Of a DNA stretch of 64,000 bases, positions 1 through 64,000 are shown in pieces. This DNA is from Bacteroidia bacterium (GTDB taxonomy: Bacteria; Bacteroidota; Bacteroidia; J057), in assembly GCA_030430205.1 (NCBI GenBank), contig JAUIGE010000013.1:62001-126000 (forward strand), given 5' to 3'. The notes below the pieces were generated by a model. It was given only the letters and a program-made list of their open reading frames with translations. It searched no databases and was not told where the DNA came from. Every line of letters begins with the position of its first letter. The stretch's first letter is position 1. Made by a program: the position numbers and the translations under genes.

Positions 1-3000
1 CTGGCCGTTGTTCACCGAGCCATTGGTCGCCGTGGCGCTGCCGATCAGGCTGCCGCCATTATTGGGGTCGCCATCGTAGAAGTCGAAACGATCGGCTACG
101 TTGTTGGGGTCATCGACCAAAGCAGCCAGATTGAGCTGACCACCTTCGCAGAAGGGGGTAGGGGGCGAGTTGAACACAGGTGTGGGCGTCTTGCGCACGC
201 GGATGCGCACCTGAATCGGATCGCTGAAGCAGCCCGTATTCTGATCAATTTGCGCTACCCAATAGAAATAATTGGCATTGCCGGTAGACAAGTTGGGCAC
301 AGCTGGTTCCTGTCCGGTTCCGGCATGGGCACCGCCCAGAGAGCCATTGTTGTCATCATACCAATGAAGGCTATTTCCAGCCACATAGTTGGCATTGGTT
401 TCTACCGTGCCATCTATAAAGTCTTTGAGACTTGCCGGGTTGGGATCAAACTGGCAGTAGAAAAGGCGAATTTCTCCGCAGTTGCCGCAGTTTTGCTGGG
501 CGAGGGTGGCCGGTTTGGATTGGCTGTCGTCTACGGTGACGGTGGCGGTGCAATTGGCCGTGTTGTTGTTCACATCCGTCACAGTCAAAACTACCGTATT
601 GGCTCCAACTGTGGAGCAGTCAAAGGTAGAAGGAGACACACTCAAGCTGCTAATTGTACAAGCATCCGAAGAACCACCATCCACATCTGAAGCGGTAATC
701 GAGCCCGTGCCATCTATTGCGCTGAGAACTACAGTAGCTGGCTGACATATCGCCGTCGGCGGTGTCACATCCTGGGTTGTGATCGTAAGTTGACAGTCTG
801 AAAAATTGCCTGAGGCATCGGTTGCCCGAAGGGAGACGCTAGATGGTCCGTTGGCATGTAGACAACTTAGGGTGATGCTTGGGAAGCCATTCACCACAAC
901 AGAAGCCAACTGACAATTATCAGAGGACCCATTATCTGCTTCGCTGGCCGCGAATTGATATTGGCCGTTGGCATCGAGTTGGACGGTTACGTCCTGACAT
1001 TTGGCGACAGGTGCCAGGGCATCCACCACGGTGACTTCTGAGGTACAGGTAGCTGTATTGTTATTGACATCTGTTACCGTCATCGTAACCGTATGGCTGC
1101 CGATGTCTGTACAGCTAAAGGTGCTTCTGGAAGCACTTACACTGGCAACCCCACAGTTATCATCATAGCTGGAGGTATTTCCTAACTCACTTATCTGAGC
1201 AGTAAAATGCGTATCATCACAACTGGCATTGAATTTCGGGTCAATTACAAAATCGATGTGATCACCAGCGTTGACGGGGATTGTCAGATCATAAGACTCA
1301 TAAGAGGTAGGCACATTCAGATATTGATACATCTCCGTTCCATTCTTAAAAATCCTAACGTGGGCCCCATCTCCACAATTCCCATCACGATCGAAGAAAT
1401 CTCCTGTAATGCGAATACTGCCCGTGATATTACTCGTCCAACGACGAACAGCCCATTGTAGATTGTCTAAATCCGGATGACCTCCCTGAGCATCTATTTG
1501 CGGGAAGTCCAGCGTTGTACCCGGGTTATTCCATACAAAACCAGTGAAGTTGGGTAGACGGGTAAATCCTGCATAGTCAAAAGCACTGTGCATTCCATAT
1601 TCCCAGCCGTTGGTTCCTTGTGTGCCGTTGAAATCGGTGACAGAATTCGCAATGGGTGTATTACTTACGGGTACACTGACCTGGCCATTGGCGTCCAGTG
1701 AAACTGTCACATCCTGACAGCTTATCGTTGGGGGTTCATTTTCATTTACGGTAACATCGAAGCTACAACTTGCAGTGTTTCCGTTGGCATCAGTTACAGA
1801 GAAGGTATTGGTGGTTGTGCCTATCGGGAAGAAGGTACCACTTGCTTGCCCTGAAGTTTGCATGACGGTTAAGCTGCCAGGACAATTATCTGAAGCCAGT
1901 ATTTCCTCATAGGCTACAGTAGTACCACATTGGCCAGGATCGGTATTTACACTCACATTTCCAGGACAGCCCGACACAGGATAACAGGCAGCTAAGCTAT
2001 TGATAAACAAATCATTACTTGATCCATTTCCAGCATCTTGATTAAGTATCCGTACCTGACCCAACAGTTTATTAGGCGTTTCATAATTAGCAATAAGGCT
2101 TTGGGAAACACCATCTGTCAGCCGTGTAAGGGTTACATTTGCATGGAATCGGCTCAGGATTTCCACTTCTATCAACAATCCCTGATCCGTGAAACCAACT
2201 GAGGTAAAATAGGCCGTTCCGTTATTATCATCTAACTGATAATAGGTTTGTCCACCTACAAAACTTACCGAAAATAGCCTCTGAGCCGTGCTGGTTAAGC
2301 ATACCACGCTGACCGACTCATTTGGATCAATATTTCCATTATCAAACGCAATTGAAAATTTACCCTCGACAGGTAGGTTGTTTTGTAGGGTACGTTTGGC
2401 ATCTACTGCGCTGCCTGAGTTCGCATACATGCCCAGTGCAAAACCATTTGTATTGATATCTCCATCCAGGTTGGGGTCATTGATGCTGCCTCCGGGCGTT
2501 CCGTTCAATCTGGAATCACCCAGGAACGTGCCGGCATCCGTAGGAGACATCACAATGCCCCAGGCAGAAAATCCATTTCCATCATTATCCCCACTATCCC
2601 AGCCATCGGCATAATCCGTTCCGGTGGCGTTGCTGGTGGAGCAGGCCCGGGTGAAGAAGGTCGGAGGCCTGTTGTCCTCTACCGTTACATGGGCGGTACA
2701 TTGATCCGTGCTGCTATTTATATCCGTCACCGTCAGGGTGACGGTTTGCTGGAGGCCAACATTTCCACAGAGGAATAAATCGGGCGAAACGCTTAAGCTT
2801 TGCAATCCACAATCTGCGGAGCTGCTATTGTCTACCATAGCAGCAGGAACATTGGCTTGGCCATTGGCATCCAGACTGACGGTCACATCCTGACAGACGG
2901 CCACGGGACCTGCACAACATGCTGAGAGCGGGTCATCGATTGTTACAGTGGCCGTACAGGAAGCTGTATTCCCGCTTGGATCGGTAACTGTCAGTGTCAC

Positions 3001-6000
3001 CGTATTTGCTCCCAGGCTATTACAATCAAATGTAGAGGGACTCACACTCATGCTGGCAATGCCACAATCATCCGTAGACCCTGCATCCACATCACTTCCA
3101 ACAATGGAGGCCATTCCTGAATTATCAAGATTTACGGTCACATTCTTACAGCTGGCTGTTGGAGCAGTTTCTTCAACTGTGACAGTAGCCGTACAGCTAT
3201 TTTGATTGCCATTACCATCCCCGACTATCAACGTGACAGTATTATTTCCGATATCGGAACAGGTAAATGAATTGGGGGTTACGCTCAATGGGTTTGTAAA
3301 ACCACAATTATCAGTCGATCCATTGTTGACATCTCCCATGGCTATTGTTTTCTGTCCATTTGCGTCTAGTTGTACCGTGATATTTTTACAGATAGCTGTC
3401 GGTAGCGTCTGGTCATCGACATTTACAGTCGCCGTACAAGTAGAAACATTGTTGTTATTATCTGTTATAGTTAGGGTAACGGTTTGATTTTGACCTTCCT
3501 GGCCACAGGTAAAGTTATTCGGAGAAACGCTTAAACTTACAGCCCCGCAATCATCACTTGAGCCATTATCTACCAGAGAGGCAGGAATCGTGACACTTCC
3601 GACTCCCAGTACAGCTACAGCATTCTTGCAAAGGGCTACAGGTGCATTATCCTGAACCCATACATTTGCCGTACAGCTACCCGAATTGCCACCATTTGAA
3701 GCCGTGAGGGTAACGGTATTGGCTCCTACATGGGAACAATCGAATGTACTTTGCGATGCACTTAAGGTAGGCAGACTGCAACCCGTAAAAGATCCGCCAT
3801 CGATATCACTCAGGGCGAGGCTTGCATTGCCCCCTGCGTCCAGCGTGATTGTCGCTGACTGACAAACAGCTGTAGGTGCAGTATTATCCACAATCATCAC
3901 AGTAGCTGTACAACTGGATGTATTGCCACTTCCATCTGCCAATCCTAAGGTGATTGTGTGATTTCCAAGATCACTGCATCCAAAAGTACTCGGGCTGGTG
4001 CTCAAACTTGCGATACCGCAATTATCTGATGAGCTATTATCGATGTCTGAAGGCGCCACAGTAGCAGTCGAGCCCGCATTGATGGATACGGTTGCATCCT
4101 GACAATTGGCAGTTGGTGGTAAAGCATCTATGACAGTGGTCAGGAAAGAGCAACTTCCCTTATTGCCACTTGGATCATCCTGAATGATATTCCTGCTGAA
4201 TGTGCCAAGCTGTGCACATCGAAGTAAATTCGGCCCCGTTACCCCTACTCCACCAACGGTGCTACAATTATCGGATTGACTAACCAATGCACCTGTTGTA
4301 AATACACTGGCAGTTCCTTCCCCATTAGCATCGAGGTTTACGGTTATATTTTGGCAAATCAATACGGGCGCTTCATTATCCTCCACGGTTACATTCGCTG
4401 TACAAGTGCTTTGCACAGAGTTATTATTGGTCACTGTCAGGGTCACCACATTGGGATTGCCTGCCACATCAGCACAATCGAATGAATTGGGGGCCAGCGT
4501 TATCGTAGAAATACCACAATTGTCCGTAGAGCCATTGTCAACATCGCTCACCGCTATCGTAGCGTTTCCATTCCCATCCAACTCTACGGTTACATCCTGG
4601 CAAATCGCCGTAATGGGCTCATTGTCAACGACCTCCAAATCAAAGCTACAACTAGCGGTATTGCCAGCGGCATCCGTCACAGAGAATGCATTGACGGTAG
4701 TTCCTACCGGAAAGATAGCCCCGGTTGGCAAACCGGATACCGGTGTAATGATGGCACTGCAATTATCACTTGCTACAAGGAAGGGATAGCGGACCACGGC
4801 CTGGCATTGACCCGGATCATTGTTGACGGTCATATTGGGAGGACAGCCGGGCGTGGCCAGGCAGACTTCCATATTGTTGATGTACAGATCATTTGTACTT
4901 CCCGAACCTGCATTGGAATTAAATACCTTGAAACGGCCGATCACCTGATTGCCGCCCCCGGGAAACAGATCCGAAACCAGGGTTTGAGAAACGCCATCGA
5001 TCCGACGGGTAAGCCTGAACTCCGCCTGTGTCGCGTTCAAAGATTGAACCCGGATCGTGAGTCCCTGATCGGTGAATCCGATCAGATTGAAAGGCGTGAT
5101 GCCATTTGCATCTACCAATTCATAGGTGCTTTGACCACCACGTAAGCGCACTTCTCCCAGGCTGGAGCCACTGCTGTTTTGTATCTGGAAGCCCTGTATT
5201 TGGCCGGGGTCAATGTTGCCATTGTCAAAATCAACCGTCAGCGTACTCAGGAGCGTGAAGGTGCCCAAAATCGGGCGCACAGCATCAGCCCCCTGGGCTG
5301 AGTTGGCATAGAGGCCGAGGGCAAAGCCTCCGGAGTTGATGTCGCCATCACCATTGGGGTCATTGAGGCCACCGCTGCCGCCATTGAGGCGGGAATCGCC
5401 TCTGAAATGACCATTTTGGCTTCCATTTCCAGGGTTAGAGAGTGTCAAAGCCCAGGGGCCAAAACCACTGCCATCATTATCTCCTGAATGCCAGCCATCA
5501 GCATAGGCAGTGCCTTCGGCATTACTTTGCTCGCAATCCAGGAATTGGATAGAAGGCAAAATCAGGTCCTGGACCAAAACGTTGGCTGTACAGGCGGCTG
5601 TATTGCCAGCCTGATCCTGTGCGGTAAGCGTTACGGTTTGAGAACCGAGGTCACCACAACTAAAGGTATTTGGGCTAACATCATAACTGCTGATACCACA
5701 ATTATCTGTCCAACCTCCTCCGTTTACCGCACTAGAAGCGAGGGTTGCATTTCCAGAAGGATCTAGGTTAAGGGTAGCATTCATGCATCCTGCCAGGCAT
5801 ACTACCGTAGAGCCTGCTGAAGGATTCACCGTACCATTACCAGCTATGGTTTGATAACCTAATCGGATTCTTCCATCTGCACCAGCTCCCCCTGTACTAT
5901 TGAATTGGGCACCTGCCGTCGAAGAACCTCCGGTACCACCTTGAGCACTTATAATACCATTATTCACAAGAGAACCTACCTGTATCCAGATGGAGCCCCC

Positions 6001-9000
6001 TGATCCTCCTCCTCCAGCTCCACAGTTTCCTGTTCCGTCACTTCCTCCATCGCCACCATTACTGGTAATCGCACCAGATAAGCCAAGAGTTAGAGTTGAA
6101 GATGTGCGAATGGCGATTATACCACCTCCAGCACCTCCACCTCCGGAACCACAATTATTACCTCCGGAACCTCCCCCACCACCTGAACCTCCCAAAGGAG
6201 GCGATAAGGTAGCTGTTCCATAAGCTGCGCCTCCATTTCCACCTGTTGCACTTACACCTGTAGTCGCATGGCCTGCTCCTGAGCCACCGCCCCAGGAAAG
6301 TCCACCCTGGCCTCCCCCCGGTCCCATTCCAGGGTTCCCGGGAATTTGACCAGTCGAAGGATGAAATACTCCATTCCCGCCATTATACCCACCAGCATGA
6401 CCGATTCCCCCTGTTCCAAAGGTTACAAAGGTCTGCCCTGGATTACCTGCATCTCCATCCACACTCAATGTGCCATTGATGGTTACAGGTCCTGTACATT
6501 TAATTACCAGCGAATCTCCACCAGCAGCCTGTACCGTAACACCGGCATCTATGGTGAACGAAGTATAGTTATAGACACCTCCAGGCAATGTCATATTGGA
6601 AGTCGCATGGAATGCACCGTCTGAACCATTTCCGTAGTCCAGAAGGCAACCTACGATAGGTGCCTGCTTGTCTTCGACTGTTACGCTGGCCGTACAGGCC
6701 GCCGTATTGCTGCTGCCATCCGTCACCGTCAGGGTGACGGTATTGGGGCCGATATCGGCGCAGTCAAAAGTATTGGGACTAACTGCCAGGCTCACCGAAC
6801 CACAGTTGTCTGTGGAGCCGCTGCCGATGGCATTTTCGTCGGAAGCGACCAGGCTGTAGTTGCCGACAGCGTCGAGAGCCACGGTGTGGGGACTGCAGGT
6901 AGCCGTAGGCGGTGTATTGTCCACCCTCGCTACGACAACCGTATTGGAATTGACATTATTGGTACAATTATTATCATCTGTAATAGAGGTAACGGTATAG
7001 CTACCATCAAGCGGATTGCCGATTTGAAAGGGGTTGCTATTAGCAGGTCCGTAGGTAGTGGAAGTAGTCCCATTGAATACCGAAAAGGTCCATGGGTTTT
7101 TACCCGTAAAATTAAACAAGAGGTTAGGCGCGTTGGAGCCTGGACAGACAGTGCCTCCGCCACTGATGGTAGCTGTTGGGAGTGCGTTGACTGTCACCAC
7201 ATAAGTTTCCGTCTGACCCAGACAGTCGTCTCCTCCTCCGTTTTCGTTGCTTCCATTTAATCCAAAGGAATAAGCTGTCACCACATAAGTAGCTGTGCCC
7301 GCTCCATTGAGGGAATTGATTTCCAGCGATCGGGGTACCGTGGTGATGTAACTACTACTTGCAGAGACGCCTGGCGCGGTGATATCCACCTTGATAGCCT
7401 GCGTATTGCCTGTAGGAGCAATCACGCCATCAGGTGAGAAGTAGGGTGTATTTCCACTGCAAATGGTCGTGTTGGAGAAAGTACTGGAGAAAGTAAGCGT
7501 AGGCGTAATCGCTGAACAACATGCATTCAGCGGGTCTGAAACCGTGATACTTGCCGTACAGGCCGCCGTATTACTGTTGCCATCTGTCACCGTCAGGGTG
7601 ACGGGATTGGCGCCGACATCGGCGCAGGTGAAGCTGTTGGGGCTCACTGAAAGCGAACTGATTCCGCAGGCAGAAGAACTGCCATTATCAACCTCTGAAG
7701 CCACCAGGCTGTAGTTGCCGCTGCCATCCAGGGCGACAGTCAGGCTTTGGCAAACGGCAGTCGGCACGCAGCATACATTCAGCGGATCCGCCACCGTCAT
7801 GTTGATGGTACAAGGAGTCTCATTGCCATTGCCATCTTTAAAGGAAAAGGTCGCCGGGAAAGTCCCGAAATTGGCACAGGTGTATTGCACCAGAGAGGGA
7901 CTTCCTACTCCAATAGTGGTAGGAAATGGTTTACAATTATCAGTAAAGGAAGTAAGGATATTACTGGTAACAAATCCCACGCTTAGATTAAAAACCCCAC
8001 TGGCATCCAAAGAGACGGTGACGTTTTGACAGGTAACACCTGTTGGGGCCATGTTATCCTGCACATCCACGCTGGCCGTACAGGCCGCCGTATTACTGTT
8101 GCCATCCGTCACCGTCAGGGTGACGGGATTGGCGCCGATATCGGCGCAGGTGAAGCTGTTGGGGCTGGCGGTGAGGGTCACTGCGCTGCAGTAATCTGTA
8201 GAGCCACCATCAATATCTGCTGCCAGCAGGACAGCATTGCCGGAAGCGTCCAGGCTGACGATAGTGCTTTGGCATACTGCAATCGGGTCGGAATAGGGGA
8301 TGCAGGCAGATGCTGCATAATTACTTCCCCCATTATTATTCAAATTAACGGTCATCATATCATGAGCGAATTGCCCATACGTACTGACCTCTGACTGGAT
8401 TTGTGCCAGTGTTCTGTTGGAAGAATAGACATAATAGGTTACCCCCACACCTGCTCCCTGTCCGGGAATCGTCGCCGTTCCGGTTGTACCTGAAAAACTA
8501 AATGCTGCCAGAGAGGAAGTCGCAAAGCCATCCGTACTATAGCGCACATAGACATACTCATTTGCCGCTGGCGGAGAGGCCATGCTAACCGTCACTTCAT
8601 AGCCGCATTCACTTATACAGCCCGTTCCGGAAACGGAATTGATCGGCCTGCAGCTGTTGCACCAGTTTGCCTCCAAAATGGCCATATACTGACCCGGAAT
8701 TCCGGGTCCCGCAGTTGTGGCGAACTCCGTGATATTTACGGTATAGTAATTCCCGGCCTGAACGGATGGTAGTAGGCCGGGCTGACCTCCGGTCGAACTA
8801 TTATAACGTGCCGATGCAGTCTGGCTTACGGGATCAATAATAGTATTGTATCCAACCAGCGTCTGCCCTACTGTATAGGGGCGCCAGTTAGTGGAATAAT
8901 CACCACTATTCTGAATAAAATTCCATTGCCGCGCAACGCCACTGGTTAAGGCCAGCAACTGAACCTGCCGAAAAGCTCCCAGATCATTCAGCGCCGGTTC

Positions 9001-9102
9001 AATATAAGAACCATCCGTCAGCGCGGTACCCATAAATCCGGGTTGTGCTGAGAGAAAAAAACTGCATATCAGGGCTGGAAGGAGGAGTAAATATCGTTTC
9101 AT
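1..9102 (-). CDS. Giant secreted HYR-like repeat protein, 3' end beyond window
   Basis: The frame is open without a stop for 3034 codons, from an ATG at 9102 to the window edge, so the protein is larger than seen here. Residues 1-19 form a signal peptide (MKRYLLLLPALICSFFLSAQ). From about residue 277 there are roughly sixteen copies of an 80-residue module that opens with CQDVTVSLDANG-like residues, has a central SSDNCGI and ends VTLTVTDxxGNTATCTATV. Two further copies are canonical HYR domains (CPPNMTVNNDPGQC near 4850 and CPGNVSVNTDPGQC near 1975). A glycine-rich block lies at about residues 830-1097, and two related non-HYR modules of about 220 residues interrupt the array. A type IX C-terminal signal is expected but lies outside the window. 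HYR-type proteins are adhesin-like surface or matrix proteins; the ligand is unknown. Single-gene status is firm; function is inference. Confidence 0.9.
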   Translation of the reverse strand, partial: MKRYLLLLPALICSFFLSAQPGFMGTALTDGSYIEPALNDLGAFRQVQLLALTSGVARQWNFIQNSGDYSTNWRPYTVGQTLVGYNTIIDPVSQTASARYNSSTGGQPGLLPSVQAGNYYTVNITEFATTAGPGIPGQYMAILEANWCNSCRPINSVSGTGCISECGYEVTVSMASPPAANEYVYVRYSTDGFATSSLAAFSFSGTTGTATIPGQGAGVGVTYYVYSSNRTLAQIQSEVSTYGQFAHDMMTVNLNNNGGSNYAASACIPYSDPIAVCQSTIVSLDASGNAVLLAADIDGGSTDYCSAVTLTASPNSFTCADIGANPVTLTVTDGNSNTAACTASVDVQDNMAPTGVTCQNVTVSLDASGVFNLSVGFVTSNILTSFTDNCKPFPTTIGVGSPSLVQYTCANFGTFPATFSFKDGNGNETPCTINMTVADPLNVCCVPTAVCQSLTVALDGSGNYSLVASEVDNGSSSACGISSLSVSPNSFTCADVGANPVTLTVTDGNSNTAACTASITVSDPLNACCSAITPTLTFSSTFSNTTICSGNTPYFSPDGVIAPTGNTQAIKVDITAPGVSASSSYITTVPRSLEINSLNGAGTATYVVTAYSFGLNGSNENGGGDDCLGQTETYVVTVNALPTATISGGGTVCPGSNAPNLLFNFTGKNPWTFSVFNGTTSTTYGPANSNPFQIGNPLDGSYTVTSITDDNNCTNNVNSNTVVVARVDNTPPTATCSPHTVALDAVGNYSLVASDENAIGSGSTDNCGSVSLAVSPNTFDCADIGPNTVTLTVTDGSSNTAACTASVTVEDKQAPIVGCLLDYGNGSDGAFHATSNMTLPGGVYNYTSFTIDAGVTVQAAGGDSLVIKCTGPVTINGTLSVDGDAGNPGQTFVTFGTGGIGHAGGYNGGNGVFHPSTGQIPGNPGMGPGGGQGGLSWGGGSGAGHATTGVSATGGNGGAAYGTATLSPPLGGSGGGGGSGGNNCGSGGGGAGGGIIAIRTSSTLTLGLSGAITSNGGDGGSDGTGNCGAGGGGSGGSIWIQVGSLVNNGIISAQGGTGGSSTAGAQFNSTGGAGADGRIRLGYQTIAGNGTVNPSAGSTVVCLAGCMNATLNLDPSGNATLASSAVNGGGWTDNCGISSYDVSPNTFSCGDLGSQTVTLTAQDQAGNTAACTANVLVQDLILPSIQFLDCEQSNAEGTAYADGWHSGDNDGSGFGPWALTLSNPGNGSQNGHFRGDSRLNGGSGGLNDPNGDGDINSGGFALGLYANSAQGADAVRPILGTFTLLSTLTVDFDNGNIDPGQIQGFQIQNSSGSSLGEVRLRGGQSTYELVDANGITPFNLIGFTDQGLTIRVQSLNATQAEFRLTRRIDGVSQTLVSDLFPGGGNQVIGRFKVFNSNAGSGSTNDLYINNMEVCLATPGCPPNMTVNNDPGQCQAVVRYPFLVASDNCSAIITPVSGLPTGAIFPVGTTVNAFSVTDAAGNTASCSFDLEVVDNEPITAICQDVTVELDGNGNATIAVSDVDNGSTDNCGISTITLAPNSFDCADVAGNPNVVTLTVTNNNSVQSTCTANVTVEDNEAPVLICQNITVNLDANGEGTASVFTTGALVSQSDNCSTVGGVGVTGPNLLRCAQLGTFSRNIIQDDPSGNKGSCSFLTTVIDALPPTANCQDATVSINAGSTATVAPSDIDNSSSDNCGIASLSTSPSTFGCSDLGNHTITLGLADGSGNTSSCTATVMIVDNTAPTAVCQSATITLDAGGNASLALSDIDGGSFTGCSLPTLSASQSTFDCSHVGANTVTLTASNGGNSGSCTANVWVQDNAPVALCKNAVAVLGVGSVTIPASLVDNGSSDDCGAVSLSVSPNNFTCGQEGQNQTVTLTITDNNNNVSTCTATVNVDDQTLPTAICKNITVQLDANGQKTIAMGDVNNGSTDNCGFTNPLSVTPNSFTCSDIGNNTVTLIVGDGNGNQNSCTATVTVEETAPTASCKNVTVNLDNSGMASIVGSDVDAGSTDDCGIASMSVSPSTFDCNSLGANTVTLTVTDPSGNTASCTATVTIDDPLSACCAGPVAVCQDVTVSLDANGQANVPAAMVDNSSSADCGLQSLSVSPDLFLCGNVGLQQTVTLTVTDINSSTDQCTAHVTVEDNRPPTFFTRACSTSNATGTDYADGWDSGDNDGNGFSAWGIVMSPTDAGTFLGDSRLNGTPGGSINDPNLDGDINTNGFALGMYANSGSAVDAKRTLQNNLPVEGKFSIAFDNGNIDPNESVSVVCLTSTAQRLFSVSFVGGQTYYQLDDNNGTAYFTSVGFTDQGLLIEVEILSRFHANVTLTRLTDGVSQSLIANYETPNKLLGQVRILNQDAGNGSSNDLFINSLAACYPVSGCPGNVSVNTDPGQCGTTVAYEEILASDNCPGSLTVMQTSGQASGTFFPIGTTTNTFSVTDANGNTASCSFDVTVNENEPPTISCQDVTVSLDANGQVSVPVSNTPIANSVTDFNGTQGTNGWEYGMHSAFDYAGFTRLPNFTGFVWNNPGTTLDFPQIDAQGGHPDLDNLQWAVRRWTSNITGSIRITGDFFDRDGNCGDGAHVRIFKNGTEMYQYLNVPTSYESYDLTIPVNAGDHIDFVIDPKFNASCDDTHFTAQISELGNTSSYDDNCGVASVSASRSTFSCTDIGSHTVTMTVTDVNNNTATCTSEVTVVDALAPVAKCQDVTVQLDANGQYQFAASEADNGSSDNCQLASVVVNGFPSITLSCLHANGPSSVSLRATDASGNFSDCQLTITTQDVTPPTAICQPATVVLSAIDGTGSITASDVDGGSSDACTISSLSVSPSTFDCSTVGANTVVLTVTDVNNNTANCTATVTVDDSQSKPATLAQQNCGNCGEIRLFYCQFDPNPASLKDFIDGTVETNANYVAGNSLHWYDDNNGSLGGAHAGTGQEPAVPNLSTGNANYFYWVAQIDQNTGCFSDPIQVRIRVRKTPTPVFNSPPTPFCEGGQLNLAALVDDPNNVADRFDFYDGDPNNGGSLIGSATATNGSVNNGQ
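1980..2650 (-). repeat. Duplicated non-HYR module, copy B
   Basis: This segment encodes a module beginning CSTSNATGTDYADGW and ending in a FINSLAACYP-like stretch before a canonical HYR domain. It is the paralogue of the module at 4860-5545; shared landmarks are YADGW.SGDNDG.GF, GDSRLNG, NDPN.DGDIN, GFALG.YANS and SFDNGNIDP-like residues. Both copies are followed by an HYR domain and then ordinary modules, so the duplicated unit was larger than the module. Confidence 0.8.
4860..5545 (-). repeat. Duplicated non-HYR module, copy A
   Basis: This paralogue of 1980-2650 begins CEQSNAEGTAYADGW and ends NDLYINNMEVCLA. I recognise no named domain. The mix of glycine/asparagine-rich turns and alternating hydrophobics suggests a beta-rich jelly-roll-like carbohydrate- or surface-binding module, but that is inference. 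Confidence 0.75.
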
Positions 9103-9192
9103 GAGGGTAAGATTTGATGCATTGAGATGATCCCAAAATTCATTGTGAGAATTCAAAATATGTAAAAAAGCAGATAAATGGGCTATGAAGCA

Positions 9193-9882
9193 TTAGCTTT
9201 TTTGAAAGGTTAGAAACAGAAGGCGCCCCATCAGGAGTTGAGCCTGGTTGTGGATGGGTTTTACTCTCTTGATTTTCAGGTAAATCCATTGTAGTGGTAT
9301 CAAAAAGCTCAACCAGCGGGAGGACTTCTGTTTTTTATCTATCGCCAGCTCAGCAGCATCAAAACCGTGTTTCGCCCCCCAATAATTGAATTGATCGAAA
9401 GTCAGCGAGCTGACGTGCTGCAAGCCATCATGGCGCTCATGGTCCAGTGGCCCAAAGGCGTAGTAAAAGCCACCCAGCAAAAACCGCCAGCGCGATTTGA
9501 GGGAGAGAATATTAGGGGTTGAGATGAATAGCTTTCCACCCGGCTTCAAAATCCGGCTCGCCTCTTCAAAAAAGCGGTCATGCCCGCTAAAATGCTCCAT
9601 CACTTCGATGGCGATCAGCATGTCAAAGCTCTCCTTTTCATAGGGAAAATCGCGGGTGATGTCCACCTTCTTGCATTCGATCTGATCGAATTCAAATAAC
9701 TCAGGAAAGAGGTCACAGGCGTGCACCTCATAGCCCATTTGGTAGAGCTTTTGGGAAAAAGCACCATGGCCTGCGCCTATGTCGAGGACTTTGATGCCCT
9801 TGCCGGAAGCGCCTTCCGTCTTTTCAAAATGCTTCAGGAAGCGTTCGTGGGTGCCAGGCATGGCGATGGGGGAGATGGACAT
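9193..9882 (-). CDS. Class I SAM-dependent methyltransferase
   Basis: This 229-residue protein has the glycine-rich SAM-binding motif I DIGAGHG at residues 34-40, an acidic residue at the end of strand beta2 (HACDLF, D57) and the post-motif region IAIEVMEHF, all typical of the Methyltransf_11/UbiG-like fold. The substrate cannot be read from sequence; small-molecule, quinone-like and sugar acceptors are all possible. A later ATG at 9861 (MPGTHERF) is an alternative start. The region just upstream of the start is an 8-base word repeat rather than a recognisable promoter. Confidence 0.85.
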   Translation of the reverse strand: MSISPIAMPGTHERFLKHFEKTEGASGKGIKVLDIGAGHGAFSQKLYQMGYEVHACDLFPELFEFDQIECKKVDITRDFPYEKESFDMLIAIEVMEHFSGHDRFFEEASRILKPGGKLFISTPNILSLKSRWRFLLGGFYYAFGPLDHERHDGLQHVSSLTFDQFNYWGAKHGFDAAELAIDKKQKSSRWLSFLIPLQWIYLKIKRVKPIHNQAQLLMGRLLFLTFQKS

Positions 9883-9883
9883 G

Positions 9884-9928
9884 ATTTGCAGATTTGCAGA
9901 TGAGAGGATGAGAGGATGAGCAGATGAG
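9884..9928. repeat. 8-base word-ladder repeat (ATTTGCAG / ATGAGAGG / ATGAGCAG)
   Basis: Five successive 8-base words occur here: ATTTGCAG twice, ATGAGAGG twice, then ATGAGCAG. The array abuts the methyltransferase start codon on the minus strand. The same word class recurs at 11152-11191 and 33323-33355. Confidence 0.75.
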
Positions 9929-10016
9929 TGGATTGGTGGAACCGGTTGGGAATTGTGCCGTTAAAGTAGGGAAATCCGGGCAAACACATTCATTTTTACC
10001 CCAAAGTATTGATATT

Positions 10017-11144
10017 ATGCTCCGTTTTCTCCTGCCCCTTTTTGCCTGTCTGCTTTTTTCCCTTTCCGCTTTTGCTCAGCAAGCACCGCCTGAGATGCTG
10101 GATTTGCTTTCAAAATACAAGCAAATAACTTCCGGCAAAATCGTTTTTACCCAAACGACCAGCAGCAGTTTTGTAACCGATTCTTCTTCAAAAAGAGTCG
10201 AATTGTGCTTTCGAAAAAATGAAAGAAAAACAAAAAGCTATAAAGGCTATGATGTTTATTTCCACATAGTTGGGAAAGGCTATCAGAATAGCAGTTTATT
10301 ATGTGGAGATTCCATTTACTATTACTCCGACTCCATTTTATATACCAAATCACATATCAGTTCCCAGGATAAAGAAGATATAAAAGACCAGGTAAGAGAA
10401 TTGCCTGTCATGGAAAGTCTGCTTTTTTTTGCCACGATGTCAGGAGACAAGCTTTCTCTAAAGGATGAAACGAAGGATTATTGGATCATGAAAGGCAAAG
10501 AGTATCAGTTGTGTATTCGGAAGGAAGACAGCCTGATAACACGAATCGAATTCGATTACCATGACAAAATCGGCGATTTTTACAAGCGGATCGATATAAT
10601 CGAGCAGGAATATGGTCTGGTTTTTCCTCAAAAAATCTTTCCTTTTAATCCTGATTCCCTGAGCAATAACCTGACAAGGTACAAGCGTGATGAAAACAGA
10701 CAAAGAGCTGATTCATTGATTGGGCAAAAAGCCCCCAACTTCACCTTGCCCAATCTGGACGGCGATAGCATCAGCCTTTCTGACTTTCATGGAAAATACG
10801 TTTTGCTGGATTTTTGGTACATCGGCTGTGGCCCTTGCGTATTTGCGCTGCCTGAAATCCAAAAATTGTCCGAGGAACTCGATCCCGAAAAGGTGAAGAT
10901 CATCGGAATAGAAGTGTATCACATGGACCCAGAAAAGGTAAGGAAATTTATGGCGGAAAAAGGAGCTTTTTATGAAACCCTGCTGGCCAAAAAACAAGAG
11001 GAAATTGCCTCTTCGTTTTGCGTGGAAAGCTATCCCACTTTTTTCATCATTAATCCTGATGGTGTGATTGAACAGCTCCACCTGGGATATTCCCCGGGAA
11101 GAATGAAAAAGCTCACAAAAGAGTTGAAAAAGCTCACAGAATAA
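10017..11144 (+). CDS. Secreted TlpA/ResA-like thioredoxin-fold protein
   Basis: This is a 375-residue protein. I chose the ATG at 10017 over an in-frame upstream codon at 9924 because it starts a clean signal peptide (MLRFLLPLFACLLFSLSAFA, then QQ). The C-terminal third is a redoxin/AhpC-TSA domain: APNFTLPNLDGDSISLSDF, then FWYIGCGPC with the redox pair C271/C274, and a cis-proline region VESYPTFFIINPDG. The N-terminal 230 residues resemble outer-membrane-lipoprotein-type beta sheet but match no family I can name. It probably acts as a periplasmic thiol-disulphide oxidoreductase. The usual TlpA WCxxC is here GCGPC, so the tryptophan before the first cysteine is missing. Confidence 0.85.
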   Translation: MLRFLLPLFACLLFSLSAFAQQAPPEMLDLLSKYKQITSGKIVFTQTTSSSFVTDSSSKRVELCFRKNERKTKSYKGYDVYFHIVGKGYQNSSLLCGDSIYYYSDSILYTKSHISSQDKEDIKDQVRELPVMESLLFFATMSGDKLSLKDETKDYWIMKGKEYQLCIRKEDSLITRIEFDYHDKIGDFYKRIDIIEQEYGLVFPQKIFPFNPDSLSNNLTRYKRDENRQRADSLIGQKAPNFTLPNLDGDSISLSDFHGKYVLLDFWYIGCGPCVFALPEIQKLSEELDPEKVKIIGIEVYHMDPEKVRKFMAEKGAFYETLLAKKQEEIASSFCVESYPTFFIINPDGVIEQLHLGYSPGRMKKLTKELKKLTE

Positions 11145-11151
11145 TATTCTC

Positions 11152-11191
11152 CATCTGCACATCGGTCAATCAGCACATCAGCAAATTCTCC
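11152..11191. repeat. 8-base word-ladder repeat (CATCTGCA / CATCAGCA)
   Basis: Five 8-base words run in register: CATCTGCA, CATCGGTC, AATCAGCA, CATCAGCA, AATTCTCC. On the opposite strand these read as TGCTGATG/TGCAGATG words, matching the class at 9884-9928. The array begins 7 bases after the stop codon of the thioredoxin-fold gene. Confidence 0.65.
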
Positions 11192-11199
11192 TATCTTTG
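11192..11199 (+). promoter_or_regulatory. Bacteroidetes -7 element TATCTTTG
   Basis: TATCTTTG fits the Bacteroidetes primary-sigma -7 consensus TAnnTTTG. It ends only 4 bases before the anmK ATG, so the transcript would start at or just inside the start codon (leaderless or very short leader), or the element is a chance match. Confidence 0.45.
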
Positions 11200-11203
11200 C
11201 CCT

Positions 11204-12292
11204 ATGAAAAAATACAGAGGCATAGGCGTCATGACAGGGACATCGATGGATGGCATAGACCTCGCATGCTGCGATTTTGTGTCGAAGGGCAAAAGCTGGC
11301 GCTTTGAGGTGGTGGCAGTAGAAAGCCTGCCATTGGATGATATATGGAGGGCTCGCCTGGCCAATCTCGGTAGCCAGTCTGCGGAGGTATACGCCAAGAC
11401 AGATGTCTATTTTGCGCATTATTTAGGGAAACATATTCAGGGATTTATTGAGGGAAAAGGCCTGAACCCCGACTTCGTCGCGTCTCATGGCCAAACCATT
11501 TTTCATCGACCTGAAAAAAACTATACCGCCCAGATCGGCGATGGGGAGACGCTCGTCAGCTACCTGAGCTGCCCGCTGGTCAGCAATTTCCGCAACAAAA
11601 ATGTTGCAAAAGGAGGAGAAGGCGCACCGCTGGTGCCTTTTGGCGAGCAATATCTCTGGCCCGAGCATCAGCTCTTCCTCAACCTGGGCGGCATCGCCAA
11701 TATCAGCTGGAAGCAGCGCGCCTTCGATGTCTCGCCCTGCAACCTGGTCCTCAACCAGCTGGTCGCAGCATACGGCATGGCCTATGATGAAGGCGGAGAA
11801 ATCGCCGCCTCCGGCGACGTCCACCCAGAGCTGCTTCAAGCACTCAACAGCCTTCCCTACTACCGCCGCAAGCCGCCCAAAAGCCTGGGCGCTGAATGGG
11901 TCTATGACCCTTTTTTCAAAACGCTTGGCGCTTTTGAACTCCAGCCACAAGACGCCCTCCGCACTGCTGTGGAGCATATCGCTCAGCAGATCGGTCTGGC
12001 GCTGCAGCGCCTCAACACCACAGGCCAGCAGATGCTGGTCACGGGGGGCGGAAGGCATAATGCCTTCCTGATGGAGCGGATCAGCGAATGTATTTCGCCT
12101 CTGGGGGGCAGCTTTGCTGCCACCGATGATGAGACGATAGACTTCAAGGAAGCCATTATTTTTGGCTTTTTGGGCCTCTTTACCCTCCTGGGAAAGCCCA
12201 ATACCCTGGCCGCAGCCACGGGAAGCAGCGAGGCTGTTTTGGGCGGTTCTATACATCTTCCCGCTCAGGGTTTCCGTTCCATCCTCGGCTAG
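11204..12292 (+). CDS. anmK: Anhydro-N-acetylmuramic acid kinase
   Basis: This 362-residue protein has the usual length for AnmK. It phosphorylates and opens 1,6-anhydro-MurNAc released from peptidoglycan, giving MurNAc-6-phosphate for recycling. Seen: the phosphate-binding signature GVMTGTSMDGID at residues 8-19, ASHGQTIFH, LNLGGIANIS and the C-terminal VTGGGRHNAFLM. The region usually written D.GPGN...D reads FDVSPCNLVLNQL here, with Cys replacing the usual Gly/Ala. No other muropeptide-recycling gene lies beside it. Confidence 0.95.
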   Translation: MKKYRGIGVMTGTSMDGIDLACCDFVSKGKSWRFEVVAVESLPLDDIWRARLANLGSQSAEVYAKTDVYFAHYLGKHIQGFIEGKGLNPDFVASHGQTIFHRPEKNYTAQIGDGETLVSYLSCPLVSNFRNKNVAKGGEGAPLVPFGEQYLWPEHQLFLNLGGIANISWKQRAFDVSPCNLVLNQLVAAYGMAYDEGGEIAASGDVHPELLQALNSLPYYRRKPPKSLGAEWVYDPFFKTLGAFELQPQDALRTAVEHIAQQIGLALQRLNTTGQQMLVTGGGRHNAFLMERISECISPLGGSFAATDDETIDFKEAIIFGFLGLFTLLGKPNTLAAATGSSEAVLGGSIHLPAQGFRSILG

Positions 12293-12294
12293 AT

Positions 12295-12302
12295 TATATT
12301 TG
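12295..12302 (+). promoter_or_regulatory. Bacteroidetes -7 element TATATTTG
   Basis: TATATTTG matches TAnnTTTG and lies 52 bases before the ATG at 12355. A weak TTTC at 12270-12273 sits 21 bases upstream, near the expected -33 position. It overlaps the last base pairs after the anmK stop. Confidence 0.5.
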
Positions 12303-12354
12303 TAGAGAAAATCGTTAGGATTTGCAGAAAAACAGACTCGAATTCCTTTTAACC

Positions 12355-13740
12355 ATGACAAACATAAAATTTCTTTTTCCCCTCCTCATTGGATTTTTGC
12401 TTTTATCTGCCTGTTCCAAAGAAAAAAGTGTGAGCCTCGAAGGCTCTCTTGCCAACTGTACCGATGACAGCCTGCGGGTGTATACCCTGGTCGGCAGCGA
12501 TCTGGTGCAGGTCTCGGCTGGCCCACTGAATGGCGGCAGTTTTTCTTTTGACGCCAAACTCCCTTCTGATGGCTTCTATTGGATAGGCGTCAGCCAAAGG
12601 GACATTCGCTCCGCTGTTTTGGTGGCAGGCGAAAAAGTAAAGCTGGACGGCCAATGTGGTGCCTTGCAGCAGGCAGAAGTGCAATCTGTGAGCAATGACC
12701 TCTACGCCAGGCTGTCCCAGCAAATGCAGCTCGATCAGCAACGCTATGACGGTATGTACCGCCAAATGATGACCACTGGCTATGTGGATGAGAATATGTC
12801 AGGACAAAGCCAGCAGCTTTATGGTAAGATGAAGGGCGTTATAGACTCCCTGCAAAAAGCGGATTCTCCGATAGGACATGCGCTGGCACTCAATATCAGC
12901 AGTTCGCCTTTCGATCCTGCGAATTCACTTTACAGCAGCCCTTTGGAGCATTATGTTGCTGAGTATTTGCCGCTTGCACAATTGAAAAATCCCATTTATG
13001 CGCATATTCCCATGCTTGGTGAGCATGCGGGTCAGTTTACCCTGCTGCTCTCACAGGCATTTCCTGAAGATCAAAGTAAGTTTGAAACTTACCTGGATAA
13101 ATTCTTACAGAGAATTCCCGGGAATACAGTCACTCACCGCAATGTGACTGCGCGAGTCATCGGCATGCTGGAGCAGGCACGCTCTGCATCTTATGCAAAA
13201 TATGCCCAACCCTATATCGCTGCTTATCCTGCTGACCGCAACAGCCAGCGCATGCAGCAGGTGATCCCTGCCATCACCCAATACATCAGGCAAAAGGCTG
13301 CCGCCGATGCCCTTTTTGCCGAAGGCAATACGCCTCCTGACATCACTTTGCCTTCCCCCAAAGGGAAGGAAATCAGCTTGAGTGATCTCAAAGGAAAAAT
13401 AGTCATGATTGACTTTTGGGCCAGCTGGTGCGGCCCCTGCCGCCGCGAAAATCCCCATGTGAAGAAGCTCTATGCCCAATACAAAAGCAAAGGCTTTGAA
13501 ATATTTGGCGTAAGCCTCGATAATGACCGCGGCAGATGGCTGCAGGCCATCGATGAGGATGGCCTCGAATGGGTGCACGTGAGCGACCTCAAAAAGTGGC
13601 AATCTGTGGCCGCACAGGCATATCAGGTAAGCTCCATTCCGCAGACTTTTCTGCTGGATAGAGAAGGCCGTATCATCGGCCGGGGCCTCAGAGGGGCCTC
13701 TTTAGAGCAGAAATTGAGAGAGGTTTTTGAGGAGAGTTAG
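12355..13740 (+). CDS. Lipoprotein DUF4369/TlpA-type thiol-disulphide oxidoreductase
   Basis: This 461-residue protein starts at the ATG at 12355, which gives a lipoprotein signal (FPLLIGFLLLSAC, lipobox LSAC); a codon at 12322 would only add a non-signal extension. Residues about 20-120 look like DUF4369 (GSLANCTDDSLRVY..., beta-rich). The middle is helical. The C-terminal TlpA domain carries APDITL-like PPDITLPSPKGKEISLSDLKGK, then FWASWCGPC with C359/C362 and the cis-proline SSIPQTFLLD. It is predicted to be membrane-anchored and to reduce or shuffle disulphides in the periplasm. The stop codon TAG (13738-13740) lies inside a word-ladder repeat. Confidence 0.92.
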   Translation: MTNIKFLFPLLIGFLLLSACSKEKSVSLEGSLANCTDDSLRVYTLVGSDLVQVSAGPLNGGSFSFDAKLPSDGFYWIGVSQRDIRSAVLVAGEKVKLDGQCGALQQAEVQSVSNDLYARLSQQMQLDQQRYDGMYRQMMTTGYVDENMSGQSQQLYGKMKGVIDSLQKADSPIGHALALNISSSPFDPANSLYSSPLEHYVAEYLPLAQLKNPIYAHIPMLGEHAGQFTLLLSQAFPEDQSKFETYLDKFLQRIPGNTVTHRNVTARVIGMLEQARSASYAKYAQPYIAAYPADRNSQRMQQVIPAITQYIRQKAAADALFAEGNTPPDITLPSPKGKEISLSDLKGKIVMIDFWASWCGPCRRENPHVKKLYAQYKSKGFEIFGVSLDNDRGRWLQAIDEDGLEWVHVSDLKKWQSVAAQAYQVSSIPQTFLLDREGRIIGRGLRGASLEQKLREVFEES

Positions 13741-13826
13741 TGGAGAGTAGAGAGGCGAGAGTAGAGAGGCGAGACGGAATGCGAAACCCGAAACCCGAAA
13801 CCCGAAACTCAAAACCCAAAACAAAA
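13731..13826. repeat. Word-ladder repeat: GAGAGTAG/GAGGCGAGA words then CCCGAAA heptamers
   Basis: The first half repeats GAGAGTAGAGAGGCGA-type words twice. The second half repeats the 7-base word ACCCGAA/ACCCAAA about five times. The array contains the stop codon of the preceding gene and ends 4 bases before the response-regulator ATG. The same words recur at 47061-47128, 54335-54357, 38015-38143 and 61840-61877. Confidence 0.8.
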
Positions 13827-13829
13827 AAC

Positions 13830-14510
13830 ATGTCAAAAATAAAAATCCTTGTAGTAGACGATGAAGCCGACATCCTGGAGATGTTGAGTTACAATCTGGA
13901 GAAAGAAGGCTATGACGTAGTCAAAGCCTCCGATGGGGAAGAGGCCCTGCGCAAAGCGCGGGTCGAGAAGCCGGATATGATCCTGCTTGACATCATGATG
14001 CCCAAGCTCGATGGCATCGAGGCATGTCGCAAGATCAGAGCCATAAAAGGGCTCGAAAGCACCTACATCGTTTTTCTTACAGCTCGTGCTGAGGAGTATT
14101 CGGAATTGGCGGGCTTTGAAGCCGGAGCGGATGATTATATCTCCAAGCCGATCAGGCCGAGGGTTCTCTTGAGTCGTCTCAAGGCGCTGATGCGCCGCAA
14201 ATCCGGCTCAGATAAGTCTGATGTGCAAGTCCTCAAGGTCCATGACCTTGAAATCATGAAAGACGAATACATCGTCAAAAGAGGAAATGAAGAGATCGCG
14301 CTTCCCCGAAAAGAATTTGACCTGCTGTTTTTTCTGGCTTCCAAACCCGGGAAAGTTTTTCGCAGAGAAAAACTGCTCGAAAAAGTCTGGGGCGACGTCT
14401 TTGTCGTTGACCGGACCATAGATGTGCATGTGCGCAAATTGCGCGAAAAACTCGGTGACGACTATATTGTCACCGTCAAAGGCGTAGGCTATAAGTTTCT
14501 ATCAGAATGA
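13830..14510 (+). CDS. OmpR/PhoB-family response regulator
   Basis: This 226-residue protein has an N-terminal receiver domain (acidic pair D10/D11, phospho-acceptor D54 in LLDIMMP, T84, K106 in SKP) and a C-terminal winged-helix DNA-binding domain (RKEFDLLFFLASKPGKVF, VDVHVRKLREKLG-like residues and GVGYKF). I chose the ATG at 13830; the open frame extends upstream only through the repeat array. It overlaps the next gene by 4 bases (ATGA), so it is translationally coupled to its kinase. A PhoB-like phosphate-response role is plausible from the partner's resemblance to PhoR, but no Pho box was sought or seen. Confidence 0.93.
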   Translation: MSKIKILVVDDEADILEMLSYNLEKEGYDVVKASDGEEALRKARVEKPDMILLDIMMPKLDGIEACRKIRAIKGLESTYIVFLTARAEEYSELAGFEAGADDYISKPIRPRVLLSRLKALMRRKSGSDKSDVQVLKVHDLEIMKDEYIVKRGNEEIALPRKEFDLLFFLASKPGKVFRREKLLEKVWGDVFVVDRTIDVHVRKLREKLGDDYIVTVKGVGYKFLSE

Positions 14511-15454
14511 ATTTCAAAGTACCTTCCTCCATTCAGATATCTCTTTATCTGGCGTTGGGACTATCCTTTTTGCATCAACTTTGGAGCCAGCTGGTAACCC
14601 CATCTGATGGTTCGGGTGTTTATAGCATCATCCTGTTTTTTCTGCTAAGCTTTATTGTCCTCGTCGTCACACTTGAGTTTTTTGTTTACCGAAAACTTAA
14701 AACCATCAAGGTCATAAGCGAGCGCGAAATCAAAAAACTCACAGAGTTGGAAGCCTACCGCAGGGAGTTTTTAGGAGAGGTCTCCCATGAGCTCAAAACG
14801 CCTATTTTTGCCATTCAAGGTTTTATTGATACCCTGCTTGATGGGGCCATGGAGGATGAAAAAGTGCGGATTAAGTTTTTGAAAAAAGCAGGTAAAAATG
14901 CCGATCGCCTCTCCAGTCTTGTCAATGACCTCCTGACGATCACCCAGGTAGAATCCGGCGAAGTGCATATTCGCATACGACCCTTTCCTATCTATGAGGT
15001 GGTCACCGAAGTCGTAGACTCCCTGGATCAAAAATTTACCAAGAAAAAACGGGATATCACCTGCCGTATCATCGACAACGGCAACAGAAAAACCCTGGTC
15101 CTGGCAGACCGTGAGCGGATCACACAGGTACTGATCAACCTGGTTGATAATTCTATCAAATATGGCGACCAAAGTGGCGATATCATTATCTCCCTGGAAG
15201 ATGAGGGCGATCAGCTTTTTGTCGCAGTGACTGACAATGGGCCGGGGATAGAGCAGGCACATCTCGACAAAATTTTCAGGCGCTTCTACCGCGTGGACAA
15301 AAGCCGCTCCCGCGATACCGGCGGTACAGGCCTCGGCCTGGCCATCGTCAAGCACTTCCTGGAGGCTCATGGCTCCAGGATTGAAGTCGAAAGTAAGTTG
15401 GGAGCAGGCACGACTTTCCGTTTTCCCTTGAAAATCGTTCAGGAAAAGCGCTAA
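14507..15454 (+). CDS. PhoR-like sensor histidine kinase
   Basis: This 315-residue protein has two transmembrane helices (about 9-28 and 40-62) separated by a loop of about 11 residues, so there is no real periplasmic sensor domain. It then has a HisKA domain with H94 in FLGEVSHELKTP and a HATPase_c domain with N box (NLVDNSIKYG), G1 (TDNGPGI) and G2 (GTGLGLAIVKHFL). No HAMP or PAS is evident, so input probably comes through the membrane segment or a partner protein. It forms a coupled pair with the upstream response regulator. Confidence 0.93.
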   Translation: MNFKVPSSIQISLYLALGLSFLHQLWSQLVTPSDGSGVYSIILFFLLSFIVLVVTLEFFVYRKLKTIKVISEREIKKLTELEAYRREFLGEVSHELKTPIFAIQGFIDTLLDGAMEDEKVRIKFLKKAGKNADRLSSLVNDLLTITQVESGEVHIRIRPFPIYEVVTEVVDSLDQKFTKKKRDITCRIIDNGNRKTLVLADRERITQVLINLVDNSIKYGDQSGDIIISLEDEGDQLFVAVTDNGPGIEQAHLDKIFRRFYRVDKSRSRDTGGTGLGLAIVKHFLEAHGSRIEVESKLGAGTTFRFPLKIVQEKR

Positions 15455-15464
15455 ATTCGCCCTC

Positions 15465-16973
15465 ATGCGTCTACTCCTGATCACAATCAGCCTATTCCTG
15501 CTAGCTTCAGGAGCTCAGGCACAATACTTTCCCTTGTTGTCATACCAAAAATTTTATGGCAAATACGGGGATGATATCCCCCAAAAACTCATCAAAACCG
15601 CCGATGGCTTCCTCATCGTTGGAGGCAACTCAGAGGTGCAAAATCCCGACGGCACCACACACCGCAATGTATGGATCATGAAGATCGATACTGTCGGAGA
15701 CCTGTACTGGGAGCGTGAATTGTTTTTGCCCAATGAGCAGGAACTCCGAGACATGGTCGCCTCCTATGATGGAGGGGTAGTTTTTGCAGGCGTAAGCGCG
15801 CCCACAGACCATCCGGAGCGAGGCAGTATAGAGTATGCCGGTGATTTTTTTGTAGGGAAAATAGACTCCATGGGACAACTCGCCTGGTCCCGTACCTTTG
15901 GCGGGCAGCAGTTGGATCAGGCCTTTGCGATAGCGAGAGGGCCTTATCGGGAGTACCTGCTGGCAGGCGGCAGCCATTCGGAGGCTGGCGATGTCGAAAG
16001 CAATTACGGTATGTCAGATGTCTGGCTCCTCAAGGTAGATACCCGAGGCAACAAACGCTTCAGCAAGCAGATGGGCGGTAGCCGCAGCGATTGGGCAAGT
16101 TGCCTGGTTTCCTGCAAAAACGGAGACTACGTCTTCGCTGGCTTCAGCAACTCGCCGGAGGTCAGCGATGGCCCCGTTCACCGATTTGGTAATGGCTTGG
16201 TAGTGAGGATTTCCTCCTCGGGCATTACCCGTTGGAGCAAGGTTTTTCCGGTAGAAGGGGGAGGCTATTTTACGGATTTGATAGAAGATGAAAGGGGGAA
16301 TCTGGTTTTGGTAGGCAAAAAGCAGGAGAGCAGCCGCCAATTTTGGTTTATGAAACTGGCAGATGATGGAGAAGTGCTGTCCGAGAAAAGCTTTGGGCCG
16401 CATACAGACGACCACCTGACATCCATCAGTGGCTGCCATGATGGTGGCTACCTGCTTGGAGGCTATTCCCGCAACAGCACAGGCCATCCCTATGCCAAGG
16501 GAGGAGATGACTTCTGGATATTTCGCACAGATAGCATGGGCCATATCATTTGGCGAAAAACCTTTGGAGGTCCCAACGATGAGCGTTGCGCAGACCTGCT
16601 CGAATACCGGCCCGGTCTCATCTTCGCCCTGGGCGAAAAAGTCAACGACTTCGGCGAATCCGCCGGAGAGCGCCGCAAGGACTTCTGGCTGCTGCGGATA
16701 GAAGAAAAGCCCTGCGACTCGCTGCAATCCACCATTTTTATCCGTACCAACGAAGATTTCGAAATCACCCGCGATACCCGCATACGCTTCAAAGCGATGC
16801 ACAAATACAGCGAACGCTTCCTCTGGGACTTCGGTGACGGCACCGACTCCGAGGAGGAAAAGCCACTCAAGGCTTTTCACCTGCCCGGCATGTACCGCGT
16901 CAAACTGACGCTTTTTGCCAATGAAGGCTGTAAGCAGGAAGTCACTTCAGATGAGTACCTGAAGGTGAGGTGA
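15465..16973 (+). CDS. Secreted beta-propeller-like protein with C-terminal PKD domain
   Basis: This 502-residue protein has a signal peptide at 1-19 (MRLLLITISLFLLASGAQA). Residues about 25-420 hold repeated units of the type DGGYLLGGYS...G..DFWI.R.DS.G...W..TFGG, typical of the T9SS-associated propeller-like family found in Bacteroidetes. A PKD domain follows (FLWDFGDGTDSEEEKPLKAF) to the end. No type IX sorting domain follows the PKD, so it may be periplasmic or exported another way. It starts 10 bases after the kinase gene and may be co-transcribed. Confidence 0.8.
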   Translation: MRLLLITISLFLLASGAQAQYFPLLSYQKFYGKYGDDIPQKLIKTADGFLIVGGNSEVQNPDGTTHRNVWIMKIDTVGDLYWERELFLPNEQELRDMVASYDGGVVFAGVSAPTDHPERGSIEYAGDFFVGKIDSMGQLAWSRTFGGQQLDQAFAIARGPYREYLLAGGSHSEAGDVESNYGMSDVWLLKVDTRGNKRFSKQMGGSRSDWASCLVSCKNGDYVFAGFSNSPEVSDGPVHRFGNGLVVRISSSGITRWSKVFPVEGGGYFTDLIEDERGNLVLVGKKQESSRQFWFMKLADDGEVLSEKSFGPHTDDHLTSISGCHDGGYLLGGYSRNSTGHPYAKGGDDFWIFRTDSMGHIIWRKTFGGPNDERCADLLEYRPGLIFALGEKVNDFGESAGERRKDFWLLRIEEKPCDSLQSTIFIRTNEDFEITRDTRIRFKAMHKYSERFLWDFGDGTDSEEEKPLKAFHLPGMYRVKLTLFANEGCKQEVTSDEYLKVR

Positions 16974-17024
16974 ATATGCTTTTTTTAATGTAACACCTCA
17001 ACAAATCCCAACCCAAACCATATC

Positions 17025-17645
17025 ATGGCAAAATCCGGAGATCAAACCAAAGAAAAAATCCTGCAGGCAGCCCTTGAAGTATTTGGGGAATACGGCCTCA
17101 AAGGAGCCCGTACGACCCTGATTGCACAGAAGGCAGGCATCAGTCGCACCATGTTGCACTATCACTACAGCACAAAAGAAGCGCTCTTTCAGGAGACGAT
17201 TTTGGAGGTTTTCAAAATGCCGCTCATGTATTTCAGCCAGGAGCAGGCAAAGCCTCAGAACCTGGAAGAAATGATTTCGGTCATGGTTGATATCCTTATC
17301 GGTTCGCTGGAAGCGAGCCCTCATCTGGCAGGATTTATCCTCAATCTCCTCAAAGAAAACCCGCAAATCGTCCTTCATTCTCCCCTTGCTAGCAAGGTAG
17401 ATATACGCGAGCAGCTCGATCAATTTTTGGATCAGGAAAGAGCCCTGAATCCCCATAGCATTTCCCCCAAAATCAATGGTATCCATTTGCTCATGCACAT
17501 CGCAGGCTTATGCACAAGCCCATTTTTGCTAAAACCCTATCTTCTATTCAAAGAAAACTGGTCCGAAGCAGACTACAATCGGTTTATAGAAGAGCGAAAA
17601 GACATGGTTAAGGAGTTGATTATGAGTGGAATAAAAATCAGTTAG
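17025..17645 (+). CDS. TetR/AcrR-family transcriptional repressor
   Basis: This 206-residue protein has an N-terminal TetR helix-turn-helix (KEKILQAALEVFGEYGLKGA, TTLIAQKAGISRTMLHYHYS, residues about 8-55) and a divergent all-helical ligand-binding C-terminus, as usual for the family. It lies just upstream of, and co-directional with, the DoxX-hydrolase and cupin genes, with a large inverted repeat between them that is a good operator candidate. The ligand is not predictable. Confidence 0.92.
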   Translation: MAKSGDQTKEKILQAALEVFGEYGLKGARTTLIAQKAGISRTMLHYHYSTKEALFQETILEVFKMPLMYFSQEQAKPQNLEEMISVMVDILIGSLEASPHLAGFILNLLKENPQIVLHSPLASKVDIREQLDQFLDQERALNPHSISPKINGIHLLMHIAGLCTSPFLLKPYLLFKENWSEADYNRFIEERKDMVKELIMSGIKIS

Positions 17646-17663
17646 CATTATTTTTTGCCATTA

Positions 17664-17715
17664 TTAAACATTTTTGTTTGTTTTTGAGTACAACAAAACA
17701 AACAAAAATGTTTAA
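17664..17715. promoter_or_regulatory. 21-base inverted repeat, candidate TetR operator
   Basis: Perfect 21-base arms at 17664-17684 and 17695-17715 are separated by 10 bases. Each arm itself contains a smaller palindrome, AAACA-N4-TGTTT (17666-17679 and 17700-17713), so there are two operator-sized palindromes 34 bases apart. They lie 19 bases past the tetR stop and 24 bases before the next ATG. The low GC and the absence of a clean U-tract make a terminator less likely. Confidence 0.6.
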
Positions 17716-17739
17716 CAAAAAAGTCTAACAGGCTAACCC

Positions 17740-19017
17740 ATGAAAATCTATCTTATCTATCTCCTTGGAGCTGTCTTATTTGCTGCAGGAAGCAGCAAAT
17801 TGTTGGGGCTGAAAATGCACAGAACCCATTTTAAGCATTGGAATCTGCCTCCATGGGCCATGTACCTGATCGGTGGGGCAGAAGTGCTGACAGCAGCTTC
17901 CCTTCTCCTTCCTGCTGCGCAGTTTGCGGGGCTCGCTATCAGCTCCCTGCTGATGACAGGTGCCATCGCTTTGCTCCTGGTCATGAGCAAATACAGGCAG
18001 GTTTTGCTGCCGGGGGCATTGCTTCTGTTGAGCAGCGGGCTGCTGTGGAGCCTGGCACCATTTGCTACGGTGAGCATTGTACTGCTTGCCATACAGGCGG
18101 TCATCTTGTTGCTAGCTTTCAGCCTGTTTGCCTATCCCTCCACGCCTCCCAATCAGGAAGGCGAAATCGAATACCTGAACGAGGAGGTTGCGGTTACACA
18201 CCGTTTCAGGGAAGTTTTGGGGGTGAAATACCACTATGTCACAGCGGGAAATCCCGCTCATCCCGCCTTGCTGATGGTTCACGGCGCGCCGGAAAGCTGG
18301 TATTCATGGATTTACCAAATCATTGCCCTTTCACAGAAAAACTACATCATCGCTGTAGATATGAAGCCTTACGGGCAGACTGACAATGACCTTGGGGGCG
18401 ATCACAGCTACAGCCGCATAGCGGATGAGTTGAAGGCATTATTGGATGCCCTGGGCATAGACAAAGTCAGCCTGATGTCTCACGACAGGGGAGTGATTGC
18501 GACGGATCATTTGCTGAGCAAAGATGGCATGAGTACGCGCGTCCAAAAGTATGTCCGCATGCAGCAATCCTTTGTCGAGCCGCATGGAGACCCTGTCCCT
18601 CCGCATCACCTGATGCGTACCTTTTGGGCCTCTGTGCTCTATAAGGTTCGTTTTGCACACAAGGTTTTGCAGAAAACGGGCTACTACTATTTGCCCATAG
18701 ATTCGAAATTGGCGCAGCGCCTGGATCGCGAATTCAAATTTGAAGGCATCCCTGCCTCCATGCCCCTGAGTTTCAAAACGACCAGTTTTGCCAAAGAACT
18801 GGAAGATCGACACGAGCGCCTCTTTGCCTATATGACGATGCCCGTCTTGCAGGTGCAAGGCAAATATGATCCCGGACAGCATCCTGAGGAATATGCCAGG
18901 ATTCATGAGACGGTCCCGACTTCCAGCGTTGCATTTATCGAAGCTGGGCACTTTTGCCATGAGGAAGCGCCGGAGGAGGTAAATGAAGTGGTGAAAGAAT
19001 TTTTAAAAAGACAATAA
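17740..19017 (+). CDS. DoxX-like membrane domain fused to alpha/beta hydrolase
   Basis: This 425-residue protein has residues 1-130 forming four hydrophobic helices in a DoxX-like arrangement (LGAVLFAAGSSKLLGLKM, YLIGGAEVLTAASLLLPA). Residues about 155-425 form an alpha/beta hydrolase with oxyanion-loop MVHGAPESWYSW, nucleophile elbow SHDRG with Asp249 and catalytic His404 (EAGHFCHEE). An Asp nucleophile is typical of epoxide hydrolases and haloalkane/haloacetate dehalogenases, not esterases. The join of a DoxX-like domain to a hydrolase in one chain is unusual. It is probably regulated by the upstream TetR protein; the cupin gene starts 2 bases after its stop. Confidence 0.8.
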   Translation: MKIYLIYLLGAVLFAAGSSKLLGLKMHRTHFKHWNLPPWAMYLIGGAEVLTAASLLLPAAQFAGLAISSLLMTGAIALLLVMSKYRQVLLPGALLLLSSGLLWSLAPFATVSIVLLAIQAVILLLAFSLFAYPSTPPNQEGEIEYLNEEVAVTHRFREVLGVKYHYVTAGNPAHPALLMVHGAPESWYSWIYQIIALSQKNYIIAVDMKPYGQTDNDLGGDHSYSRIADELKALLDALGIDKVSLMSHDRGVIATDHLLSKDGMSTRVQKYVRMQQSFVEPHGDPVPPHHLMRTFWASVLYKVRFAHKVLQKTGYYYLPIDSKLAQRLDREFKFEGIPASMPLSFKTTSFAKELEDRHERLFAYMTMPVLQVQGKYDPGQHPEEYARIHETVPTSSVAFIEAGHFCHEEAPEEVNEVVKEFLKRQ

Positions 19018-19019
19018 TC

Positions 19020-19568
19020 ATGACAAATACGATCACAAATCCCATCGTCAACGATACCGCCACCTTCCTGCAAACAGCAGAAGAAACCCAAAATAGACTC
19101 ACAGAAATCGAAATCCTTTTGGGCCCTGACGGAGGTAATACACTGCACATCCATAAGACATTTGAGGAAACATTTACGGCAGTGGAGGGCGTTTTGGGCC
19201 TTCGGGCGGGCTATCCGAATACAAAAACGATTTTGCTGCAGCCGGGAGAATCCTTCACCGTGCCTATCGGTATGGCCCACCACTACTTCAATCCCGGCAA
19301 AAGCGACATTCGCTTCAACATCAAACTGGAGCCTGGCCATAGCGGATTCGAAAAATCCCTCCGTATCGTCTACGGCCTTGCCCGCGATGGCAAAACCAAC
19401 AAAAACAGCCGCCCCCATTCGCTGTATCACCTGGCCGTTTTGGCAGAAATCGGGGAATTGAGTTTGCCAGGCCCCCTGGGGCTATTGGATCCGGTGATCT
19501 CCCTGCTCGCCAGGCGAGCGGAGAAGAAGGAAATTCGGCAGGAACTGCTGGAGAGCTATTGTGAGTGA
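19020..19568 (+). CDS. Cupin-domain protein
   Basis: This 182-residue protein has cupin motif 1 at residues about 37-60 (GGNTLHIHKTFEETFTAVEG, metal ligands HxH..E) and motif 2 (GESFTVPIGMAHHYFNPG, with H). The C-terminus is helical. It starts 2 bases after the hydrolase stop, so it is co-translated with it; the unit may handle one small molecule, such as an epoxide- or halo-compound. The substrate is unknown. Confidence 0.8.
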   Translation: MTNTITNPIVNDTATFLQTAEETQNRLTEIEILLGPDGGNTLHIHKTFEETFTAVEGVLGLRAGYPNTKTILLQPGESFTVPIGMAHHYFNPGKSDIRFNIKLEPGHSGFEKSLRIVYGLARDGKTNKNSRPHSLYHLAVLAEIGELSLPGPLGLLDPVISLLARRAEKKEIRQELLESYCE

Positions 19569-19582
19569 TTTAGTAAAAAGTT

Positions 19583-19620
19583 AAGGAGGGCTTATTATAG
19601 GTGCCTCCTTTTTATTTTAT
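19583..19620 (+). terminator. Rho-independent terminator after the cupin gene
   Basis: A 7-base stem, AAGGAGG (19583-19589) with CCTCCTT (19604-19610), is followed by a T-rich run, TTTATTTTAT. It lies 15 bases after the cupin stop. Confidence 0.6.
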
Positions 19621-19624
19621 AGAC

Positions 19625-19716
19625 CATTTATGGATACATTATAGATATTTTATAAATATGGATGTATCAAAGTTGTATTTTATGAATCATTTATGGATAG
19701 ATTATGAATATTTTAT
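19625..19716. repeat. Two 29-base direct repeats upstream of the Fic gene
   Basis: The copies at 19625-19653 and 19688-19716 begin CATTTATGGATA, end ATATTTTAT and differ at 3 of 29 positions; they are 63 bases apart. A partial copy (TATGGATGTATC) lies between. Position and AT-richness suggest an autoregulatory operator or promoter for the Fic gene. Confidence 0.65.
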
Positions 19717-19743
19717 TATTTTTAGGTGTTAAAAACTCATTTT

Positions 19744-20811
19744 ATGAATTCAAAAATAAACTTTGACTTTAAAACCACTCATTTGATCCTTCAGGTCATC
19801 GGTCGAATTGATAATTTTAAGGGCAAATGGCACTTGATTGAAAGAGAAGAAAATATCTACTTAAAGGAATTGAAGAAGCTTGCGACGCTGCAAAGTATCG
19901 GTTCCTCCACACGTATTGAAGGTTCTACGATGACAGATGAAGAAATTCAGAATCTCCTGAAAGATTTAAAAATCAATAAATTGGAAACCCGTGATGAACA
20001 AGAAGTTGTGGGGTATTTTGAAGCGTTAGAGGTGATTTTTGATAATTATTCTGACATGGATCTTACGGAGCGAAATATTTTTACCCTTCATGGTCTTCTT
20101 TTAAAAGAAAGTGTAAAGGACCAGAGTCACCGAGGCCAATACAAACAACATAGCAACAAAGTCGTCGCCACATATCCTGATGGGACAACGAAGGTGGTAT
20201 TTAATACCACAGCCCCCTTTCTGACAAGAAAGGAAATGGAAGATTTGTTGCATTGGTGTACACTTCATTTTGAAGAAAATACGATTCATCCTCTCATCCT
20301 GATTGGCACTTTTGTATATGAGTTTTTGTCCATTCATCCCTTTCAGGATGGAAATGGGAGGCTTTCCCGACTTTTGACAACGCTCTTATTGCTAAGATCA
20401 AAATATGATTTCATCCAATATATTTCCTTTGAGCATCTAATAGAAGAGCGGAAAAAGGAATATTATAAAGCATTGATGGCTGGTCAAAAACATCGCTATA
20501 CTGAGAAGGAAGTAATTTCGGAATGGATGCTTTTCTTTTTGGGAAGTCTTGAAATCTTAATATCCAAGCTAGATGCAAAGTATGACTACTTTAGGCAAAA
20601 GGGTCCTTACCTGGAACTCAAGCATGAACAGATTCTTTCTTTTATCAAAGAAAAGGGACCTACAAAAATCAGTGATGTAGCCGAATTTATGAGTGAAATA
20701 CCCATTAATACACTTAAGAAAGACTTAAAATATTTAGTAACGGAAGGTGTCCTGATTAAAATAGGTGAAAGAAAGACCACCCGATACATCCTAAAGAATG
20801 AAAACAAATAG
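19744..20811 (+). CDS. Fic-family AMP-transferase with inhibitory motif
   Basis: This 355-residue protein has the full Fic active site HPFQDGNGRLSR (catalytic His198). An N-terminal inhibitory helix motif SxxxEG is present (S55, E59 in SSTRIEGS), which makes it an intramolecularly inhibited class II Fic. A C-terminal winged-helix-like region (ILSFIKEKGPTKISDVAEFM) could bind DNA. I use the ATG at 19744; a GTG 18 bases upstream is possible. Fic enzymes usually transfer AMP from ATP to a hydroxyl side chain of a target protein. The gene is AT-rich (18 of 60 bases G/C in one sampled line) compared with flanks, suggesting acquisition. Confidence 0.93.
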   Translation: MNSKINFDFKTTHLILQVIGRIDNFKGKWHLIEREENIYLKELKKLATLQSIGSSTRIEGSTMTDEEIQNLLKDLKINKLETRDEQEVVGYFEALEVIFDNYSDMDLTERNIFTLHGLLLKESVKDQSHRGQYKQHSNKVVATYPDGTTKVVFNTTAPFLTRKEMEDLLHWCTLHFEENTIHPLILIGTFVYEFLSIHPFQDGNGRLSRLLTTLLLLRSKYDFIQYISFEHLIEERKKEYYKALMAGQKHRYTEKEVISEWMLFFLGSLEILISKLDAKYDYFRQKGPYLELKHEQILSFIKEKGPTKISDVAEFMSEIPINTLKKDLKYLVTEGVLIKIGERKTTRYILKNENK

Positions 20812-20823
20812 AGTTTAACACCA

Positions 20824-21852
20824 GTGAAAAATCCCATCCCTGTCCTCAAACGCAGCAGCATTTCCCTCCTCATCTTCCTCCTCGCAGGCGAAATCGCCAT
20901 TCGCATCTTCTACGCGCTTTCAGCGAATGACATCCACCAGGCCACGGCCGCAAAAGACGATTTGCTGGGCTGGAAGCCCAGGGAGTATTTTGAAAGCACT
21001 TTTGAAACAAAAGATCAGCTCAAGCAAAAGTATGCTGTTCATTATCAGACCGTTAAGCACGGATTTCGTAGCTATGGCGATCCCCGATCGGAACGCAAAA
21101 AGCTCTTCTTTTTAGGAGATTCCTTTACGCAGGCGGCAGAAGTTTCAGATACTTCTGCATTTTACCATCTTTTGGGCAAAAGGCTGGATATCGAAGTCTT
21201 TGCCTACGGCATGTCCGGCTTTGGCACGCTGCAGGAACTGCTTTTCCTCCAACAACATATTGACAGCATACAGCCAGACTTGCTTGTTCTGCAGATGTGT
21301 ACCAATGACTTCATTGACAATCACCACGGGCTGGCGCTGGACTGCATGTATGAGATGCGTGAAAAACGCCCTTATCTGCAAGCAGATGACAAAATCGTCC
21401 AGCTCATCCCGCTGAGCGGTTTCCGTCGGTTTTTACAGTATGTAAAATTCCCCGAATTTGTCTACCTGCGCCTGCGGCGCATCCTGCTCAGGCTGAACCT
21501 GATCGAAGTAGGCGAAAGCAAAATCGCTTCCCAGAGACTGGAGTATCCGCTTTTTGCGGAGGCAGTAGCAAGAACAGCCCTTTTGCTACAAAAGATCCAA
21601 GACCGCCTACCCGCGCAAACGCGCATGCTCATCTTTTGCGCGGATGCCTACGAGCCGCAGCTCGAAACGATCCGGCAGTTGGCTGCCGATCAGGAGGTTG
21701 CTTATGTGGATGCGCATATACATGCGCTCAGAGAAGCGGTGGAGGCCGGGCAGGCGCCTTTTCATCGGGATGGGGTGCATTGGAGCCCGGAAGGGCATCG
21801 GGTGGTGGCGGCGGGATTGGCGGAAAAGCTTGAGAAAATGCAAAGGAAATGA
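20824..21852 (+). CDS. Membrane-anchored SGNH/GDSL hydrolase
   Basis: This 342-residue protein starts with GTG 12 bases after the Fic stop; no suitable ATG precedes the membrane segment (residues 12-32). SGNH block I is FFLGDSFTQ (Ser100), block III-like residues are QMCTNDF (Asn), and block V is DGVHWSPEGH (Asp and His). Such enzymes deacetylate or deacylate surface polysaccharides or lipids. The sequence is GC-rich, unlike the Fic gene just upstream, so the short spacing need not mean one operon. Confidence 0.85.
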   Translation: MKNPIPVLKRSSISLLIFLLAGEIAIRIFYALSANDIHQATAAKDDLLGWKPREYFESTFETKDQLKQKYAVHYQTVKHGFRSYGDPRSERKKLFFLGDSFTQAAEVSDTSAFYHLLGKRLDIEVFAYGMSGFGTLQELLFLQQHIDSIQPDLLVLQMCTNDFIDNHHGLALDCMYEMREKRPYLQADDKIVQLIPLSGFRRFLQYVKFPEFVYLRLRRILLRLNLIEVGESKIASQRLEYPLFAEAVARTALLLQKIQDRLPAQTRMLIFCADAYEPQLETIRQLAADQEVAYVDAHIHALREAVEAGQAPFHRDGVHWSPEGHRVVAAGLAEKLEKMQRK

Positions 21853-21884
21853 TCAAAGATAAGTGCCGCCCATTTGAAGATGAA

Positions 21885-21996
21885 GAGTTGACACTGATTT
21901 GCACAAATTAAACTGATATACAATGGAAAGAAAATGGTAAAATCCCAAGGAATCCTCTTTAACAGTGAAAATCAGTCAAATCAGTAAGAATCTGTG
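21885..21996. repeat. Degenerate word repeat upstream of glsA
   Basis: Short words of the ACTGATTTG / AATTAAACTGAT / AATCAGTCAAATCAGT type recur across this gap. They resemble the 8-base ladders elsewhere in the window but are more worn. No promoter motif is evident. Confidence 0.4.
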
Positions 21997-22042
21997 TCTA
22001 TCCTCTTTTTTTAACGGAGCTACTTATTTTCTACCTTCCCCC

Positions 22043-22957
22043 ATGGACTACCAACACATCCTTAAGGAAATCGAGCAAGAGCTCGCCAGCCAATCCTTCA
22101 GCGGCGAAATCGCCACCTACATCCCCGAGCTCGCCAAAGTTGATCCCAACAAATTTGGGGTGCATCTCTGCTCTTTGGAGGGAAATGACTATTTCCTGGG
22201 AGATAATGAGGAAAAGTTTTCCATTCAATCTATTTCCAAAGTGCTGGGACTGGCGCTGGCCTACCAACTGGAGGGGGAAAAAATCTTCGAAAGGGTCGAT
22301 GTGGAGCCATCTGGCAATCCTTTCAACTCTTTGCTACAATTGGAATATGAAAATGGTATCCCCCGAAATCCGCTGATCAATTCGGGTGCTCTGGTTGTTT
22401 GTGACATCCTGATTAGCTTATTGGAGGATCCCAGAGCGGATTTTCTGGCTTTTATTCGCAAAATTTCAGGCTTTTCCACCATTTCCTTTGATGAAAAAGT
22501 AGCCGAATCCGAAAGGCAATCCGGTTTCCGAAATGCTGCCCTGGCCAATCTGATGAAATCATTTGGCAATATTCACAATGATATAGACGAAGTCCTGGAC
22601 TTCTATTTCCATACCTGTTCGCTCAGCATGTCCTGTAAGGAATTGGCGAATACCTTCCTGCTCTTTGCCAACCATGGCAAACTGCTGCACACAGGCGAGC
22701 GCCTGCTGACGTCCAGCAAGACCAAGCGCATCAATGCGATCATGCAGACCTGCGGCTTCTACGATGAAGCGGGCGAATTCAGCTTCCGGGTAGGCCTGCC
22801 CGGCAAGAGCGGTGTCGGCGGCGGCATCGCCGCCGTGCATCCCGGAGAATACAGCATCGCTGTATGGAGCCCGCGCCTCAATCCCAAAGGCAATTCTGCC
22901 AAAGGCATGGCAGTTCTTGAACTGCTTACGACTAAGACTGGGCGGTCGATTTTTTAG
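22043..22957 (+). CDS. glsA: Glutaminase A
   Basis: This 304-residue protein has the usual length for the serine-dependent beta-lactamase-fold glutaminases that convert glutamine to glutamate and ammonia. Seen: the SxxK active site S63-I-S-K66 in FSIQSISKV, PSGNPFNS, NPLINSGALV and the C-terminal GKSGVGGGI. I use the ATG at 22043 (MDYQHIL); an upstream GTG would add a non-conserved extension. The TAG stop (22955-22957) runs directly into a 38-base tandem repeat. Confidence 0.95.
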   Translation: MDYQHILKEIEQELASQSFSGEIATYIPELAKVDPNKFGVHLCSLEGNDYFLGDNEEKFSIQSISKVLGLALAYQLEGEKIFERVDVEPSGNPFNSLLQLEYENGIPRNPLINSGALVVCDILISLLEDPRADFLAFIRKISGFSTISFDEKVAESERQSGFRNAALANLMKSFGNIHNDIDEVLDFYFHTCSLSMSCKELANTFLLFANHGKLLHTGERLLTSSKTKRINAIMQTCGFYDEAGEFSFRVGLPGKSGVGGGIAAVHPGEYSIAVWSPRLNPKGNSAKGMAVLELLTTKTGRSIF

Positions 22958-23108
22958 GGAGAAATACGAATGACGAACAAGGATTGACGAGCACGGGAGA
23001 AATACGAATGACGAACAAGGATTGACGAGCACGGGAGAAATACGAATGACGAACAAGGATTGACGAGCACGGGAGAAATACGAATGACGAACAAGGATTG
23101 ACGAGCAC
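22957..23108. repeat. Four exact 38-base tandem repeats
   Basis: The unit starts GGGAGAAATACGAATGACGA and ends GACGAGCAC. Copies begin at 22957, 22995, 23033 and 23071 and are identical as read. The unit is not a multiple of three. There are no unique spacers, so it is not a CRISPR array. Confidence 0.95.
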
Positions 23109-23133
23109 GGAAGGGAAATCCTAATAATCCTCA

Positions 23134-23173
23134 CTTCGTCATTCGTATTTCCTTGTTCGTCACTCGTCATTCA
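23134..23173. repeat. Inverted partner of the 38-base repeat
   Basis: This stretch carries the complement of the repeat words (ACGAATGACGAA and GACGAACAAGG, read on the minus strand). RNA from the region could therefore fold back on the tandem array. The TGA stop of the minus-strand cargo gene (23160-23162) lies inside it. Confidence 0.75.
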
Positions 23174-26100
23174 ACTCCACCTTCCAATTCGCCTCGCCTT
23201 CCCGGCTTTTCAAGCGAAGCACATACAAGCCATTGGCCACATTTTCCGCCAAACCCATCTCCAGTTTTTGCCCTCCTGTAATGAGTCCCAGGCGATTCTC
23301 ATAGACCTTCCTCCCCTGCAAGTCAAGTATTTCCACCTTCACATCATGCAAAGTCAACTCTCCAAATTGCAGGTAAAATTGCCCCTGATTTGGATTGGGA
23401 AAAAGCTGAATCTGGCTTGTTAACACATCTGCGATGCTGACGCTTCCCATCATGATGGTCTGCACGGCAGTATCGCTGCCGCAATCATTGTAGGCGATGA
23501 GCGAAACCTGGTAGCTTCCGTTGGCTGCATAAACATGGCTGCTGCTGTCAGCCAATACCACCGGCGAACCATCGCCGAAGCTCCAGGCGTAGAGATTTCC
23601 GTTGACGGAAAGATTGCTGAAGGTGATCTGCCCACCGGAGGTGGTATAGCTGAAGGCTGCCGCCGGCAGGCTGTCGAGGGCCTGTATCTGAATAGCCGGG
23701 CTATTCAATTTGCAGCCGTTGGCGTCTGTGATCTGCTGGCTGTAGCTGCCGGGCGGCAGCATTTGAAGGGAGGGCGTGCTGTCGCCATTGCTCCAGCTGT
23801 AGGTGAAAGGCGGCCTGCCGCCGCTGGTACTGGCAAATATATACCCCAGGCTATCGCCTGGACAAGGCATATCACCCTTGCCGAGCAAGGTCCAGGCAAG
23901 CGCCTCCGGCTGCTCAAATAGCAGCGTATCGCTGTCCTGACAGCCAAACATATCGGTAACGGTGACACTATAGGTGCCGCTTTGCATAGCCGTCAGGCTG
24001 CGGCTGTTGCTGCCGTCATTCCACAGATAGCCACTGAACATGCCCGCATCCAGTACCAGATCGCTGCCATCGCAGATCAAGGTGTCTTTTCCCAAATCAA
24101 CGAGAGGATCAGCTCGTAACAAAAAGCTATCCCGGACCGTGATAGGGCAGGGGGTAGGCGTATAGCGAAAAGCTTCATTTTGCATGCTAAAAACCTGATT
24201 GTTGGTACCTATGCGGCTGATAAAGCCATTGTCTCCAGCTTGGTTTTCGATGCCTTGCGTCATCAGTATATTGCCCGGACCTGCCTGGATCAGGTCGATC
24301 TGCATATCAATGATATGGGTCCCTTCATGCAGGATAAGCTGGCCATTTACATAGCCAATGCCGCCAAAATGCACAACGCTGTCATAATGGACAACAAACC
24401 GGCGGTTGGGCGCTATGCCTTGTGTTTCTGTAAACACCCCTCTGCCAGTCGCTCTGTCCGAGGGATTGAGGTCTGCCATCGCAAGCGCGATGAAATTATT
24501 GGGGCTGCCAGGAAGAGGAATGGAGGTAGCGTCATTGGTAAATTCTTCATTTCCAAAAATCAGGTAGCCATTTCCTACCACCTGACAGGAGCTATAGACT
24601 TTGTCAAAAAATACAAAGTTGAATCCCAGATCCACTTCTATGGCGTCATCATCTGACAAGGGAAGACTATCGGGATTTTGTAGGGGAAGCAGCCCGAAAG
24701 GGATGGGGCGTACATCGTAAAAAGTTGCGGGATAGTAGGTGTAGGAATAGCTGTAAAAGCGTCCGGGCGTCAGGCTGCTCAGGTCCACAGCGCCTGTAAG
24801 GCTGTTGGGATTGGCATTTCCCATGAAAAGCCCGCCTGATGGCTCCGTGCGTGGAAGGACCATGCTGTCTCCTTCACAGTATTCCGCCTGATAGCCTGCA
24901 TCTACAGGCAAGCTGGCAGGATAATTTCCAATCAGGAGGATCAAACTGTCATTTGTCTGCAAGGCATCTCCCGCCAGATCAGCCCATATATTAATTTGTT
25001 TTAAACCCAAAACAGAAAAATCCAGGCTTACTGGCAAGCCCAGTGTATCATAGCCACAGCGGTTAAAATTCATGTTGAAGGTATCTCTCACGATGGCTCC
25101 GCCATCTACCTGGTAGCTGACAGCTACCCCATTCGCTGCATTCGCAGCAAAATTGCTGAAAGCCAGCACCAGCGGCTCTGCCGCGCCATAGAAGCAGCCC
25201 ATCTGCCTGGGCAAAAGCACCTCCACCAGGCCTATATCCTCCTGGGGCGCATCATAGATGCGGAAGTCGTCTATAGCGATGTCGCTTTTGATACCCGAAC
25301 CCACTTCCTGCGCGCGAAAGCGCACACGCGTTTGGGGATCGCTGATCGCCAGGCAGGATTGTATTTTTACCCAATCTTCCCCCCGTGCGCCCAAAGGCCC
25401 CAAAATCTGGGTCCAACTCCCGCCGCTTTCCACATCTACATACAGCAAGGTCGTGCTGTCGGGCTGATCGCTGTAGAACCAAAATTCCAGTATGGGATTG
25501 CTCAATCCGCTGAGGTCCACACAGCTGGAAATCAGGTTTGTGCTATCCACATGAGGGCCATTGTCGTCCACCCAGGCGAAAAGGCCGCCTCCTGTATGGT
25601 CCCTTTTGGGACCCGAAATGGCCGCCTTATCAAAAAGCCAGTCTTTACCTTTGTCATTGGGATCGTTAATCCAGCCGATGGGCAGGCCATTTTCAAAATC
25701 CGCCTCAGGCGGATAATGGTAAACCACCGCCCTGGCGGTATCATTGAGCCTGTTGGCATCATTGGGCACGGTGGTGACCACCTGTATCACATGCCTTCCT
25801 GTAGCAGATAAATCTGCACGCAGGCTGCTAAAAGAATAGCTGGCCGATGTCAGCGCGCCAAGCACAATATTCACCGTTTCGGTCCCCACTACGACCCCAT
25901 CAACGATCAGTTTTAAAGGAATGGCAACAAAGGAGTTTGCGCCAAAATTCCGAAAACTGACATTAACTATTTCTGCATTTCCCAGCCCGCAATCGCTGAC
26001 CGGAGCGTGTATAGCTGTCACCCCCATATCAATGGGAGGCGGGGTGAAGATGATGCGGATATTGGGGCGATTGTTGCCATAATTGAGGGTGCTGAGGTTG

Positions 26101-26681
26101 GCGATATCTGTAGCCGATGTGCCTGCTGCGCCTATGGCTTTGCCATTTTTGCTTTCAAAGCGCCAGTTGATGGCGCCGTTGGAAGCATTGCCGACTACAG
26201 CGGAAATATCCCAATGCGTGGAAAGCTGCAGTTCATTGCCGCTATAGGCAAAGGGAGTGGAAAGTGCAAAATATTGCCAACCTGTATGGGTTGTCAGCAG
26301 CTGGCTGCTGTTGTTATATACCTGCGTAGCTCCTGAGCTGATAGCGGCCCAGCTGGCGGTGCCGAGCCCGGAGCTCATGACATTTTGCATATACACCTGA
26401 AAAAGGGCATTGCCGGTGGTGAAAGTCGTGGAGGTTTTATCCCAGGCGATGCCCCGGATCACAGCGCCCGGGGCGATGCCCGCGGCCCGCAGCTCTGCTG
26501 CGGTGAAGAGGTAGCTATAGCGCGAGTAGTCGAAAGCACTCGAAGCGCCAGACCGATAGATCGGGCCGTAAGCGTAATTGGAGCTGCTTCCAAATCCGAT
26601 TTGGGCGGTGTCCCGCACTTGTGCGGAGAGGGAAGAGGCGAGCAGCGCGAGCGAAAGGAGTAAAAGGAAATGTTTTTTCAT
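23160..26681 (-). CDS. Large secreted protein with T9SS type A sorting domain
   Basis: This 1173-residue protein starts at the ATG at 26681, which gives a signal peptide (MKKHFLLLLSLALLASSLSA). After an N-terminal beta-rich region come a CARDB-like segment (VNVSFRNFGANSFVAIPLKL), a jelly-roll region with WINDPNDKGKDWLFD, a second CARDB-like stretch, SprB/HYR-like units, a PKD domain (LYAWSFGDGSPVVLADSSSH) and a type A C-terminal sorting domain (QLFPNPNQGQFYLQF ... GLYVLRLKSREG). It is exported by Sec and the type IX system and is probably anchored or released at the cell surface. No enzyme motif was seen. The last codons and stop are formed by a repeat word. Confidence 0.88.
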   Translation of the reverse strand: MKKHFLLLLSLALLASSLSAQVRDTAQIGFGSSSNYAYGPIYRSGASSAFDYSRYSYLFTAAELRAAGIAPGAVIRGIAWDKTSTTFTTGNALFQVYMQNVMSSGLGTASWAAISSGATQVYNNSSQLLTTHTGWQYFALSTPFAYSGNELQLSTHWDISAVVGNASNGAINWRFESKNGKAIGAAGTSATDIANLSTLNYGNNRPNIRIIFTPPPIDMGVTAIHAPVSDCGLGNAEIVNVSFRNFGANSFVAIPLKLIVDGVVVGTETVNIVLGALTSASYSFSSLRADLSATGRHVIQVVTTVPNDANRLNDTARAVVYHYPPEADFENGLPIGWINDPNDKGKDWLFDKAAISGPKRDHTGGGLFAWVDDNGPHVDSTNLISSCVDLSGLSNPILEFWFYSDQPDSTTLLYVDVESGGSWTQILGPLGARGEDWVKIQSCLAISDPQTRVRFRAQEVGSGIKSDIAIDDFRIYDAPQEDIGLVEVLLPRQMGCFYGAAEPLVLAFSNFAANAANGVAVSYQVDGGAIVRDTFNMNFNRCGYDTLGLPVSLDFSVLGLKQINIWADLAGDALQTNDSLILLIGNYPASLPVDAGYQAEYCEGDSMVLPRTEPSGGLFMGNANPNSLTGAVDLSSLTPGRFYSYSYTYYPATFYDVRPIPFGLLPLQNPDSLPLSDDDAIEVDLGFNFVFFDKVYSSCQVVGNGYLIFGNEEFTNDATSIPLPGSPNNFIALAMADLNPSDRATGRGVFTETQGIAPNRRFVVHYDSVVHFGGIGYVNGQLILHEGTHIIDMQIDLIQAGPGNILMTQGIENQAGDNGFISRIGTNNQVFSMQNEAFRYTPTPCPITVRDSFLLRADPLVDLGKDTLICDGSDLVLDAGMFSGYLWNDGSNSRSLTAMQSGTYSVTVTDMFGCQDSDTLLFEQPEALAWTLLGKGDMPCPGDSLGYIFASTSGGRPPFTYSWSNGDSTPSLQMLPPGSYSQQITDANGCKLNSPAIQIQALDSLPAAAFSYTTSGGQITFSNLSVNGNLYAWSFGDGSPVVLADSSSHVYAANGSYQVSLIAYNDCGSDTAVQTIMMGSVSIADVLTSQIQLFPNPNQGQFYLQFGELTLHDVKVEILDLQGRKVYENRLGLITGGQKLEMGLAENVANGLYVLRLKSREGEANWKVELNDE

Positions 26682-26808
26682 GGGGGAACAGATTTGTGAT
26701 ATGGAAAGTAAGGATTTTTTGGGAAATGCTCTATGGGGATGGCCCTTTGGGCACTTGTTTTTGAAGGGAATATTTTTGTTATTGTAATAACAAATTTGAC
26801 AGCCCAAT

Positions 26809-27048
26809 ATGTATTTGCTACCAGCCCATACACCCAGGTTTTCAAATGTTAGCCCGAATGTAGACAATGCCAAGTGGACCTATGAGCTTTGGTCTTCAAC
26901 AGGGCAATTGGTTTTACAATTGCCGCTGGATATTGGTGCGGGTACGGCAAGCGTAACTACCTCAGATTTGACAGAGGGCTTATACATTGGCATCTGGAGA
27001 CGAAATGGGATGGTCATCAAATCTCATAGGCAATTGATTATGAAATAA
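26809..27048 (+). pseudogene. Orphan T9SS type A sorting-domain tail, broken cargo gene
   Basis: This 79-codon frame encodes only the end of a type A sorting domain: TYELWSSTGQLVLQLPL, TSDLTEGLYIGIWRRNG and the closing RQLIMK. VSPN stands where the PNP turn normally is. There is no signal peptide and no upstream body. It is followed by a clear terminator hairpin, as if it were the surviving 3' end of a longer gene. A short functional peptide cannot be excluded. Confidence 0.6.
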
Positions 27049-27056
27049 CAAAAATC

Positions 27057-27083
27057 AGGTTGGGGAGTCAAACTTCCCAACCT
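27057..27083 (+). terminator. Hairpin terminator after the broken cargo gene
   Basis: A 12-base stem with one G-T wobble pairs AGGTTGGGGAGT (27057-27068) with ACTTCCCAACCT (27072-27083) across a 3-base loop. A short T-run follows. It starts 9 bases after the fragment's stop. Confidence 0.65.
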
Positions 27084-27093
27084 TTCCAGATTT

Positions 27094-29529
27094 ATGAAAA
27101 AGATAATTCTATTATTGACCATGATAGTTTTTGCTAATGCTTCCTTTGCCCAAAAGGAAAGCAATGTCTGGATATTTGCAGATTCATGCGGTTTGGATTT
27201 CAATGGACCTAATAATCAACCCGTATTTTTTCCTACTAACTCAAGTGTAACACCAATCCCTCAGGCAGAAGAAACCTTCGGTTCTATAGCTGATTCAGCC
27301 GGAAGTTTGCTTTTCTATATTGGATACAATGGCCCTTTGGCTGGTGGCTATGGGCGGATTTATAATCATCAGCATCAACTTATGGATGGAGGTTTGAATA
27401 TGTATATCTCGGGAAGTAGTACCAATGGAGCCACTATTATACCTTTTCCCGGAAACGGGGATAAATATTATGTTTTTTACCAGGGTTTTCCGTGGAAGTT
27501 TAATTATGGGGTAGTTGATATGTCATTAAATGGTGGTTTGGGAAAGGTAATCCAAAAGAATATAAAGCTTGATTCCCTGTCCTATGACCTTTCGGAGAAA
27601 GTAATAGCCATTCAACATGCCAATGGAAGGGATTGGTGGATTTTGACCCATCCTATCTATTCCAAGTCTTATTTTCGAAGATTGATCACTCCTCAAGGAA
27701 TTGATAGCCCTTTGGTTCAGCAGATTGGCCTCCCTGCATTAGAAAATGAATTTCTAGGAGAGTTTGCATTAGGCCCCAGGTCTGAAATGATTGCCTGTGT
27801 TTCTTTTCATGGTAAAATAGAGACATTTGATTTTGACAGATGTACGGGCTTATTGTCCAGATGGCGAAGTATTGGAGAAGAAGACCCCATTATTCCCTTG
27901 CCTAATGATGATGCCAGAGCCTATGGCTGTTCCCTTTCCCCTTCGGGCAGGTTTTTATATGTCAGTTCCTATTATGAATTGTTTCAATATGATCTTTGGG
28001 CAGTGGATATAAAAGCGAGCAAAACCCTTATTTACACCATAGGACCTTCAGTTATGGTATTGGGGCAGCACCAATTGGGTCCTGATGGTAAAATTTATAT
28101 TTGTATTGCAGCAAGAACAACTGGCAGTCTTTGGTTTTATCACCCTTTAGCCCGAGCCTTATCTGTTATCTCTGAACCCGACCAAAAAGGCCAGGCCTGT
28201 GATTTCCGTCCCAGCGATTTTGACCTTCAGGGAAAACGCTTAGGCCTCGGCCTCCCGAGCCCTCCCCACTACGGCCTCGGGCCGCTCCCTCTCCCCGCCG
28301 CGGCCGCAGGCCCGGACCACCATCACGCCTGTCCCGGTGACAGCAGCCAGCTGGGCAGCCCTGCCCATCCCGACTACCTCTACAGCTGGGAGCCCGCCGC
28401 AGGTCTGAGCGATCCCAACCTTGCCCGGCCGGTAGCCAGTCCGAAAAGCACGACCACCTACATCCTCACCGTTTTTGACACAAAACACGCCTGCCGCAAT
28501 GTGAATACAGATACCGTCACCGTTACGGTGAATCACCCTGCTCCCGGCCTGACCATAGATGCCGGGCCAGACCTCAGCGTGGCATGTCCGGGGGATGAAC
28601 TGAAGCTCGGAACGGCAGCCCAGCCCGGCTGGTGGTATCGCTGGAGCAGCACGGCTCCTATCGCTGCTGCTCACTCCGCCCGGCCCAAAGTCCGGGTGCA
28701 TGTACCTGCATGGTACTACCTGGAGGCAGGAGATGATTTGCAAAATCTTTGCAGATTTGGGCGGGACAGCATCTGGGTGGATATAGACCCACCGCCCCTG
28801 CCGCTGGCTTATGCCGGTAGAGACCGGACGATCTGTCCGGGAGGTGGAACCTGGCTGCAAGCCAGCGAATCAGCGCATCTGCGCTACCTCTGGCAGCCTG
28901 CTGCCCTCTTCAGCGACCCGCGCCAGGCGCGGGTGTGGCTGCGCCCGCAAAGCTCGCAGCAGATCCTGCTGCAGGTGACAGACACCAGCCGCAGCTGCCA
29001 CAATGTGGCCTATGACACGCTAAAGCTGACGCCCGGACAAATTCCCTACGCCGATGCCGGGCCGGATATGCGCCTCTGCGACCGCCCCGGGATGAGCGAT
29101 ACCATCGGTACGACGGCCCTTCCCCATGCCCAATACCTCTGGGAGCCCCCGGAAGGCTTGTCTGATCCTGGGGTGGCCCGGCCGCTGGTATTTTCCGGTG
29201 AAGACCGCATATATCGGCTGACGGTCGTGAAAGACACTTTTTGTGTGGGCTATGACTCGCTGCACATTCTTCACCAGCCTTGTGATTCGATCTGGTTTCC
29301 GACAGCTTTTTCACCCAATGGTGATGGCATCAATGATGTGTTTTACATCACAAATCTGCCGCCAGGCTGTGTATTCCGTGTGTGGAACCGCTGGGGGCGC
29401 TTGCTCTATGATAGCGCAAGCTATGGGAATGATTGGGATGGGAAAAATGCCCCGGAAGGGGTGTATGTGTACCGGCTTGTGGAGCCGGATGGGAGGCAAT
29501 ATGTGGGGAGTGTGACGATTATTCGCTAA
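27094..29529 (+). CDS. Secreted protein with gliding-motility (T9SS type B) C-terminal domain
   Basis: This 811-residue protein has a signal peptide at 1-19 (MKKIILLLTMIVFANASFA). Residues about 25-380 form a propeller-like domain (WIFADSCGLDFN, FGSIADSAGSLLFY, LGPDGKIYICIA). Residues about 400-720 contain four immunoglobulin/PKD-like repeats (AGPD...CPGD...LG ... Y.W.P..GLSDP..ARP). The C-terminus is the type B sorting domain FPTAFSPNGDGINDVFYI ... NRWGRLLYDS ... GVYVYRLVEPDG. The gene is a mosaic: a sampled line at 27541 has 23 of 60 bases G/C, one at 28921 has 42 of 60, and the switch is near 28230. The product should be surface-exposed. Confidence 0.9.
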   Translation: MKKIILLLTMIVFANASFAQKESNVWIFADSCGLDFNGPNNQPVFFPTNSSVTPIPQAEETFGSIADSAGSLLFYIGYNGPLAGGYGRIYNHQHQLMDGGLNMYISGSSTNGATIIPFPGNGDKYYVFYQGFPWKFNYGVVDMSLNGGLGKVIQKNIKLDSLSYDLSEKVIAIQHANGRDWWILTHPIYSKSYFRRLITPQGIDSPLVQQIGLPALENEFLGEFALGPRSEMIACVSFHGKIETFDFDRCTGLLSRWRSIGEEDPIIPLPNDDARAYGCSLSPSGRFLYVSSYYELFQYDLWAVDIKASKTLIYTIGPSVMVLGQHQLGPDGKIYICIAARTTGSLWFYHPLARALSVISEPDQKGQACDFRPSDFDLQGKRLGLGLPSPPHYGLGPLPLPAAAAGPDHHHACPGDSSQLGSPAHPDYLYSWEPAAGLSDPNLARPVASPKSTTTYILTVFDTKHACRNVNTDTVTVTVNHPAPGLTIDAGPDLSVACPGDELKLGTAAQPGWWYRWSSTAPIAAAHSARPKVRVHVPAWYYLEAGDDLQNLCRFGRDSIWVDIDPPPLPLAYAGRDRTICPGGGTWLQASESAHLRYLWQPAALFSDPRQARVWLRPQSSQQILLQVTDTSRSCHNVAYDTLKLTPGQIPYADAGPDMRLCDRPGMSDTIGTTALPHAQYLWEPPEGLSDPGVARPLVFSGEDRIYRLTVVKDTFCVGYDSLHILHQPCDSIWFPTAFSPNGDGINDVFYITNLPPGCVFRVWNRWGRLLYDSASYGNDWDGKNAPEGVYVYRLVEPDGRQYVGSVTIIR

Positions 29530-29590
29530 GTGGATAAAAACATGCAACTCAGGACTCAAATTGTCTTTTTTTCGGCCGGATAATATCTGT

Positions 29591-29598
29591 TACCTTTG
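29591..29598 (+). promoter_or_regulatory. Bacteroidetes -7 element TACCTTTG
   Basis: TACCTTTG matches TAnnTTTG 22 bases before the ATG at 29621. The nearest TTG (29561-29563) is farther than the ideal -33 spacing. Confidence 0.5.
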
Positions 29599-29620
29599 GG
29601 ACTGTATTTAACCTGATTGT

Positions 29621-30601
29621 ATGAAGAAAACGCTTCTGTTACTCGCTTTGTTGATAGGCCTGGCCCTCATCTACTTCCTCTTTATCTTTGAGCGCCAGGA
29701 CAGCTCCCTGTGCAAGGAGAGCATCAATTTTGCTGTCAAAGATGTGAGCAGCATCGAGCGGATCAGCATGCGCCGCGTGGTGAATGGGGAAGAAAAAGAA
29801 AATATCATTTTGGATAAACAAGCCAATGGAGACTGGACCTTCAATGGCGGCTATAATGCCCTGGAAGTCAGGGTCGAAACCCTGATGGATGCTATCCGCC
29901 TCCTCTCTGTGAGGCGCACGCTCAGCGATGCCAGCAGCGAAAAAGCCCTCGCTTTGCTGGGACAAAATCATGTGCAGATAGAGATATTTTCGTCCGAAGG
30001 ACTGATCCGCTCTTACCAGGTAGGGCCACAGACCAAAGATTTTAAGGGAACGGTGATGTTGATGACAGGCGATCTGCCTTTTTTGTGCAAGGCCGAACCG
30101 CAGGTGGTACACCTGCCGGGTGCTCAGGCTTACCTGAATGCGCGCTTCACCATGGACTTTGAGCAATGGCTCGAAAACCTGATTTTTGATGCTCAGGCAG
30201 AGGAGTTGGCAAGCATACAGCTTGATTATCAGGATGTTGAAAATACCTTTCAACTCATAAGGCAAGGAGATGCATGGACGATGAGTGGAGAAGAAGGCGA
30301 GCTAAACCAGGAAGCTATTTCCGATTATCTGGCGCTTTTTAAGGGGAAAATCTATGCAGAGTCTTTCGCTGATAAATATTTCCCCACCCTGCTCGATTCC
30401 CTCAAAACCCGCACCGCGGATATGGTCTTTTCCCTCCAATACCTTGACGGTAGCTCCCGGCGCATCCACCTCTACGAGCGCCCCGACAACCTCAACAATT
30501 TTTTCGCCTGGATAGAAGACGAAAACCAACTCATCACGATTCAACACTTTGTGTTTGATCCCTTTTTGAAGAAGCGGGGAGAGTTCCAGAACTATTTCTA
30601 A
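29621..30601 (+). CDS. DUF4340-like membrane-anchored protein
   Basis: This 326-residue protein has a signal-anchor at residues 4-24 (LLLLALLIGLALIYFLFIF), then a beta-rich body with the DUF4340 pattern (SIERI.M......I.L....NGDWTFNGGYNALEVRVETLMDAI) seen in two related halves. In other Bacteroidetes DUF4340 proteins sit with gliding/ABC-type envelope genes; here the neighbour is dnaN, so context gives no function. Probably periplasmic and membrane-tethered. Confidence 0.7.
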   Translation: MKKTLLLLALLIGLALIYFLFIFERQDSSLCKESINFAVKDVSSIERISMRRVVNGEEKENIILDKQANGDWTFNGGYNALEVRVETLMDAIRLLSVRRTLSDASSEKALALLGQNHVQIEIFSSEGLIRSYQVGPQTKDFKGTVMLMTGDLPFLCKAEPQVVHLPGAQAYLNARFTMDFEQWLENLIFDAQAEELASIQLDYQDVENTFQLIRQGDAWTMSGEEGELNQEAISDYLALFKGKIYAESFADKYFPTLLDSLKTRTADMVFSLQYLDGSSRRIHLYERPDNLNNFFAWIEDENQLITIQHFVFDPFLKKRGEFQNYF

Positions 30602-30629
30602 TTTGTTAGAAACTTTTTACAAAGTTGTT

Positions 30630-30637
30630 TAGCTTTG
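30630..30637 (+). promoter_or_regulatory. Bacteroidetes -7 element TAGCTTTG upstream of dnaN
   Basis: TAGCTTTG matches TAnnTTTG and ends 18 bases before the dnaN ATG. A TTTG at 30602-30605 is near, though a little far for, the -33 site. Confidence 0.55.
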
Positions 30638-30655
30638 CAATAAGCAAAAAGTCGT

Positions 30656-31789
30656 ATGAATTTTATTGTTTCTTCCTCCACGCTGTCCCGGCAGCTCAGC
30701 CGTATATCGGGCGCGATACCCTCTCGCTCTGTATTACCGATCATCGAAAACTTCCTTTTTGAGGTTGAAAATGATACGCTGACCATCTCCACGACCAACC
30801 TGGAGACGAGTATGCAAACCCGCCTGCAGGTGGAAAGCCGGGGAGAACCCATCAAGGTGGCTATTCCGGCCAAAATCCTTCTGGACATCCTCAAAGCGCT
30901 GCCTGAGCAGCCGGTTACCTTCATCGTCAATGAAGAGAGCTTTGGCGTGGAGATCAGTTCGGATAATGGGAAATACAAAATCAGCGGTGAAAAAGGGGAA
31001 GATTTTCCCGCCATTCCGCTACCGGAAGGCACTTCTTCTATTCATATTCCGCTTCATGCGATGCTGAAAGCGATCAATAAGACGCTTTTTGCGGCTTCAA
31101 CCGATGAAGACAAAGCTGCCTTAAACGGCATTTATTTTGACCTGGGAGAGCATGGAGCCACTTTTGTGGCCACAGATGCGCACCGATTGGTGCGCTACCG
31201 CCGGGTGGACGTGACCGTCCCCAACCCCACCAACTTCATCGTGCCTCAAAAGGCACTCAATCTCCTGAAAGGTTCGCTGGATGCCTCATCCACCAAAGAC
31301 CTGATCATCCATTATAATGACAACAATGCTTTCTTCCAAACGGAAGATTTGCTGCTGGTCTGTCGCCTGATCGATCAGAAATATCCCGATTACGAAAACG
31401 TAATCCCGGTCAACAATACCAAAAAGCTCTTTATCACCAAATCAGACCTGCTCGGCACTTTGCGCCGTGTCAATATCTTTGCCAACCGCAGCACGCACCA
31501 GGTGCGCTTCAGCATTCACGGCAGTGAATTGGAGATTTCCTGTGAGGACCCTGACTTTGCCAATGAGGCAAAGGAGAGCCTCAAGTGCCACTATGAAGGC
31601 GAGGACATTGATATTGGTTTCAATGCAGCTTTGCTGTTGGAGGTAGTCTCCAATCTGGAGACTGAGGAGAGCGTATTGGAGCTCTCTGAGCCTAATCGTG
31701 CAGGCATTATCCTGCCCAATGATCAGGAAGATGGTGAAAACATCCTGATGCTCATCATGCCGATCATGCTCAACTCATACGTGATGTGA
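30656..31789 (+). CDS. dnaN: DNA polymerase III sliding clamp (beta subunit)
   Basis: This 377-residue protein has the normal length for the beta clamp, which tethers polymerase III to DNA. Three clamp domains are evident: the start MNFIVSSSTLSRQLSRISG, the ATDAHRLVRYR strand and the C-terminal LMLIMPIMLN that lines the partner-binding pocket (MPMRL in E. coli). dnaN is not beside dnaA or recF here, and no DnaA-box cluster was seen, so this is not evidence for an origin. Confidence 0.97.
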   Translation: MNFIVSSSTLSRQLSRISGAIPSRSVLPIIENFLFEVENDTLTISTTNLETSMQTRLQVESRGEPIKVAIPAKILLDILKALPEQPVTFIVNEESFGVEISSDNGKYKISGEKGEDFPAIPLPEGTSSIHIPLHAMLKAINKTLFAASTDEDKAALNGIYFDLGEHGATFVATDAHRLVRYRRVDVTVPNPTNFIVPQKALNLLKGSLDASSTKDLIIHYNDNNAFFQTEDLLLVCRLIDQKYPDYENVIPVNNTKKLFITKSDLLGTLRRVNIFANRSTHQVRFSIHGSELEISCEDPDFANEAKESLKCHYEGEDIDIGFNAALLLEVVSNLETEESVLELSEPNRAGIILPNDQEDGENILMLIMPIMLNSYVM

Positions 31790-31802
31790 TCGCTGGCTCC
31801 TG

Positions 31803-33323
31803 TTGCTACAATTAATTAGAAATATTCCCCCTTCGGCGCATCTGCTCTTTTTAGGGTTGATCATCTTTTTACGCCTGCCAGTCTTTTTCTCTGGTTTTTT
31901 CCTGCCAGAAGAGTCGCTATACCTCGCCTGCGCGGAAAAAATACAGGGCGGGCATTTATATATTGATGCCTGGTATGGCGGTCCTCCCTTGATGGTGTGG
32001 ATTTATAGCTTTTTTGTGAGTATTTTCGGAACAGCTGCCTTGACGGCGGTTCGCATCCTAACTATTATTTATCTGTACCTGTCGGTCCTGTATTTTCAGG
32101 GAATGGTTGTTGAATACCGCGTTTTTAAGCGGACGCAATTCGCACCATCTATTTTCCTGATTTTGTTGTGCTGTACGCCCTGGCATGGCTTGCAACTGAG
32201 CGCCCCTTTGTTGATGATATACCCGCTCATTTTTTCCTTTCACAGCATTATCCGGCTGAGCATGAGCCAAACAGGAAATTATCGGCGGTTGTTTCTTGCC
32301 GGATTTCTCCTTTTTGCCGGAATTTTGGCGGACTACCATGCTCTGGGGTTTTTGGTAGGGGTATGTCTGGCATATTTCACTATCAGTCAGGCGAAGATAG
32401 ATGAGTTTTTTGGGATATTGCTGGGCGTATTCGGTGGCTTGCTGCTCTTTGTGCTATTTCTCTATTTTAATGGCATAGGCAAGGAATTTTGGGAAATAGG
32501 TTTTTCCTCTTTCTTCTATAACTGGTTGAATGGGGGGGCGGATATCATCAGGTCGGCACGCAATTCTACCCTCATATCTATGGGCCTCAATTGGGGTATT
32601 ATGATCATAATCGGGATTTTGGGCTTGATTCATTTCCGGCTAAAGATCCTGAATTATGTGATTTTGATCCGCAAAGTGGAGCTCGCCATGCTTCTTTGGC
32701 TGTTAAGTGGAATAGCTATTTTGCTTTTCTCTGGCCTGAAATTGCAGTTTTCTGATTTGCTGACCATCACGCCGCCTCTGGCATTTTATGCTGCAAAAAC
32801 ATGGGACTTACGCATGATTCCAGCCGTTCGCAGCAGTTTGATCGCTTTGCTGATCGTCGCGCCCTTATTTATGGGATTGCATTTTGTTGCAACACATATT
32901 GGGCGAAACATCGGGCCGATGACGACAGAAGAAGTGGATGAATTATTAGGGATAAAATCTATTCTTCCGATACACGAAGCCGCTTTGAGCACTTATTTTC
33001 AGGAAAAAAGCTTCCCCAATGGGATTTGGGTTCTGGACAATCGCCCGGAATTATACCCCTATCTGGGCGCGAAAGCGGTGAATAAATACATAGATTTTTC
33101 ACTCAGTGTACAAAAAATCTCCTATTTCGGTCACGAATCAGGTTTGAAGAAAGCCTCAGATGAGGATATTTTCCTTCAATTTCAGCAGCAAAAGCCAGAT
33201 TACATCATTGATGTCACAGGTGGATTTGCCAAATTAAGGAAACGATTTCCTTCGCTTTTAGGCAGCTATGAAGTAGAAGCGGTGGGTCATTATTCGGTTT
33301 GGAAAGAAAGGGAAGATAATTAG
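31803..33323 (+). CDS. Multi-pass GT-C-like membrane protein
   Basis: This 506-residue protein starts with TTG 13 bases after the dnaN stop; the first in-frame ATG would cut into the membrane segments. It has about 10-11 hydrophobic helices. The first extracytoplasmic loop reads LPEESLYLACAEKIQGGHLY followed by W.GGPPL..WIY, similar to the D/E-E-x-Y and PPL pattern of ArnT/PMT-type GT-C glycosyltransferases. The usual leading Asp is replaced by Pro-Glu-Glu. The C-terminal 100 residues are soluble. The donor and acceptor are unknown; a lipid-linked sugar transfer role is inference. Confidence 0.65.
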   Translation: MLQLIRNIPPSAHLLFLGLIIFLRLPVFFSGFFLPEESLYLACAEKIQGGHLYIDAWYGGPPLMVWIYSFFVSIFGTAALTAVRILTIIYLYLSVLYFQGMVVEYRVFKRTQFAPSIFLILLCCTPWHGLQLSAPLLMIYPLIFSFHSIIRLSMSQTGNYRRLFLAGFLLFAGILADYHALGFLVGVCLAYFTISQAKIDEFFGILLGVFGGLLLFVLFLYFNGIGKEFWEIGFSSFFYNWLNGGADIIRSARNSTLISMGLNWGIMIIIGILGLIHFRLKILNYVILIRKVELAMLLWLLSGIAILLFSGLKLQFSDLLTITPPLAFYAAKTWDLRMIPAVRSSLIALLIVAPLFMGLHFVATHIGRNIGPMTTEEVDELLGIKSILPIHEAALSTYFQEKSFPNGIWVLDNRPELYPYLGAKAVNKYIDFSLSVQKISYFGHESGLKKASDEDIFLQFQQQKPDYIIDVTGGFAKLRKRFPSLLGSYEVEAVGHYSVWKEREDN

Positions 33324-33355
33324 TAGATTTGCAGATTCGAAGATTAGCAGATTGA
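33323..33355. repeat. 8-base word-ladder repeat (ATTTGCAG / ATTCGAAG / ATTAGCAG)
   Basis: Words ATTTGCAG, ATTCGAAG, ATTAGCAG, ATTGAAAA follow each other in 8-base register. The array starts at the last base of the stop codon of the preceding membrane-protein gene. Same class as 9884-9928. Confidence 0.75.
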
Positions 33356-33383
33356 AAACCAAAAATGAAAAACGATTCTAATT

Positions 33384-34058
33384 ATGAAATTTGGTGTTGT
33401 AACTTTTCCTGGCAGTAACTGCGACCATGACCTGATTTATGCGATGCGTGAAAATCTGGGTCAGGAGGTCGTCCACCTTTGGCACAAAGATCACGATCTG
33501 CAGGGCTGTGATTTCATCTTTTTGCCTGGGGGCTTTTCTTATGGTGATTACCTTCGCTCGGGCGCTATCGCGCGTTTTTCGCCCATCATGGACGAAGTCA
33601 TCGCTCACGCCAACAAAGGCGGCTATGTGATGGGCATTTGTAATGGTTTTCAAATGCTGACCGAGGCAGGACTCCTGGATGGGGCTTTGTTGCACAATGC
33701 TTCGACCCGTTTTATTTGCAAAAATGTACACATCGTCCCTGCTTCACGCAGCGCTTTGATTACGCAAAACCTGGAGCATAAAGCTTATAAAGTTCCCATC
33801 GCTCATGGCGAAGGCAATTACTTCTGTACCCCTGATGTGCTGAAAAAGCTCCAGGACAACGATCAGGTGATCTTTCGCTATTGCGATGAAAATGGCCGCA
33901 TCACAGATGCCGCCAATCCTAATGGTAGCCTCGATAATATCGCGGGTGTCTGTAATGTCGGCAAAAATGTATTTGGGCTGATGCCACATCCAGAGCGCGC
34001 AGCAGATGAAATGCTCGCCAATATGGATGGACGGAAGCTGCTGGCACAGCTGGTTTAA
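33384..34058 (+). CDS. purQ: Phosphoribosylformylglycinamidine synthase subunit I
   Basis: This 224-residue protein is the glutamine amidotransferase subunit that feeds ammonia to PurL in purine synthesis. Seen: the class I triad Cys86 ([10 protein letters not shown]), His202 and Glu204 (MPHPERA), the start [12 protein letters not shown] and [10 protein letters not shown]. The usual PurS/PurL genes are not in the window. Confidence 0.96.
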
Positions 34059-34069
34059 GCTGAATAAAA

Positions 34070-34115
34070 GAAAATTCCCTTTGCTAAACTGTATAGTTTA
34101 GTAAAGGGAATTTTC
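34070..34115. terminator. Bidirectional hairpin between purQ and the M43 protease gene
   Basis: Two 21-base arms (34070-34090 and 34095-34115) pair with a single G-T wobble around a 4-base loop. The stem ends in A/T runs on both sides, so it can terminate both convergent transcripts. Confidence 0.85.
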
Positions 34116-34128
34116 CTTTTTATACCAT

Positions 34129-35784
34129 TTACTGGCTGATAATCAACTTCTCATGAGCGATTGCCTGCCCATCCGCTCTCAGGCGGAGGAGATAGGTGCC
34201 TCTCGGTAACTCTGCCAAGCCCAGTCGAGCTTGTTGGGCATTCACATCCAGTCGTTGCTGGAGAAGCTCTCGCCCCGACAGGTCAAATATCGTCACTTCA
34301 GCCTGCTGAAATGAAGCCAAATCGTAGCTTAACGTAACGACCTCAGTTGCTGGGTTGGGGGAAAATCGGAAAAGATTTCCACCGCCATTTGCCATTCTTT
34401 TCTTGCCTCCGGGAGGAGCCACAGCACAGTAATATGTGGTAACCCAGCGCACATACTGGTCCCAACCGGTACAAAACTTTCCTTCATCATCATAATTCTG
34501 GACGGCCAGCAAAACCCGGTAAACATGACCATTGGCCATATTGCCAGCAAAAGGATAAATAGATTCAATGTTTACAGTCCCGACTTCACCTGAAGTCCAT
34601 GGCATTTGCCATTCAGTCCCTGGTATAGCTTGCCAGTCTCCCACATTGTTGACCCGGGAAATCCAAATCGTATATTTTGCCTCATTAAAGCTAGCCCTTC
34701 CATCCAGAATAATCTGATCATGATTATCCAGACATACCAGGTCGGGCATTTTAAAGAAAGCATTCGCTGGCAGGCAATCACCACATTTTTGCACATAAGA
34801 ACTGGCATCCCAACTGAGAATGTTGTGCATTCTATCTATTTGGCAAGGGGTGAAGGCATAAGGAATCATTCGACCTGGGTTATACATCAGGTTGGTCCGG
34901 TCGTTACAGCTCCAACAACCATTTATCATGGGGGTATCATCGCAACCGTCAGATGAACTGGTGCTTAAGTGCCTTAAACTCAATAAATGGCCTATTTCAT
35001 GAGAAATCACTCGGGAGTTGATAGTTCCTCCATGTAAAACCCCATCATTTCCTCCATTGTAGTAAGGCTGGGCAGCATGGTTTTGATTATTTACAATGGG
35101 ATGGCGATATGCTCCACTCCATTCATCATATATTTTGGTTGCCAATGGGATAGTGAGGTTGGTAGATCCCAATTGATTGGCTCTCCCTGAAGTGCCAAAA
35201 TTACCTCCCGACTCAACCATAAAAATATTAATTTCCTCCCATACATTTGTCCCATATTCAGCTACCATGCTCCAATCCAGGTCTCCGTTTTGAGCACCGC
35301 TTCCATAGTAGTCATCATCTCTGATAAAGCACACACTCGACAGGACAAATCTGATGCGTGTATCCAATACAGGTGTAGTATTTCCTGGTGGTTGTGCCAT
35401 CTGTGCATTTGTCCGCCAATGGCGATTCATCCGCTCAATGAGCATTTCTGCCCGATTGTAACCATTGATATTGCCACCCGGAGCCACGCCTCCGTCTCCA
35501 TCTTCGGTAAAGTTTCCAGTTCCATCACTTCTTAACATCCATTTGATATTGACCCTCACGTAAGCAATGGCTGGCGAATCACATCCCATGGGTTGGGTTG
35601 GAGGTTTGGGCTTTTCGGGATAAGTCCCTTTGGGAGCAGGTGTTTTTACTTCTGATGGCTCGAAGTCAAACTGATCTGCTCCGAAAAAACTGGTAGAAAC
35701 CTGACTTGCGCCTTGTGTTTGAGAAAATACCTGCGCCATCCCCAGAAGCATTAAGCAAGTTATTCCCAATAAAAATTTTTGCAT
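34129..35784 (-). CDS. Secreted M43-family metalloprotease with T9SS type A domain
   Basis: This 551-residue protein has a signal peptide at 1-21 (MQKFLLGITCLMLLGMAQVFS). The zinc site is HEIGHLLSLRH (His262, Glu263, His266, His272), followed by the M43-type loop SSDGCDDTPMINGCW and the Met-turn LMYNPGRMIPYAFTPCQ. The C-terminal type A sorting domain begins FRFSPNPATEVVTLSYDL and ends AHEKLIISQ. This is the cytophagalysin/pappalysin group, secreted endoproteases. A proline-lysine-rich stretch at residues about 45-65 may be a propeptide or linker. Confidence 0.93.
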   Translation of the reverse strand: MQKFLLGITCLMLLGMAQVFSQTQGASQVSTSFFGADQFDFEPSEVKTPAPKGTYPEKPKPPTQPMGCDSPAIAYVRVNIKWMLRSDGTGNFTEDGDGGVAPGGNINGYNRAEMLIERMNRHWRTNAQMAQPPGNTTPVLDTRIRFVLSSVCFIRDDDYYGSGAQNGDLDWSMVAEYGTNVWEEINIFMVESGGNFGTSGRANQLGSTNLTIPLATKIYDEWSGAYRHPIVNNQNHAAQPYYNGGNDGVLHGGTINSRVISHEIGHLLSLRHLSTSSSDGCDDTPMINGCWSCNDRTNLMYNPGRMIPYAFTPCQIDRMHNILSWDASSYVQKCGDCLPANAFFKMPDLVCLDNHDQIILDGRASFNEAKYTIWISRVNNVGDWQAIPGTEWQMPWTSGEVGTVNIESIYPFAGNMANGHVYRVLLAVQNYDDEGKFCTGWDQYVRWVTTYYCAVAPPGGKKRMANGGGNLFRFSPNPATEVVTLSYDLASFQQAEVTIFDLSGRELLQQRLDVNAQQARLGLAELPRGTYLLRLRADGQAIAHEKLIISQ

Positions 35785-36044
35785 CTTGAAGAATAATTAA
35801 AGGTTGCCTACTCTTTTGTAGCTTTTCGGCTATCGCTAAGCAAAAGCTATAATTTCCTTGCCAGGCAAGGGGACTTGTCTGGTTTTTTATTTACTCAAAA
35901 GAGGGGAATTCTATAACTGTTGCTAATAGATGAGACGAGGTCCAGCTTTTTATCTCACCACTTAGCAGGTCTTTTTACAAAAAAAATGGGGTTCCAAAGT
36001 TTTTCAACTAAGGAACCCCAAGGGTATTTTAGGCTAATAACCTT
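35785..36044 (-). promoter_or_regulatory. Leader of the M43 gene with two hairpins
   Basis: The 260-base gap holds two inverted repeats near the M43 start: 35819-35826 with 35842-35849 (8-base arms), and 35856-35862 with 35864-35870 (CCTTGCC/GGCAAGG). They could form stems in the 5' leader on the minus strand. No TAnnTTTG was found here. The rest holds only the dsbD terminator. Confidence 0.4.
35979..36020 (-). terminator. Rho-independent terminator of the dsbD-like gene
   Basis: The 9-base arms TGGGGTTCC (35987-35995) and GGAACCCCA (36012-36020) pair, and on the minus strand are followed by eight T. It lies 25 bases beyond the stop. Confidence 0.85.
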
Positions 36045-38588
36045 TTATTTCTGCGAAATCCCGCTATTCTGAAGCTTTTCGTAAGCTTCCAGTCCGCAAT
36101 CGAGGAAGTTGCGGTACTCGCTTTCGTCAGGCGTATATCCTACCGGAGAGTTCAATAATACTTCGTCAGGGCTGATGATCGCATAATAAGGTTGGGAGTT
36201 ATTATTGAAAGTAAATGTCTGGAGGGTAGCCCATTTATCTCCTACTGTTCTTATGCGTTTCATTTGCCCAGTCTGTGGAATAATCACTTCGTGAGGATTT
36301 TCTAACTTTTCTCTATCATCCACATAAAGAGAAATCAGAACAAAATCATTGTTCAATCTTTTAAAGATTTCCTGCTCGACCCAGACATTCTCCTCCATTT
36401 TCCGGCAGTTTACACAAGCCCAGCCAGTAAAATCAAGCATAACGGGCTTGTTTACTTTTTTTGCATAGGCCATACCTTCTTCATAATCTTTAAAACAAGC
36501 CAAATCCAAAGGACAATTTCCTGTCTCACAGTAGCTGTAATAGGTCGGTGGTGGAAAACCACTAAGCAGTTTGAAAGTTTTGCCTGAGCCACAGTAGAGA
36601 CCGGGTATGAGGTAAACCGCAAAAGCGAGGGACGCCAAAGCAGGTATTACCCTCGTTGCTGTTAATTTAATTTTGGGAGGATCATGAGGGAATTTGATAA
36701 ATCCTAAGAGATAAGCAGACAAGCCTACGGCTGTAGCAACCCATAATCCAAAAAATAATTCCCTTTTCAACAGACCTAAATGCAATACCAAATCCGCATT
36801 TGAAAAGAATTTAATGGCTAAGCCTACTTCAATGAATCCTAAAACAACTTTGACGGTATTCATCCAGCCTCCTGATTGAGGCAGGCTATTGAGCCAACTG
36901 GGGAAAGCTGCAAAGAGCGCAAAGGGCAAGCCCAAAGCGACCCCAAATCCCAGCATACCTGCGGTGAGGTTCATGGCTCCACTGGCGCCCTGGATAGATT
37001 CGCCCAGCAGCAATCCTAAGATAGGGCCTGTACATGAAAAGGAAACCAGTGTCAGGGTGATAGCCATGAAAAAGATGCCTAATAGGCCTCCAGAGCTGGA
37101 TTTTGAACTGATTTTATTGACAAGTCCGCTGGGAAGGGTAAGGTCGAAATAGCCAAAAAAGGATATGGCGAAAAAGATAAAGATGAAGAAAAAGAAAAAA
37201 TTAAGAATTGGATCTGTAGCCATGGTATTCAGGATATTTCTATCCAGATTTTCCATGATGTGAAAAGGCACACTGATCAGGGTATAGAGTCCAACGATGG
37301 ACAAACCATAAATAGAGGCATTTTTGATTCCCGCTTTTTTGTTGGTTCCGCCTTTAGTGAAAAAACTTACCGTTAAAGGAATCATCGGAAAAACACAGGG
37401 AGTAATGAGTGCAATCATTCCCCCGAGCAAGCCTTTTACAAAATTGCCCCAAAAACCTTTTGCACTTTCCAATTTCTCCACATCCTTGCAATCCGACACC
37501 GGATTTTTTAAGTCAATCCCTTCCCTTAAATAGGCCTCCTCTCCGTCCAGGGCCACGTCTTCGCCTCCTCCTACTTTCCCCGCAATCTCAAAACCAAAGT
37601 CCACATAAGCCGGAGGCAGGCAGCGCTCCTCATCGCAAGTCATAAAGGTGAGTTCACCGGCGATGCTCTCGGGCGCACCCGGGAAGGATACTTTCTGGCT
37701 GAAAACGGCTTTTTCATTAAAAAAAGCCAGCTCCATATTGAATACTTTGTCTTGTTTTTTGACAACATTGTCACTCTCAGTGACATCGCCTACCAGGGTA
37801 TAATTTCCTTCTTTGAAGGTAAAAGAAGTGGGGATAGGCCCGCCTTCCTTGATATGCTGAGAATAGATCTTCCAGCCCTGGTCTATATTGGCGGTAAAAT
37901 TGAGCTGATAGGTCTGCTCATCTATTTTGTCAAAACCAAAAATCCACTTTACCGGCTCGAAAATGCCGCTTTCAGCAGCCTGTGGCGCATCATCCGTGGC
38001 AGCTGCCTGCTCAGTTCCCGCATCCCCCTTCTCGCCTCCCGCATCTCGCATCTCGCCTCCCGCATCTCCCTTCTCGCTTCCAGCATCCCCCTTCTCGCCT
38101 CCCTGCTCTCTGCTCTCTGTTCTCTCTTCTCTCTTCTCCGCATTCAGCGTGAAAGAAAAATCTTCCGCCGTAGGCGGGGTGCAGCGCTCATCATCACAAG
38201 CCATATACTCGATAAAGCCTGTTATTTTGGCACCGTCCTTTAGGCGCTTTACTTTTTGAATAAAAGTGGCTTTTTTGCTGAAATACAGCAGCTCCATATT
38301 GAATATGGCGCTGTTTTCCGTTTCGGGTTTGTCCACTTCCGTGGCTTTGCCTATGACTTCATAGCCATCAATATTTTCAAAATTGAAACTGGTTGGGATA
38401 GGCCCACCCTCGGCAATGAATTGCGAATACAGATGCCAGCCCGGATCTATGGTCGCTTTGAAAACGAGTTCATGTTCTTCCGCCGATATTTGCCGGACCT
38501 CCATCGTCCAGTCTACCGGATCAAGCAGTTGTGCCTGACTAAAAAGGGAAAAAATGATAAGGGGGAGAAACAATAATACCTTCTTCAT
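36045..38588 (-). CDS. DsbD-like thiol:disulphide interchange protein with duplicated N-terminal domain
   Basis: This 847-residue protein has a signal peptide at 1-19. Two homologous DsbD-alpha-like domains follow at about 20-145 and 210-330; each has GW..YSQ.I.EGGPIPTSF and ends in a cysteine pair (ACDDERCTPP, TCDEERCLPP). A CcdA-type membrane domain with eight helices spans about 385-660, with the redox pair in PCVFPMIPL and CTGPILG. The C-terminal thioredoxin domain has WACVNC (C725/C728). It should carry electrons from cytoplasmic thioredoxin across the inner membrane to periplasmic thiol proteins such as the TlpA-type proteins at 10017 and 12355. The linker at about residues 149-205 is low-complexity (GGEKGDAG, SEKGDAGGEMRDAG) and is encoded by a word-ladder repeat. 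Confidence 0.9.
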   Translation of the reverse strand: MKKVLLFLPLIIFSLFSQAQLLDPVDWTMEVRQISAEEHELVFKATIDPGWHLYSQFIAEGGPIPTSFNFENIDGYEVIGKATEVDKPETENSAIFNMELLYFSKKATFIQKVKRLKDGAKITGFIEYMACDDERCTPPTAEDFSFTLNAEKREERTESREQGGEKGDAGSEKGDAGGEMRDAGGEKGDAGTEQAAATDDAPQAAESGIFEPVKWIFGFDKIDEQTYQLNFTANIDQGWKIYSQHIKEGGPIPTSFTFKEGNYTLVGDVTESDNVVKKQDKVFNMELAFFNEKAVFSQKVSFPGAPESIAGELTFMTCDEERCLPPAYVDFGFEIAGKVGGGEDVALDGEEAYLREGIDLKNPVSDCKDVEKLESAKGFWGNFVKGLLGGMIALITPCVFPMIPLTVSFFTKGGTNKKAGIKNASIYGLSIVGLYTLISVPFHIMENLDRNILNTMATDPILNFFFFFIFIFFAISFFGYFDLTLPSGLVNKISSKSSSGGLLGIFFMAITLTLVSFSCTGPILGLLLGESIQGASGAMNLTAGMLGFGVALGLPFALFAAFPSWLNSLPQSGGWMNTVKVVLGFIEVGLAIKFFSNADLVLHLGLLKRELFFGLWVATAVGLSAYLLGFIKFPHDPPKIKLTATRVIPALASLAFAVYLIPGLYCGSGKTFKLLSGFPPPTYYSYCETGNCPLDLACFKDYEEGMAYAKKVNKPVMLDFTGWACVNCRKMEENVWVEQEIFKRLNNDFVLISLYVDDREKLENPHEVIIPQTGQMKRIRTVGDKWATLQTFTFNNNSQPYYAIISPDEVLLNSPVGYTPDESEYRNFLDCGLEAYEKLQNSGISQK
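38015..38143 (-). repeat. Word-ladder repeat inside the dsbD-like coding region
   Basis: On the minus strand the words are GAGAAGAGA/GAGAGCA, then GGGAGGCGAGAAGGGGGATGC repeated with changes about four times (all in frame). They match the GAGGCGAGA...GGAATGCG words of the intergenic array at 13731-13826 and encode the Glu/Lys/Gly/Asp linker between two structured domains. Confidence 0.8.
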
Positions 38589-38628
38589 ATATGTTAAATT
38601 GCTGCAAACGGCCCAAAAAAATGATGGA

Positions 38629-38636
38629 CAAAATTA
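38629..38636 (-). promoter_or_regulatory. Bacteroidetes -7 element TAATTTTG for the dsbD-like gene
   Basis: On the minus strand TAATTTTG matches TAnnTTTG, 40 bases before the ATG at 38588. The stretch further upstream is AT-rich; a clear TTG at the -33 position was not found. Confidence 0.5.
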
Positions 38637-38707
38637 GCGGATTAAATGGTAAAAAATAAATCTCTTTCATAGAGACTCCTCCTTACAGGAAATAACGCAT
38701 AATTTGG

Positions 38708-38719
38708 CTTTGGCCAAAG
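38708..38719. promoter_or_regulatory. 12-base palindrome in the divergent gap
   Basis: CTTTGGCCAAAG is a perfect palindrome in the 248-base gap between the divergent dsbD-like gene and the gene at 38837. It could be an operator; nothing else supports that. Confidence 0.25.
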
Positions 38720-38836
38720 TATAAATATTTTCCAGCTTGAATCCGTGACCTTTCGTTCATACTTCTCGTCTGAATTTGTACAAACGCCAATGACGGCAAC
38801 GCATAATAAACACAAACATTTACAACGTTTTAAACC

Positions 38837-39601
38837 ATGATGAAAAAATATCCTGCATATATCCTGTTGTTTTTCGGCATTTTGAGCTCCACGCTTTTTG
38901 CCCAAACATTGGTCCCTAAAGTGCCTTTGGCTGTACGGGAAGGCGATTTTGAGTTTGTCAAAAAGCTAAAAGCTACTGGCAATGCCCTCTCTATGGACAT
39001 TATAGGAAGCGAAGATGCTGTCACTGCGATGATGACCAACCGCATACAGGAGGCAACAGGCGGCAAAGTAAAGGCCTTAAAAAAAGGCATTTACGGACTT
39101 GAAGGAACTGTCCTGGAAGCCATTTCGGGTAATACCTATGATTATTATTTTCGTGTAGAGGAAATAAAAGATAAGGAGGGGCCTGCCAAATCCCGCATCA
39201 CTTTTTTTGTTTCTTTGGGGAATTATAATTTTCTTGATTCTGGTAAATATCCCAGTGAGATAGAAGCGAGCCGTATCTGGCTGCAAAGAATGCTTGCCTG
39301 GCAGCGATTGAAAGAAATTGCTGAGGAAGAAAAGCAGCAGCAGCTGGTTTTGCAGGAGGAAGAAAAAAAGCAACTGGTTTTCACAGAAACAGAAACAAAG
39401 CTAGCAGAGGAGCAACAGAAATTGAATGAAGAAATCAGAAAGCTCCAGGAGAAGCTTGATTCCTTAAACGGAAAATTGGCAGAAAACAAAAAGGCAATCC
39501 AGGCAAATGAAGAAGCAAAAACTGAGCAAAGTAAAAAGGTCCTGGAGAGTAAGACCCAATTGCAAAAGCTTCTCAATGAAAAAACAAGTATTCAACGCTA
39601 A
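38837..39601 (+). CDS. Secreted protein with C-terminal coiled coil
   Basis: This 254-residue protein has a signal peptide at 1-22 (MMKKYPAYILLFFGILSSTLFA). Residues about 28-150 form a small alpha/beta domain of unknown family. Residues about 150-254 are a long charged coiled coil (EEEKQQQLVLQEEEKK, EEQQKLNEEIRKLQEKLDSL). No catalytic motif is visible. It stands alone between a divergent dsbD-like gene and a convergent TPR gene, with its own terminator. Function unknown; a periplasmic structural or scaffold role is a guess. Confidence 0.75.
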   Translation: MMKKYPAYILLFFGILSSTLFAQTLVPKVPLAVREGDFEFVKKLKATGNALSMDIIGSEDAVTAMMTNRIQEATGGKVKALKKGIYGLEGTVLEAISGNTYDYYFRVEEIKDKEGPAKSRITFFVSLGNYNFLDSGKYPSEIEASRIWLQRMLAWQRLKEIAEEEKQQQLVLQEEEKKQLVFTETETKLAEEQQKLNEEIRKLQEKLDSLNGKLAENKKAIQANEEAKTEQSKKVLESKTQLQKLLNEKTSIQR

Positions 39602-39640
39602 GAATTCCGATTAAGCAAATACAATTATTCTAAAAACGAA

Positions 39641-39665
39641 AACGGCCCAGCTGGGCCGTTTTTTT
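39641..39665. terminator. Bidirectional terminator, perfect 10-base arms
   Basis: AACGGCCCAG (39641-39650) and CTGGGCCGTT (39651-39660) are perfect complements; the innermost pairs form the loop, and a T-run follows. It ends the gene at 38837, and its T-run reaches the stop codon of the convergent TPR gene. Confidence 0.9.
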
Positions 39666-41088
39666 AGTGTGTATACTGTGCGATCAGGCCCTGAATGAGC
39701 ACATCCTGCTCCAGGTCTGGAACGATATCAAAAAACAGATGAACCTGATCGACATCCATCAGGAGGGCATTTCTGAGCTTATTGATGCCCAGAGCCTGCT
39801 GCCTGTTGAGGAAGGCGTATCCCGCAAAGAGGTAATACCATTCTGGATTTTTGGGATGGCTTTCCAGGCCTTTTTCCAAAAAGGCGAGTGCTGCGCCGGG
39901 GCGCCCGTCTGCTGTCAGCAAGGCAGCCCATTCTTTCCAGATACAAATCGCATCAGCTTGCAGTTCCAGTGCCTGGCAGAGGTGTTCCTGAGCAGAAAAG
40001 AGGTTGCCTAATTTATACTCACAGCAAGCGATCCGAAAAGCCAGCTTTTCGTTTTCTTCTTCCAGCCGATAGGCTTTCTGGTAATAATAGACCGCTTCAA
40101 GAAACTTTTCGCAGCGCTCCAGGCAAGCTCCGATTTCGGCCCAGGCCTCCATATAGTCCGCGTCCAGTTTTACGACCCGCTGAAAATAGCGGATGGCATC
40201 TTTTAACAAACCCTCCGCCTGATAAGCTCTTCCCATATAAAAAAGGTTGTGCATATCATTGGGCTGGCAGTCATTGGCTTTGAGGAAACAAGCCATGGCT
40301 TCCCGGGCTTGTCCCATGTCGAGGAGAATGATTCCTTTTTGGTAAATAGCCCGGAAATAGGCCGATTTGTCTATCGTTTCCTGAACGATGATCGCATAAT
40401 CATAGGCCTCCAATGCTTTTTCCAGCAACTCGCTTTGCACATACAGGCGTCCCAATTCATACCAGACATGGGGAGCATAAGGCCGTTTTTCGAGAAAGTC
40501 TTCATAGACATGGATGGCTTCCTCCTCTTTGTCCAGAGACTCCAGGAGAAAAGCCAGTTCATAGACTGCTTCTTCGAAGTCTGGTGCATGGTTGAGTGCT
40601 TCGCGGTAGTACTGCTCGCTTTGGCTTTCCTTGCCGCACATCTGTGCGACATTGCCCATCTGGAGGAGCACCTCTTTGGGACTCAGGGTGATCGAAAGCA
40701 TGCTTCGAAGCAATTCGATGGCTTCATCATAGCGATCGAGTCGGGCGAGGATTTCCGTTTTAAGGAAAATGATCTCGGGATCCATGGGATCGAGATTCAA
40801 CGCCTGCTCAATACACAGCAGGGCCGCCTCATGCTGCCGGAGCTCCATTTCCAGCCATGCTTCCTTGCGGAGCAATTCGGCGGATTCAGCATGAATCAAC
40901 TGTGCGTAGCGAATAAGCTTCGCCGCTTTCAACAGATTAAGTTCAGAAAGATAGTATTGGAAAATTTCTTCTACAGAGAGCAAGTCGATGTAGGTTTGGT
41001 AACCCTGGCGGAGCCGTTCTTCAAAATCTCTGGCCATTTTACGGCCGCGATCGTCCTCCCCAGAGTTGCTACCGTAGAAGTTTTGCAT
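39664..41088 (-). CDS. Tetratricopeptide-repeat protein
   Basis: This 474-residue protein has no signal peptide and at least ten TPR-like helix pairs from about residue 55 to the end (ALLCIEQALNLDPMDPEII, EAVYELAFLLESLDKEEEAI, DAIRYFQRVVKLDADYMEAW). It is predicted cytoplasmic and to act as a protein-binding scaffold. It is common and conserved in Bacteroidetes, but its partner is unknown. Confidence 0.88.
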   Translation of the reverse strand: MQNFYGSNSGEDDRGRKMARDFEERLRQGYQTYIDLLSVEEIFQYYLSELNLLKAAKLIRYAQLIHAESAELLRKEAWLEMELRQHEAALLCIEQALNLDPMDPEIIFLKTEILARLDRYDEAIELLRSMLSITLSPKEVLLQMGNVAQMCGKESQSEQYYREALNHAPDFEEAVYELAFLLESLDKEEEAIHVYEDFLEKRPYAPHVWYELGRLYVQSELLEKALEAYDYAIIVQETIDKSAYFRAIYQKGIILLDMGQAREAMACFLKANDCQPNDMHNLFYMGRAYQAEGLLKDAIRYFQRVVKLDADYMEAWAEIGACLERCEKFLEAVYYYQKAYRLEEENEKLAFRIACCEYKLGNLFSAQEHLCQALELQADAICIWKEWAALLTADGRPGAALAFLEKGLESHPKNPEWYYLFAGYAFLNRQQALGINKLRNALLMDVDQVHLFFDIVPDLEQDVLIQGLIAQYTH

Positions 41089-41156
41089 AAACTTTTTTTG
41101 CCTAAGCGAAAATGAGGTAACAAATCCCTTTAATGACTTCTGTAAATCAAATATAA

Positions 41157-42083
41157 CTAAACCTTTTGTTTCTTAACAAGACCCCTCTTAAAAGACACGA
41201 AAAAAACACCTACCAAAACCAGTAATATATAGCCCAGTTTTTCCGCATTTATACTCCCCTTAAAACCTATGGCTGCTATACAGCTAACCAAAACCGGCTG
41301 CACATAAATATAGATTCCCACTTGTGAAGAAGGCACCCGTTTCATGGCCCAGGCGTTCAGGCTGTAGGCTAGCAGCGTCGCGAACACTATTACATAAACC
41401 GTGCCTAGCCAGACAGAAGGGGGGAGTGTGGACAGTGGCAGATCGATCAGGTAGGGCATACCCAAAGGAATATTGATCATGCCACCCAGCAAAAAAATCC
41501 ACCCTATCAGCGTAAGGGTATTGTACTTCACGCTCAATGGCCGAAGTATCACCAGATAGAGCGCATATACGATGGCATTGAGACCTACCATTGCATCTCC
41601 CAGCAAATTTTGGGGGTTAAAAGAAAGGCTTCGGCCTCCCAGGCTTAGCATCAAAGCGCCAGCGAAAGCCAGTAACAGGCCGAAAGTTTTGATCCGGGTG
41701 ATTTTCTCCTCCTTCAATATCCAGGCAACCAGAAAAACAAATACAGGCGTCAGGGTCATGATCACGCCCGCATTGACCTCCTCGGTTTTGGATAAGCCCC
41801 ACAGGAAAAACAATTGGTTGATGACCACTCCACAGAGTGCACAAGCGATCAACCTGGGCCAGTCCTGCCGGTTGATCTTTTCTTTGATTACAAAAAATGC
41901 GATAGGTCCAAACACAAGTATCGCAGCCATTGACCGGATGGCAAGTAGCCCAAAAGGGTCAATGTGGGTAAAAACGGTTCGTTTTGCGATAAAATAGTTG
42001 GCAGCATAAAAAACCGCCACGCAAAGCATGGCGGCATGTGCTGCAAGCAGCGAAGGTCTTTGATCCGAAGATCGTATTTTCAT
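41157..42083 (-). CDS. EamA/DMT-family transporter
   Basis: This 308-residue protein has ten predicted membrane helices in two EamA repeats (AAILVFGPIAFFVIKEKI ... GVVINQLFFLWGLSKTEEVNAGVIMTLTPVFVFL, then LLGDAMVGLNAIVYALYLVI...). It is probably an inner-membrane exporter of metabolites such as amino acids; the substrate is unknown. Confidence 0.9.
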   Translation of the reverse strand: MKIRSSDQRPSLLAAHAAMLCVAVFYAANYFIAKRTVFTHIDPFGLLAIRSMAAILVFGPIAFFVIKEKINRQDWPRLIACALCGVVINQLFFLWGLSKTEEVNAGVIMTLTPVFVFLVAWILKEEKITRIKTFGLLLAFAGALMLSLGGRSLSFNPQNLLGDAMVGLNAIVYALYLVILRPLSVKYNTLTLIGWIFLLGGMINIPLGMPYLIDLPLSTLPPSVWLGTVYVIVFATLLAYSLNAWAMKRVPSSQVGIYIYVQPVLVSCIAAIGFKGSINAEKLGYILLVLVGVFFVSFKRGLVKKQKV

Positions 42084-42089
42084 GTTAGG

Positions 42090-42178
42090 ATGCAGTATCC
42101 AGTTGGCAGTATGTAGTTGGCAGTATGTAGTTGGCAGTATGCAGTTGGAAAGGTCACAGCTAACTGCCCACTGGTTTA
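42090..42178. repeat. Heptamer word-ladder repeat (TTGGCAG / TATGTAG)
   Basis: Heptamers TTGGCAG, TATGTAG, TTGGCAG, TATGTAG, TTGGCAG, TATGCAG run in register, and a short inverted stretch (ACTGCCCACTGG) follows near the prohibitin stop codon. The array fills the gap between the EamA and prohibitin genes. Confidence 0.8.
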
Positions 42179-42991
42179 GTTATTCAGGATCAATGGCAAG
42201 CCATTTTTTCCGCCGCCAATGACAACGATCTTGGCGTTGGTAGAATTTGCAAGCTCTTTGGTCGCTTCGATACCCTGCCATTGCAGGAGTTTCTCTGAAA
42301 GGCTACGGGAAACGATGTTTTGGTATTGCTCGATACCTTCAGCCTCGATTTTCTTGCGATCTTTTTCCTTGCTTTCTTTTTCCAGACGGAACTCATACTC
42401 CTGAGACTCCTGCTCCTGCTTCAACTTGGTCTCGATAGCGGTTTTGATGGTAGGGGGAAGCTCAATAGTACGGATGAGTACTACATCCAGGACAAGGTAT
42501 TTTTCTTCAAGGCTCTTCTTGAGGCTTGAAAATATTTCAGTCTGAATAGACTCTCGTTTGCTGGAGTATAACTCCTCTGGCGTGTACTGCCCCACGGCCT
42601 TTCGGGTAGCTGAGCGTACCTCCGGGATGATGATCGTATTGGAAAAGTCTTTTCCAATGTCGTTGTGCATATAGCCGACTTTGTCGGCTACGAGCTTGTA
42701 GCGGACTGATAGGTCGATGTGGATGGAAAGGCCATTGCTGGCGAGTACATCCATCTTCTCAAATTGCTCCTTGATCCGCACGTCATAGATGTGCATAGTG
42801 TTCCAGGGAGCGATCACATGGAAGCCCTGGTCAAATACATGCTCTTTGTCAAGACCGCCACCAAACTTGCGGAAGAGAACGCCTCTTTCGCCTGGCTCGA
42901 TGGTGATGAAAGCTCCTGAACTGATAAAGACCAGGATCATAAAGATAAAGAATACAACTGCTGCTGTACTGATTACGCGTGATTTATTCAT
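42176..42991 (-). CDS. Prohibitin/SPFH-family membrane protein
   Basis: This 271-residue protein has an N-terminal membrane anchor at residues 9-30 (AAVVFFIFMILVFISSGAF). An SPFH/band 7 domain spans about 30-190 (EPGERGVLFRKFGGGLD, YKLVADKVGYMHNDIGKDF), followed by a helical coiled coil (LEKESKEKDRKKIEAEGIEQ). Prohibitins form large membrane rings that organise proteins or regulate FtsH-type proteases. No FtsH gene is adjacent. Confidence 0.92.
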   Translation of the reverse strand: MNKSRVISTAAVVFFIFMILVFISSGAFITIEPGERGVLFRKFGGGLDKEHVFDQGFHVIAPWNTMHIYDVRIKEQFEKMDVLASNGLSIHIDLSVRYKLVADKVGYMHNDIGKDFSNTIIIPEVRSATRKAVGQYTPEELYSSKRESIQTEIFSSLKKSLEEKYLVLDVVLIRTIELPPTIKTAIETKLKQEQESQEYEFRLEKESKEKDRKKIEAEGIEQYQNIVSRSLSEKLLQWQGIEATKELANSTNAKIVVIGGGKNGLPLILNN

Positions 42992-43070
42992 GTTTTAAAA
43001 AATTAGTATTGGTGTTTCGAGTTTTGTGATTCGGGTTATGTGTGGAGATGGGGTTGGTTTTATTACAAAA

Positions 43071-43673
43071 CTATTCGCTTTGCTCTGTGCCGCTCTCCTC
43101 GGAAAAGATTTCCGATAGCTCGATATGGAAGTCTGCAAACGTTTGTACAGGGATGCTATCAGGCACTTCGAAGAATAGATTCTTTTGATATTTGCCGTCA
43201 TCGCCGAGCAGATAAACCATAACAGATTTTTGCTTCGGAAAAACGATCCAATATTCCTTGACGCCAGCCTTTTCGTACAGTTTAAGCTTTTTATTCAAAT
43301 CTTTTCGAAAAGTCGCCGGAGAGGCTATTTCAATGATCCAGTCAGGCGCTCCTTCACAGCCCTGCTCTGTCAGTTTGCGGCTATCGCAAATCACAGAAAT
43401 ATCGGGTTGAACGACATTTTTTTTGTCATCATTTTTTAAAAAAGGCGGATCCAGAACCACGTCAAATGGGGCCATATAGACTTCACACGGTTTTCCTTTC
43501 AGAAAATTCCCGATAATAAGCACGGTTTCCCGTAAAATCCTTTGATGCTCTCTGGAAGGCGCAGCCAGGGCATAAGCCTTTCCCTCGATGATTTCCCACC
43601 TTTCATCTTCCGGCCAACTGAGGTAGTCGGCGTAGCTAAAGAGTTGATCTGATGTTACTTGTGGATGTCCCAT
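43071..43673 (-). CDS. Uma2-family (DUF820) endonuclease-fold protein
   Basis: This 200-residue protein has the Uma2 pattern: RWEIIEGKAYAL with the EG motif, YMAPFDVVLD, VVQPDISVIC with the conserved PD, and APDWIIEIASP followed by KLKLYEKAGVKEYWIV. The PD...E.K-type residues place it in the restriction-endonuclease-like fold. Function in the cell is not known for most of the family. The next gene downstream in the minus-strand run is prohibitin, which need not be related. Confidence 0.92.
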   Translation of the reverse strand: MGHPQVTSDQLFSYADYLSWPEDERWEIIEGKAYALAAPSREHQRILRETVLIIGNFLKGKPCEVYMAPFDVVLDPPFLKNDDKKNVVQPDISVICDSRKLTEQGCEGAPDWIIEIASPATFRKDLNKKLKLYEKAGVKEYWIVFPKQKSVMVYLLGDDGKYQKNLFFEVPDSIPVQTFADFHIELSEIFSEESGTEQSE

Positions 43674-43689
43674 TCCTAAATATACGCAA

Positions 43690-44226
43690 TCAAAATTGAT
43701 TCTTCCACATCATAGACTCGACAGGCTTGATGCTGCGGGTAGTATACTTGGCATTGTCTTTAAGGTTGTAGGGATTGATGACCTCCCCATCTACTTCAAA
43801 GTAGATGAGCTGCCCGATGGGCATTCCGGCATACACACGCACGGGATGCACCACTGTGATTTCCAGGGTCCAGGTATTGCAGAAGCCCACATCTCCCTTG
43901 CCTGCTGTGGCATGTATGTGGATGCCGAGGCGGCCACTGCTACTCTTGCCTTCGAGAAAGGGCACATGGGCATGTGTCTCTGTGTACTCTTCTGTCACGC
44001 CCAGGTAGAGCGTGCCGGGTTGAAGGACAAAACCTTCAGGCGGAATCTCAAATTCCTGGATTCGGTTGTGCTTGCGGGCGTCAAGCTCGCGGTCTGTATA
44101 TGCAGCAAGGTACTTGCCGAGGTGTACGTCGTAGCTGTTGCTCCCCAGTTTACTGCGGTCAAAAGGCTCAATGATGATGCTGCCTTTTTCTATTTCATCC
44201 AGTATCCTGGCGTCTGATAAGATCAT
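43690..44226 (-). CDS. dcd: dCTP deaminase
   Basis: This 178-residue protein deaminates dCTP to dUTP in dTMP synthesis. Seen: the start MILSDARILDEIEKG, LGSNSYDVHLG, the active-site region EGKSSSGRLGIHIHATAG with the catalytic Glu, and the trimer-closing C-terminus YNLKDNAKYTTRSI. It sits 16 bases upstream of the Uma2-type gene (43673) in the same direction. Confidence 0.95.
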   Translation of the reverse strand: MILSDARILDEIEKGSIIIEPFDRSKLGSNSYDVHLGKYLAAYTDRELDARKHNRIQEFEIPPEGFVLQPGTLYLGVTEEYTETHAHVPFLEGKSSSGRLGIHIHATAGKGDVGFCNTWTLEITVVHPVRVYAGMPIGQLIYFEVDGEVINPYNLKDNAKYTTRSIKPVESMMWKNQF

Positions 44227-44261
44227 ATTATGATTGAGAAAATTAGAGAATGAGAGATCCC

Positions 44262-44858
44262 TTACAGTTCATCAGCGAGATCGTCGTAAAAATGATCATC
44301 GCTATGGGGATTTTGAGGTTTTTGGGGTTTTTCGGGCTCTTTGATGCCAAAGAGGTTATCGGCTGGCGGAAGCTGGGCTTCCTGTTTGGGTACAATATGA
44401 GCTGCTGAAAGCTCCTTGCGCTCAAAGCTTTTGAGACGGTCGATCTGGGTTTTGAGAAAGAGATTGAGTTGGAGCAGGACCTCCTCCTTGCGTTGCCGCA
44501 GTTCGGCGATCTCGCCTTCCAGGCGGTTGCGCTCGTCTATGCCTTTGCGCACGATGTCGCGCGATTTGGCTTCCGCTTCGCGCACTTTCAGCTCCGCTTT
44601 CTGGCGGGCATTTTCCATCGTATTTTTGGAAGATTGCTCCGCCTGGAGCAGGGTTTTGTGCAAGATATGCTCGATATCTTTCAGGTTTTTGTAATTGCTT
44701 TCCACCTCCCGCAGGCGGCCGTTTAGCTCTTGCTGGCGGGCAAGGTGCTGTTCCCAGACTTCAGCCACGCTGTTTAAAAATGCGTGTACCTCTTCCGGAT
44801 CGTAGCCTCTAAAGCCACGACGAAACGCATGGTTCCGTATTTCGACTGGCGTAATCAT
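44262..44858 (-). CDS. DivIVA-domain protein
   Basis: This 198-residue protein starts with the DivIVA membrane-binding motif (MITPVEIRNHAFRRGFRGYD, then DPEEVHAFLNSVAEVWE) and continues as a long coiled coil to about residue 150 and an acidic, proline-rich tail. DivIVA/GpsB proteins bind curved membrane and recruit division or growth proteins. Its ATG overlaps the stop of the WD40 gene by 4 bases (ATGA), so the two are translationally coupled. Confidence 0.92.
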   Translation of the reverse strand: MITPVEIRNHAFRRGFRGYDPEEVHAFLNSVAEVWEQHLARQQELNGRLREVESNYKNLKDIEHILHKTLLQAEQSSKNTMENARQKAELKVREAEAKSRDIVRKGIDERNRLEGEIAELRQRKEEVLLQLNLFLKTQIDRLKSFERKELSAAHIVPKQEAQLPPADNLFGIKEPEKPQKPQNPHSDDHFYDDLADEL

Positions 44859-45820
44859 AGCTCTTTTGATAAAAATGCGATGCTCCAGCGGATAATCCGG
44901 CGGTCATCGCTGCACGAAATTAGCGAATTATCCGATTTTAGCCAGAAAATGCGGTTAACACTATGTGTATGTCCCATATTTCGGGCGAAATCTATGACTT
45001 TCAACAGCTGAAAGCTGTGTGTATCCCAGATTTTGAGGGTCTTGTCACGGCTGGCCGTGGCAAAGTGATCGCCATCTGGCGAGAGGGCGATCGCATTGAG
45101 GGTGTAGTTGTGGGCAGGGATGCGCTGTACCAGCTGATGGCTGTTTTTGAGATCCCAGATATTCAGGTGGGCGTCTCGCCCACCACTCAGCAGCAGGGCA
45201 TTTGCCTGCACATACAAGAGGCTGAAAACGGAGTTTTCATGGGCGTGCCACTGCTCCTCTTTTTTGCCTGTATTCACATCCAGCACACATATCTCATGAT
45301 CGCTGTTTCCAATAAATATTTTTCCGATATCCTCTGCCAAAACCATGCTCCGAAGGTGACTTTCACTTAATCTCCGAAAACTTTTTTCGAAAAAGTCAGT
45401 CAGAGAGACTTCTGACAGGTACCCCCCTCCATGGAGGATATACAGGCTTTGGCTGCTTTTGCGGTAAACAAATTGATAAATGGCATCCTGGCTGCGGGCA
45501 TATTGGTGCAAAATTTTCTTTTCCTTCAGGTCAATAAAATAAATACTCCCTGTACTACTTCCGGCAACCAGCATGTCACGGGCTGCTATATGTTCCAGTG
45601 CATACACAGAGCCGGCTATACGCAGTATGCCCTCTCCCTGCCTTGCTTCTGAAAGCAAATCCCATCTCACAACCAGGCCATCATCTCCCGAACTGAAGAG
45701 CCAGCGCTCATCTTCGCTCAGGGCAAGGGCAAAAATAGAACCCTTATGCCCACTGTATTCACAGACTTTTTCAATTTGTAGCTGCTTACCCAATTTCTTT
45801 CCCGTTTCTTTCTTTCCCAT
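44855..45820 (-). CDS. WD40-repeat protein coupled to the DivIVA-domain gene
   Basis: This 321-residue protein starts at the ATG at 45820 (MGKKETGKKLG); a TTG three codons earlier is less likely. It has about seven WD40 blades (GHKGSIFALALSEDERWLFS, HENSVFSLLYVQANALLLSG, NYTLNAIALSPDGDHFATAS..KTLKIWD), enough for one propeller. There is no signal peptide, so it is cytoplasmic. The 4-base overlap with the DivIVA-domain gene suggests the products act together at the membrane. Confidence 0.92.
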   Translation of the reverse strand: MGKKETGKKLGKQLQIEKVCEYSGHKGSIFALALSEDERWLFSSGDDGLVVRWDLLSEARQGEGILRIAGSVYALEHIAARDMLVAGSSTGSIYFIDLKEKKILHQYARSQDAIYQFVYRKSSQSLYILHGGGYLSEVSLTDFFEKSFRRLSESHLRSMVLAEDIGKIFIGNSDHEICVLDVNTGKKEEQWHAHENSVFSLLYVQANALLLSGGRDAHLNIWDLKNSHQLVQRIPAHNYTLNAIALSPDGDHFATASRDKTLKIWDTHSFQLLKVIDFARNMGHTHSVNRIFWLKSDNSLISCSDDRRIIRWSIAFLSKEL

Positions 45821-45826
45821 TTGTGC

Positions 45827-45834
45827 CAAACATA
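45827..45834 (-). promoter_or_regulatory. Bacteroidetes -7 element TATGTTTG upstream of WD40 gene
   Basis: On the minus strand TATGTTTG matches TAnnTTTG and ends 6 bases before the ATG at 45820, implying a very short leader. It is the candidate promoter for the WD40/DivIVA pair. Confidence 0.45.
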
Positions 45835-45968
45835 CAGTTTTTTCCCAATTCCTTATTAACTTGCACGGGATTTTTAGCTATACAAAAGGATAAAATTTCT
45901 GATCCTATCATGTGAAAATCAACTTGTTAGCTCAGCCAATCTACTTCATAGCAACAATAATTAAAGAC

Positions 45969-47054
45969 ATGTCAAAGAAAACCGTTTTATATCCCATACA
46001 TGAAAAATTAGGGGCAAAACTGATTCCATTTGCAGGCTATGACATGCCTGTCCGCTATTCCGGGGACAAACATGAGCACATGGCGATAAGGGAAAAAGTA
46101 GGCGTTTTTGATGTCTCACATATGGGTGAATTCATCATTCGTGGCCCTCAGGCGTTGACCCTCATTCAAAAGGTCACTTCCAATGACGCCTCCAAACTCT
46201 ATCCCGGTAAAGCCCAGTATACCTGCATGCCTAACCATGAGGGAGGGATTGTAGATGACCTGATTGTTTATTGTATCCGCGATGAGCAGTATATGCTGGT
46301 AGTAAATGCTTCCAACATTGAGAAGGACTGGAATTGGATCCAGGCGAGCAATGATATGGGTGCTGAAATGATTGATATTTCGGAGGAAACAGCGCTTTTG
46401 GCTGTCTCCGGGCCTCTGGCTGCCGCCACTTTGCAGAAGCTGACGGATCGCGACATGGGCGCTATGAAGACGTATGAGTTGTTTAAGGATACCTTTAATG
46501 GGGCAGAAAAAACAGTTGTAGCAAGTACCGGATATACCGGCGAGCGCACCTACGAAATTTTCATGTACAAAGAGCATGCGGAGCGCATGTGGAACGATAT
46601 CATGGCCGCAGGCGAAGAGTTTGGGATCATTCCGGCGGGACTGGGAGCGCGTGATACCCTGCGCCTGGAGATGGGCTATATGCTCTATGGCAATGACATC
46701 AATGACGAGATTTCTCCCCTGGAGGCCGGGCTCGGCTGGATCACCAAGCTGAAAAAAGGGCCATTTAACGGCTCCGAAGTGATCGCTAAACTCAAAGAAG
46801 ATGGCATCAAGCGTAAGCTGGTAGGTTTTAAGATGATAGAGCGAGGTATCCCTCGGGCAGGCTATGAGCTTGCTCATGAAGGAAAGCTCATCGGTACCAT
46901 CACCTCAGGGACCATGAGTCCCCTGCTCAATGAAGGCATTGGCCTGGGTTATGTACCCGTTGAGCTTGCGCAGCAAGGCCAGGAGATTGATGTCATCATT
47001 CGTAACAAAAATGTAAAGGCTCAGATTGTAAAAACGCCTTTCATCGAGAAATAG
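45969..47054 (+). CDS. gcvT: Glycine cleavage system T protein (aminomethyltransferase)
   Basis: This 361-residue protein starts at the ATG at 45969 (MSKKTVLYPIHEKLGAK); the earlier in-frame codon adds a non-conserved extension. GcvT transfers the methylene group from the H-protein-bound aminomethyl to tetrahydrofolate. Seen: FAGYDMPVRYSG, VGVFDVSHMGEF, GGIVDDLIVY, STGYTGERTYEIF, ARDTLRLEMGYMLYGND and GTITSGTMSP. gcvH and gcvP are not in the window. Confidence 0.96.
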   Translation: MSKKTVLYPIHEKLGAKLIPFAGYDMPVRYSGDKHEHMAIREKVGVFDVSHMGEFIIRGPQALTLIQKVTSNDASKLYPGKAQYTCMPNHEGGIVDDLIVYCIRDEQYMLVVNASNIEKDWNWIQASNDMGAEMIDISEETALLAVSGPLAAATLQKLTDRDMGAMKTYELFKDTFNGAEKTVVASTGYTGERTYEIFMYKEHAERMWNDIMAAGEEFGIIPAGLGARDTLRLEMGYMLYGNDINDEISPLEAGLGWITKLKKGPFNGSEVIAKLKEDGIKRKLVGFKMIERGIPRAGYELAHEGKLIGTITSGTMSPLLNEGIGLGYVPVELAQQGQEIDVIIRNKNVKAQIVKTPFIEK

Positions 47055-47060
47055 GGGATA

Positions 47061-47128
47061 GTTTCGGGTTTTGGGTTTCGGGTTCCGAGTACACAAAACC
47101 CGAAACCCAAAACCCGAAACCCCAAAAC
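47061..47128. repeat. CCCGAAA/CCCAAAA heptamer array forming a perfect 24-base hairpin
   Basis: The arms at 47061-47084 and 47097-47120 are exact reverse complements (24 bases) around a 12-base loop, and each arm is itself built from GGGTTTC/GGGTTTT words. The array begins 6 bases after the gcvT stop and probably acts as its terminator. The same words occur at 13786-13826. Confidence 0.9.
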
Positions 47129-47150
47129 TAACTTCTTAACTCTTCCGACT

Positions 47151-47921
47151 ATGAGACCCTACATGCATGTATGCAACACCCCTGCTCTGATAGATCATTT
47201 TGATGTATCAAAAGCGATAGTGGTGGTAATTGATATTCTTCGGGCTACTACTTCCATGTGTGTTGCATTTGGGCATGGGGCCAAGCTTATGGTGCCTTTG
47301 GAAGATATTGAAGAATGTCGTTCCTATAAAGAAAGGGGATACCTCATCGCAGGGGAGCGCTCTGGAGAGCAGGTAGAAGGCTTTGATATGGGAAACTCTC
47401 CCTATTCCTTTATGGAAGAGCACATCAAAGATTCCAAAATCGCTATTACCACGACCAATGGTACCCGCGCCCTCAAAGCCGCACAGGAGCGCAATGCGCG
47501 CGAGATCGTCATAGGAGCCTTCCCCAATATCACGATATTGGGCGACTGGCTCATCGAGCAAAACCAAAATGTCTGCCTGCTATGCTCAGGCTGGCGCGAG
47601 CATGAAACCCTCGAAGATACCATCTTCGCAGGAGCCATGGCCCAAAAGATCCGCATGCATTTCCGTCCATATCAGGATACAACCCTGATGGCGCGCACCC
47701 TTTACAAAAATGCCAATACACGCAAGCGCTATTTCTTCCGCAACTCTTCCCACTTCAACCGCCTGGTACATCTCAACCTTCAGAACGATGTGAAGTACTC
47801 CATGCGCCGTGATACACAGAATGTCATCCCTCTACTGATAGGAGATGAGTTATATGATATTGCAGGGGTGGAGGATTATAAAGCCTATAAGAAGGAGCTG
47901 CTTGCAAAGCAGCTCACCTGA
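47151..47921 (+). CDS. comB: 2-phosphosulfolactate phosphatase
   Basis: This 256-residue ComB-family protein has VVVIDILRATTSMCVAFGHG, GERSGEQVEGFDMGNSP, AITTTNGTRAL and the LCSGWREHETLEDTIFAGA motif. The enzyme hydrolyses 2-phosphosulfolactate to sulfolactate, first known from coenzyme M synthesis but widespread in bacteria, including Bacteroidetes that make sulfonolipids from sulfonated precursors. MHVCNTP at 47163 is an alternative start. The last codons form a 9-base hairpin (47895-47903 with 47907-47915). Confidence 0.93.
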   Translation: MRPYMHVCNTPALIDHFDVSKAIVVVIDILRATTSMCVAFGHGAKLMVPLEDIEECRSYKERGYLIAGERSGEQVEGFDMGNSPYSFMEEHIKDSKIAITTTNGTRALKAAQERNAREIVIGAFPNITILGDWLIEQNQNVCLLCSGWREHETLEDTIFAGAMAQKIRMHFRPYQDTTLMARTLYKNANTRKRYFFRNSSHFNRLVHLNLQNDVKYSMRRDTQNVIPLLIGDELYDIAGVEDYKAYKKELLAKQLT

Positions 47922-48103
47922 TATCTGCCAACAGCATGAATCCACCGAAATCAACAAGCCCATTTCGCTATGAGTTCTATCATATAGAACCCAGCAGGTA
48001 TTTCTCCGGCAGCTTGTGGCCAAACCTCCAGTTTATTTGGCGAAAGTAAAGTTCATATAGGTTGAAGTCTGGGACAAAAGTTTTTTCATAAAATTTCATT
48101 CTT
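47922..48103. other. Gap between comB and the Nudix gene, nothing recognised
   Basis: I see no frame, promoter word, repeat or RNA-like structure in these 182 bases. Confidence 0.5.
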
Positions 48104-48577
48104 ATGTCCTACATCTCCTCTCTTCGCGCCAAAATCGGCCACCAAAAATTCATCCACCCCGCAGCCCGCATCCTGATCGAAAACGATCAGGGAGAATTTC
48201 TCTTCATCGAAAGAGCTGACAATGGCTATCTCGGCATTCCCGCCGGAGGTCTGGAAGAAAATGAGACCATCGAGCAGTGCATCAGGCGCGAAGTAAAAGA
48301 AGAAACAAATCTTGAAATCATTTCTCTGGAATTGATCGGCATTTCATCCCATCCTCAGCGAGAGTATGTTAGCTATCTCAATGGTGATCAGATTCAGTAT
48401 TTTACCCTTGAATTTTATGCAAATCACTTTCAGGGAAAACTGCAGGCGGATCAGCAGGAAGTGAAAAAGGCGCTTTTTTTGGCAGAATCAAAGGCGCAGC
48501 TTTTGCCGGAAAATGAAAGGCATGCTTTCAGGAGCCTGGAGTATTTTCGCAAAAATAAGAGACCGTTGTTAGAGTAG
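48104..48577 (+). CDS. Nudix hydrolase
   Basis: This 157-residue protein has a complete Nudix box from Gly48: GGLEENE with Glu54, then REVKEET at 62-68 (G-x5-E-x7-REVKEExG-type, with Asn-Leu after). It hydrolyses a nucleoside diphosphate linked to another moiety; the substrate is not predictable. The TAG stop lies at the start of a heptamer repeat. Confidence 0.93.
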
Positions 48578-48690
48578 GTAGTAGGCAGTTGGCAGTTGGC
48601 AGTGGGCAGTGGGCAGTTGGCAGTGGGCAGTGGATAATGGACAGTGGATAATGGATAATGGACAATGACAGTGGACAGTAAAAACCCGAA
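48574..48690. repeat. Heptamer word-ladder repeat (GGCAGTT / GGCAGTG / GGATAAT)
   Basis: About fourteen heptamers of the CAGTTGG / CAGTGGG / CAGTGGA / TAATGGA type run in register from the Nudix stop codon (48575-48577). An ACCCGAAA word follows at the end. It sits between the Nudix gene and the next gene. Confidence 0.85.
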
Positions 48691-48746
48691 ACTTTTTTGC
48701 AATATTCCCTCTTCGTCACGTTCTATGCTTTTAGAAAAAATAGACC

Positions 48747-50807
48747 ATGAATACATTCCTCAAAATATTTGCCTCACTTTTTTGCCTTTTTTTTCTCCAT
48801 TCTGTTCAGGCTCAGCAGGCCGACTCCCGCTTTGGCTCCGTCCACACGCCCAAAGGGCGCCTGCACATGCTCATCATCTTCATCCGCTATGAAGACTATG
48901 ACTGCAAGCCCAACGCCAAAGCCTGGCCCAATACGGAGGAATTGCCTGCCATAGCGCAAGGGCCTTATAATGAGCTGTTTGATGCCGATGGCGAGCGCAT
49001 CCAGAGAGGCGAAAGCAAAAAAAATCTAACTGATTTTTACCATCTGATGTCGGGTGGGAAGTTTCTGCTGACAGCAGATGTCTTTCCGGTACAGGTACCG
49101 GTAAAGTGGATTCCTGAAGAGGGCGCAGGCTTTTTCAGCCGGCAGGACAAATTGAACGGAGCTGCGATCAACTGGATCGCCGAAAACTACCCGGACTTCG
49201 ATTGGAGTCGCTACGACAATCGCCGGAATCACCCCAATTTCAGGATGGATAACAGCGAGTCGCAGCCTGACAGCCTGCTGGATTATGTCATCTTTCTTCA
49301 CAGAAATCTGGGATTTCAGACAGGCATGGCGGCCACAGGCCGCCAAAAAGTGCCAGGCACGCCCTATCAGGTCACCAGCGGCCTGACCGGCATCAAATGC
49401 AACGCCAGCGAAAAGCATCAGTGGGAATACTTCAAGCATGAATTTGCCCACAACCTCTTCAGCGCACCTCACTATATGGGCGCCAACAAGACAGACGGCA
49501 ACAAGCTCTATGTGCAAAATGGCTGGGGGCTGATGTCCACCCTGAGCCCGATTTTTTTCACTGCCAACGCCTGGGAGCGATGGTGGCTGGGATGGTCCGA
49601 GCCCCAGATGCTGCGCACGGCCGGTAAGTATAATTTGAAGGATTTTGTGACCACAGGCGATGCCATGCGCATTCAGATACCTGGAACCCGCGATTATCTG
49701 TGGATCGAAAACCACCAGAAAATCAATCATTGGGATGATAAGCTTTTTTACAATGATGTCGAAAAAGGGCATCCGCAAACTTCTCCGGGCATCTATATGT
49801 ATGTCGTTGCCGAGCCGGGAGCGGACCGCAACAAGCCGTATTTGCAGACACACAATCCGGCACATTGCAACCTGATGAAAGTCCTCAACGGGCAAGGCAA
49901 TTGGGATTTTGAGCAAACAGGCGAAAATGTAAATGAATACTTCAAGCCCATGGCCTACCGCCGCGCCAAGCCCAACCCCATCGCCGGTCAAAATGACCAG
50001 CAAAGCATACGGGCAGACCAGGACAATGACGGAAATATCCGCATAGGCGTCACTCACGGCAACCGCGATGGCGGTTCAGGAGAGATGGACGACCTCTGGG
50101 CGGAGGAAGTAAACGGCAAAGCCAACATCACCCTCAATGTCATGGGCGATGCCGAAGACGCCTTCCAGACGGGCGATGAAATCGGCCTTTCCGGCATCCT
50201 GCCTGTGCTCAATTATCCTTCTTTTGACAAAAATGAGCAGCGGCTGAGTCCCTATTTGCTGAATGGCATGCGCATCCTCATCGGAGAGAAAAAGGAAGAT
50301 GGGAGCTACGAAATCAGCCTGGATTTTGACGATTGGGAAGTGCGGGAAGACAAACGCTGGTGCGGCAAGCTGATTTTGCCATCACCCGTGACGGCAGAGG
50401 ATCGCTACCTCGATATCAGCCCGGGCACCAGCCTGCTGCTCGATCTGGGAGGCACCCCCGACCGCGGCACGCCGCATCCGCTGACCGGCATCTGCGTCAA
50501 CCCGACCCACTGGGCCGTGGAAGGCGGGCGGAGCCTCCGCCTGCAGGCGGGCAGCAAGCTGATCATCGATCAGCACAGCATACTCGAGCTGCGCGAAGGC
50601 GCGCAAATCATCATCGAGCCCGGAGCAGAACTGCTCGTCAAAGGCCTGGGAAGGCTGCATCTGGCCGCTGAGAGCCAGGTGATCGTGCGGAAGCGCGGCA
50701 AGCTCACCGTCGAGGCCGACGGCTATTTTGAGGCCAGTCAGGATGCTGATATTGAACTGGCCCGGAGGGCGCGGATGCGGCTGAAGGGCCTAAAGCCCCA
50801 ACCCTGA
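48747..50807 (+). CDS. Secreted metalloprotease-like protein
   Basis: This 686-residue protein has a signal peptide at 1-21 (MNTFLKIFASLFCLFFLHSVQ). The region around 231-243 reads HEFAHNLFSAPH (His231, Glu232, His235), an HExxH zinc site like that of M6/immune-inhibitor-A type peptidases, and the context KWIPEEGAG...FFTANAWERWWLGWSE fits that group. The C-terminal 80 residues are a beta-helix-like repeat (GAQIIIEPGAELLVKGLG, LTVEADGYFEA). No type IX sorting domain is evident, so the export route past the outer membrane is unclear. Confidence 0.75.
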   Translation: MNTFLKIFASLFCLFFLHSVQAQQADSRFGSVHTPKGRLHMLIIFIRYEDYDCKPNAKAWPNTEELPAIAQGPYNELFDADGERIQRGESKKNLTDFYHLMSGGKFLLTADVFPVQVPVKWIPEEGAGFFSRQDKLNGAAINWIAENYPDFDWSRYDNRRNHPNFRMDNSESQPDSLLDYVIFLHRNLGFQTGMAATGRQKVPGTPYQVTSGLTGIKCNASEKHQWEYFKHEFAHNLFSAPHYMGANKTDGNKLYVQNGWGLMSTLSPIFFTANAWERWWLGWSEPQMLRTAGKYNLKDFVTTGDAMRIQIPGTRDYLWIENHQKINHWDDKLFYNDVEKGHPQTSPGIYMYVVAEPGADRNKPYLQTHNPAHCNLMKVLNGQGNWDFEQTGENVNEYFKPMAYRRAKPNPIAGQNDQQSIRADQDNDGNIRIGVTHGNRDGGSGEMDDLWAEEVNGKANITLNVMGDAEDAFQTGDEIGLSGILPVLNYPSFDKNEQRLSPYLLNGMRILIGEKKEDGSYEISLDFDDWEVREDKRWCGKLILPSPVTAEDRYLDISPGTSLLLDLGGTPDRGTPHPLTGICVNPTHWAVEGGRSLRLQAGSKLIIDQHSILELREGAQIIIEPGAELLVKGLGRLHLAAESQVIVRKRGKLTVEADGYFEASQDADIELARRARMRLKGLKPQP

Positions 50808-50857
50808 ATCTTTCTAATTTCGATTATTGGCTGCTGGAAGTGCTGGCAACCTATGTA

Positions 50858-50920
50858 TTTGAGCAATGAATAGTTTTTATTAATTGCTCAAAGTGTGTAT
50901 TTTTATGTTACTTGAGCAAC
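50858..50920. promoter_or_regulatory. TTGAGCAA operator-like repeats upstream of the ATPase gene
   Basis: TTTGAGCAAT (50858-50867) and its exact complement ATTGCTCAAA (50883-50892) form a 10-base inverted repeat; a third copy, CTTGAGCAAC, is at 50911-50920. All lie 17-80 bases before the ATG at 50938. Confidence 0.6.
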
Positions 50921-50937
50921 AAATAATCTGAAAATAT

Positions 50938-52365
50938 ATGCCCATTCCCTTTATTGGCCGAAAAGAAGAACAGGAAATCCTAAAAGAAGCTTTGCTGTCA
51001 CAAGAGGCGGAAATGATTGCTGTAATGGGGCGTCGAAGGGTAGGTAAAACTTTTATGATAAAAACGGTTTATGAAAAAGAGCTGGCTTTTGATGTCATAG
51101 GTATTCAAAATGGCGAGTTGAAGGATCAATTGAATATGTTTCGGGACAAGCTACTTGAATATTCAAAAAGTAGTTTTTCTTTGCCAAGCCCTAAAGACTG
51201 GTTTGAAGCGTTCAAGTTGCTAAAAGAATACCTACAAACTCTTCCCAAAGACAAAAAACAAGTTGTTTTCTTTGATGAACTTCCGTGGTTAGCTACTCAT
51301 AAATCGAATTTCCTGCAAGCATTCGGCTACTTCTGGAATAGTTGGGCCTGGCAACAAAATTTGGTTGTAGTCATTTGTGGGTCAGCTGCTTCATGGATGA
51401 TCCAAAAGGTGGTTAACAATAGAGGCGGCCTGCATAATCGAATTACGAAGCGCATTTATTTACAGCCATTTACCTTGTCCGAAACGGAAGTATATTTACA
51501 CGCAAGAGGGTTGAAATTCACGCGATATCAAATCGTGCAATTATATATGGCACTAGGGGGGATTCCTCATTATCTGAAGGAAGTAAAAAAGGGTAAAAGT
51601 GCAGTTCAAAATATTAATGATATATGTTTTTCGAGAAGTGGATTATTGAGGGATGAATTTTTAAGGTTATATCCATCTTTATTCCCCAATGCTGATAAGC
51701 ATATCAAGGTAATACGGGCATTAGCTGAAAAAAAGGAAGGATTAACACGTCAGGACATCATTAAACTTACCCAACTCAATAATGGTGGGGGCTTAACCAC
51801 AGTTCTGGATGAATTATCATATGCTGGATTTATCTCTGTATACAAATCATATAACAAGAAAAAGGGGAAAGTATACCGCTTGACAGATGAATACTCTCTT
51901 TTCTATTTAAAATTTATTGAAAATAAAGAATTCGAAGGAGAAGACATTTGGCACCATTTGAGCCAAACCCAAAGCTATAAAAGTTGGAGCGGTTATGCTT
52001 TTGAAAGTATCTGCCTGAAACACATTCCGCAGATCAAAAAAGCCTTAGGCATTTCGGGCATTTATTCTTTGTCCTCCTCTTTTTACAAAAAAGGAACTGC
52101 CGACCAAAAAGGCTTGCAAATTGACTTGGTGATTGATCGAAAAGATCATGTCATCAATCTGTTTGAAATCAAATTTTACAACAAAGAGTTTTCGATGACG
52201 AAAGCTTATGCAGAAGACCTTCGCCAAAAAATGTGGCGTTTTGAAGAAATAACCAAGACTACCAAACAAATTAGCTGGGTTTTTCTCTCTACTTTTGGCT
52301 TAAAAAAGAATGAATTTAGTCTTGATCTCATTAATACGTCCTTGACGATTGATGATTTATTTTAA
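50938..52365 (+). CDS. ATPase with C-terminal DUF234 nuclease-like domain
   Basis: This 475-residue protein belongs to the archaeal-type STAND/AAA family. It has Walker A GRRRVGKTF (31-39), Walker B VVFFDELPW (Asp113/Glu114) and VICGSAASWM. The central helical region has FTLSETEVYLHARGLKFT, and a winged helix (GLTRQDIIKLTQLNNGGGL) leads into a DUF234-type C-terminus with QIDLVID...NLFEIKFY, a PD-(D/E)xK-like core. The family is often mobile and of unsettled function. It is strongly AT-rich (17 of 60 bases G/C in a sampled line, against 37 of 60 in the next gene), suggesting acquisition. It ends 13 bases before the next gene. Confidence 0.9.
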   Translation: MPIPFIGRKEEQEILKEALLSQEAEMIAVMGRRRVGKTFMIKTVYEKELAFDVIGIQNGELKDQLNMFRDKLLEYSKSSFSLPSPKDWFEAFKLLKEYLQTLPKDKKQVVFFDELPWLATHKSNFLQAFGYFWNSWAWQQNLVVVICGSAASWMIQKVVNNRGGLHNRITKRIYLQPFTLSETEVYLHARGLKFTRYQIVQLYMALGGIPHYLKEVKKGKSAVQNINDICFSRSGLLRDEFLRLYPSLFPNADKHIKVIRALAEKKEGLTRQDIIKLTQLNNGGGLTTVLDELSYAGFISVYKSYNKKKGKVYRLTDEYSLFYLKFIENKEFEGEDIWHHLSQTQSYKSWSGYAFESICLKHIPQIKKALGISGIYSLSSSFYKKGTADQKGLQIDLVIDRKDHVINLFEIKFYNKEFSMTKAYAEDLRQKMWRFEEITKTTKQISWVFLSTFGLKKNEFSLDLINTSLTIDDLF

Positions 52366-52378
52366 GCAAACTCCATCC

Positions 52379-54211
52379 ATGGCAAAATCGAAAATACCCT
52401 CCTACTGGCTGGTAGCCCTCCTCGGCTTAACCCTCCTCAGCTTCAGCTCCATCCTCGACAATGACTTTGTCAATTGGGATGATATGAGGTATATACAGGA
52501 AAATGAAGTCGTACACAGCTTCAGCGCTGAAAACCTGAAAAAGAGCTTTTCGGGAGAAGTCTCCGACAACTACCATCCGCTGACCAATCTTTCCCAGACC
52601 CTGGATTGGGTGCTGGGCGGTGGAAAGGCTTTTCCTTTTCACTTCACCAGCCTGCTTTTTCATTTGCTGAATGTAGTGCTGGTTTTTTTGTTGATCAAAA
52701 GATTGGGGAAGGCGGAGTGGGCAGCGCTGCTCGTGGCAGCGATTTTTGCCGTGCATCCGATGCATGTGGAGTCGGTCGCCTGGGCCGCAGAGCGCAAGGA
52801 TGTGCTCTATGCTTTTTTCTTTTTGCTTTCGCTCCTGGCTTACCTGAGGTATGTGAAAGAAAGCCCCAACCTCAAGTATTTGGCGCTCGCCTTTGGCTTT
52901 GCGCTGCTGTCATTTCTCTCCAAACCAGCGGCCATGCCGCTTCCTTTTGTACTGCTGCTGCTGGACTACCATCAGGGAAGGTCTCTCAAAGAGGCAAGGG
53001 TTTGGCTGGAAAAACTGCCCTTCCTGGCGCTGGCCATCACTTTTGGGTTGATAACCGTCAATATCCAAGCTGAAGATGCCATCCGGTCCATGGATTCCAT
53101 CCATTGGGTAGAGCAAATATCTTTTGCTGCCTATGGCTTTGTGATGTATGTCTATAAATTTTTGATTCCTTTTCCGCTTTTCCACTACTATCCCTATCCC
53201 TCGGTTGATGATATTCCCTTTTACTTTTACCTCATGCCACTGATTGCCTTGCTGATGGTTCTCGCCTCTTTTTGGTGGGGGCGAAAGCACAAGGACCTCA
53301 TACTGGGCTTTTGGTTTTTTGCCTTTATGCTGAGCGTGACCTTGCAATTTGTGCCGATAGGCTCTACCATCATGGCTGACAGATACAGCTATGTGCCTTA
53401 TATCGGGCTGGGAATCGTCCTCCTATGGCTGATAGAGCAGATGGGTTGGGCAAAGGAAAAGAAGATGGCTGTTCCGCGCTATGTGGGCATAGGCGTGGTT
53501 TTGCTGTGGGCAGCGCTGAGCTGGAAGCAGGGCAATGTCTGGCAGGATGCCGAGAGCCTTTGGACAAATAGAATCGAAAATGGCCCCCGCGAAAGCGCCA
53601 TTCCCTATTCGAATAGGGGAGAGTTTTACAAGCGTAAAGGCTTGAATGCGAAAGCATTACGCGACTTTGAGAAAGCGCTTTCTCTCAACCCCAACGAAAC
53701 TGGCGCACTGCGCCAGCGAGCCAAAATGCAGCTCGACGCCGGCAAAACCGCCGAAGCATTGGCGGATTACACCCGCCTCCTGGCCATCGACGATGATGAC
53801 CCCAATGACTGGCAAAATTATGCCATCATCCTGACAAAGCTCAAACGCTCAGGAGAAGCGCTCGATGCGCTTGAAAATGCCGTCAAAAAAGGCGGCAATC
53901 CTGCGCCTCTCCACATGATGAAAGGCAATATGGCTTATCTGAATAACAATTTCTCAGAAGCCGCACAGGCCTACCAGGCCTACCTGGCTGCCGAAAGCGG
54001 GCAGGCCAACCTGCAGGTATGGAATATCCTGGCCATGGCCCAGCTGAAGGCAGGACAGCCTGCCGAGGCCTTGCAGACCATCGAAAAGGCCATCGGCCTT
54101 GCACCCCAAAACGGCGTTTTTTACCAGACAAAAGCGAATATCCTGCGCGCCATAGGACAAGAGGGCCCTGCCCTCGAAGCAGAACAAATGGCCCGAAAAC
54201 TTGGGCTTTAG
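52379..54211 (+). CDS. TMTC-like GT-C membrane protein with C-terminal TPRs (copy 1)
   Basis: This 610-residue protein starts at the ATG at 52379 (MAKSKIPSYW). About 11 membrane helices fill residues 1-385. The first loop has the GT-C acidic motif NWDDMRYI, and HPMHVESVAWAAERKDVLY matches the TMTC-family signature. TPRs fill about 400-600 (AIPYSNRGEFYKRKGLNAKALRD...). Eukaryotic TMTC proteins O-mannosylate cadherins; bacterial relatives are uncharacterised, so a protein O-glycosyltransferase role is inference. Its tandem paralogue follows at 54256. Confidence 0.85.
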   Translation: MAKSKIPSYWLVALLGLTLLSFSSILDNDFVNWDDMRYIQENEVVHSFSAENLKKSFSGEVSDNYHPLTNLSQTLDWVLGGGKAFPFHFTSLLFHLLNVVLVFLLIKRLGKAEWAALLVAAIFAVHPMHVESVAWAAERKDVLYAFFFLLSLLAYLRYVKESPNLKYLALAFGFALLSFLSKPAAMPLPFVLLLLDYHQGRSLKEARVWLEKLPFLALAITFGLITVNIQAEDAIRSMDSIHWVEQISFAAYGFVMYVYKFLIPFPLFHYYPYPSVDDIPFYFYLMPLIALLMVLASFWWGRKHKDLILGFWFFAFMLSVTLQFVPIGSTIMADRYSYVPYIGLGIVLLWLIEQMGWAKEKKMAVPRYVGIGVVLLWAALSWKQGNVWQDAESLWTNRIENGPRESAIPYSNRGEFYKRKGLNAKALRDFEKALSLNPNETGALRQRAKMQLDAGKTAEALADYTRLLAIDDDDPNDWQNYAIILTKLKRSGEALDALENAVKKGGNPAPLHMMKGNMAYLNNNFSEAAQAYQAYLAAESGQANLQVWNILAMAQLKAGQPAEALQTIEKAIGLAPQNGVFYQTKANILRAIGQEGPALEAEQMARKLGL

Positions 54212-54255
54212 CTTTTCTTTCCCTTAAATTGACTTTCATTCACTTCATTTATACC

Positions 54256-56109
54256 ATGGCACAGAAGAAGAAGAAAGTAAGCAGGAGGCAGTCGGCGGCT
54301 GGCAGTCGGAAGGCTGCAAAAAAAGTAAGCCGAAACTCCCAACCCGAAACCCCAAACTATCCCTGGTGGCAGCTCGCTCTTATCGCGTTGCTCACCTTCA
54401 TCGCCTTTTTCCCAGCCCTCGACAACGGCTTTGTCAATTGGGATGACCCCAAATACATCGTCAACAATGAGGTTGTGCACAGCTTCAGTGGCGAAAACCT
54501 GGCTACTTCTTTCACCGAAGAGGTTTCGGATAACTACCATCCGCTCACCAATATTTCCCAGACCATCGACTGGGTGCTGGGTGGGGGAGATGCAGGCATC
54601 TTTCACATCACAAGCCTGATTTTGCACATCATCAATGCGCTGCTGGTTTTCTTTTTGGTCATGATGCTGACAGGCAAACAATGGGTCTGCATGGGCGTTT
54701 CGCTCCTTTTTAGCCTGCACCCCGTGCATGTGGAGTCTGTGGCCTGGGCCACCGAACGAAAAGACGTGCTCTACGGCTTGTTTTTTCTGCTTTCGCTGAT
54801 TTCCTACCTGAAGTATCTGCGGCAGGAAAAATCCCAATTCTACGTATACGCCCTGATTTTTGGCCTTTTGTCCATGTTTTCCAAACCCGCAGCTATTCCT
54901 TTGCCGATGGTGCTGCTCCTGATAGATTATTTTGAAGGAAGGAAGTTGATGGACCAAAAAGTGATGCTGGAAAAGCTTCCTTTCTTTGCCATGGCCATCA
55001 TTTTTGGCCTGATCACGGTTTCATTTCAGGCTGACAATGCTGTCAGGACCTTTGCCGAAGTGGGCTTTGGGGAGCGAATTGTATTCGCCTCCTACAGCTA
55101 TGTGATGTATATCGTCAAATTCTTTTTTCCCTATCCGCTCTACGCATTTTATCCCTATCCCAATCTCTCGGATATTCCCACCTGGTACTATGGCATGCCT
55201 ATCGTAGCGCTGGCTATCACGGGAGGGGTGATCTGGTTGGGGAGAAAAAATAAATTTTTGTGGTTTGGGCTGCTTTTTTTCCTGCTGGTGATCAGCATCA
55301 CCTTGCAATTATTTGCCGTAGGCGGTGCCCTCATGGCTGATCGCTATACCTATATCCCCTATATAGGGCTGGGGATCGCCCTCCTGATGGGCATAGATGC
55401 CTGGATCGCCAAGCGAAAAAATCTGCAAAAACCTTTGTTGGTGGGCGGAATTGCCGCTTTGGCGATCTTTGGCGCTTTGACCTGGCAACAGGCCGAGACC
55501 TGGCGCGATGGCGAAGCCCTCTGGACGAATCTGATTGAGCGTTCTCCTACGCCTGTGCGCATTGCCTACACCAATAGGGGCGATTTTTACAAAGGGGAAA
55601 AGCAATATGAAAAGGCAATCGCGGACTTTAACAAAGCCCTTGAGATTTCGCCCAATGAGCCCGGCACCCTGCGCTTGCGCGCCAAAGTCAATTTCGACCT
55701 CCAGCGCTACCAGCAATCGCTGGCAGATTATCGCCAGGTGGTGATCTCATCCCCCGAGGATGTAGAGGTATGGTCCAACATGGCCATCATCCAGGTGCTT
55801 ACGAAGCAATATGATGATGCCCTCAAATCCCTAGATCGCACCCTGCAAATTGATCCCAATTATGCACCTACCTACAAGACACAAGGTTATTTGAACAATG
55901 AATTGGGACGCCACCAGGCCTCCATACAGGCCTACCAGAAATTTCTGCAATTGCAGGGAGCAGATCCCGCGATCTATCATTCGATAGCGCTTTCCTACCA
56001 GCAACTCGGCAACCGCCAAAAGGCGCTTGAAGCCATCAACGAGGCGATTCGCCTCAATCCGAATGCAGAATTGTACCAGCAGCTGCGGCAGCAGATTAGT
56101 ATGCAGTAA
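54256..56109 (+). CDS. TMTC-like GT-C membrane protein with C-terminal TPRs (copy 2)
   Basis: This 617-residue protein is the paralogue of 52379: NWDDPKYIVNNEVVHSFSGE, SDNYHPLTNISQTIDWVLGG and HPVHVESVAWATERKDVLYG align throughout. I chose the ATG at 54256; the longer frame from 54019 is only the shadow of copy 1. An extra N-terminal 40 residues (SRRQSAAGSRKAAKKVSRNS) precede the first helix and are coded by word-ladder sequence. The C-terminal codons and TAA stop come from a 15-base repeat (SMQ then stop). Confidence 0.85.
   Translation: MAQKKKKVSRRQSAAGSRKAAKKVSRNSQPETPNYPWWQLALIALLTFIAFFPALDNGFVNWDDPKYIVNNEVVHSFSGENLATSFTEEVSDNYHPLTNISQTIDWVLGGGDAGIFHITSLILHIINALLVFFLVMMLTGKQWVCMGVSLLFSLHPVHVESVAWATERKDVLYGLFFLLSLISYLKYLRQEKSQFYVYALIFGLLSMFSKPAAIPLPMVLLLIDYFEGRKLMDQKVMLEKLPFFAMAIIFGLITVSFQADNAVRTFAEVGFGERIVFASYSYVMYIVKFFFPYPLYAFYPYPNLSDIPTWYYGMPIVALAITGGVIWLGRKNKFLWFGLLFFLLVISITLQLFAVGGALMADRYTYIPYIGLGIALLMGIDAWIAKRKNLQKPLLVGGIAALAIFGALTWQQAETWRDGEALWTNLIERSPTPVRIAYTNRGDFYKGEKQYEKAIADFNKALEISPNEPGTLRLRAKVNFDLQRYQQSLADYRQVVISSPEDVEVWSNMAIIQVLTKQYDDALKSLDRTLQIDPNYAPTYKTQGYLNNELGRHQASIQAYQKFLQLQGADPAIYHSIALSYQQLGNRQKALEAINEAIRLNPNAELYQQLRQQISMQ
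54286..54357 (+). repeat. Word-ladder repeat inside the copy 2 N-terminus
   Basis: This stretch carries GGCAGTC words followed by AACCCGAAACCCCAAAC, the same words as the intergenic arrays at 48574-48690 and 47095-47128. It is in frame and encodes the soluble tail before the first membrane helix. Confidence 0.7.
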
Positions 56110-56227
56110 TTTAGTAGGCAGTAATTTAGTAGGCAGTAATTTAGTAGGCAGTATGCAGGAAACCCACTGCCCACTGCCTACTGCCCACTGCCCACTGCCC
56201 ACTGCCCACTGCCTACTGCCCACTGCG
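56103..56227. repeat. 15-base triple repeat plus GGCAGTG heptamer array between convergent genes
   Basis: GCAGTAATTTAGTAG occurs three times in a row (56103-56147). A run of about nine ACTGCCC/ACTGCCT heptamers follows (56165-56226). The stop of copy 2 (56107-56109) is in the first unit, and the lnt stop (56213-56215, minus strand) is in the heptamer run, so both genes end in repeat sequence. Confidence 0.9.
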
Positions 56228-58033
56228 AACTAACCTCCGGGATTTCACCCAGAAAAACCCAACCAGCAAGAGACTCAACAAGCCACAAACCCAGCCCAAA
56301 TAATCTCCATGACGGACATAAAAAGTCCGTCCGCCATACACATTGCAGCGGCGGTCGTTGAAGGTTTCCGTCCAGTAGGGAGTGGGTTGGAGGATATTTC
56401 CCTGATTATCAGTAAAAAGGGAAATGCCGGTATTGGCGGAGCGAATGACTTCGCGCCGCGTTTCGATGGCGCGTAAAGTCGCGAAATGTGCGTGCTGGAT
56501 ATGACCAGACGAGCCTTTGCGCTCGTTGGTGCTGTTGTCAAAGTTCCACCAACCGTCGTTGGTGATGATGGAGAGCAGGCCGGGATTCTCGCTGATAAGC
56601 GGTCTGATATAGTTGCCGTATTCGCTCTCGTAGCAGACGAGAGAGGCGATCTCGACGCCTTGAGGCGTCACCAGCGGATGCATGCTGGGCGGTTTGCCAT
56701 AATTGCCAAAACTCCCTCCCAGATCCAGGTTGTAGTCTTTGAGGAAAGCCAGATACTCCAGATAGGGCATGCGCTCGACCATGGGCACCAGCTTTCCCTT
56801 TTGGAAAGTCTGTATGCTGTCGCCATTGCCCAGGAGGGCAGAGGCGTTGTAATACTCATAGTGGCCTATGCTGGGCGCATAGCGCGCCGATTTGGGAATG
56901 ACTTCCCGGGTAGAATCTATGATCCTGCCCTCTGTCAGCCCTGTCAGCAGGCTGAGGTCAGGATGCTCAAGCAGCACAGCCCAAATAGGCCTCAACAGCA
57001 TATCCGTCCGCAGGTTGTGGTTCCAGACGATCCTGGGAATAGCCGTTTCGGGCAATACCGCCAGATCTATGCTGTCCACGCCAGGCTGGCGCATAAGGCG
57101 CGCAAAAGTGAGAATCTGTTCCCTGGCCGTGCCGGAATATTTGTTATACGGGTCAATATTGGGCTGAATCAGCCGCACATTCAGGCTTCCTTTTTCCTGA
57201 AAAACATCCCGATCCGGATTCAGGATATAGGGCTTTACCACAAAAGGAAAAGCCAGCAGCAAGGCTATACCCGTCGCATAGGCATAGCGCCGGTATTTGC
57301 TCACCTGAGCCGCCCGGATCATCTGGTACACCAGCACATTGACCAGCAAGATATGCAGCGAAATGCCAAGCGTACCGGTGAATTCGGCATATTGTATCCA
57401 CCAGGGGTAGAACGTCTGGCTGTGTCCCAGGGTCATCCAGGACCAGGAAAGCTCCCAGCTGAAGTGTAACCACTCAAAAGTGATCCAGAAGGCAACGAAG
57501 CCCAGACTGAAAATAAAGGCCGTAGAGGCCCTCCTAAGGCGCGCAAAGAGGTAGACCGGAATGGTCATCAGGACCGGATTGATCAGGTTGGCGACCAGAC
57601 CCGCGGTGAGTGCGGCTATTTTTTCATCGGGTGACTCTACGCCCAGGGCCGTCAGCATGATCCAGTAGCAACCGCCTACATTCCAGATCAGGAATGTCAG
57701 GTAAGCGTAGCGAAATATCTGCGCGTAGCGCGAGATGGTAGCCCTTTTGTACCAAAATGCTTTTCCCTTAAACCGCCAGATAAACTGCAGCGTTAGCATT
57801 CGCCAGATATTGATGAAGAAGGCTTTGAAAAAGCCCCAAAGGCGGTCTTCATACACCCGATCAGGGGTATGGTCCATCAGCAACAACAGCGGCACAAAGG
57901 CGATGTATGCTAAAAAGGAAGTAGGAAAAGGGGGAAAGGACAATACAAGCATCAGGCCGGAGGCCAATACCATCAGATAGGGTCTGTTTCGAGCCAGCCG
58001 ATAAATCGACCATTTTTCTTTTTCCGGAGCCAT
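56213..58033 (-). CDS. lnt: Apolipoprotein N-acyltransferase
   Basis: This 606-residue inner-membrane enzyme adds the third acyl chain to lipoproteins. It has about seven N-terminal helices, then a nitrilase-fold domain ([15 protein letters not shown]). The catalytic triad is Glu329 (LPETAIP), Lys414 ([13 protein letters not shown]) and Cys467 (LVCYESEYG), and it has ITNDGWW and ANTGISLF. The length is above the usual 510-550, mostly N-terminal. The last three residues (Ser-Gly-Gln) and the stop are coded by the heptamer repeat. Confidence 0.95.
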
Positions 58034-58060
58034 ATATTTGCCAATCTACGCGCTTCTCCG

Positions 58061-60448
58061 CTAAAATTCCACCCGATAGGTAAGAATCGGAATCAATCCC
58101 AATTGGTATTTGGTAATCACCTGGTCTGCCTGGGGATCAAAATAGCGATATGCGATATTTTCCTGTCCCATAACATTCTGAAGGTCAAGGGACAAAATGC
58201 GGTTTGCGTCTTTTTTCTGATTTGTATAAGTAAAGCGAATATCCAATCGGGAATAGTCAGGTAATTTTTCTGAAAAGGCCTGATCGTTCGCGTAAACGGT
58301 CGTTTCGGCAAGCCGTGAGGCTTCGACATCTATGGGCGTATTAAAATAGCCGCCCTGGTATACAAAACGGGCATGAATGCCCAGTATGCGGCTTTTGTCT
58401 TCTTTATTAAAATAAAACTCCTTGCCCGCCGTCAGCGAACTGGCATATTGGCCATCGTAGCGCGCCTGCCGTTGCTCGCCGTCGGCGCCGGTATAAAAAG
58501 CCTCATAGTAGGTGAGGCTCGCCAGGAAATAATACCCCCGATCCAATGTGCGCTCCACGCTCACTTCCAGGCCATAGTTCAGGCCTGTGCCTTCATTTAC
58601 CAAAGCTTCCCCTATGAAGCCATCTTCAAATAAATTGAGCGCAGAAAAACTGCTCATGGGATTTGTGCTGATGGGCACATTGAAAATCACCTGAGCATAA
58701 GGCTCAATCTTCAGGCTGAGGTGATCGCTGAAGCGATGCGCATAGCTGATCACGGCATGATGTGCCTTGGTGAAATCCAATCCCTGATTGACATAGCTTG
58801 CCTCTATTCCGCTGCTGTCAACTGGTGAAAAATAGGTGCTCAAAGCTTGCATCTGGCTATGCAGGCCATATCCCAGGGTGAAACTTTGTTTTTCATTCAT
58901 CGCATAGCGGAGGCGTGCGCGGGGTTCTATGGATGTCGAGCCATTCAGGCTGAGTCGCATGACATGTACCCCTGCTTCTAGCAGCACTTTATTTTTGAGC
59001 GCATAGCTCAATTGGGCATAGGGCTGCAATAGCCCCGTTTTCCCTTTGCTGGCGCCTCGCGTCTGCAGCGCTTCTGTGCTGCTGATGCGCCTCACCCGGG
59101 AATACAGGTCGTATCCGATCTGATTTACATAAACTCCCGCCCTCAATTTGAGGGAAGAGTTAAAGCGATGGGTGATGCCGCTGGTAAAGGACAAGCGGGA
59201 TTGGCTGTAGAAATCTTCTCCCACACGCACCAGCGTGACGGTATCCCGCAGATAATCTGAGTTGCGTTCACTTTGCAGGCCAGAGCCCACAAGCACAGTT
59301 CGCCAAAAAGTCTTTTTACCCAGCAATAACTCATGACTAAAGCCTACAGCTCCCATTTTGGATTTGAAGGTGATATCTGAACGGTCTTTTTGGGTTTTCC
59401 AAAGGGAATCGTTGGCCACCCGGACAGCCCTGAAGCTGTTGATGCTGGAGCCTCCCATGCCAAAAACCCGGAAAGTACCTGCCTTTTTAGCGGGTATTTC
59501 AATGTTGAAACTCAGGTCCTGGAAGTTGATGGTTTCATCACCGAAACTCACCCCCAATTTGCTCAGCAAACCTACGGTGGAGTAGCGGTAATTGCCTAAA
59601 AAGGAAGCATTTCCTTTTCCGCCGATGGGGCCTTCGGCCGAAATATCGAGGCCTATCAGGCCAAATTGCAGGATGTATTCATCCTTGCCAGAGCTACCCC
59701 GGCGAAAATTGATGTCCATCACTCCCCCCAGGGAGTTGCCGTATTGCGCTTCATAAGCGCCGCTGAGGAAGGAGGAGTTGCGCATCATTTGCGCGCTCAG
59801 GATGTTGAATCCGCCGCCTGTGAGGCTGGGGCGGTCGCTGATGGTACCAGCGTTATTGAGGTGGTTGGGGTTGACGATTTCAACCCCTTCGAGCCGCCAG
59901 CTCAGGCTGGCGGGGGAGTTGCCCCGCACACTCAGGTGGTTCGTGCCGTCGTCCGGCGCGGTGACGCCGGGATAGGCCGTCACGAGCCGTGCCGGGTCAA
60001 AATAGGTCGCAGGGTAGCGACGAATCTCTTCCATCGTAAAGGTGCGTTTGCTCAATCCATTCAACTGGCGGGATTGATTGGTCGCAACGATGAGCACGCT
60101 GTCGGTTTCGGAATAATTATGGGTTAAAGCGATTTCCAGGAAAATCTCTTTGCCCGTTTTGACTTCCAAATCGGACAGCAAATACTGCATATAGCCGTTT
60201 TTGGTCACTGTCACCACTCGCCGACCCACAGGAACATTATTGATCTTAAACCTCCCGTCCTTGTCAGAAAGGCCAACGATATTTTTTACACTGTCTTTGA
60301 TCGTAATAGAGGCACCCGAAATCAGCTCGCCGGTAAAATCATCCGTGATTTTTCCTGTGATATTTACTTTCAGGTTTTGGCTATAAATATTTGATAATGA
60401 GATACTGAGAAGAAGAAATAGAGAAAATAAAAACTGTTGGCTTTTCAT
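58061..60448 (-). CDS. TonB-dependent outer-membrane receptor
   Basis: This 795-residue protein has a signal peptide at 1-23. A carboxypeptidase-regulatory-like domain spans about 28-110 (GKITDDFTGELISGASITIK). A TonB plug follows (RTFTMEEIRRYPATYFDPAR, LSVRGNSPASLSWRLEGVEI), then a 22-strand-type barrel ending in the aromatic terminus (LTYRVEF). No SusD partner is adjacent, so it is not a classic polysaccharide locus; the substrate is unknown. Confidence 0.93.
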   Translation of the reverse strand: MKSQQFLFSLFLLLSISLSNIYSQNLKVNITGKITDDFTGELISGASITIKDSVKNIVGLSDKDGRFKINNVPVGRRVVTVTKNGYMQYLLSDLEVKTGKEIFLEIALTHNYSETDSVLIVATNQSRQLNGLSKRTFTMEEIRRYPATYFDPARLVTAYPGVTAPDDGTNHLSVRGNSPASLSWRLEGVEIVNPNHLNNAGTISDRPSLTGGGFNILSAQMMRNSSFLSGAYEAQYGNSLGGVMDINFRRGSSGKDEYILQFGLIGLDISAEGPIGGKGNASFLGNYRYSTVGLLSKLGVSFGDETINFQDLSFNIEIPAKKAGTFRVFGMGGSSINSFRAVRVANDSLWKTQKDRSDITFKSKMGAVGFSHELLLGKKTFWRTVLVGSGLQSERNSDYLRDTVTLVRVGEDFYSQSRLSFTSGITHRFNSSLKLRAGVYVNQIGYDLYSRVRRISSTEALQTRGASKGKTGLLQPYAQLSYALKNKVLLEAGVHVMRLSLNGSTSIEPRARLRYAMNEKQSFTLGYGLHSQMQALSTYFSPVDSSGIEASYVNQGLDFTKAHHAVISYAHRFSDHLSLKIEPYAQVIFNVPISTNPMSSFSALNLFEDGFIGEALVNEGTGLNYGLEVSVERTLDRGYYFLASLTYYEAFYTGADGEQRQARYDGQYASSLTAGKEFYFNKEDKSRILGIHARFVYQGGYFNTPIDVEASRLAETTVYANDQAFSEKLPDYSRLDIRFTYTNQKKDANRILSLDLQNVMGQENIAYRYFDPQADQVITKYQLGLIPILTYRVEF

Positions 60449-60537
60449 GCTTTATCCGTTGGAGTTCTTGTATGCTGCAATTAAGGCAAATGGAGGGACT
60501 GCAAAAATGCGAAAAGTTTGCGAATGCAGCAGGGTAA

Positions 60538-60545
60538 TAATTTTG
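60538..60545 (+). promoter_or_regulatory. Bacteroidetes -7 element TAATTTTG
   Basis: TAATTTTG matches TAnnTTTG. A TTTG at 60517-60520 lies 17 bases upstream, close to the -33 spacing. It fits transcription of the DUF2807 gene whichever start is used. Confidence 0.55.
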
Positions 60546-60560
60546 CGCACTTGCTGACTT

Positions 60561-61256
60561 ATGCCTGGAGAAATGTCTTTACCTAATTCAAAAAACAGTT
60601 TTGCCATGGAAGATTTGATAGAATTGATAACCGAACACAGAAACTTGCCTCCATTTGAAAGCATCAAATTTCATGTAGGAGGAAATGTCTTGCTCCGGCA
60701 GGGGGATAGCTTTAAAGTTGAGGTAAGTGCGGAGAATGAAAGCATGATTGATAAGGTGATTACCAAGGTTCGGCGTAAAAAGCTCAAAATTTACATGGGC
60801 GGATGGCGCTCCATTTTTCCTTATCCTAAAGGAGAAATGGAAATCGTGGTGCAGACGCCGGATGTAAAACGGATAGAGGTTTCTGGTATGGGAAAAATAA
60901 CCAGCGATGGCATTTTTACCCTCAATGAGATCAAACTCGTCAGCAGCGGGGTAGGGCGAATGGAGCTCGATCTGGACGCTCAATACGTCAAAGTAAACCT
61001 GAGCGGTACGGGGGATATCCGGCTGTCGGGAAAAGCAGAAATGCTGGAGGTAAATATGTCGGGCATTGGCAATGTAGACGCTGGCGCCATGCTCGCGCAG
61101 GAAGCGAAAATCAAATCCAGTGGAATCGGAAATGCAAATCTACAGGTAGATAAGTTTCTGAAAATCAGGGCTTCCAGTATCGGAAACATCCGATACAAAG
61201 GCGAAGCCAAAGTAGATAGCCGCTTCAGCGGCCTGGGCAAAGTCGAAAGACTTTAG
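60561..61256 (+). CDS. DUF2807 (head GIN) protein without a signal peptide
   Basis: This 231-residue frame has a DUF2807-like beta-helix: LPPFESIKFHVGGNVLLRQG followed by turns of the SGMGKITSDG, SGVGRMELD, SGTGDIRLSGK and SGIGNVDAG type. Most relatives carry a lipoprotein or Sec signal, but none is visible here; an in-frame TGA (60555-60557) just before the ATG blocks extension. An ATG at 60606 (MEDLIELIT) is an equally possible start. Function unknown; likely a rigid surface or scaffold protein. Confidence 0.8.
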   Translation: MPGEMSLPNSKNSFAMEDLIELITEHRNLPPFESIKFHVGGNVLLRQGDSFKVEVSAENESMIDKVITKVRRKKLKIYMGGWRSIFPYPKGEMEIVVQTPDVKRIEVSGMGKITSDGIFTLNEIKLVSSGVGRMELDLDAQYVKVNLSGTGDIRLSGKAEMLEVNMSGIGNVDAGAMLAQEAKIKSSGIGNANLQVDKFLKIRASSIGNIRYKGEAKVDSRFSGLGKVERL

Positions 61257-61259
61257 GGC

Positions 61260-62453
61260 TTAGACTATCCCCAAAGAATCAAATTCTTTGCCGAGGATCT
61301 TCTGCGAAGATACCCCCATCCAATTGTCCAGTACCTCCGCATAGACGGAGCGAAAATCCACGCTCCACGGCAAATCGCCATCATCGAGCTGTGCCAGGTC
61401 AGGCACAGCGTTGTAAATTCCCGCCTTGCGGAGACCTCCGCCTATCAGCAGCAGGTTATTGGCTTTGCCATGATCGGTGCCATTGCTGGCATTTTGTTGG
61501 ACCCGGCGGCCAAACTCCGAAAAAGTCAGAATCAGCGTATCCTCCATGCGACCGTTTCGCTCCAAATCACGGACAAGCGCAGCTACTCCCTGCGAATACG
61601 TCCCGAAAAGGCGCGCCTGCGTACCTTTTTGGTTGATATGGGTATCAAAACCCGAAAGCGAAGTGTAAAACACTTCCGTCTCAACCCCCGAACAAATCAG
61701 TTCGGAAATCATCTTCAGGCTCTTGCCGAAGGCATGGGGCGGGTAGATTTCCGTCGAACGGTATACCTTCGATGCCTCATAAATATAGTCCGTAGACTGG
61801 CTCGTCTGTACCAGGCTTTTATACAAAAAGTCCAGATTCCCATCCCGCATCCCGCCATCCCGCACCCCGCCTCCCACCAAAGCTTGCACATACGCATCCT
61901 GCGTAGCCCTATGCATCTGCAGCGGATTCCGCACGGCAAGGCCGTTTGCGTTCTGCCCTTTGAGCGCGAGGCTGAGCATATCAGCCATTTCGATGACCTT
62001 GTGCGGTGCCGCACAGCCTTCGCAACTGTTGTCCAGATAGCGGCCCAGCCAGCCTGTTTGCAGGTATTCGCTGGCATCGCTGGCCGTATGCCAGATATCC
62101 ATCGAGCGAAAGTGAGAACGGTTGGGATTGGGGTATCCGACCCCATTGATGAGGGCAAGCTGCCCCTGATCGTAAAGTGCCTGCAAGGGCTTCAGAGCGG
62201 GATTGAGGCCGATATCGTCGTTGAGGGGAAGTACTTCCTCCATCGCAAGCCGGGGCCGCAGTTTGTAGTAAATATCATTGCGATAGGGCACAAAGGCATT
62301 TAAGCCGTCACAACCGCCGGATAGCTGGATGATGATGAGCTTTTTGCCATCCGTATTCAGGCCGCCATGGCCCAAAGCCTGCAAAAACTTCGGCATGAAT
62401 AGAGAGCCGGAAGCCAAAGCTGATATTTTGAGAAAATCTCTTCGGGTACCCAT
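61260..62453 (-). CDS. DUF1501-family Tat-exported protein
   Basis: This 397-residue protein has a Tat signal (MGTRRDFLKISALASGS, with RRDFLK), then the DUF1501 landmarks LIIIQLSGGCDGLNAFVPY, GYPNPNRSHFRSMDIWHTA, GFDTHINQKGTQ and LTFSEFGRRV..N...GTDHGKANN. These have an alkaline-phosphatase/sulfatase-like fold but lack a proven activity. It is paired with the DUF1800 gene upstream, a very common pair in Bacteroidetes and Planctomycetes. A repeat-coded insertion (GGGVRDGGMRDG) lies at residues about 192-205. Confidence 0.92.
   Translation of the reverse strand: MGTRRDFLKISALASGSLFMPKFLQALGHGGLNTDGKKLIIIQLSGGCDGLNAFVPYRNDIYYKLRPRLAMEEVLPLNDDIGLNPALKPLQALYDQGQLALINGVGYPNPNRSHFRSMDIWHTASDASEYLQTGWLGRYLDNSCEGCAAPHKVIEMADMLSLALKGQNANGLAVRNPLQMHRATQDAYVQALVGGGVRDGGMRDGNLDFLYKSLVQTSQSTDYIYEASKVYRSTEIYPPHAFGKSLKMISELICSGVETEVFYTSLSGFDTHINQKGTQARLFGTYSQGVAALVRDLERNGRMEDTLILTFSEFGRRVQQNASNGTDHGKANNLLLIGGGLRKAGIYNAVPDLAQLDDGDLPWSVDFRSVYAEVLDNWMGVSSQKILGKEFDSLGIV
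61840..61877 (-). repeat. Word-ladder repeat inside the DUF1501 coding region
   Basis: On the minus strand the words are GGGAGGCGGGGTGCGGGATG and GCGGGATGCGGGATG, in frame. They match the GGGAGGCGAGA...GGGATGC words of 38015-38143 and encode a Gly/Arg/Asp loop. Confidence 0.65.
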
Positions 62454-62549
62454 TTTGTTTTTTTAGTAAAAGATCAAAAATATGTAGAGCATGTAAGCAG
62501 GCCTACATTTCCTATCATAGAAACCAGCCTTATCTGCGTCCCTCCCCCC

Positions 62550-63956
62550 TCAGCAAAGCTGATACTCCGGCGTACCCAAAATCCGCATACAAAGCGTCTT
62601 GAGGCGCGTTTCATGGTCCCGCTCTTTCACAAAAGACAACAGCTCAGCGTCTGCCATGCGCAGCGGACAGATCAGAAAAAGCGTTTTCAACAATTCCAGC
62701 ATATCGGTAGAAGAAAGCCCTTTTGTGGCGCTGGACAGGTTTTTCCAGGCAATATCTGCTTTCAGTTTTTTGCCAATAGGCTTCTTATCACCTCCCAGCA
62801 AATCCAGGCCTTCTTTGCCCGCAAAGTTTTCTATCAAACCCAATTCCAGCTGATAATCAGCTACGATCAGCGCCTGTGGAATGCGCAGCCGGGCCAGCAA
62901 GGTCGTCGAATCAATCCAGGCTCTGTCTTCAGGCCAGCCCGCCACATTGGGGGGATAGAAAAGTACTTGTCCCAAAGCCTTTTGCAGGAAAAAAGCAGAC
63001 TCTTTTTCCTTAAATTCCATGTCCAGTTGCCGCATAAGGCCCACTATATACTCGATGGGCGATTTGATGCGGCTGCCAATCACCTCTTCTGTATAGAAGT
63101 GGTCGGAGGTGAAAATCATCTCCATCAGCCCGGCGATATCATAGTTGCTTTTGTAAAAAGCCTCAGACCAGATGGAAACCATCTTTTCATTCAATTGGGG
63201 GCTGACAAAAAATCGGTAGATTTTTTCGGTCAGGTAGCGGGCCGTTTGCGGATTCGCAAGTACGATCGCGATGATGTCATCGCCATCAAATGTGCCGCTA
63301 TGTCCCATAAAGGTCTTTTCGCCAAAGTCATGTTGATTTTTGCGAAAAACGAATGCGCCTTTTCCATCAAATCCCCAGCCGGTGAATGCGCGCGCAGCTT
63401 CCTGTATGTCTTTTTCGCTATAGTGACCTCGTCCGAGGGTAAACAGTTCCAGCAGCTCACGTGCAAAGTTTTCATTGGGTTGAGCCTTCTTATTCTGCTG
63501 ATTATTAAGGAATTGAAGCATGCCCGGGTTTTGAGAGATGGCGTGCAGCATGTCCCCGAAATTTCCCAGCGCATGCTTGCGCAGCGTATTGTTTTGCACT
63601 TCTGCCAGGAAGCCGTTGCGCAGGTTGCAGGCGAAATGGTCGTGCCAGAAAAGGGTCATTTTTTCCCGAAAAAATGCAGGAGTCTTCGCCATATAGCTCA
63701 ACCAGGCATGATTGAGTTCTCGTACTGTTTCTTTGTTTGCCTTGCGAAAAGCGCGTTTTTCCTCCTTGCTCATATATTTGGGCAGCGTCAGCAATTCGCC
63801 CGAAACCCGCCTGATATCCTCCTTACTCTTCGAGTCTTTCATGATTTTGGATACCAGGGTGGAAATATTTCCTCTGGGCAGATTCATCAATTCCTGCAGG
63901 CTGAGGCCAAAGCCTGCGCGATTGTACAGATGTTGTGCGTGTTTGAGTTTCATCAT
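62550..63956 (-). CDS. DUF1800-family protein
   Basis: This 468-residue protein has the DUF1800 landmarks HLYNRAGFGLSLQEL, FWHDHFACNL, NFARELLELFTLG, FTGWGF, VAGWPEDRAW and the C-terminal ILGTPEYQLC. No signal peptide is visible, unlike its DUF1501 partner, with which it forms a co-directional pair 96 bases apart. Function unknown. Confidence 0.92.
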   Translation of the reverse strand: MMKLKHAQHLYNRAGFGLSLQELMNLPRGNISTLVSKIMKDSKSKEDIRRVSGELLTLPKYMSKEEKRAFRKANKETVRELNHAWLSYMAKTPAFFREKMTLFWHDHFACNLRNGFLAEVQNNTLRKHALGNFGDMLHAISQNPGMLQFLNNQQNKKAQPNENFARELLELFTLGRGHYSEKDIQEAARAFTGWGFDGKGAFVFRKNQHDFGEKTFMGHSGTFDGDDIIAIVLANPQTARYLTEKIYRFFVSPQLNEKMVSIWSEAFYKSNYDIAGLMEMIFTSDHFYTEEVIGSRIKSPIEYIVGLMRQLDMEFKEKESAFFLQKALGQVLFYPPNVAGWPEDRAWIDSTTLLARLRIPQALIVADYQLELGLIENFAGKEGLDLLGGDKKPIGKKLKADIAWKNLSSATKGLSSTDMLELLKTLFLICPLRMADAELLSFVKERDHETRLKTLCMRILGTPEYQLC

Positions 63957-64000
63957 AAGTCAGACTGGCCATCAGGCCAAAAGTTTAACGCAGTTTTTCC

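Follow-up and report, generated by a model that had tools for sequence, protein, structure and literature searches.

How does a tandem DNA repeat with a unit length not divisible by three come to be read as part of a conserved protein? This question is raised by a dsbD-like gene (36045-38588, minus strand; 847 aa) in the window, by which we mean the whole 64,000-nucleotide stretch of a Bacteroidia genome analyzed here. The gene was taken from the ORF list, and Pfam finds DsbD_N (two stretches), DsbD_TM, and Thioredoxin_7 in its product. The first DsbD_N domain (best stretch of PF11412) covers residues 29-146 (38151-38504, minus strand), and a second DsbD_N-like domain covers residues 213-334 (37587-37952, minus strand), as delimited by the strands of an AlphaFold2 model around the second Pfam stretch. 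They are followed by the transmembrane domain (PF02683; residues 384-595, 36804-37439, minus strand) and a C-terminal thioredoxin-like domain (PF13899; residues 700-771, 36276-36491, minus strand). Cysteines C318, C323, C398, C519, C725, and C728 are invariant in a ten-sequence alignment (A1), and an ACDDERC cysteine pair is present in the first domain of the translation. This architecture of N-terminal DsbD_N, transmembrane, and thioredoxin domains with cysteine pairs is that of a DsbD.

A heptamer array in the DsbD linker

The linker joining the two DsbD_N domains is encoded by 18 heptamers in a single register (38013-38138, minus strand), all pointing one way and amounting to 126 nt or 42 codons (residues 151-192, EKREERTESREQGGEKGDAGSEKGDAGGEMRDAGGEKGDAGT). 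Read on the minus strand from 38138 down to 38013, the units are GAGAAGA twice, GAGAACA, GAGAGCA twice, GGGAGGC, GAGAAGG, GGGATGC, TGGAAGC, GAGAAGG, GAGATGC, GGGAGGC, GAGATGC twice, GGGAGGC, GAGAAGG, GGGATGC, and GGGAACT. Tandem Repeats Finder (TRF) reports a period of 21 at 38016-38103 and a period of 7 at 38028-38138. Identity within the array is 0.70 at lag 7 and 0.68 at lag 14, compared with a best value of 0.56 for each among 20,000 synonymous recodings, none of which matched the observed 7- and 14-nt periodicity. The initial annotation had noticed a repeat in this linker; TRF, the register, and the recoding test establish that it is real and far beyond chance, with bounds of 38013-38138. 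The repeat is a property of the DNA, and its 7-nt periodicity is not needed by the peptide.

The annotation had also held that every unit was kept in frame, which is incorrect. Successive heptamers take codon phases 0, 1, and 2 in turn, so that the single units are not in frame; only the array as a whole, at 126 nt, is. The encoded peptide repeats at 7 aa, equivalent to 21 nt, and is hydrophilic and predicted to be disordered: AlphaFold2 gives residues 152-210 a pLDDT under 50 and no secondary structure. Elsewhere in the genome sample, 10-mers of the linker showed no excess (269 occurrences; recodings gave a mean of 225 and a standard deviation of 46).

Heptamer arrays across the window and the genome

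Similar arrays lie elsewhere in the window. On the plus strand, TRF, a lag scan, and the word check placed arrays of GAGAGTA/GAGAGGC followed by GAAACCC between two genes (13738-13829). TRF and the lag scan also found CAGTATG/CAGTTGG (42091-42151), two facing arrays of GTTTCGG and then AAACCCG (47061-47129), CAGTGGG/CAGTTGG with similar words overlapping the stop end of a called gene (48572-48679), and CCCACTG (56161-56231), and CATCCCG/CACCCCG (61840-61875) was found by TRF only. Tract counts in the window were 6 at lag 7, 6 at lag 14, 4 at lag 21, and 3 at lag 28, with 0 to 2 at other lags from 4 to 30; first-order Markov resampling of a 400-kb sample of this genome gave 0 tracts at each lag tested.

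The initial annotation had proposed that the DsbD linker is coded by a repeat of the intergenic kind, and this holds at the level of the class, given the periodicity beyond all recodings and the similar arrays between genes. The specific source that it named, the array at 13731-13785, belongs to the same class but is built of other words. Both linker words said to occur there, GGGAGGCGAGA and GGGATGC, are absent in a scripted check (GGGAGGCGAGA on the plus strand, GGGATGC on both), and no reverse complement of GGGAGGCGAGA was seen in the printed sequence of this interval. The array and the linker have the 9-mer GAGGCGAGA in common, twice, and their best ungapped match is 22 of 26 nt. BLAST with the DsbD linker returned at least 59 matches in its own genome (40 of 173 candidate places scored), and this array is not among them.

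We counted 102 heptamer arrays in 1.249 Mb of this genome, about 82 per Mb. By a crude gene caller, 54 are intergenic, 38 lie at gene edges, 4 are terminal, and 6 fall inside genes; arrays are therefore scarce in genes, as 79.6% of bases were called coding. Boundary distances, counted with 90 of the 102 arrays, showed a preference for the stop-codon side: 59 of 98 were within 12 nt of a stop boundary, compared with 41.3 by random placement, whereas starts gave 17 of 82 versus 18.1. For the genome of a sister species, where codon-usage gene calling called only 16% coding, we dropped positional counts and used the longest ORF instead, by which 11 of 102 arrays in the own genome and 1 of 20 in the sister species lie inside an ORF.

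Coding arrays in other proteins and their orthologues

Besides DsbD, nine further proteins of this genome contain heptamer arrays, as does one sister-species topoisomerase (TopA). By Pfam, the nine are an ABC-F protein, an fn3/Por_Secre_tail protein, a PP2C, a CAAX protease, LpxB, a bPH_2 protein, a glycosyltransferase 4 (GT4), GcpE/IspG, and a PMT_2 protein. When 12 coding arrays from 11 proteins (10 own, 1 sister) were synonymously recoded, none of 5000 recodings reached the observed value for 10 arrays, and 1 of 5000 did so for the second LpxB array and for the sister TopA. Of the 11 own-genome arrays inside a longest ORF, three were not accepted as coding: those of L155 and L192 precede both the called gene and the Pfam domain, and for L179 the called gene is on the other strand and ends short of the array. 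When all six frames of this genome were searched with an invented consensus peptide, at least 21 places were found (150 of 318 candidates scored); four of them, in DsbD, GT4, bPH_2, and LpxB, are stop-free and lie in open frames longer than 350 aa. The GT4 array has no stop trinucleotides in the coding frame, with 3 and 2 in the other frames.

The purine-richer strand is the sense strand in 12 of 13 coding arrays counted. The exception (L197:14018-14049, purine fraction 0.16) is inside a real gene, a PMT-type glycosyltransferase. The count excludes an array that by eye is not heptamer-like (L140:7655-7698), three cases at gene ends (L183:17834; L196:1787, slightly pyrimidine with a sense purine fraction of 0.47; and window position 11104), two arrays in the L140 pseudouridine-synthase ORF, whose start codon is uncertain (0.55 and 0.81), and the array L159:16584 of the sister species (0.57). 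At stop codons, noncoding arrays too are mostly purine-sense (41 to 15, with 3 mixed); coding therefore explains only part of the sense bias. The longest perfect runs have medians of 19.5 nt in coding and 20 nt in noncoding arrays (p = 0.46; 12 coding arrays, including two pseudouridine-synthase pieces and excluding the second LpxB array and the sister TopA), and thus give no sign of selection against slippage.

Six of the 11 host proteins were aligned with orthologues, in a set without GT4, PMT_2, PP2C, the CAAX protease, and a 2123-aa protein, and in each the array either occupies or extends a linker or loop that varies. The alignments took L002-L005 for DsbD; L220-L223 and L225 for ABC-F, leaving out L224, L226, L227, and the weaker paralogues L228-L230; L235-L240 for IspG, without L241 and L242; L244-L249 for LpxB, without L250-L252; and two of two orthologues each for TopA and bPH_2. 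Lengths were measured from stop to stop, so that total lengths are rough. The LpxB array is an insert between two parts that match the solved LpxB (5w8n residues 9-171 and 193-343), and the sister TopA array is in a loop within the stretch covered by the Topoisom_bac model (162-603), not between domains. DsbD and ABC-F gain no clear extra length from the array, and replacement must therefore be assumed at both sites.

The DsbD linkers of L002-L005 are unrelated to the one described here. We examined 107 DsbD loci, from which 86 proteins passed a filter of transmembrane-core pattern and shared 4-mers; a 4-residue motif of the linker occurs in two of them (L005 and L009), both times outside the linker. 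Orthologues with the same peptide in different codons had been named as what would refute a DNA origin, and the unrelated aligned linkers leave the proposal standing. Gene fusion as the origin of the array is ruled out, as the two DsbD_N domains and a linker are already present in orthologues.

Origin of the coding arrays

Together, the coding arrays are most readily explained as a noncoding kind of repeat turned into protein sequence, as floppy linkers or loops. The DsbD linker is very probably one member of the genome-wide class that settled in a coding region, and the likeliest reading at this locus, which rests on the absence of the repeat in orthologues, is that an intergenic repeat became the protein linker. 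The arrays themselves are best read as heptamer repeats, either driven by slippage or selfish, that disordered linkers tolerate. Since 7 equals 1 modulo 3, three units pass through all codon phases, and a perfect array encodes one and the same cyclic 7-residue peptide whichever frame is read. This frame-neutrality offers a simple reason why a 7-nt unit can move from intergenic DNA into genes. If a word contains no stop trinucleotides, it is open in every frame, and an array can fit a gene if its net length is divisible by 3, if its words are stop-free or their stops out of frame, and if the peptide is harmless at the site. Growth of arrays may be due to slippage or to copying from one locus to another. 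Selection, the presumed cause of the bias, would then leave arrays chiefly in linkers, loops, and termini that are variable and disordered. Surviving coding arrays would be mostly purine-sense and give peptides of E, K, R, S, G, and A. In DsbD, the array would have come to occupy the spacer that separates the two N-terminal domains, a place where orthologues have unrelated sequence, and would probably act only as a flexible spacer.

Selection at the protein level for a repetitive flexible linker of the GGEKGDAG type, with the DNA repeat as a by-product of repeated codons, would be in line with the 7-aa repetition of the peptide and with the low-complexity linkers that are usual at this place in DsbD orthologues. 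However, the recoding test refutes it as the sole cause, as lag-7 and lag-14 identity exceed all 20,000 synonymous recodings. Moreover, the linker peptide is not common to the orthologues examined, and the same word class occurs in intergenic arrays across the genome; we consider this explanation extremely unlikely. It is also quite improbable that the array is a phase-variable contingency locus, in which one heptamer gained or lost shifts the frame and turns DsbD off, as in neuO, which is switched by a heptamer repeat in its coding sequence (PMC13001214). One or two units more or fewer do bring the first stop, in silico, to about residue 187-217. However, the array in DsbD is degenerate: perfect 7-periodicity extends over 19 nt at most, less than three units, where a long perfect run would be expected. 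Similar arrays also lie in LpxB and IspG, usually essential enzymes whose loss in an OFF state would be lethal. Repetitive DNA is easily misassembled, but an assembly or contamination artefact can be practically dismissed: the dsbD ORF is unbroken across the array in a contig of 169 kb, the genome is listed at completeness 100 and contamination 0.21, and several independent genes show the same pattern.

A possible, though less probable, alternative is that arrays spread between loci, coding sites included, by copying (gene conversion, template switching, or a mobile process), like Rickettsia palindromic elements (RPEs). The LpxB array is 93% identical to the GT4 array over 89 nt and 87% identical to the PMT_2 array over 106 nt. 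When 21-nt blocks were shuffled, 2 and 2 of 200 shuffles reached the similarity of LpxB to two intergenic arrays, 3 that of bPH_2 to C20:311347, 5 that of GT4 to C30, and 1 that of IspG to C2. However, these pairs are the best of many and uncorrected, and other top pairs do not go beyond the block shuffles (up to 115 of 200; 66 to 93 for PMT_2). The three best partners of the DsbD array scored 12, 49, and 79 of 200 with 21-nt blocks and 1, 6, and 45 with single heptamers, and no donor for the DsbD linker was identified among the partner arrays compared. Order sharing, uncorrected, is thus suggestive for LpxB, GT4, bPH_2, and IspG, but not for DsbD and PMT_2. The top order-sharing pair, L210/L041, was discarded because it is one and the same locus. 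Beyond the reading as tolerated heptamer repeats, we tentatively raise the possibility that a genome-wide process writes a lineage-specific heptamer vocabulary into hundreds of sites, with words spreading among coding and noncoding loci. Because a 7-nt unit gives the same reading in any frame, this process would keep supplying the proteome with new disordered linkers, central enzymes included.

Relation to known repeats

The heptanucleotide repeats of Calothrix are known as STRR sequences. PMC4692102 names these Calothrix repeats, describes the heptameric simple sequence repeats (SSRs) GGGAATC of Xanthomonas and GGGGATT of Nostoc, and states that heptameric SSRs favor the stop-codon side. The arrays described here resemble them as tandem 7-nt units at many loci, mostly outside genes and with a stop-side preference. 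They differ in having many words side by side in one genome and in that some coding cases sit inside conserved enzymes, where they encode linkers. According to PMC4679880, heptamers are the class of longer repeats that is most abundant in the majority of bacterial genomes surveyed, and TAACTGA repeats occur in Beggiatoaceae, Cyanobacteria, and five Bacteroidetes. These share with our arrays the form of heptamer direct repeats, some within ORFs, but they are a single word, and those within ORFs lie mostly at the ends of proteins or in hypothetical ones, whereas ours are stop-free words inside LpxB, IspG, ABC-F, and DsbD.

That noncoding-type repeats become protein sequence is already known from Rickettsia and Borgs. 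Borg tandem repeats (PMC9879509) are, like ours, both intergenic and in genes, and those in genes commonly yield disordered regions; however, their in-ORF units are all divisible by three, whereas our unit is 7 in and outside genes. RPEs (reviewed in PMC10969869) similarly lie in frame in unrelated genes and also outside genes, but they are about 150 bp and palindromic by name, while the DsbD array has 126 nt of one-directional heptamers. In the present case the unit length is not divisible by three, and the repeat lies inside LpxB, IspG, an ABC-F ATPase, and DsbD, where orthologues vary; among the entries listed by searches of an open-licence literature library, none deals with arrays of heptamers that form linkers in conserved enzymes. 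This array class makes the origin of disordered linkers and the spread of heptamer repeats testable. The AAGACTC repeats of neuO in E. coli K1 (PMC13001214) are likewise a heptamer array read as protein in which unit number decides the frame. That array is 5' and switches, whereas the one in DsbD is degenerate and occupies residues 151-192 of 847, and arrays of the DsbD type occur as well in genes for which switching is unlikely.

A heptamer array in the linker of a DsbD-like protein

The dsbD-like gene of the window (36045-38588, minus strand), which lies in contig C78 of a 7.24 Mb genome, encodes an 847-aa protein (ORF list) to which Pfam assigns two stretches of DsbD_N, a transmembrane domain of the DsbD family and also a thioredoxin-like domain. 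Its relatives among named records are Bacteroidota of several orders, including Saprospiraceae and Lewinellaceae, so the organism is probably a Bacteroidota too, perhaps one of the Saprospirales. Between the two N domains, residues 151-192 are encoded by 18 heptamers that share a single register; on the minus strand they run from window 38138 to 38013 and total 126 nt. An AlphaFold2 model from a ten-sequence alignment, modest overall (mean pLDDT 66, pTM 0.37), predicts two beta domains with strands within 25-148 and 213-334, and leaves residues 152-210 without secondary structure, at a pLDDT below 50.

The initial annotation had read this linker as a DNA repeat expanded in frame, and recoding bears on that proposal. 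The linker was compared with 20,000 synonymous recodings drawn from the codon usage of long ORFs of the genome sample. Observed identity was 0.70 at lag 7 (recodings: mean 0.38, maximum 0.56), 0.68 at lag 14 (maximum 0.56) and 0.71 at lag 21 (maximum 0.70), and at each of lags 7, 14, 21, 28 and 35 all 20,000 recodings stayed below the observed identity. Repetition at the protein level by itself would raise lag 21, but not lags 7 and 14. In alignment, the linkers of four orthologues (L002-L005) differ in composition; lag-7 identity is 0.24-0.36 in 15 measured orthologous linkers (L002 and 14 others) and 0.60 in the window's linker when cut at L002's boundaries. Linker 10-mers were not unusually common in the rest of the genome sample. 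When 12 coding arrays in 11 proteins were recoded, the observed value was reached by 0 of 5000 recodings in 10 rows and by 1 of 5000 in two.

A genome-wide class and its placement

A lag scan of 400 kb of the same genome found 32, 30 and 24 tracts at lags 7, 14 and 21 and 0-3 at each remaining lag between 3 and 27, while first-order resampled sequence gave zero. Sixty stretches plus the window held 102 arrays in 1,248,797 bases (~82 per Mb), with GAAACCC, CAGTGGG/CAGTTGG, GAGAGGC/GAGAGCA/GAGAAGC and ATGGATA as common words. The genome of a sister species in the same genus, G001, yields 20 or 21 arrays across 369 kb, according to the merging distance chosen, and its prominent words differ (for example CCTAGAA and CCCTAAA). 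A search with the LpxB array found matches at 1e-6 in 4 of 198 genomes sampled from the class, own genome counted; close matches to this array are therefore rare elsewhere.

Placement was counted on the 90 of 102 arrays with usable flanks, using a crude gene caller. A stop codon lay within 12 nt of an array at 59 of 98 stop boundaries, against 41.3 if arrays were placed at random in those gaps; for starts the count was 17 of 82 boundaries, against 18.1. Arrays are more frequent between convergent genes: such gaps held 24 of the 90 arrays and made up 71 of the 555 gaps of 30 nt or more. Although a codon-usage caller marks 79.6% of bases as coding, it places only 6 of the 102 arrays within genes, two of them unclear members of the class (L140:7655 and L197:14018), and 4 at gene ends. 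At window 47061-47129, L150:6833-6915 and L145:6549-6655, arrays of one word face each other (GTTTCGG then CCGAAAC, for instance); judged from their sequence, such pairs could form hairpins with a possible terminator-like role.

Two further repeats were seen in the window. A 38-bp unit (GGGAGAAATACGAATGACGAACAAGGATTGACGAGCAC) recurs 4.1 times at 22957-23110 with 100% matches, whereas the heptamer arrays are degenerate. At 56096-56153, adjoining a heptamer array, a 15-bp unit (TTAGTAGGCAGTAAT) recurs 3.9 times and looks as if it were a heptamer pair plus one base.

Host proteins and array positions

BLAST with the DsbD linker placed the array inside a called gene at 7 of 25 own-genome loci holding a scored array (L031, which is DsbD itself, L035, L037, L047, L053, which is the ABC-F gene of L140, L054 and L060), a fraction skewed upward because the query is itself coding. 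Own-genome hosts total ten, DsbD counted. By Pfam, the others are an ABC-F ATPase, a 2123-aa fn3/Por_Secre_tail protein, a PP2C protein, a CAAX protease (at its C-terminus), LpxB, a bPH_2 protein, a family-4 glycosyltransferase (GT4), GcpE/IspG and a PMT_2 protein; in G001 the host is a topoisomerase (L032, L253).

Orthologue alignments cover LpxB, IspG, bPH_2, ABC-F, DsbD and the sister TopA. The LpxB array forms a long insert flanked by VDFVGHPLLD and IALLPGSR; relatives have a short variable stretch there. The IspG array follows the first GcpE stretch, and the aligned stretch exceeds that of all six relatives in length; the bPH_2 array directly follows a bPH_2 stretch (81-159), at a place longer than in two relatives; and the TopA array occupies a loop within the span of Topoisom_bac that is shorter in both of its relatives. 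The ABC-F array, in the stretch preceding the C-terminal domain, brings no clear length gain, and the DsbD inter-domain linker none relative to orthologues. Judged from Pfam coordinates, arrays also lie behind a domain stretch in GT4 (177-208; domain 21-154), at the end of one in PMT_2 (348-383; 268-349), and ahead of one in PP2C (69-93; 235-483) and the 2123-aa protein (1934-1945; sorting domain 2046-2120).

The G001 PMT_2 protein (L159:16584-16629) holds an array of G001's own words, at a site that weakly matches the stretch just after the own PMT_2 array (E 0.004, BLASTP, two-sequence database). A pseudouridine synthase ORF with an S4 domain (L140:18631-19599, minus strand), whose start codon is uncertain, has an N-terminal extension apparently made of two kinds of heptamer, GA and GAAACCC, giving EARGEKRD and QNPKPET repeats.

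Reading frame, strand and known relatives

Every 21 nt, a heptamer array has visited each of the codon phases; by arithmetic, a perfect array therefore encodes one cyclic peptide in any frame, with openness set by the word alone. Residence in a gene requires a correct net length modulo 3 and a harmless peptide. In the L047 array, with its recurring TAG words, stops number 0 in the coding frame and 3 and 2 in the others. Adding or removing one or two units of the DsbD array in silico brings a stop near residue 187-217, and slippage of that size would therefore abolish the protein's function; three-unit changes preserve the frame. As to how new sites might be seeded, the LpxB array matches that of the GT4 gene at 93% over 89 nt and that of the PMT_2 gene at 87% over 106 nt, but order-sharing tests between arrays were mixed overall and weak for DsbD.

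The purine-richer strand is read in 12 of 12 recoding-test arrays (0.56-0.93 purine), and in 12 of 13 coding arrays once L197:14018-14049 (sense purine 0.16) joins them, the tally being confined to these. The latter, the sole counted pyrimidine-strand array in a real gene, lies where a PMT-type glycosyltransferase has a hydrophobic segment (FFVLRFSF). Beside stop codons, noncoding arrays lean the same way (41 purine-sense, 15 pyrimidine-sense and 3 mixed), and part of the bias therefore does not come from coding. Of 9 coding arrays, 6 have an opposite strand free of stop trinucleotides in every frame. Stops by themselves therefore do not account for how rarely that strand is the one read; the hydrophobic, SLLSALC-type peptide it would encode may be the reason.

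In published reports, heptameric repeats of Xanthomonas and Nostoc prefer stop codons on the sense strand (PMC4692102), TAACTGA repeats within ORFs fall chiefly near the ends of proteins or in hypothetical ones (PMC4679880), Borg in-ORF repeats always have a unit length divisible by three (PMC9879509), Rickettsia palindromic elements insert into genes in frame (review PMC10969869), and the heptamer array of neuO is translated as protein and serves as a switch (PMC13001214). The present arrays combine a repeat of the Xanthomonas/Nostoc type with the in-gene habit of the TAACTGA, Borg, Rickettsia and neuO cases.
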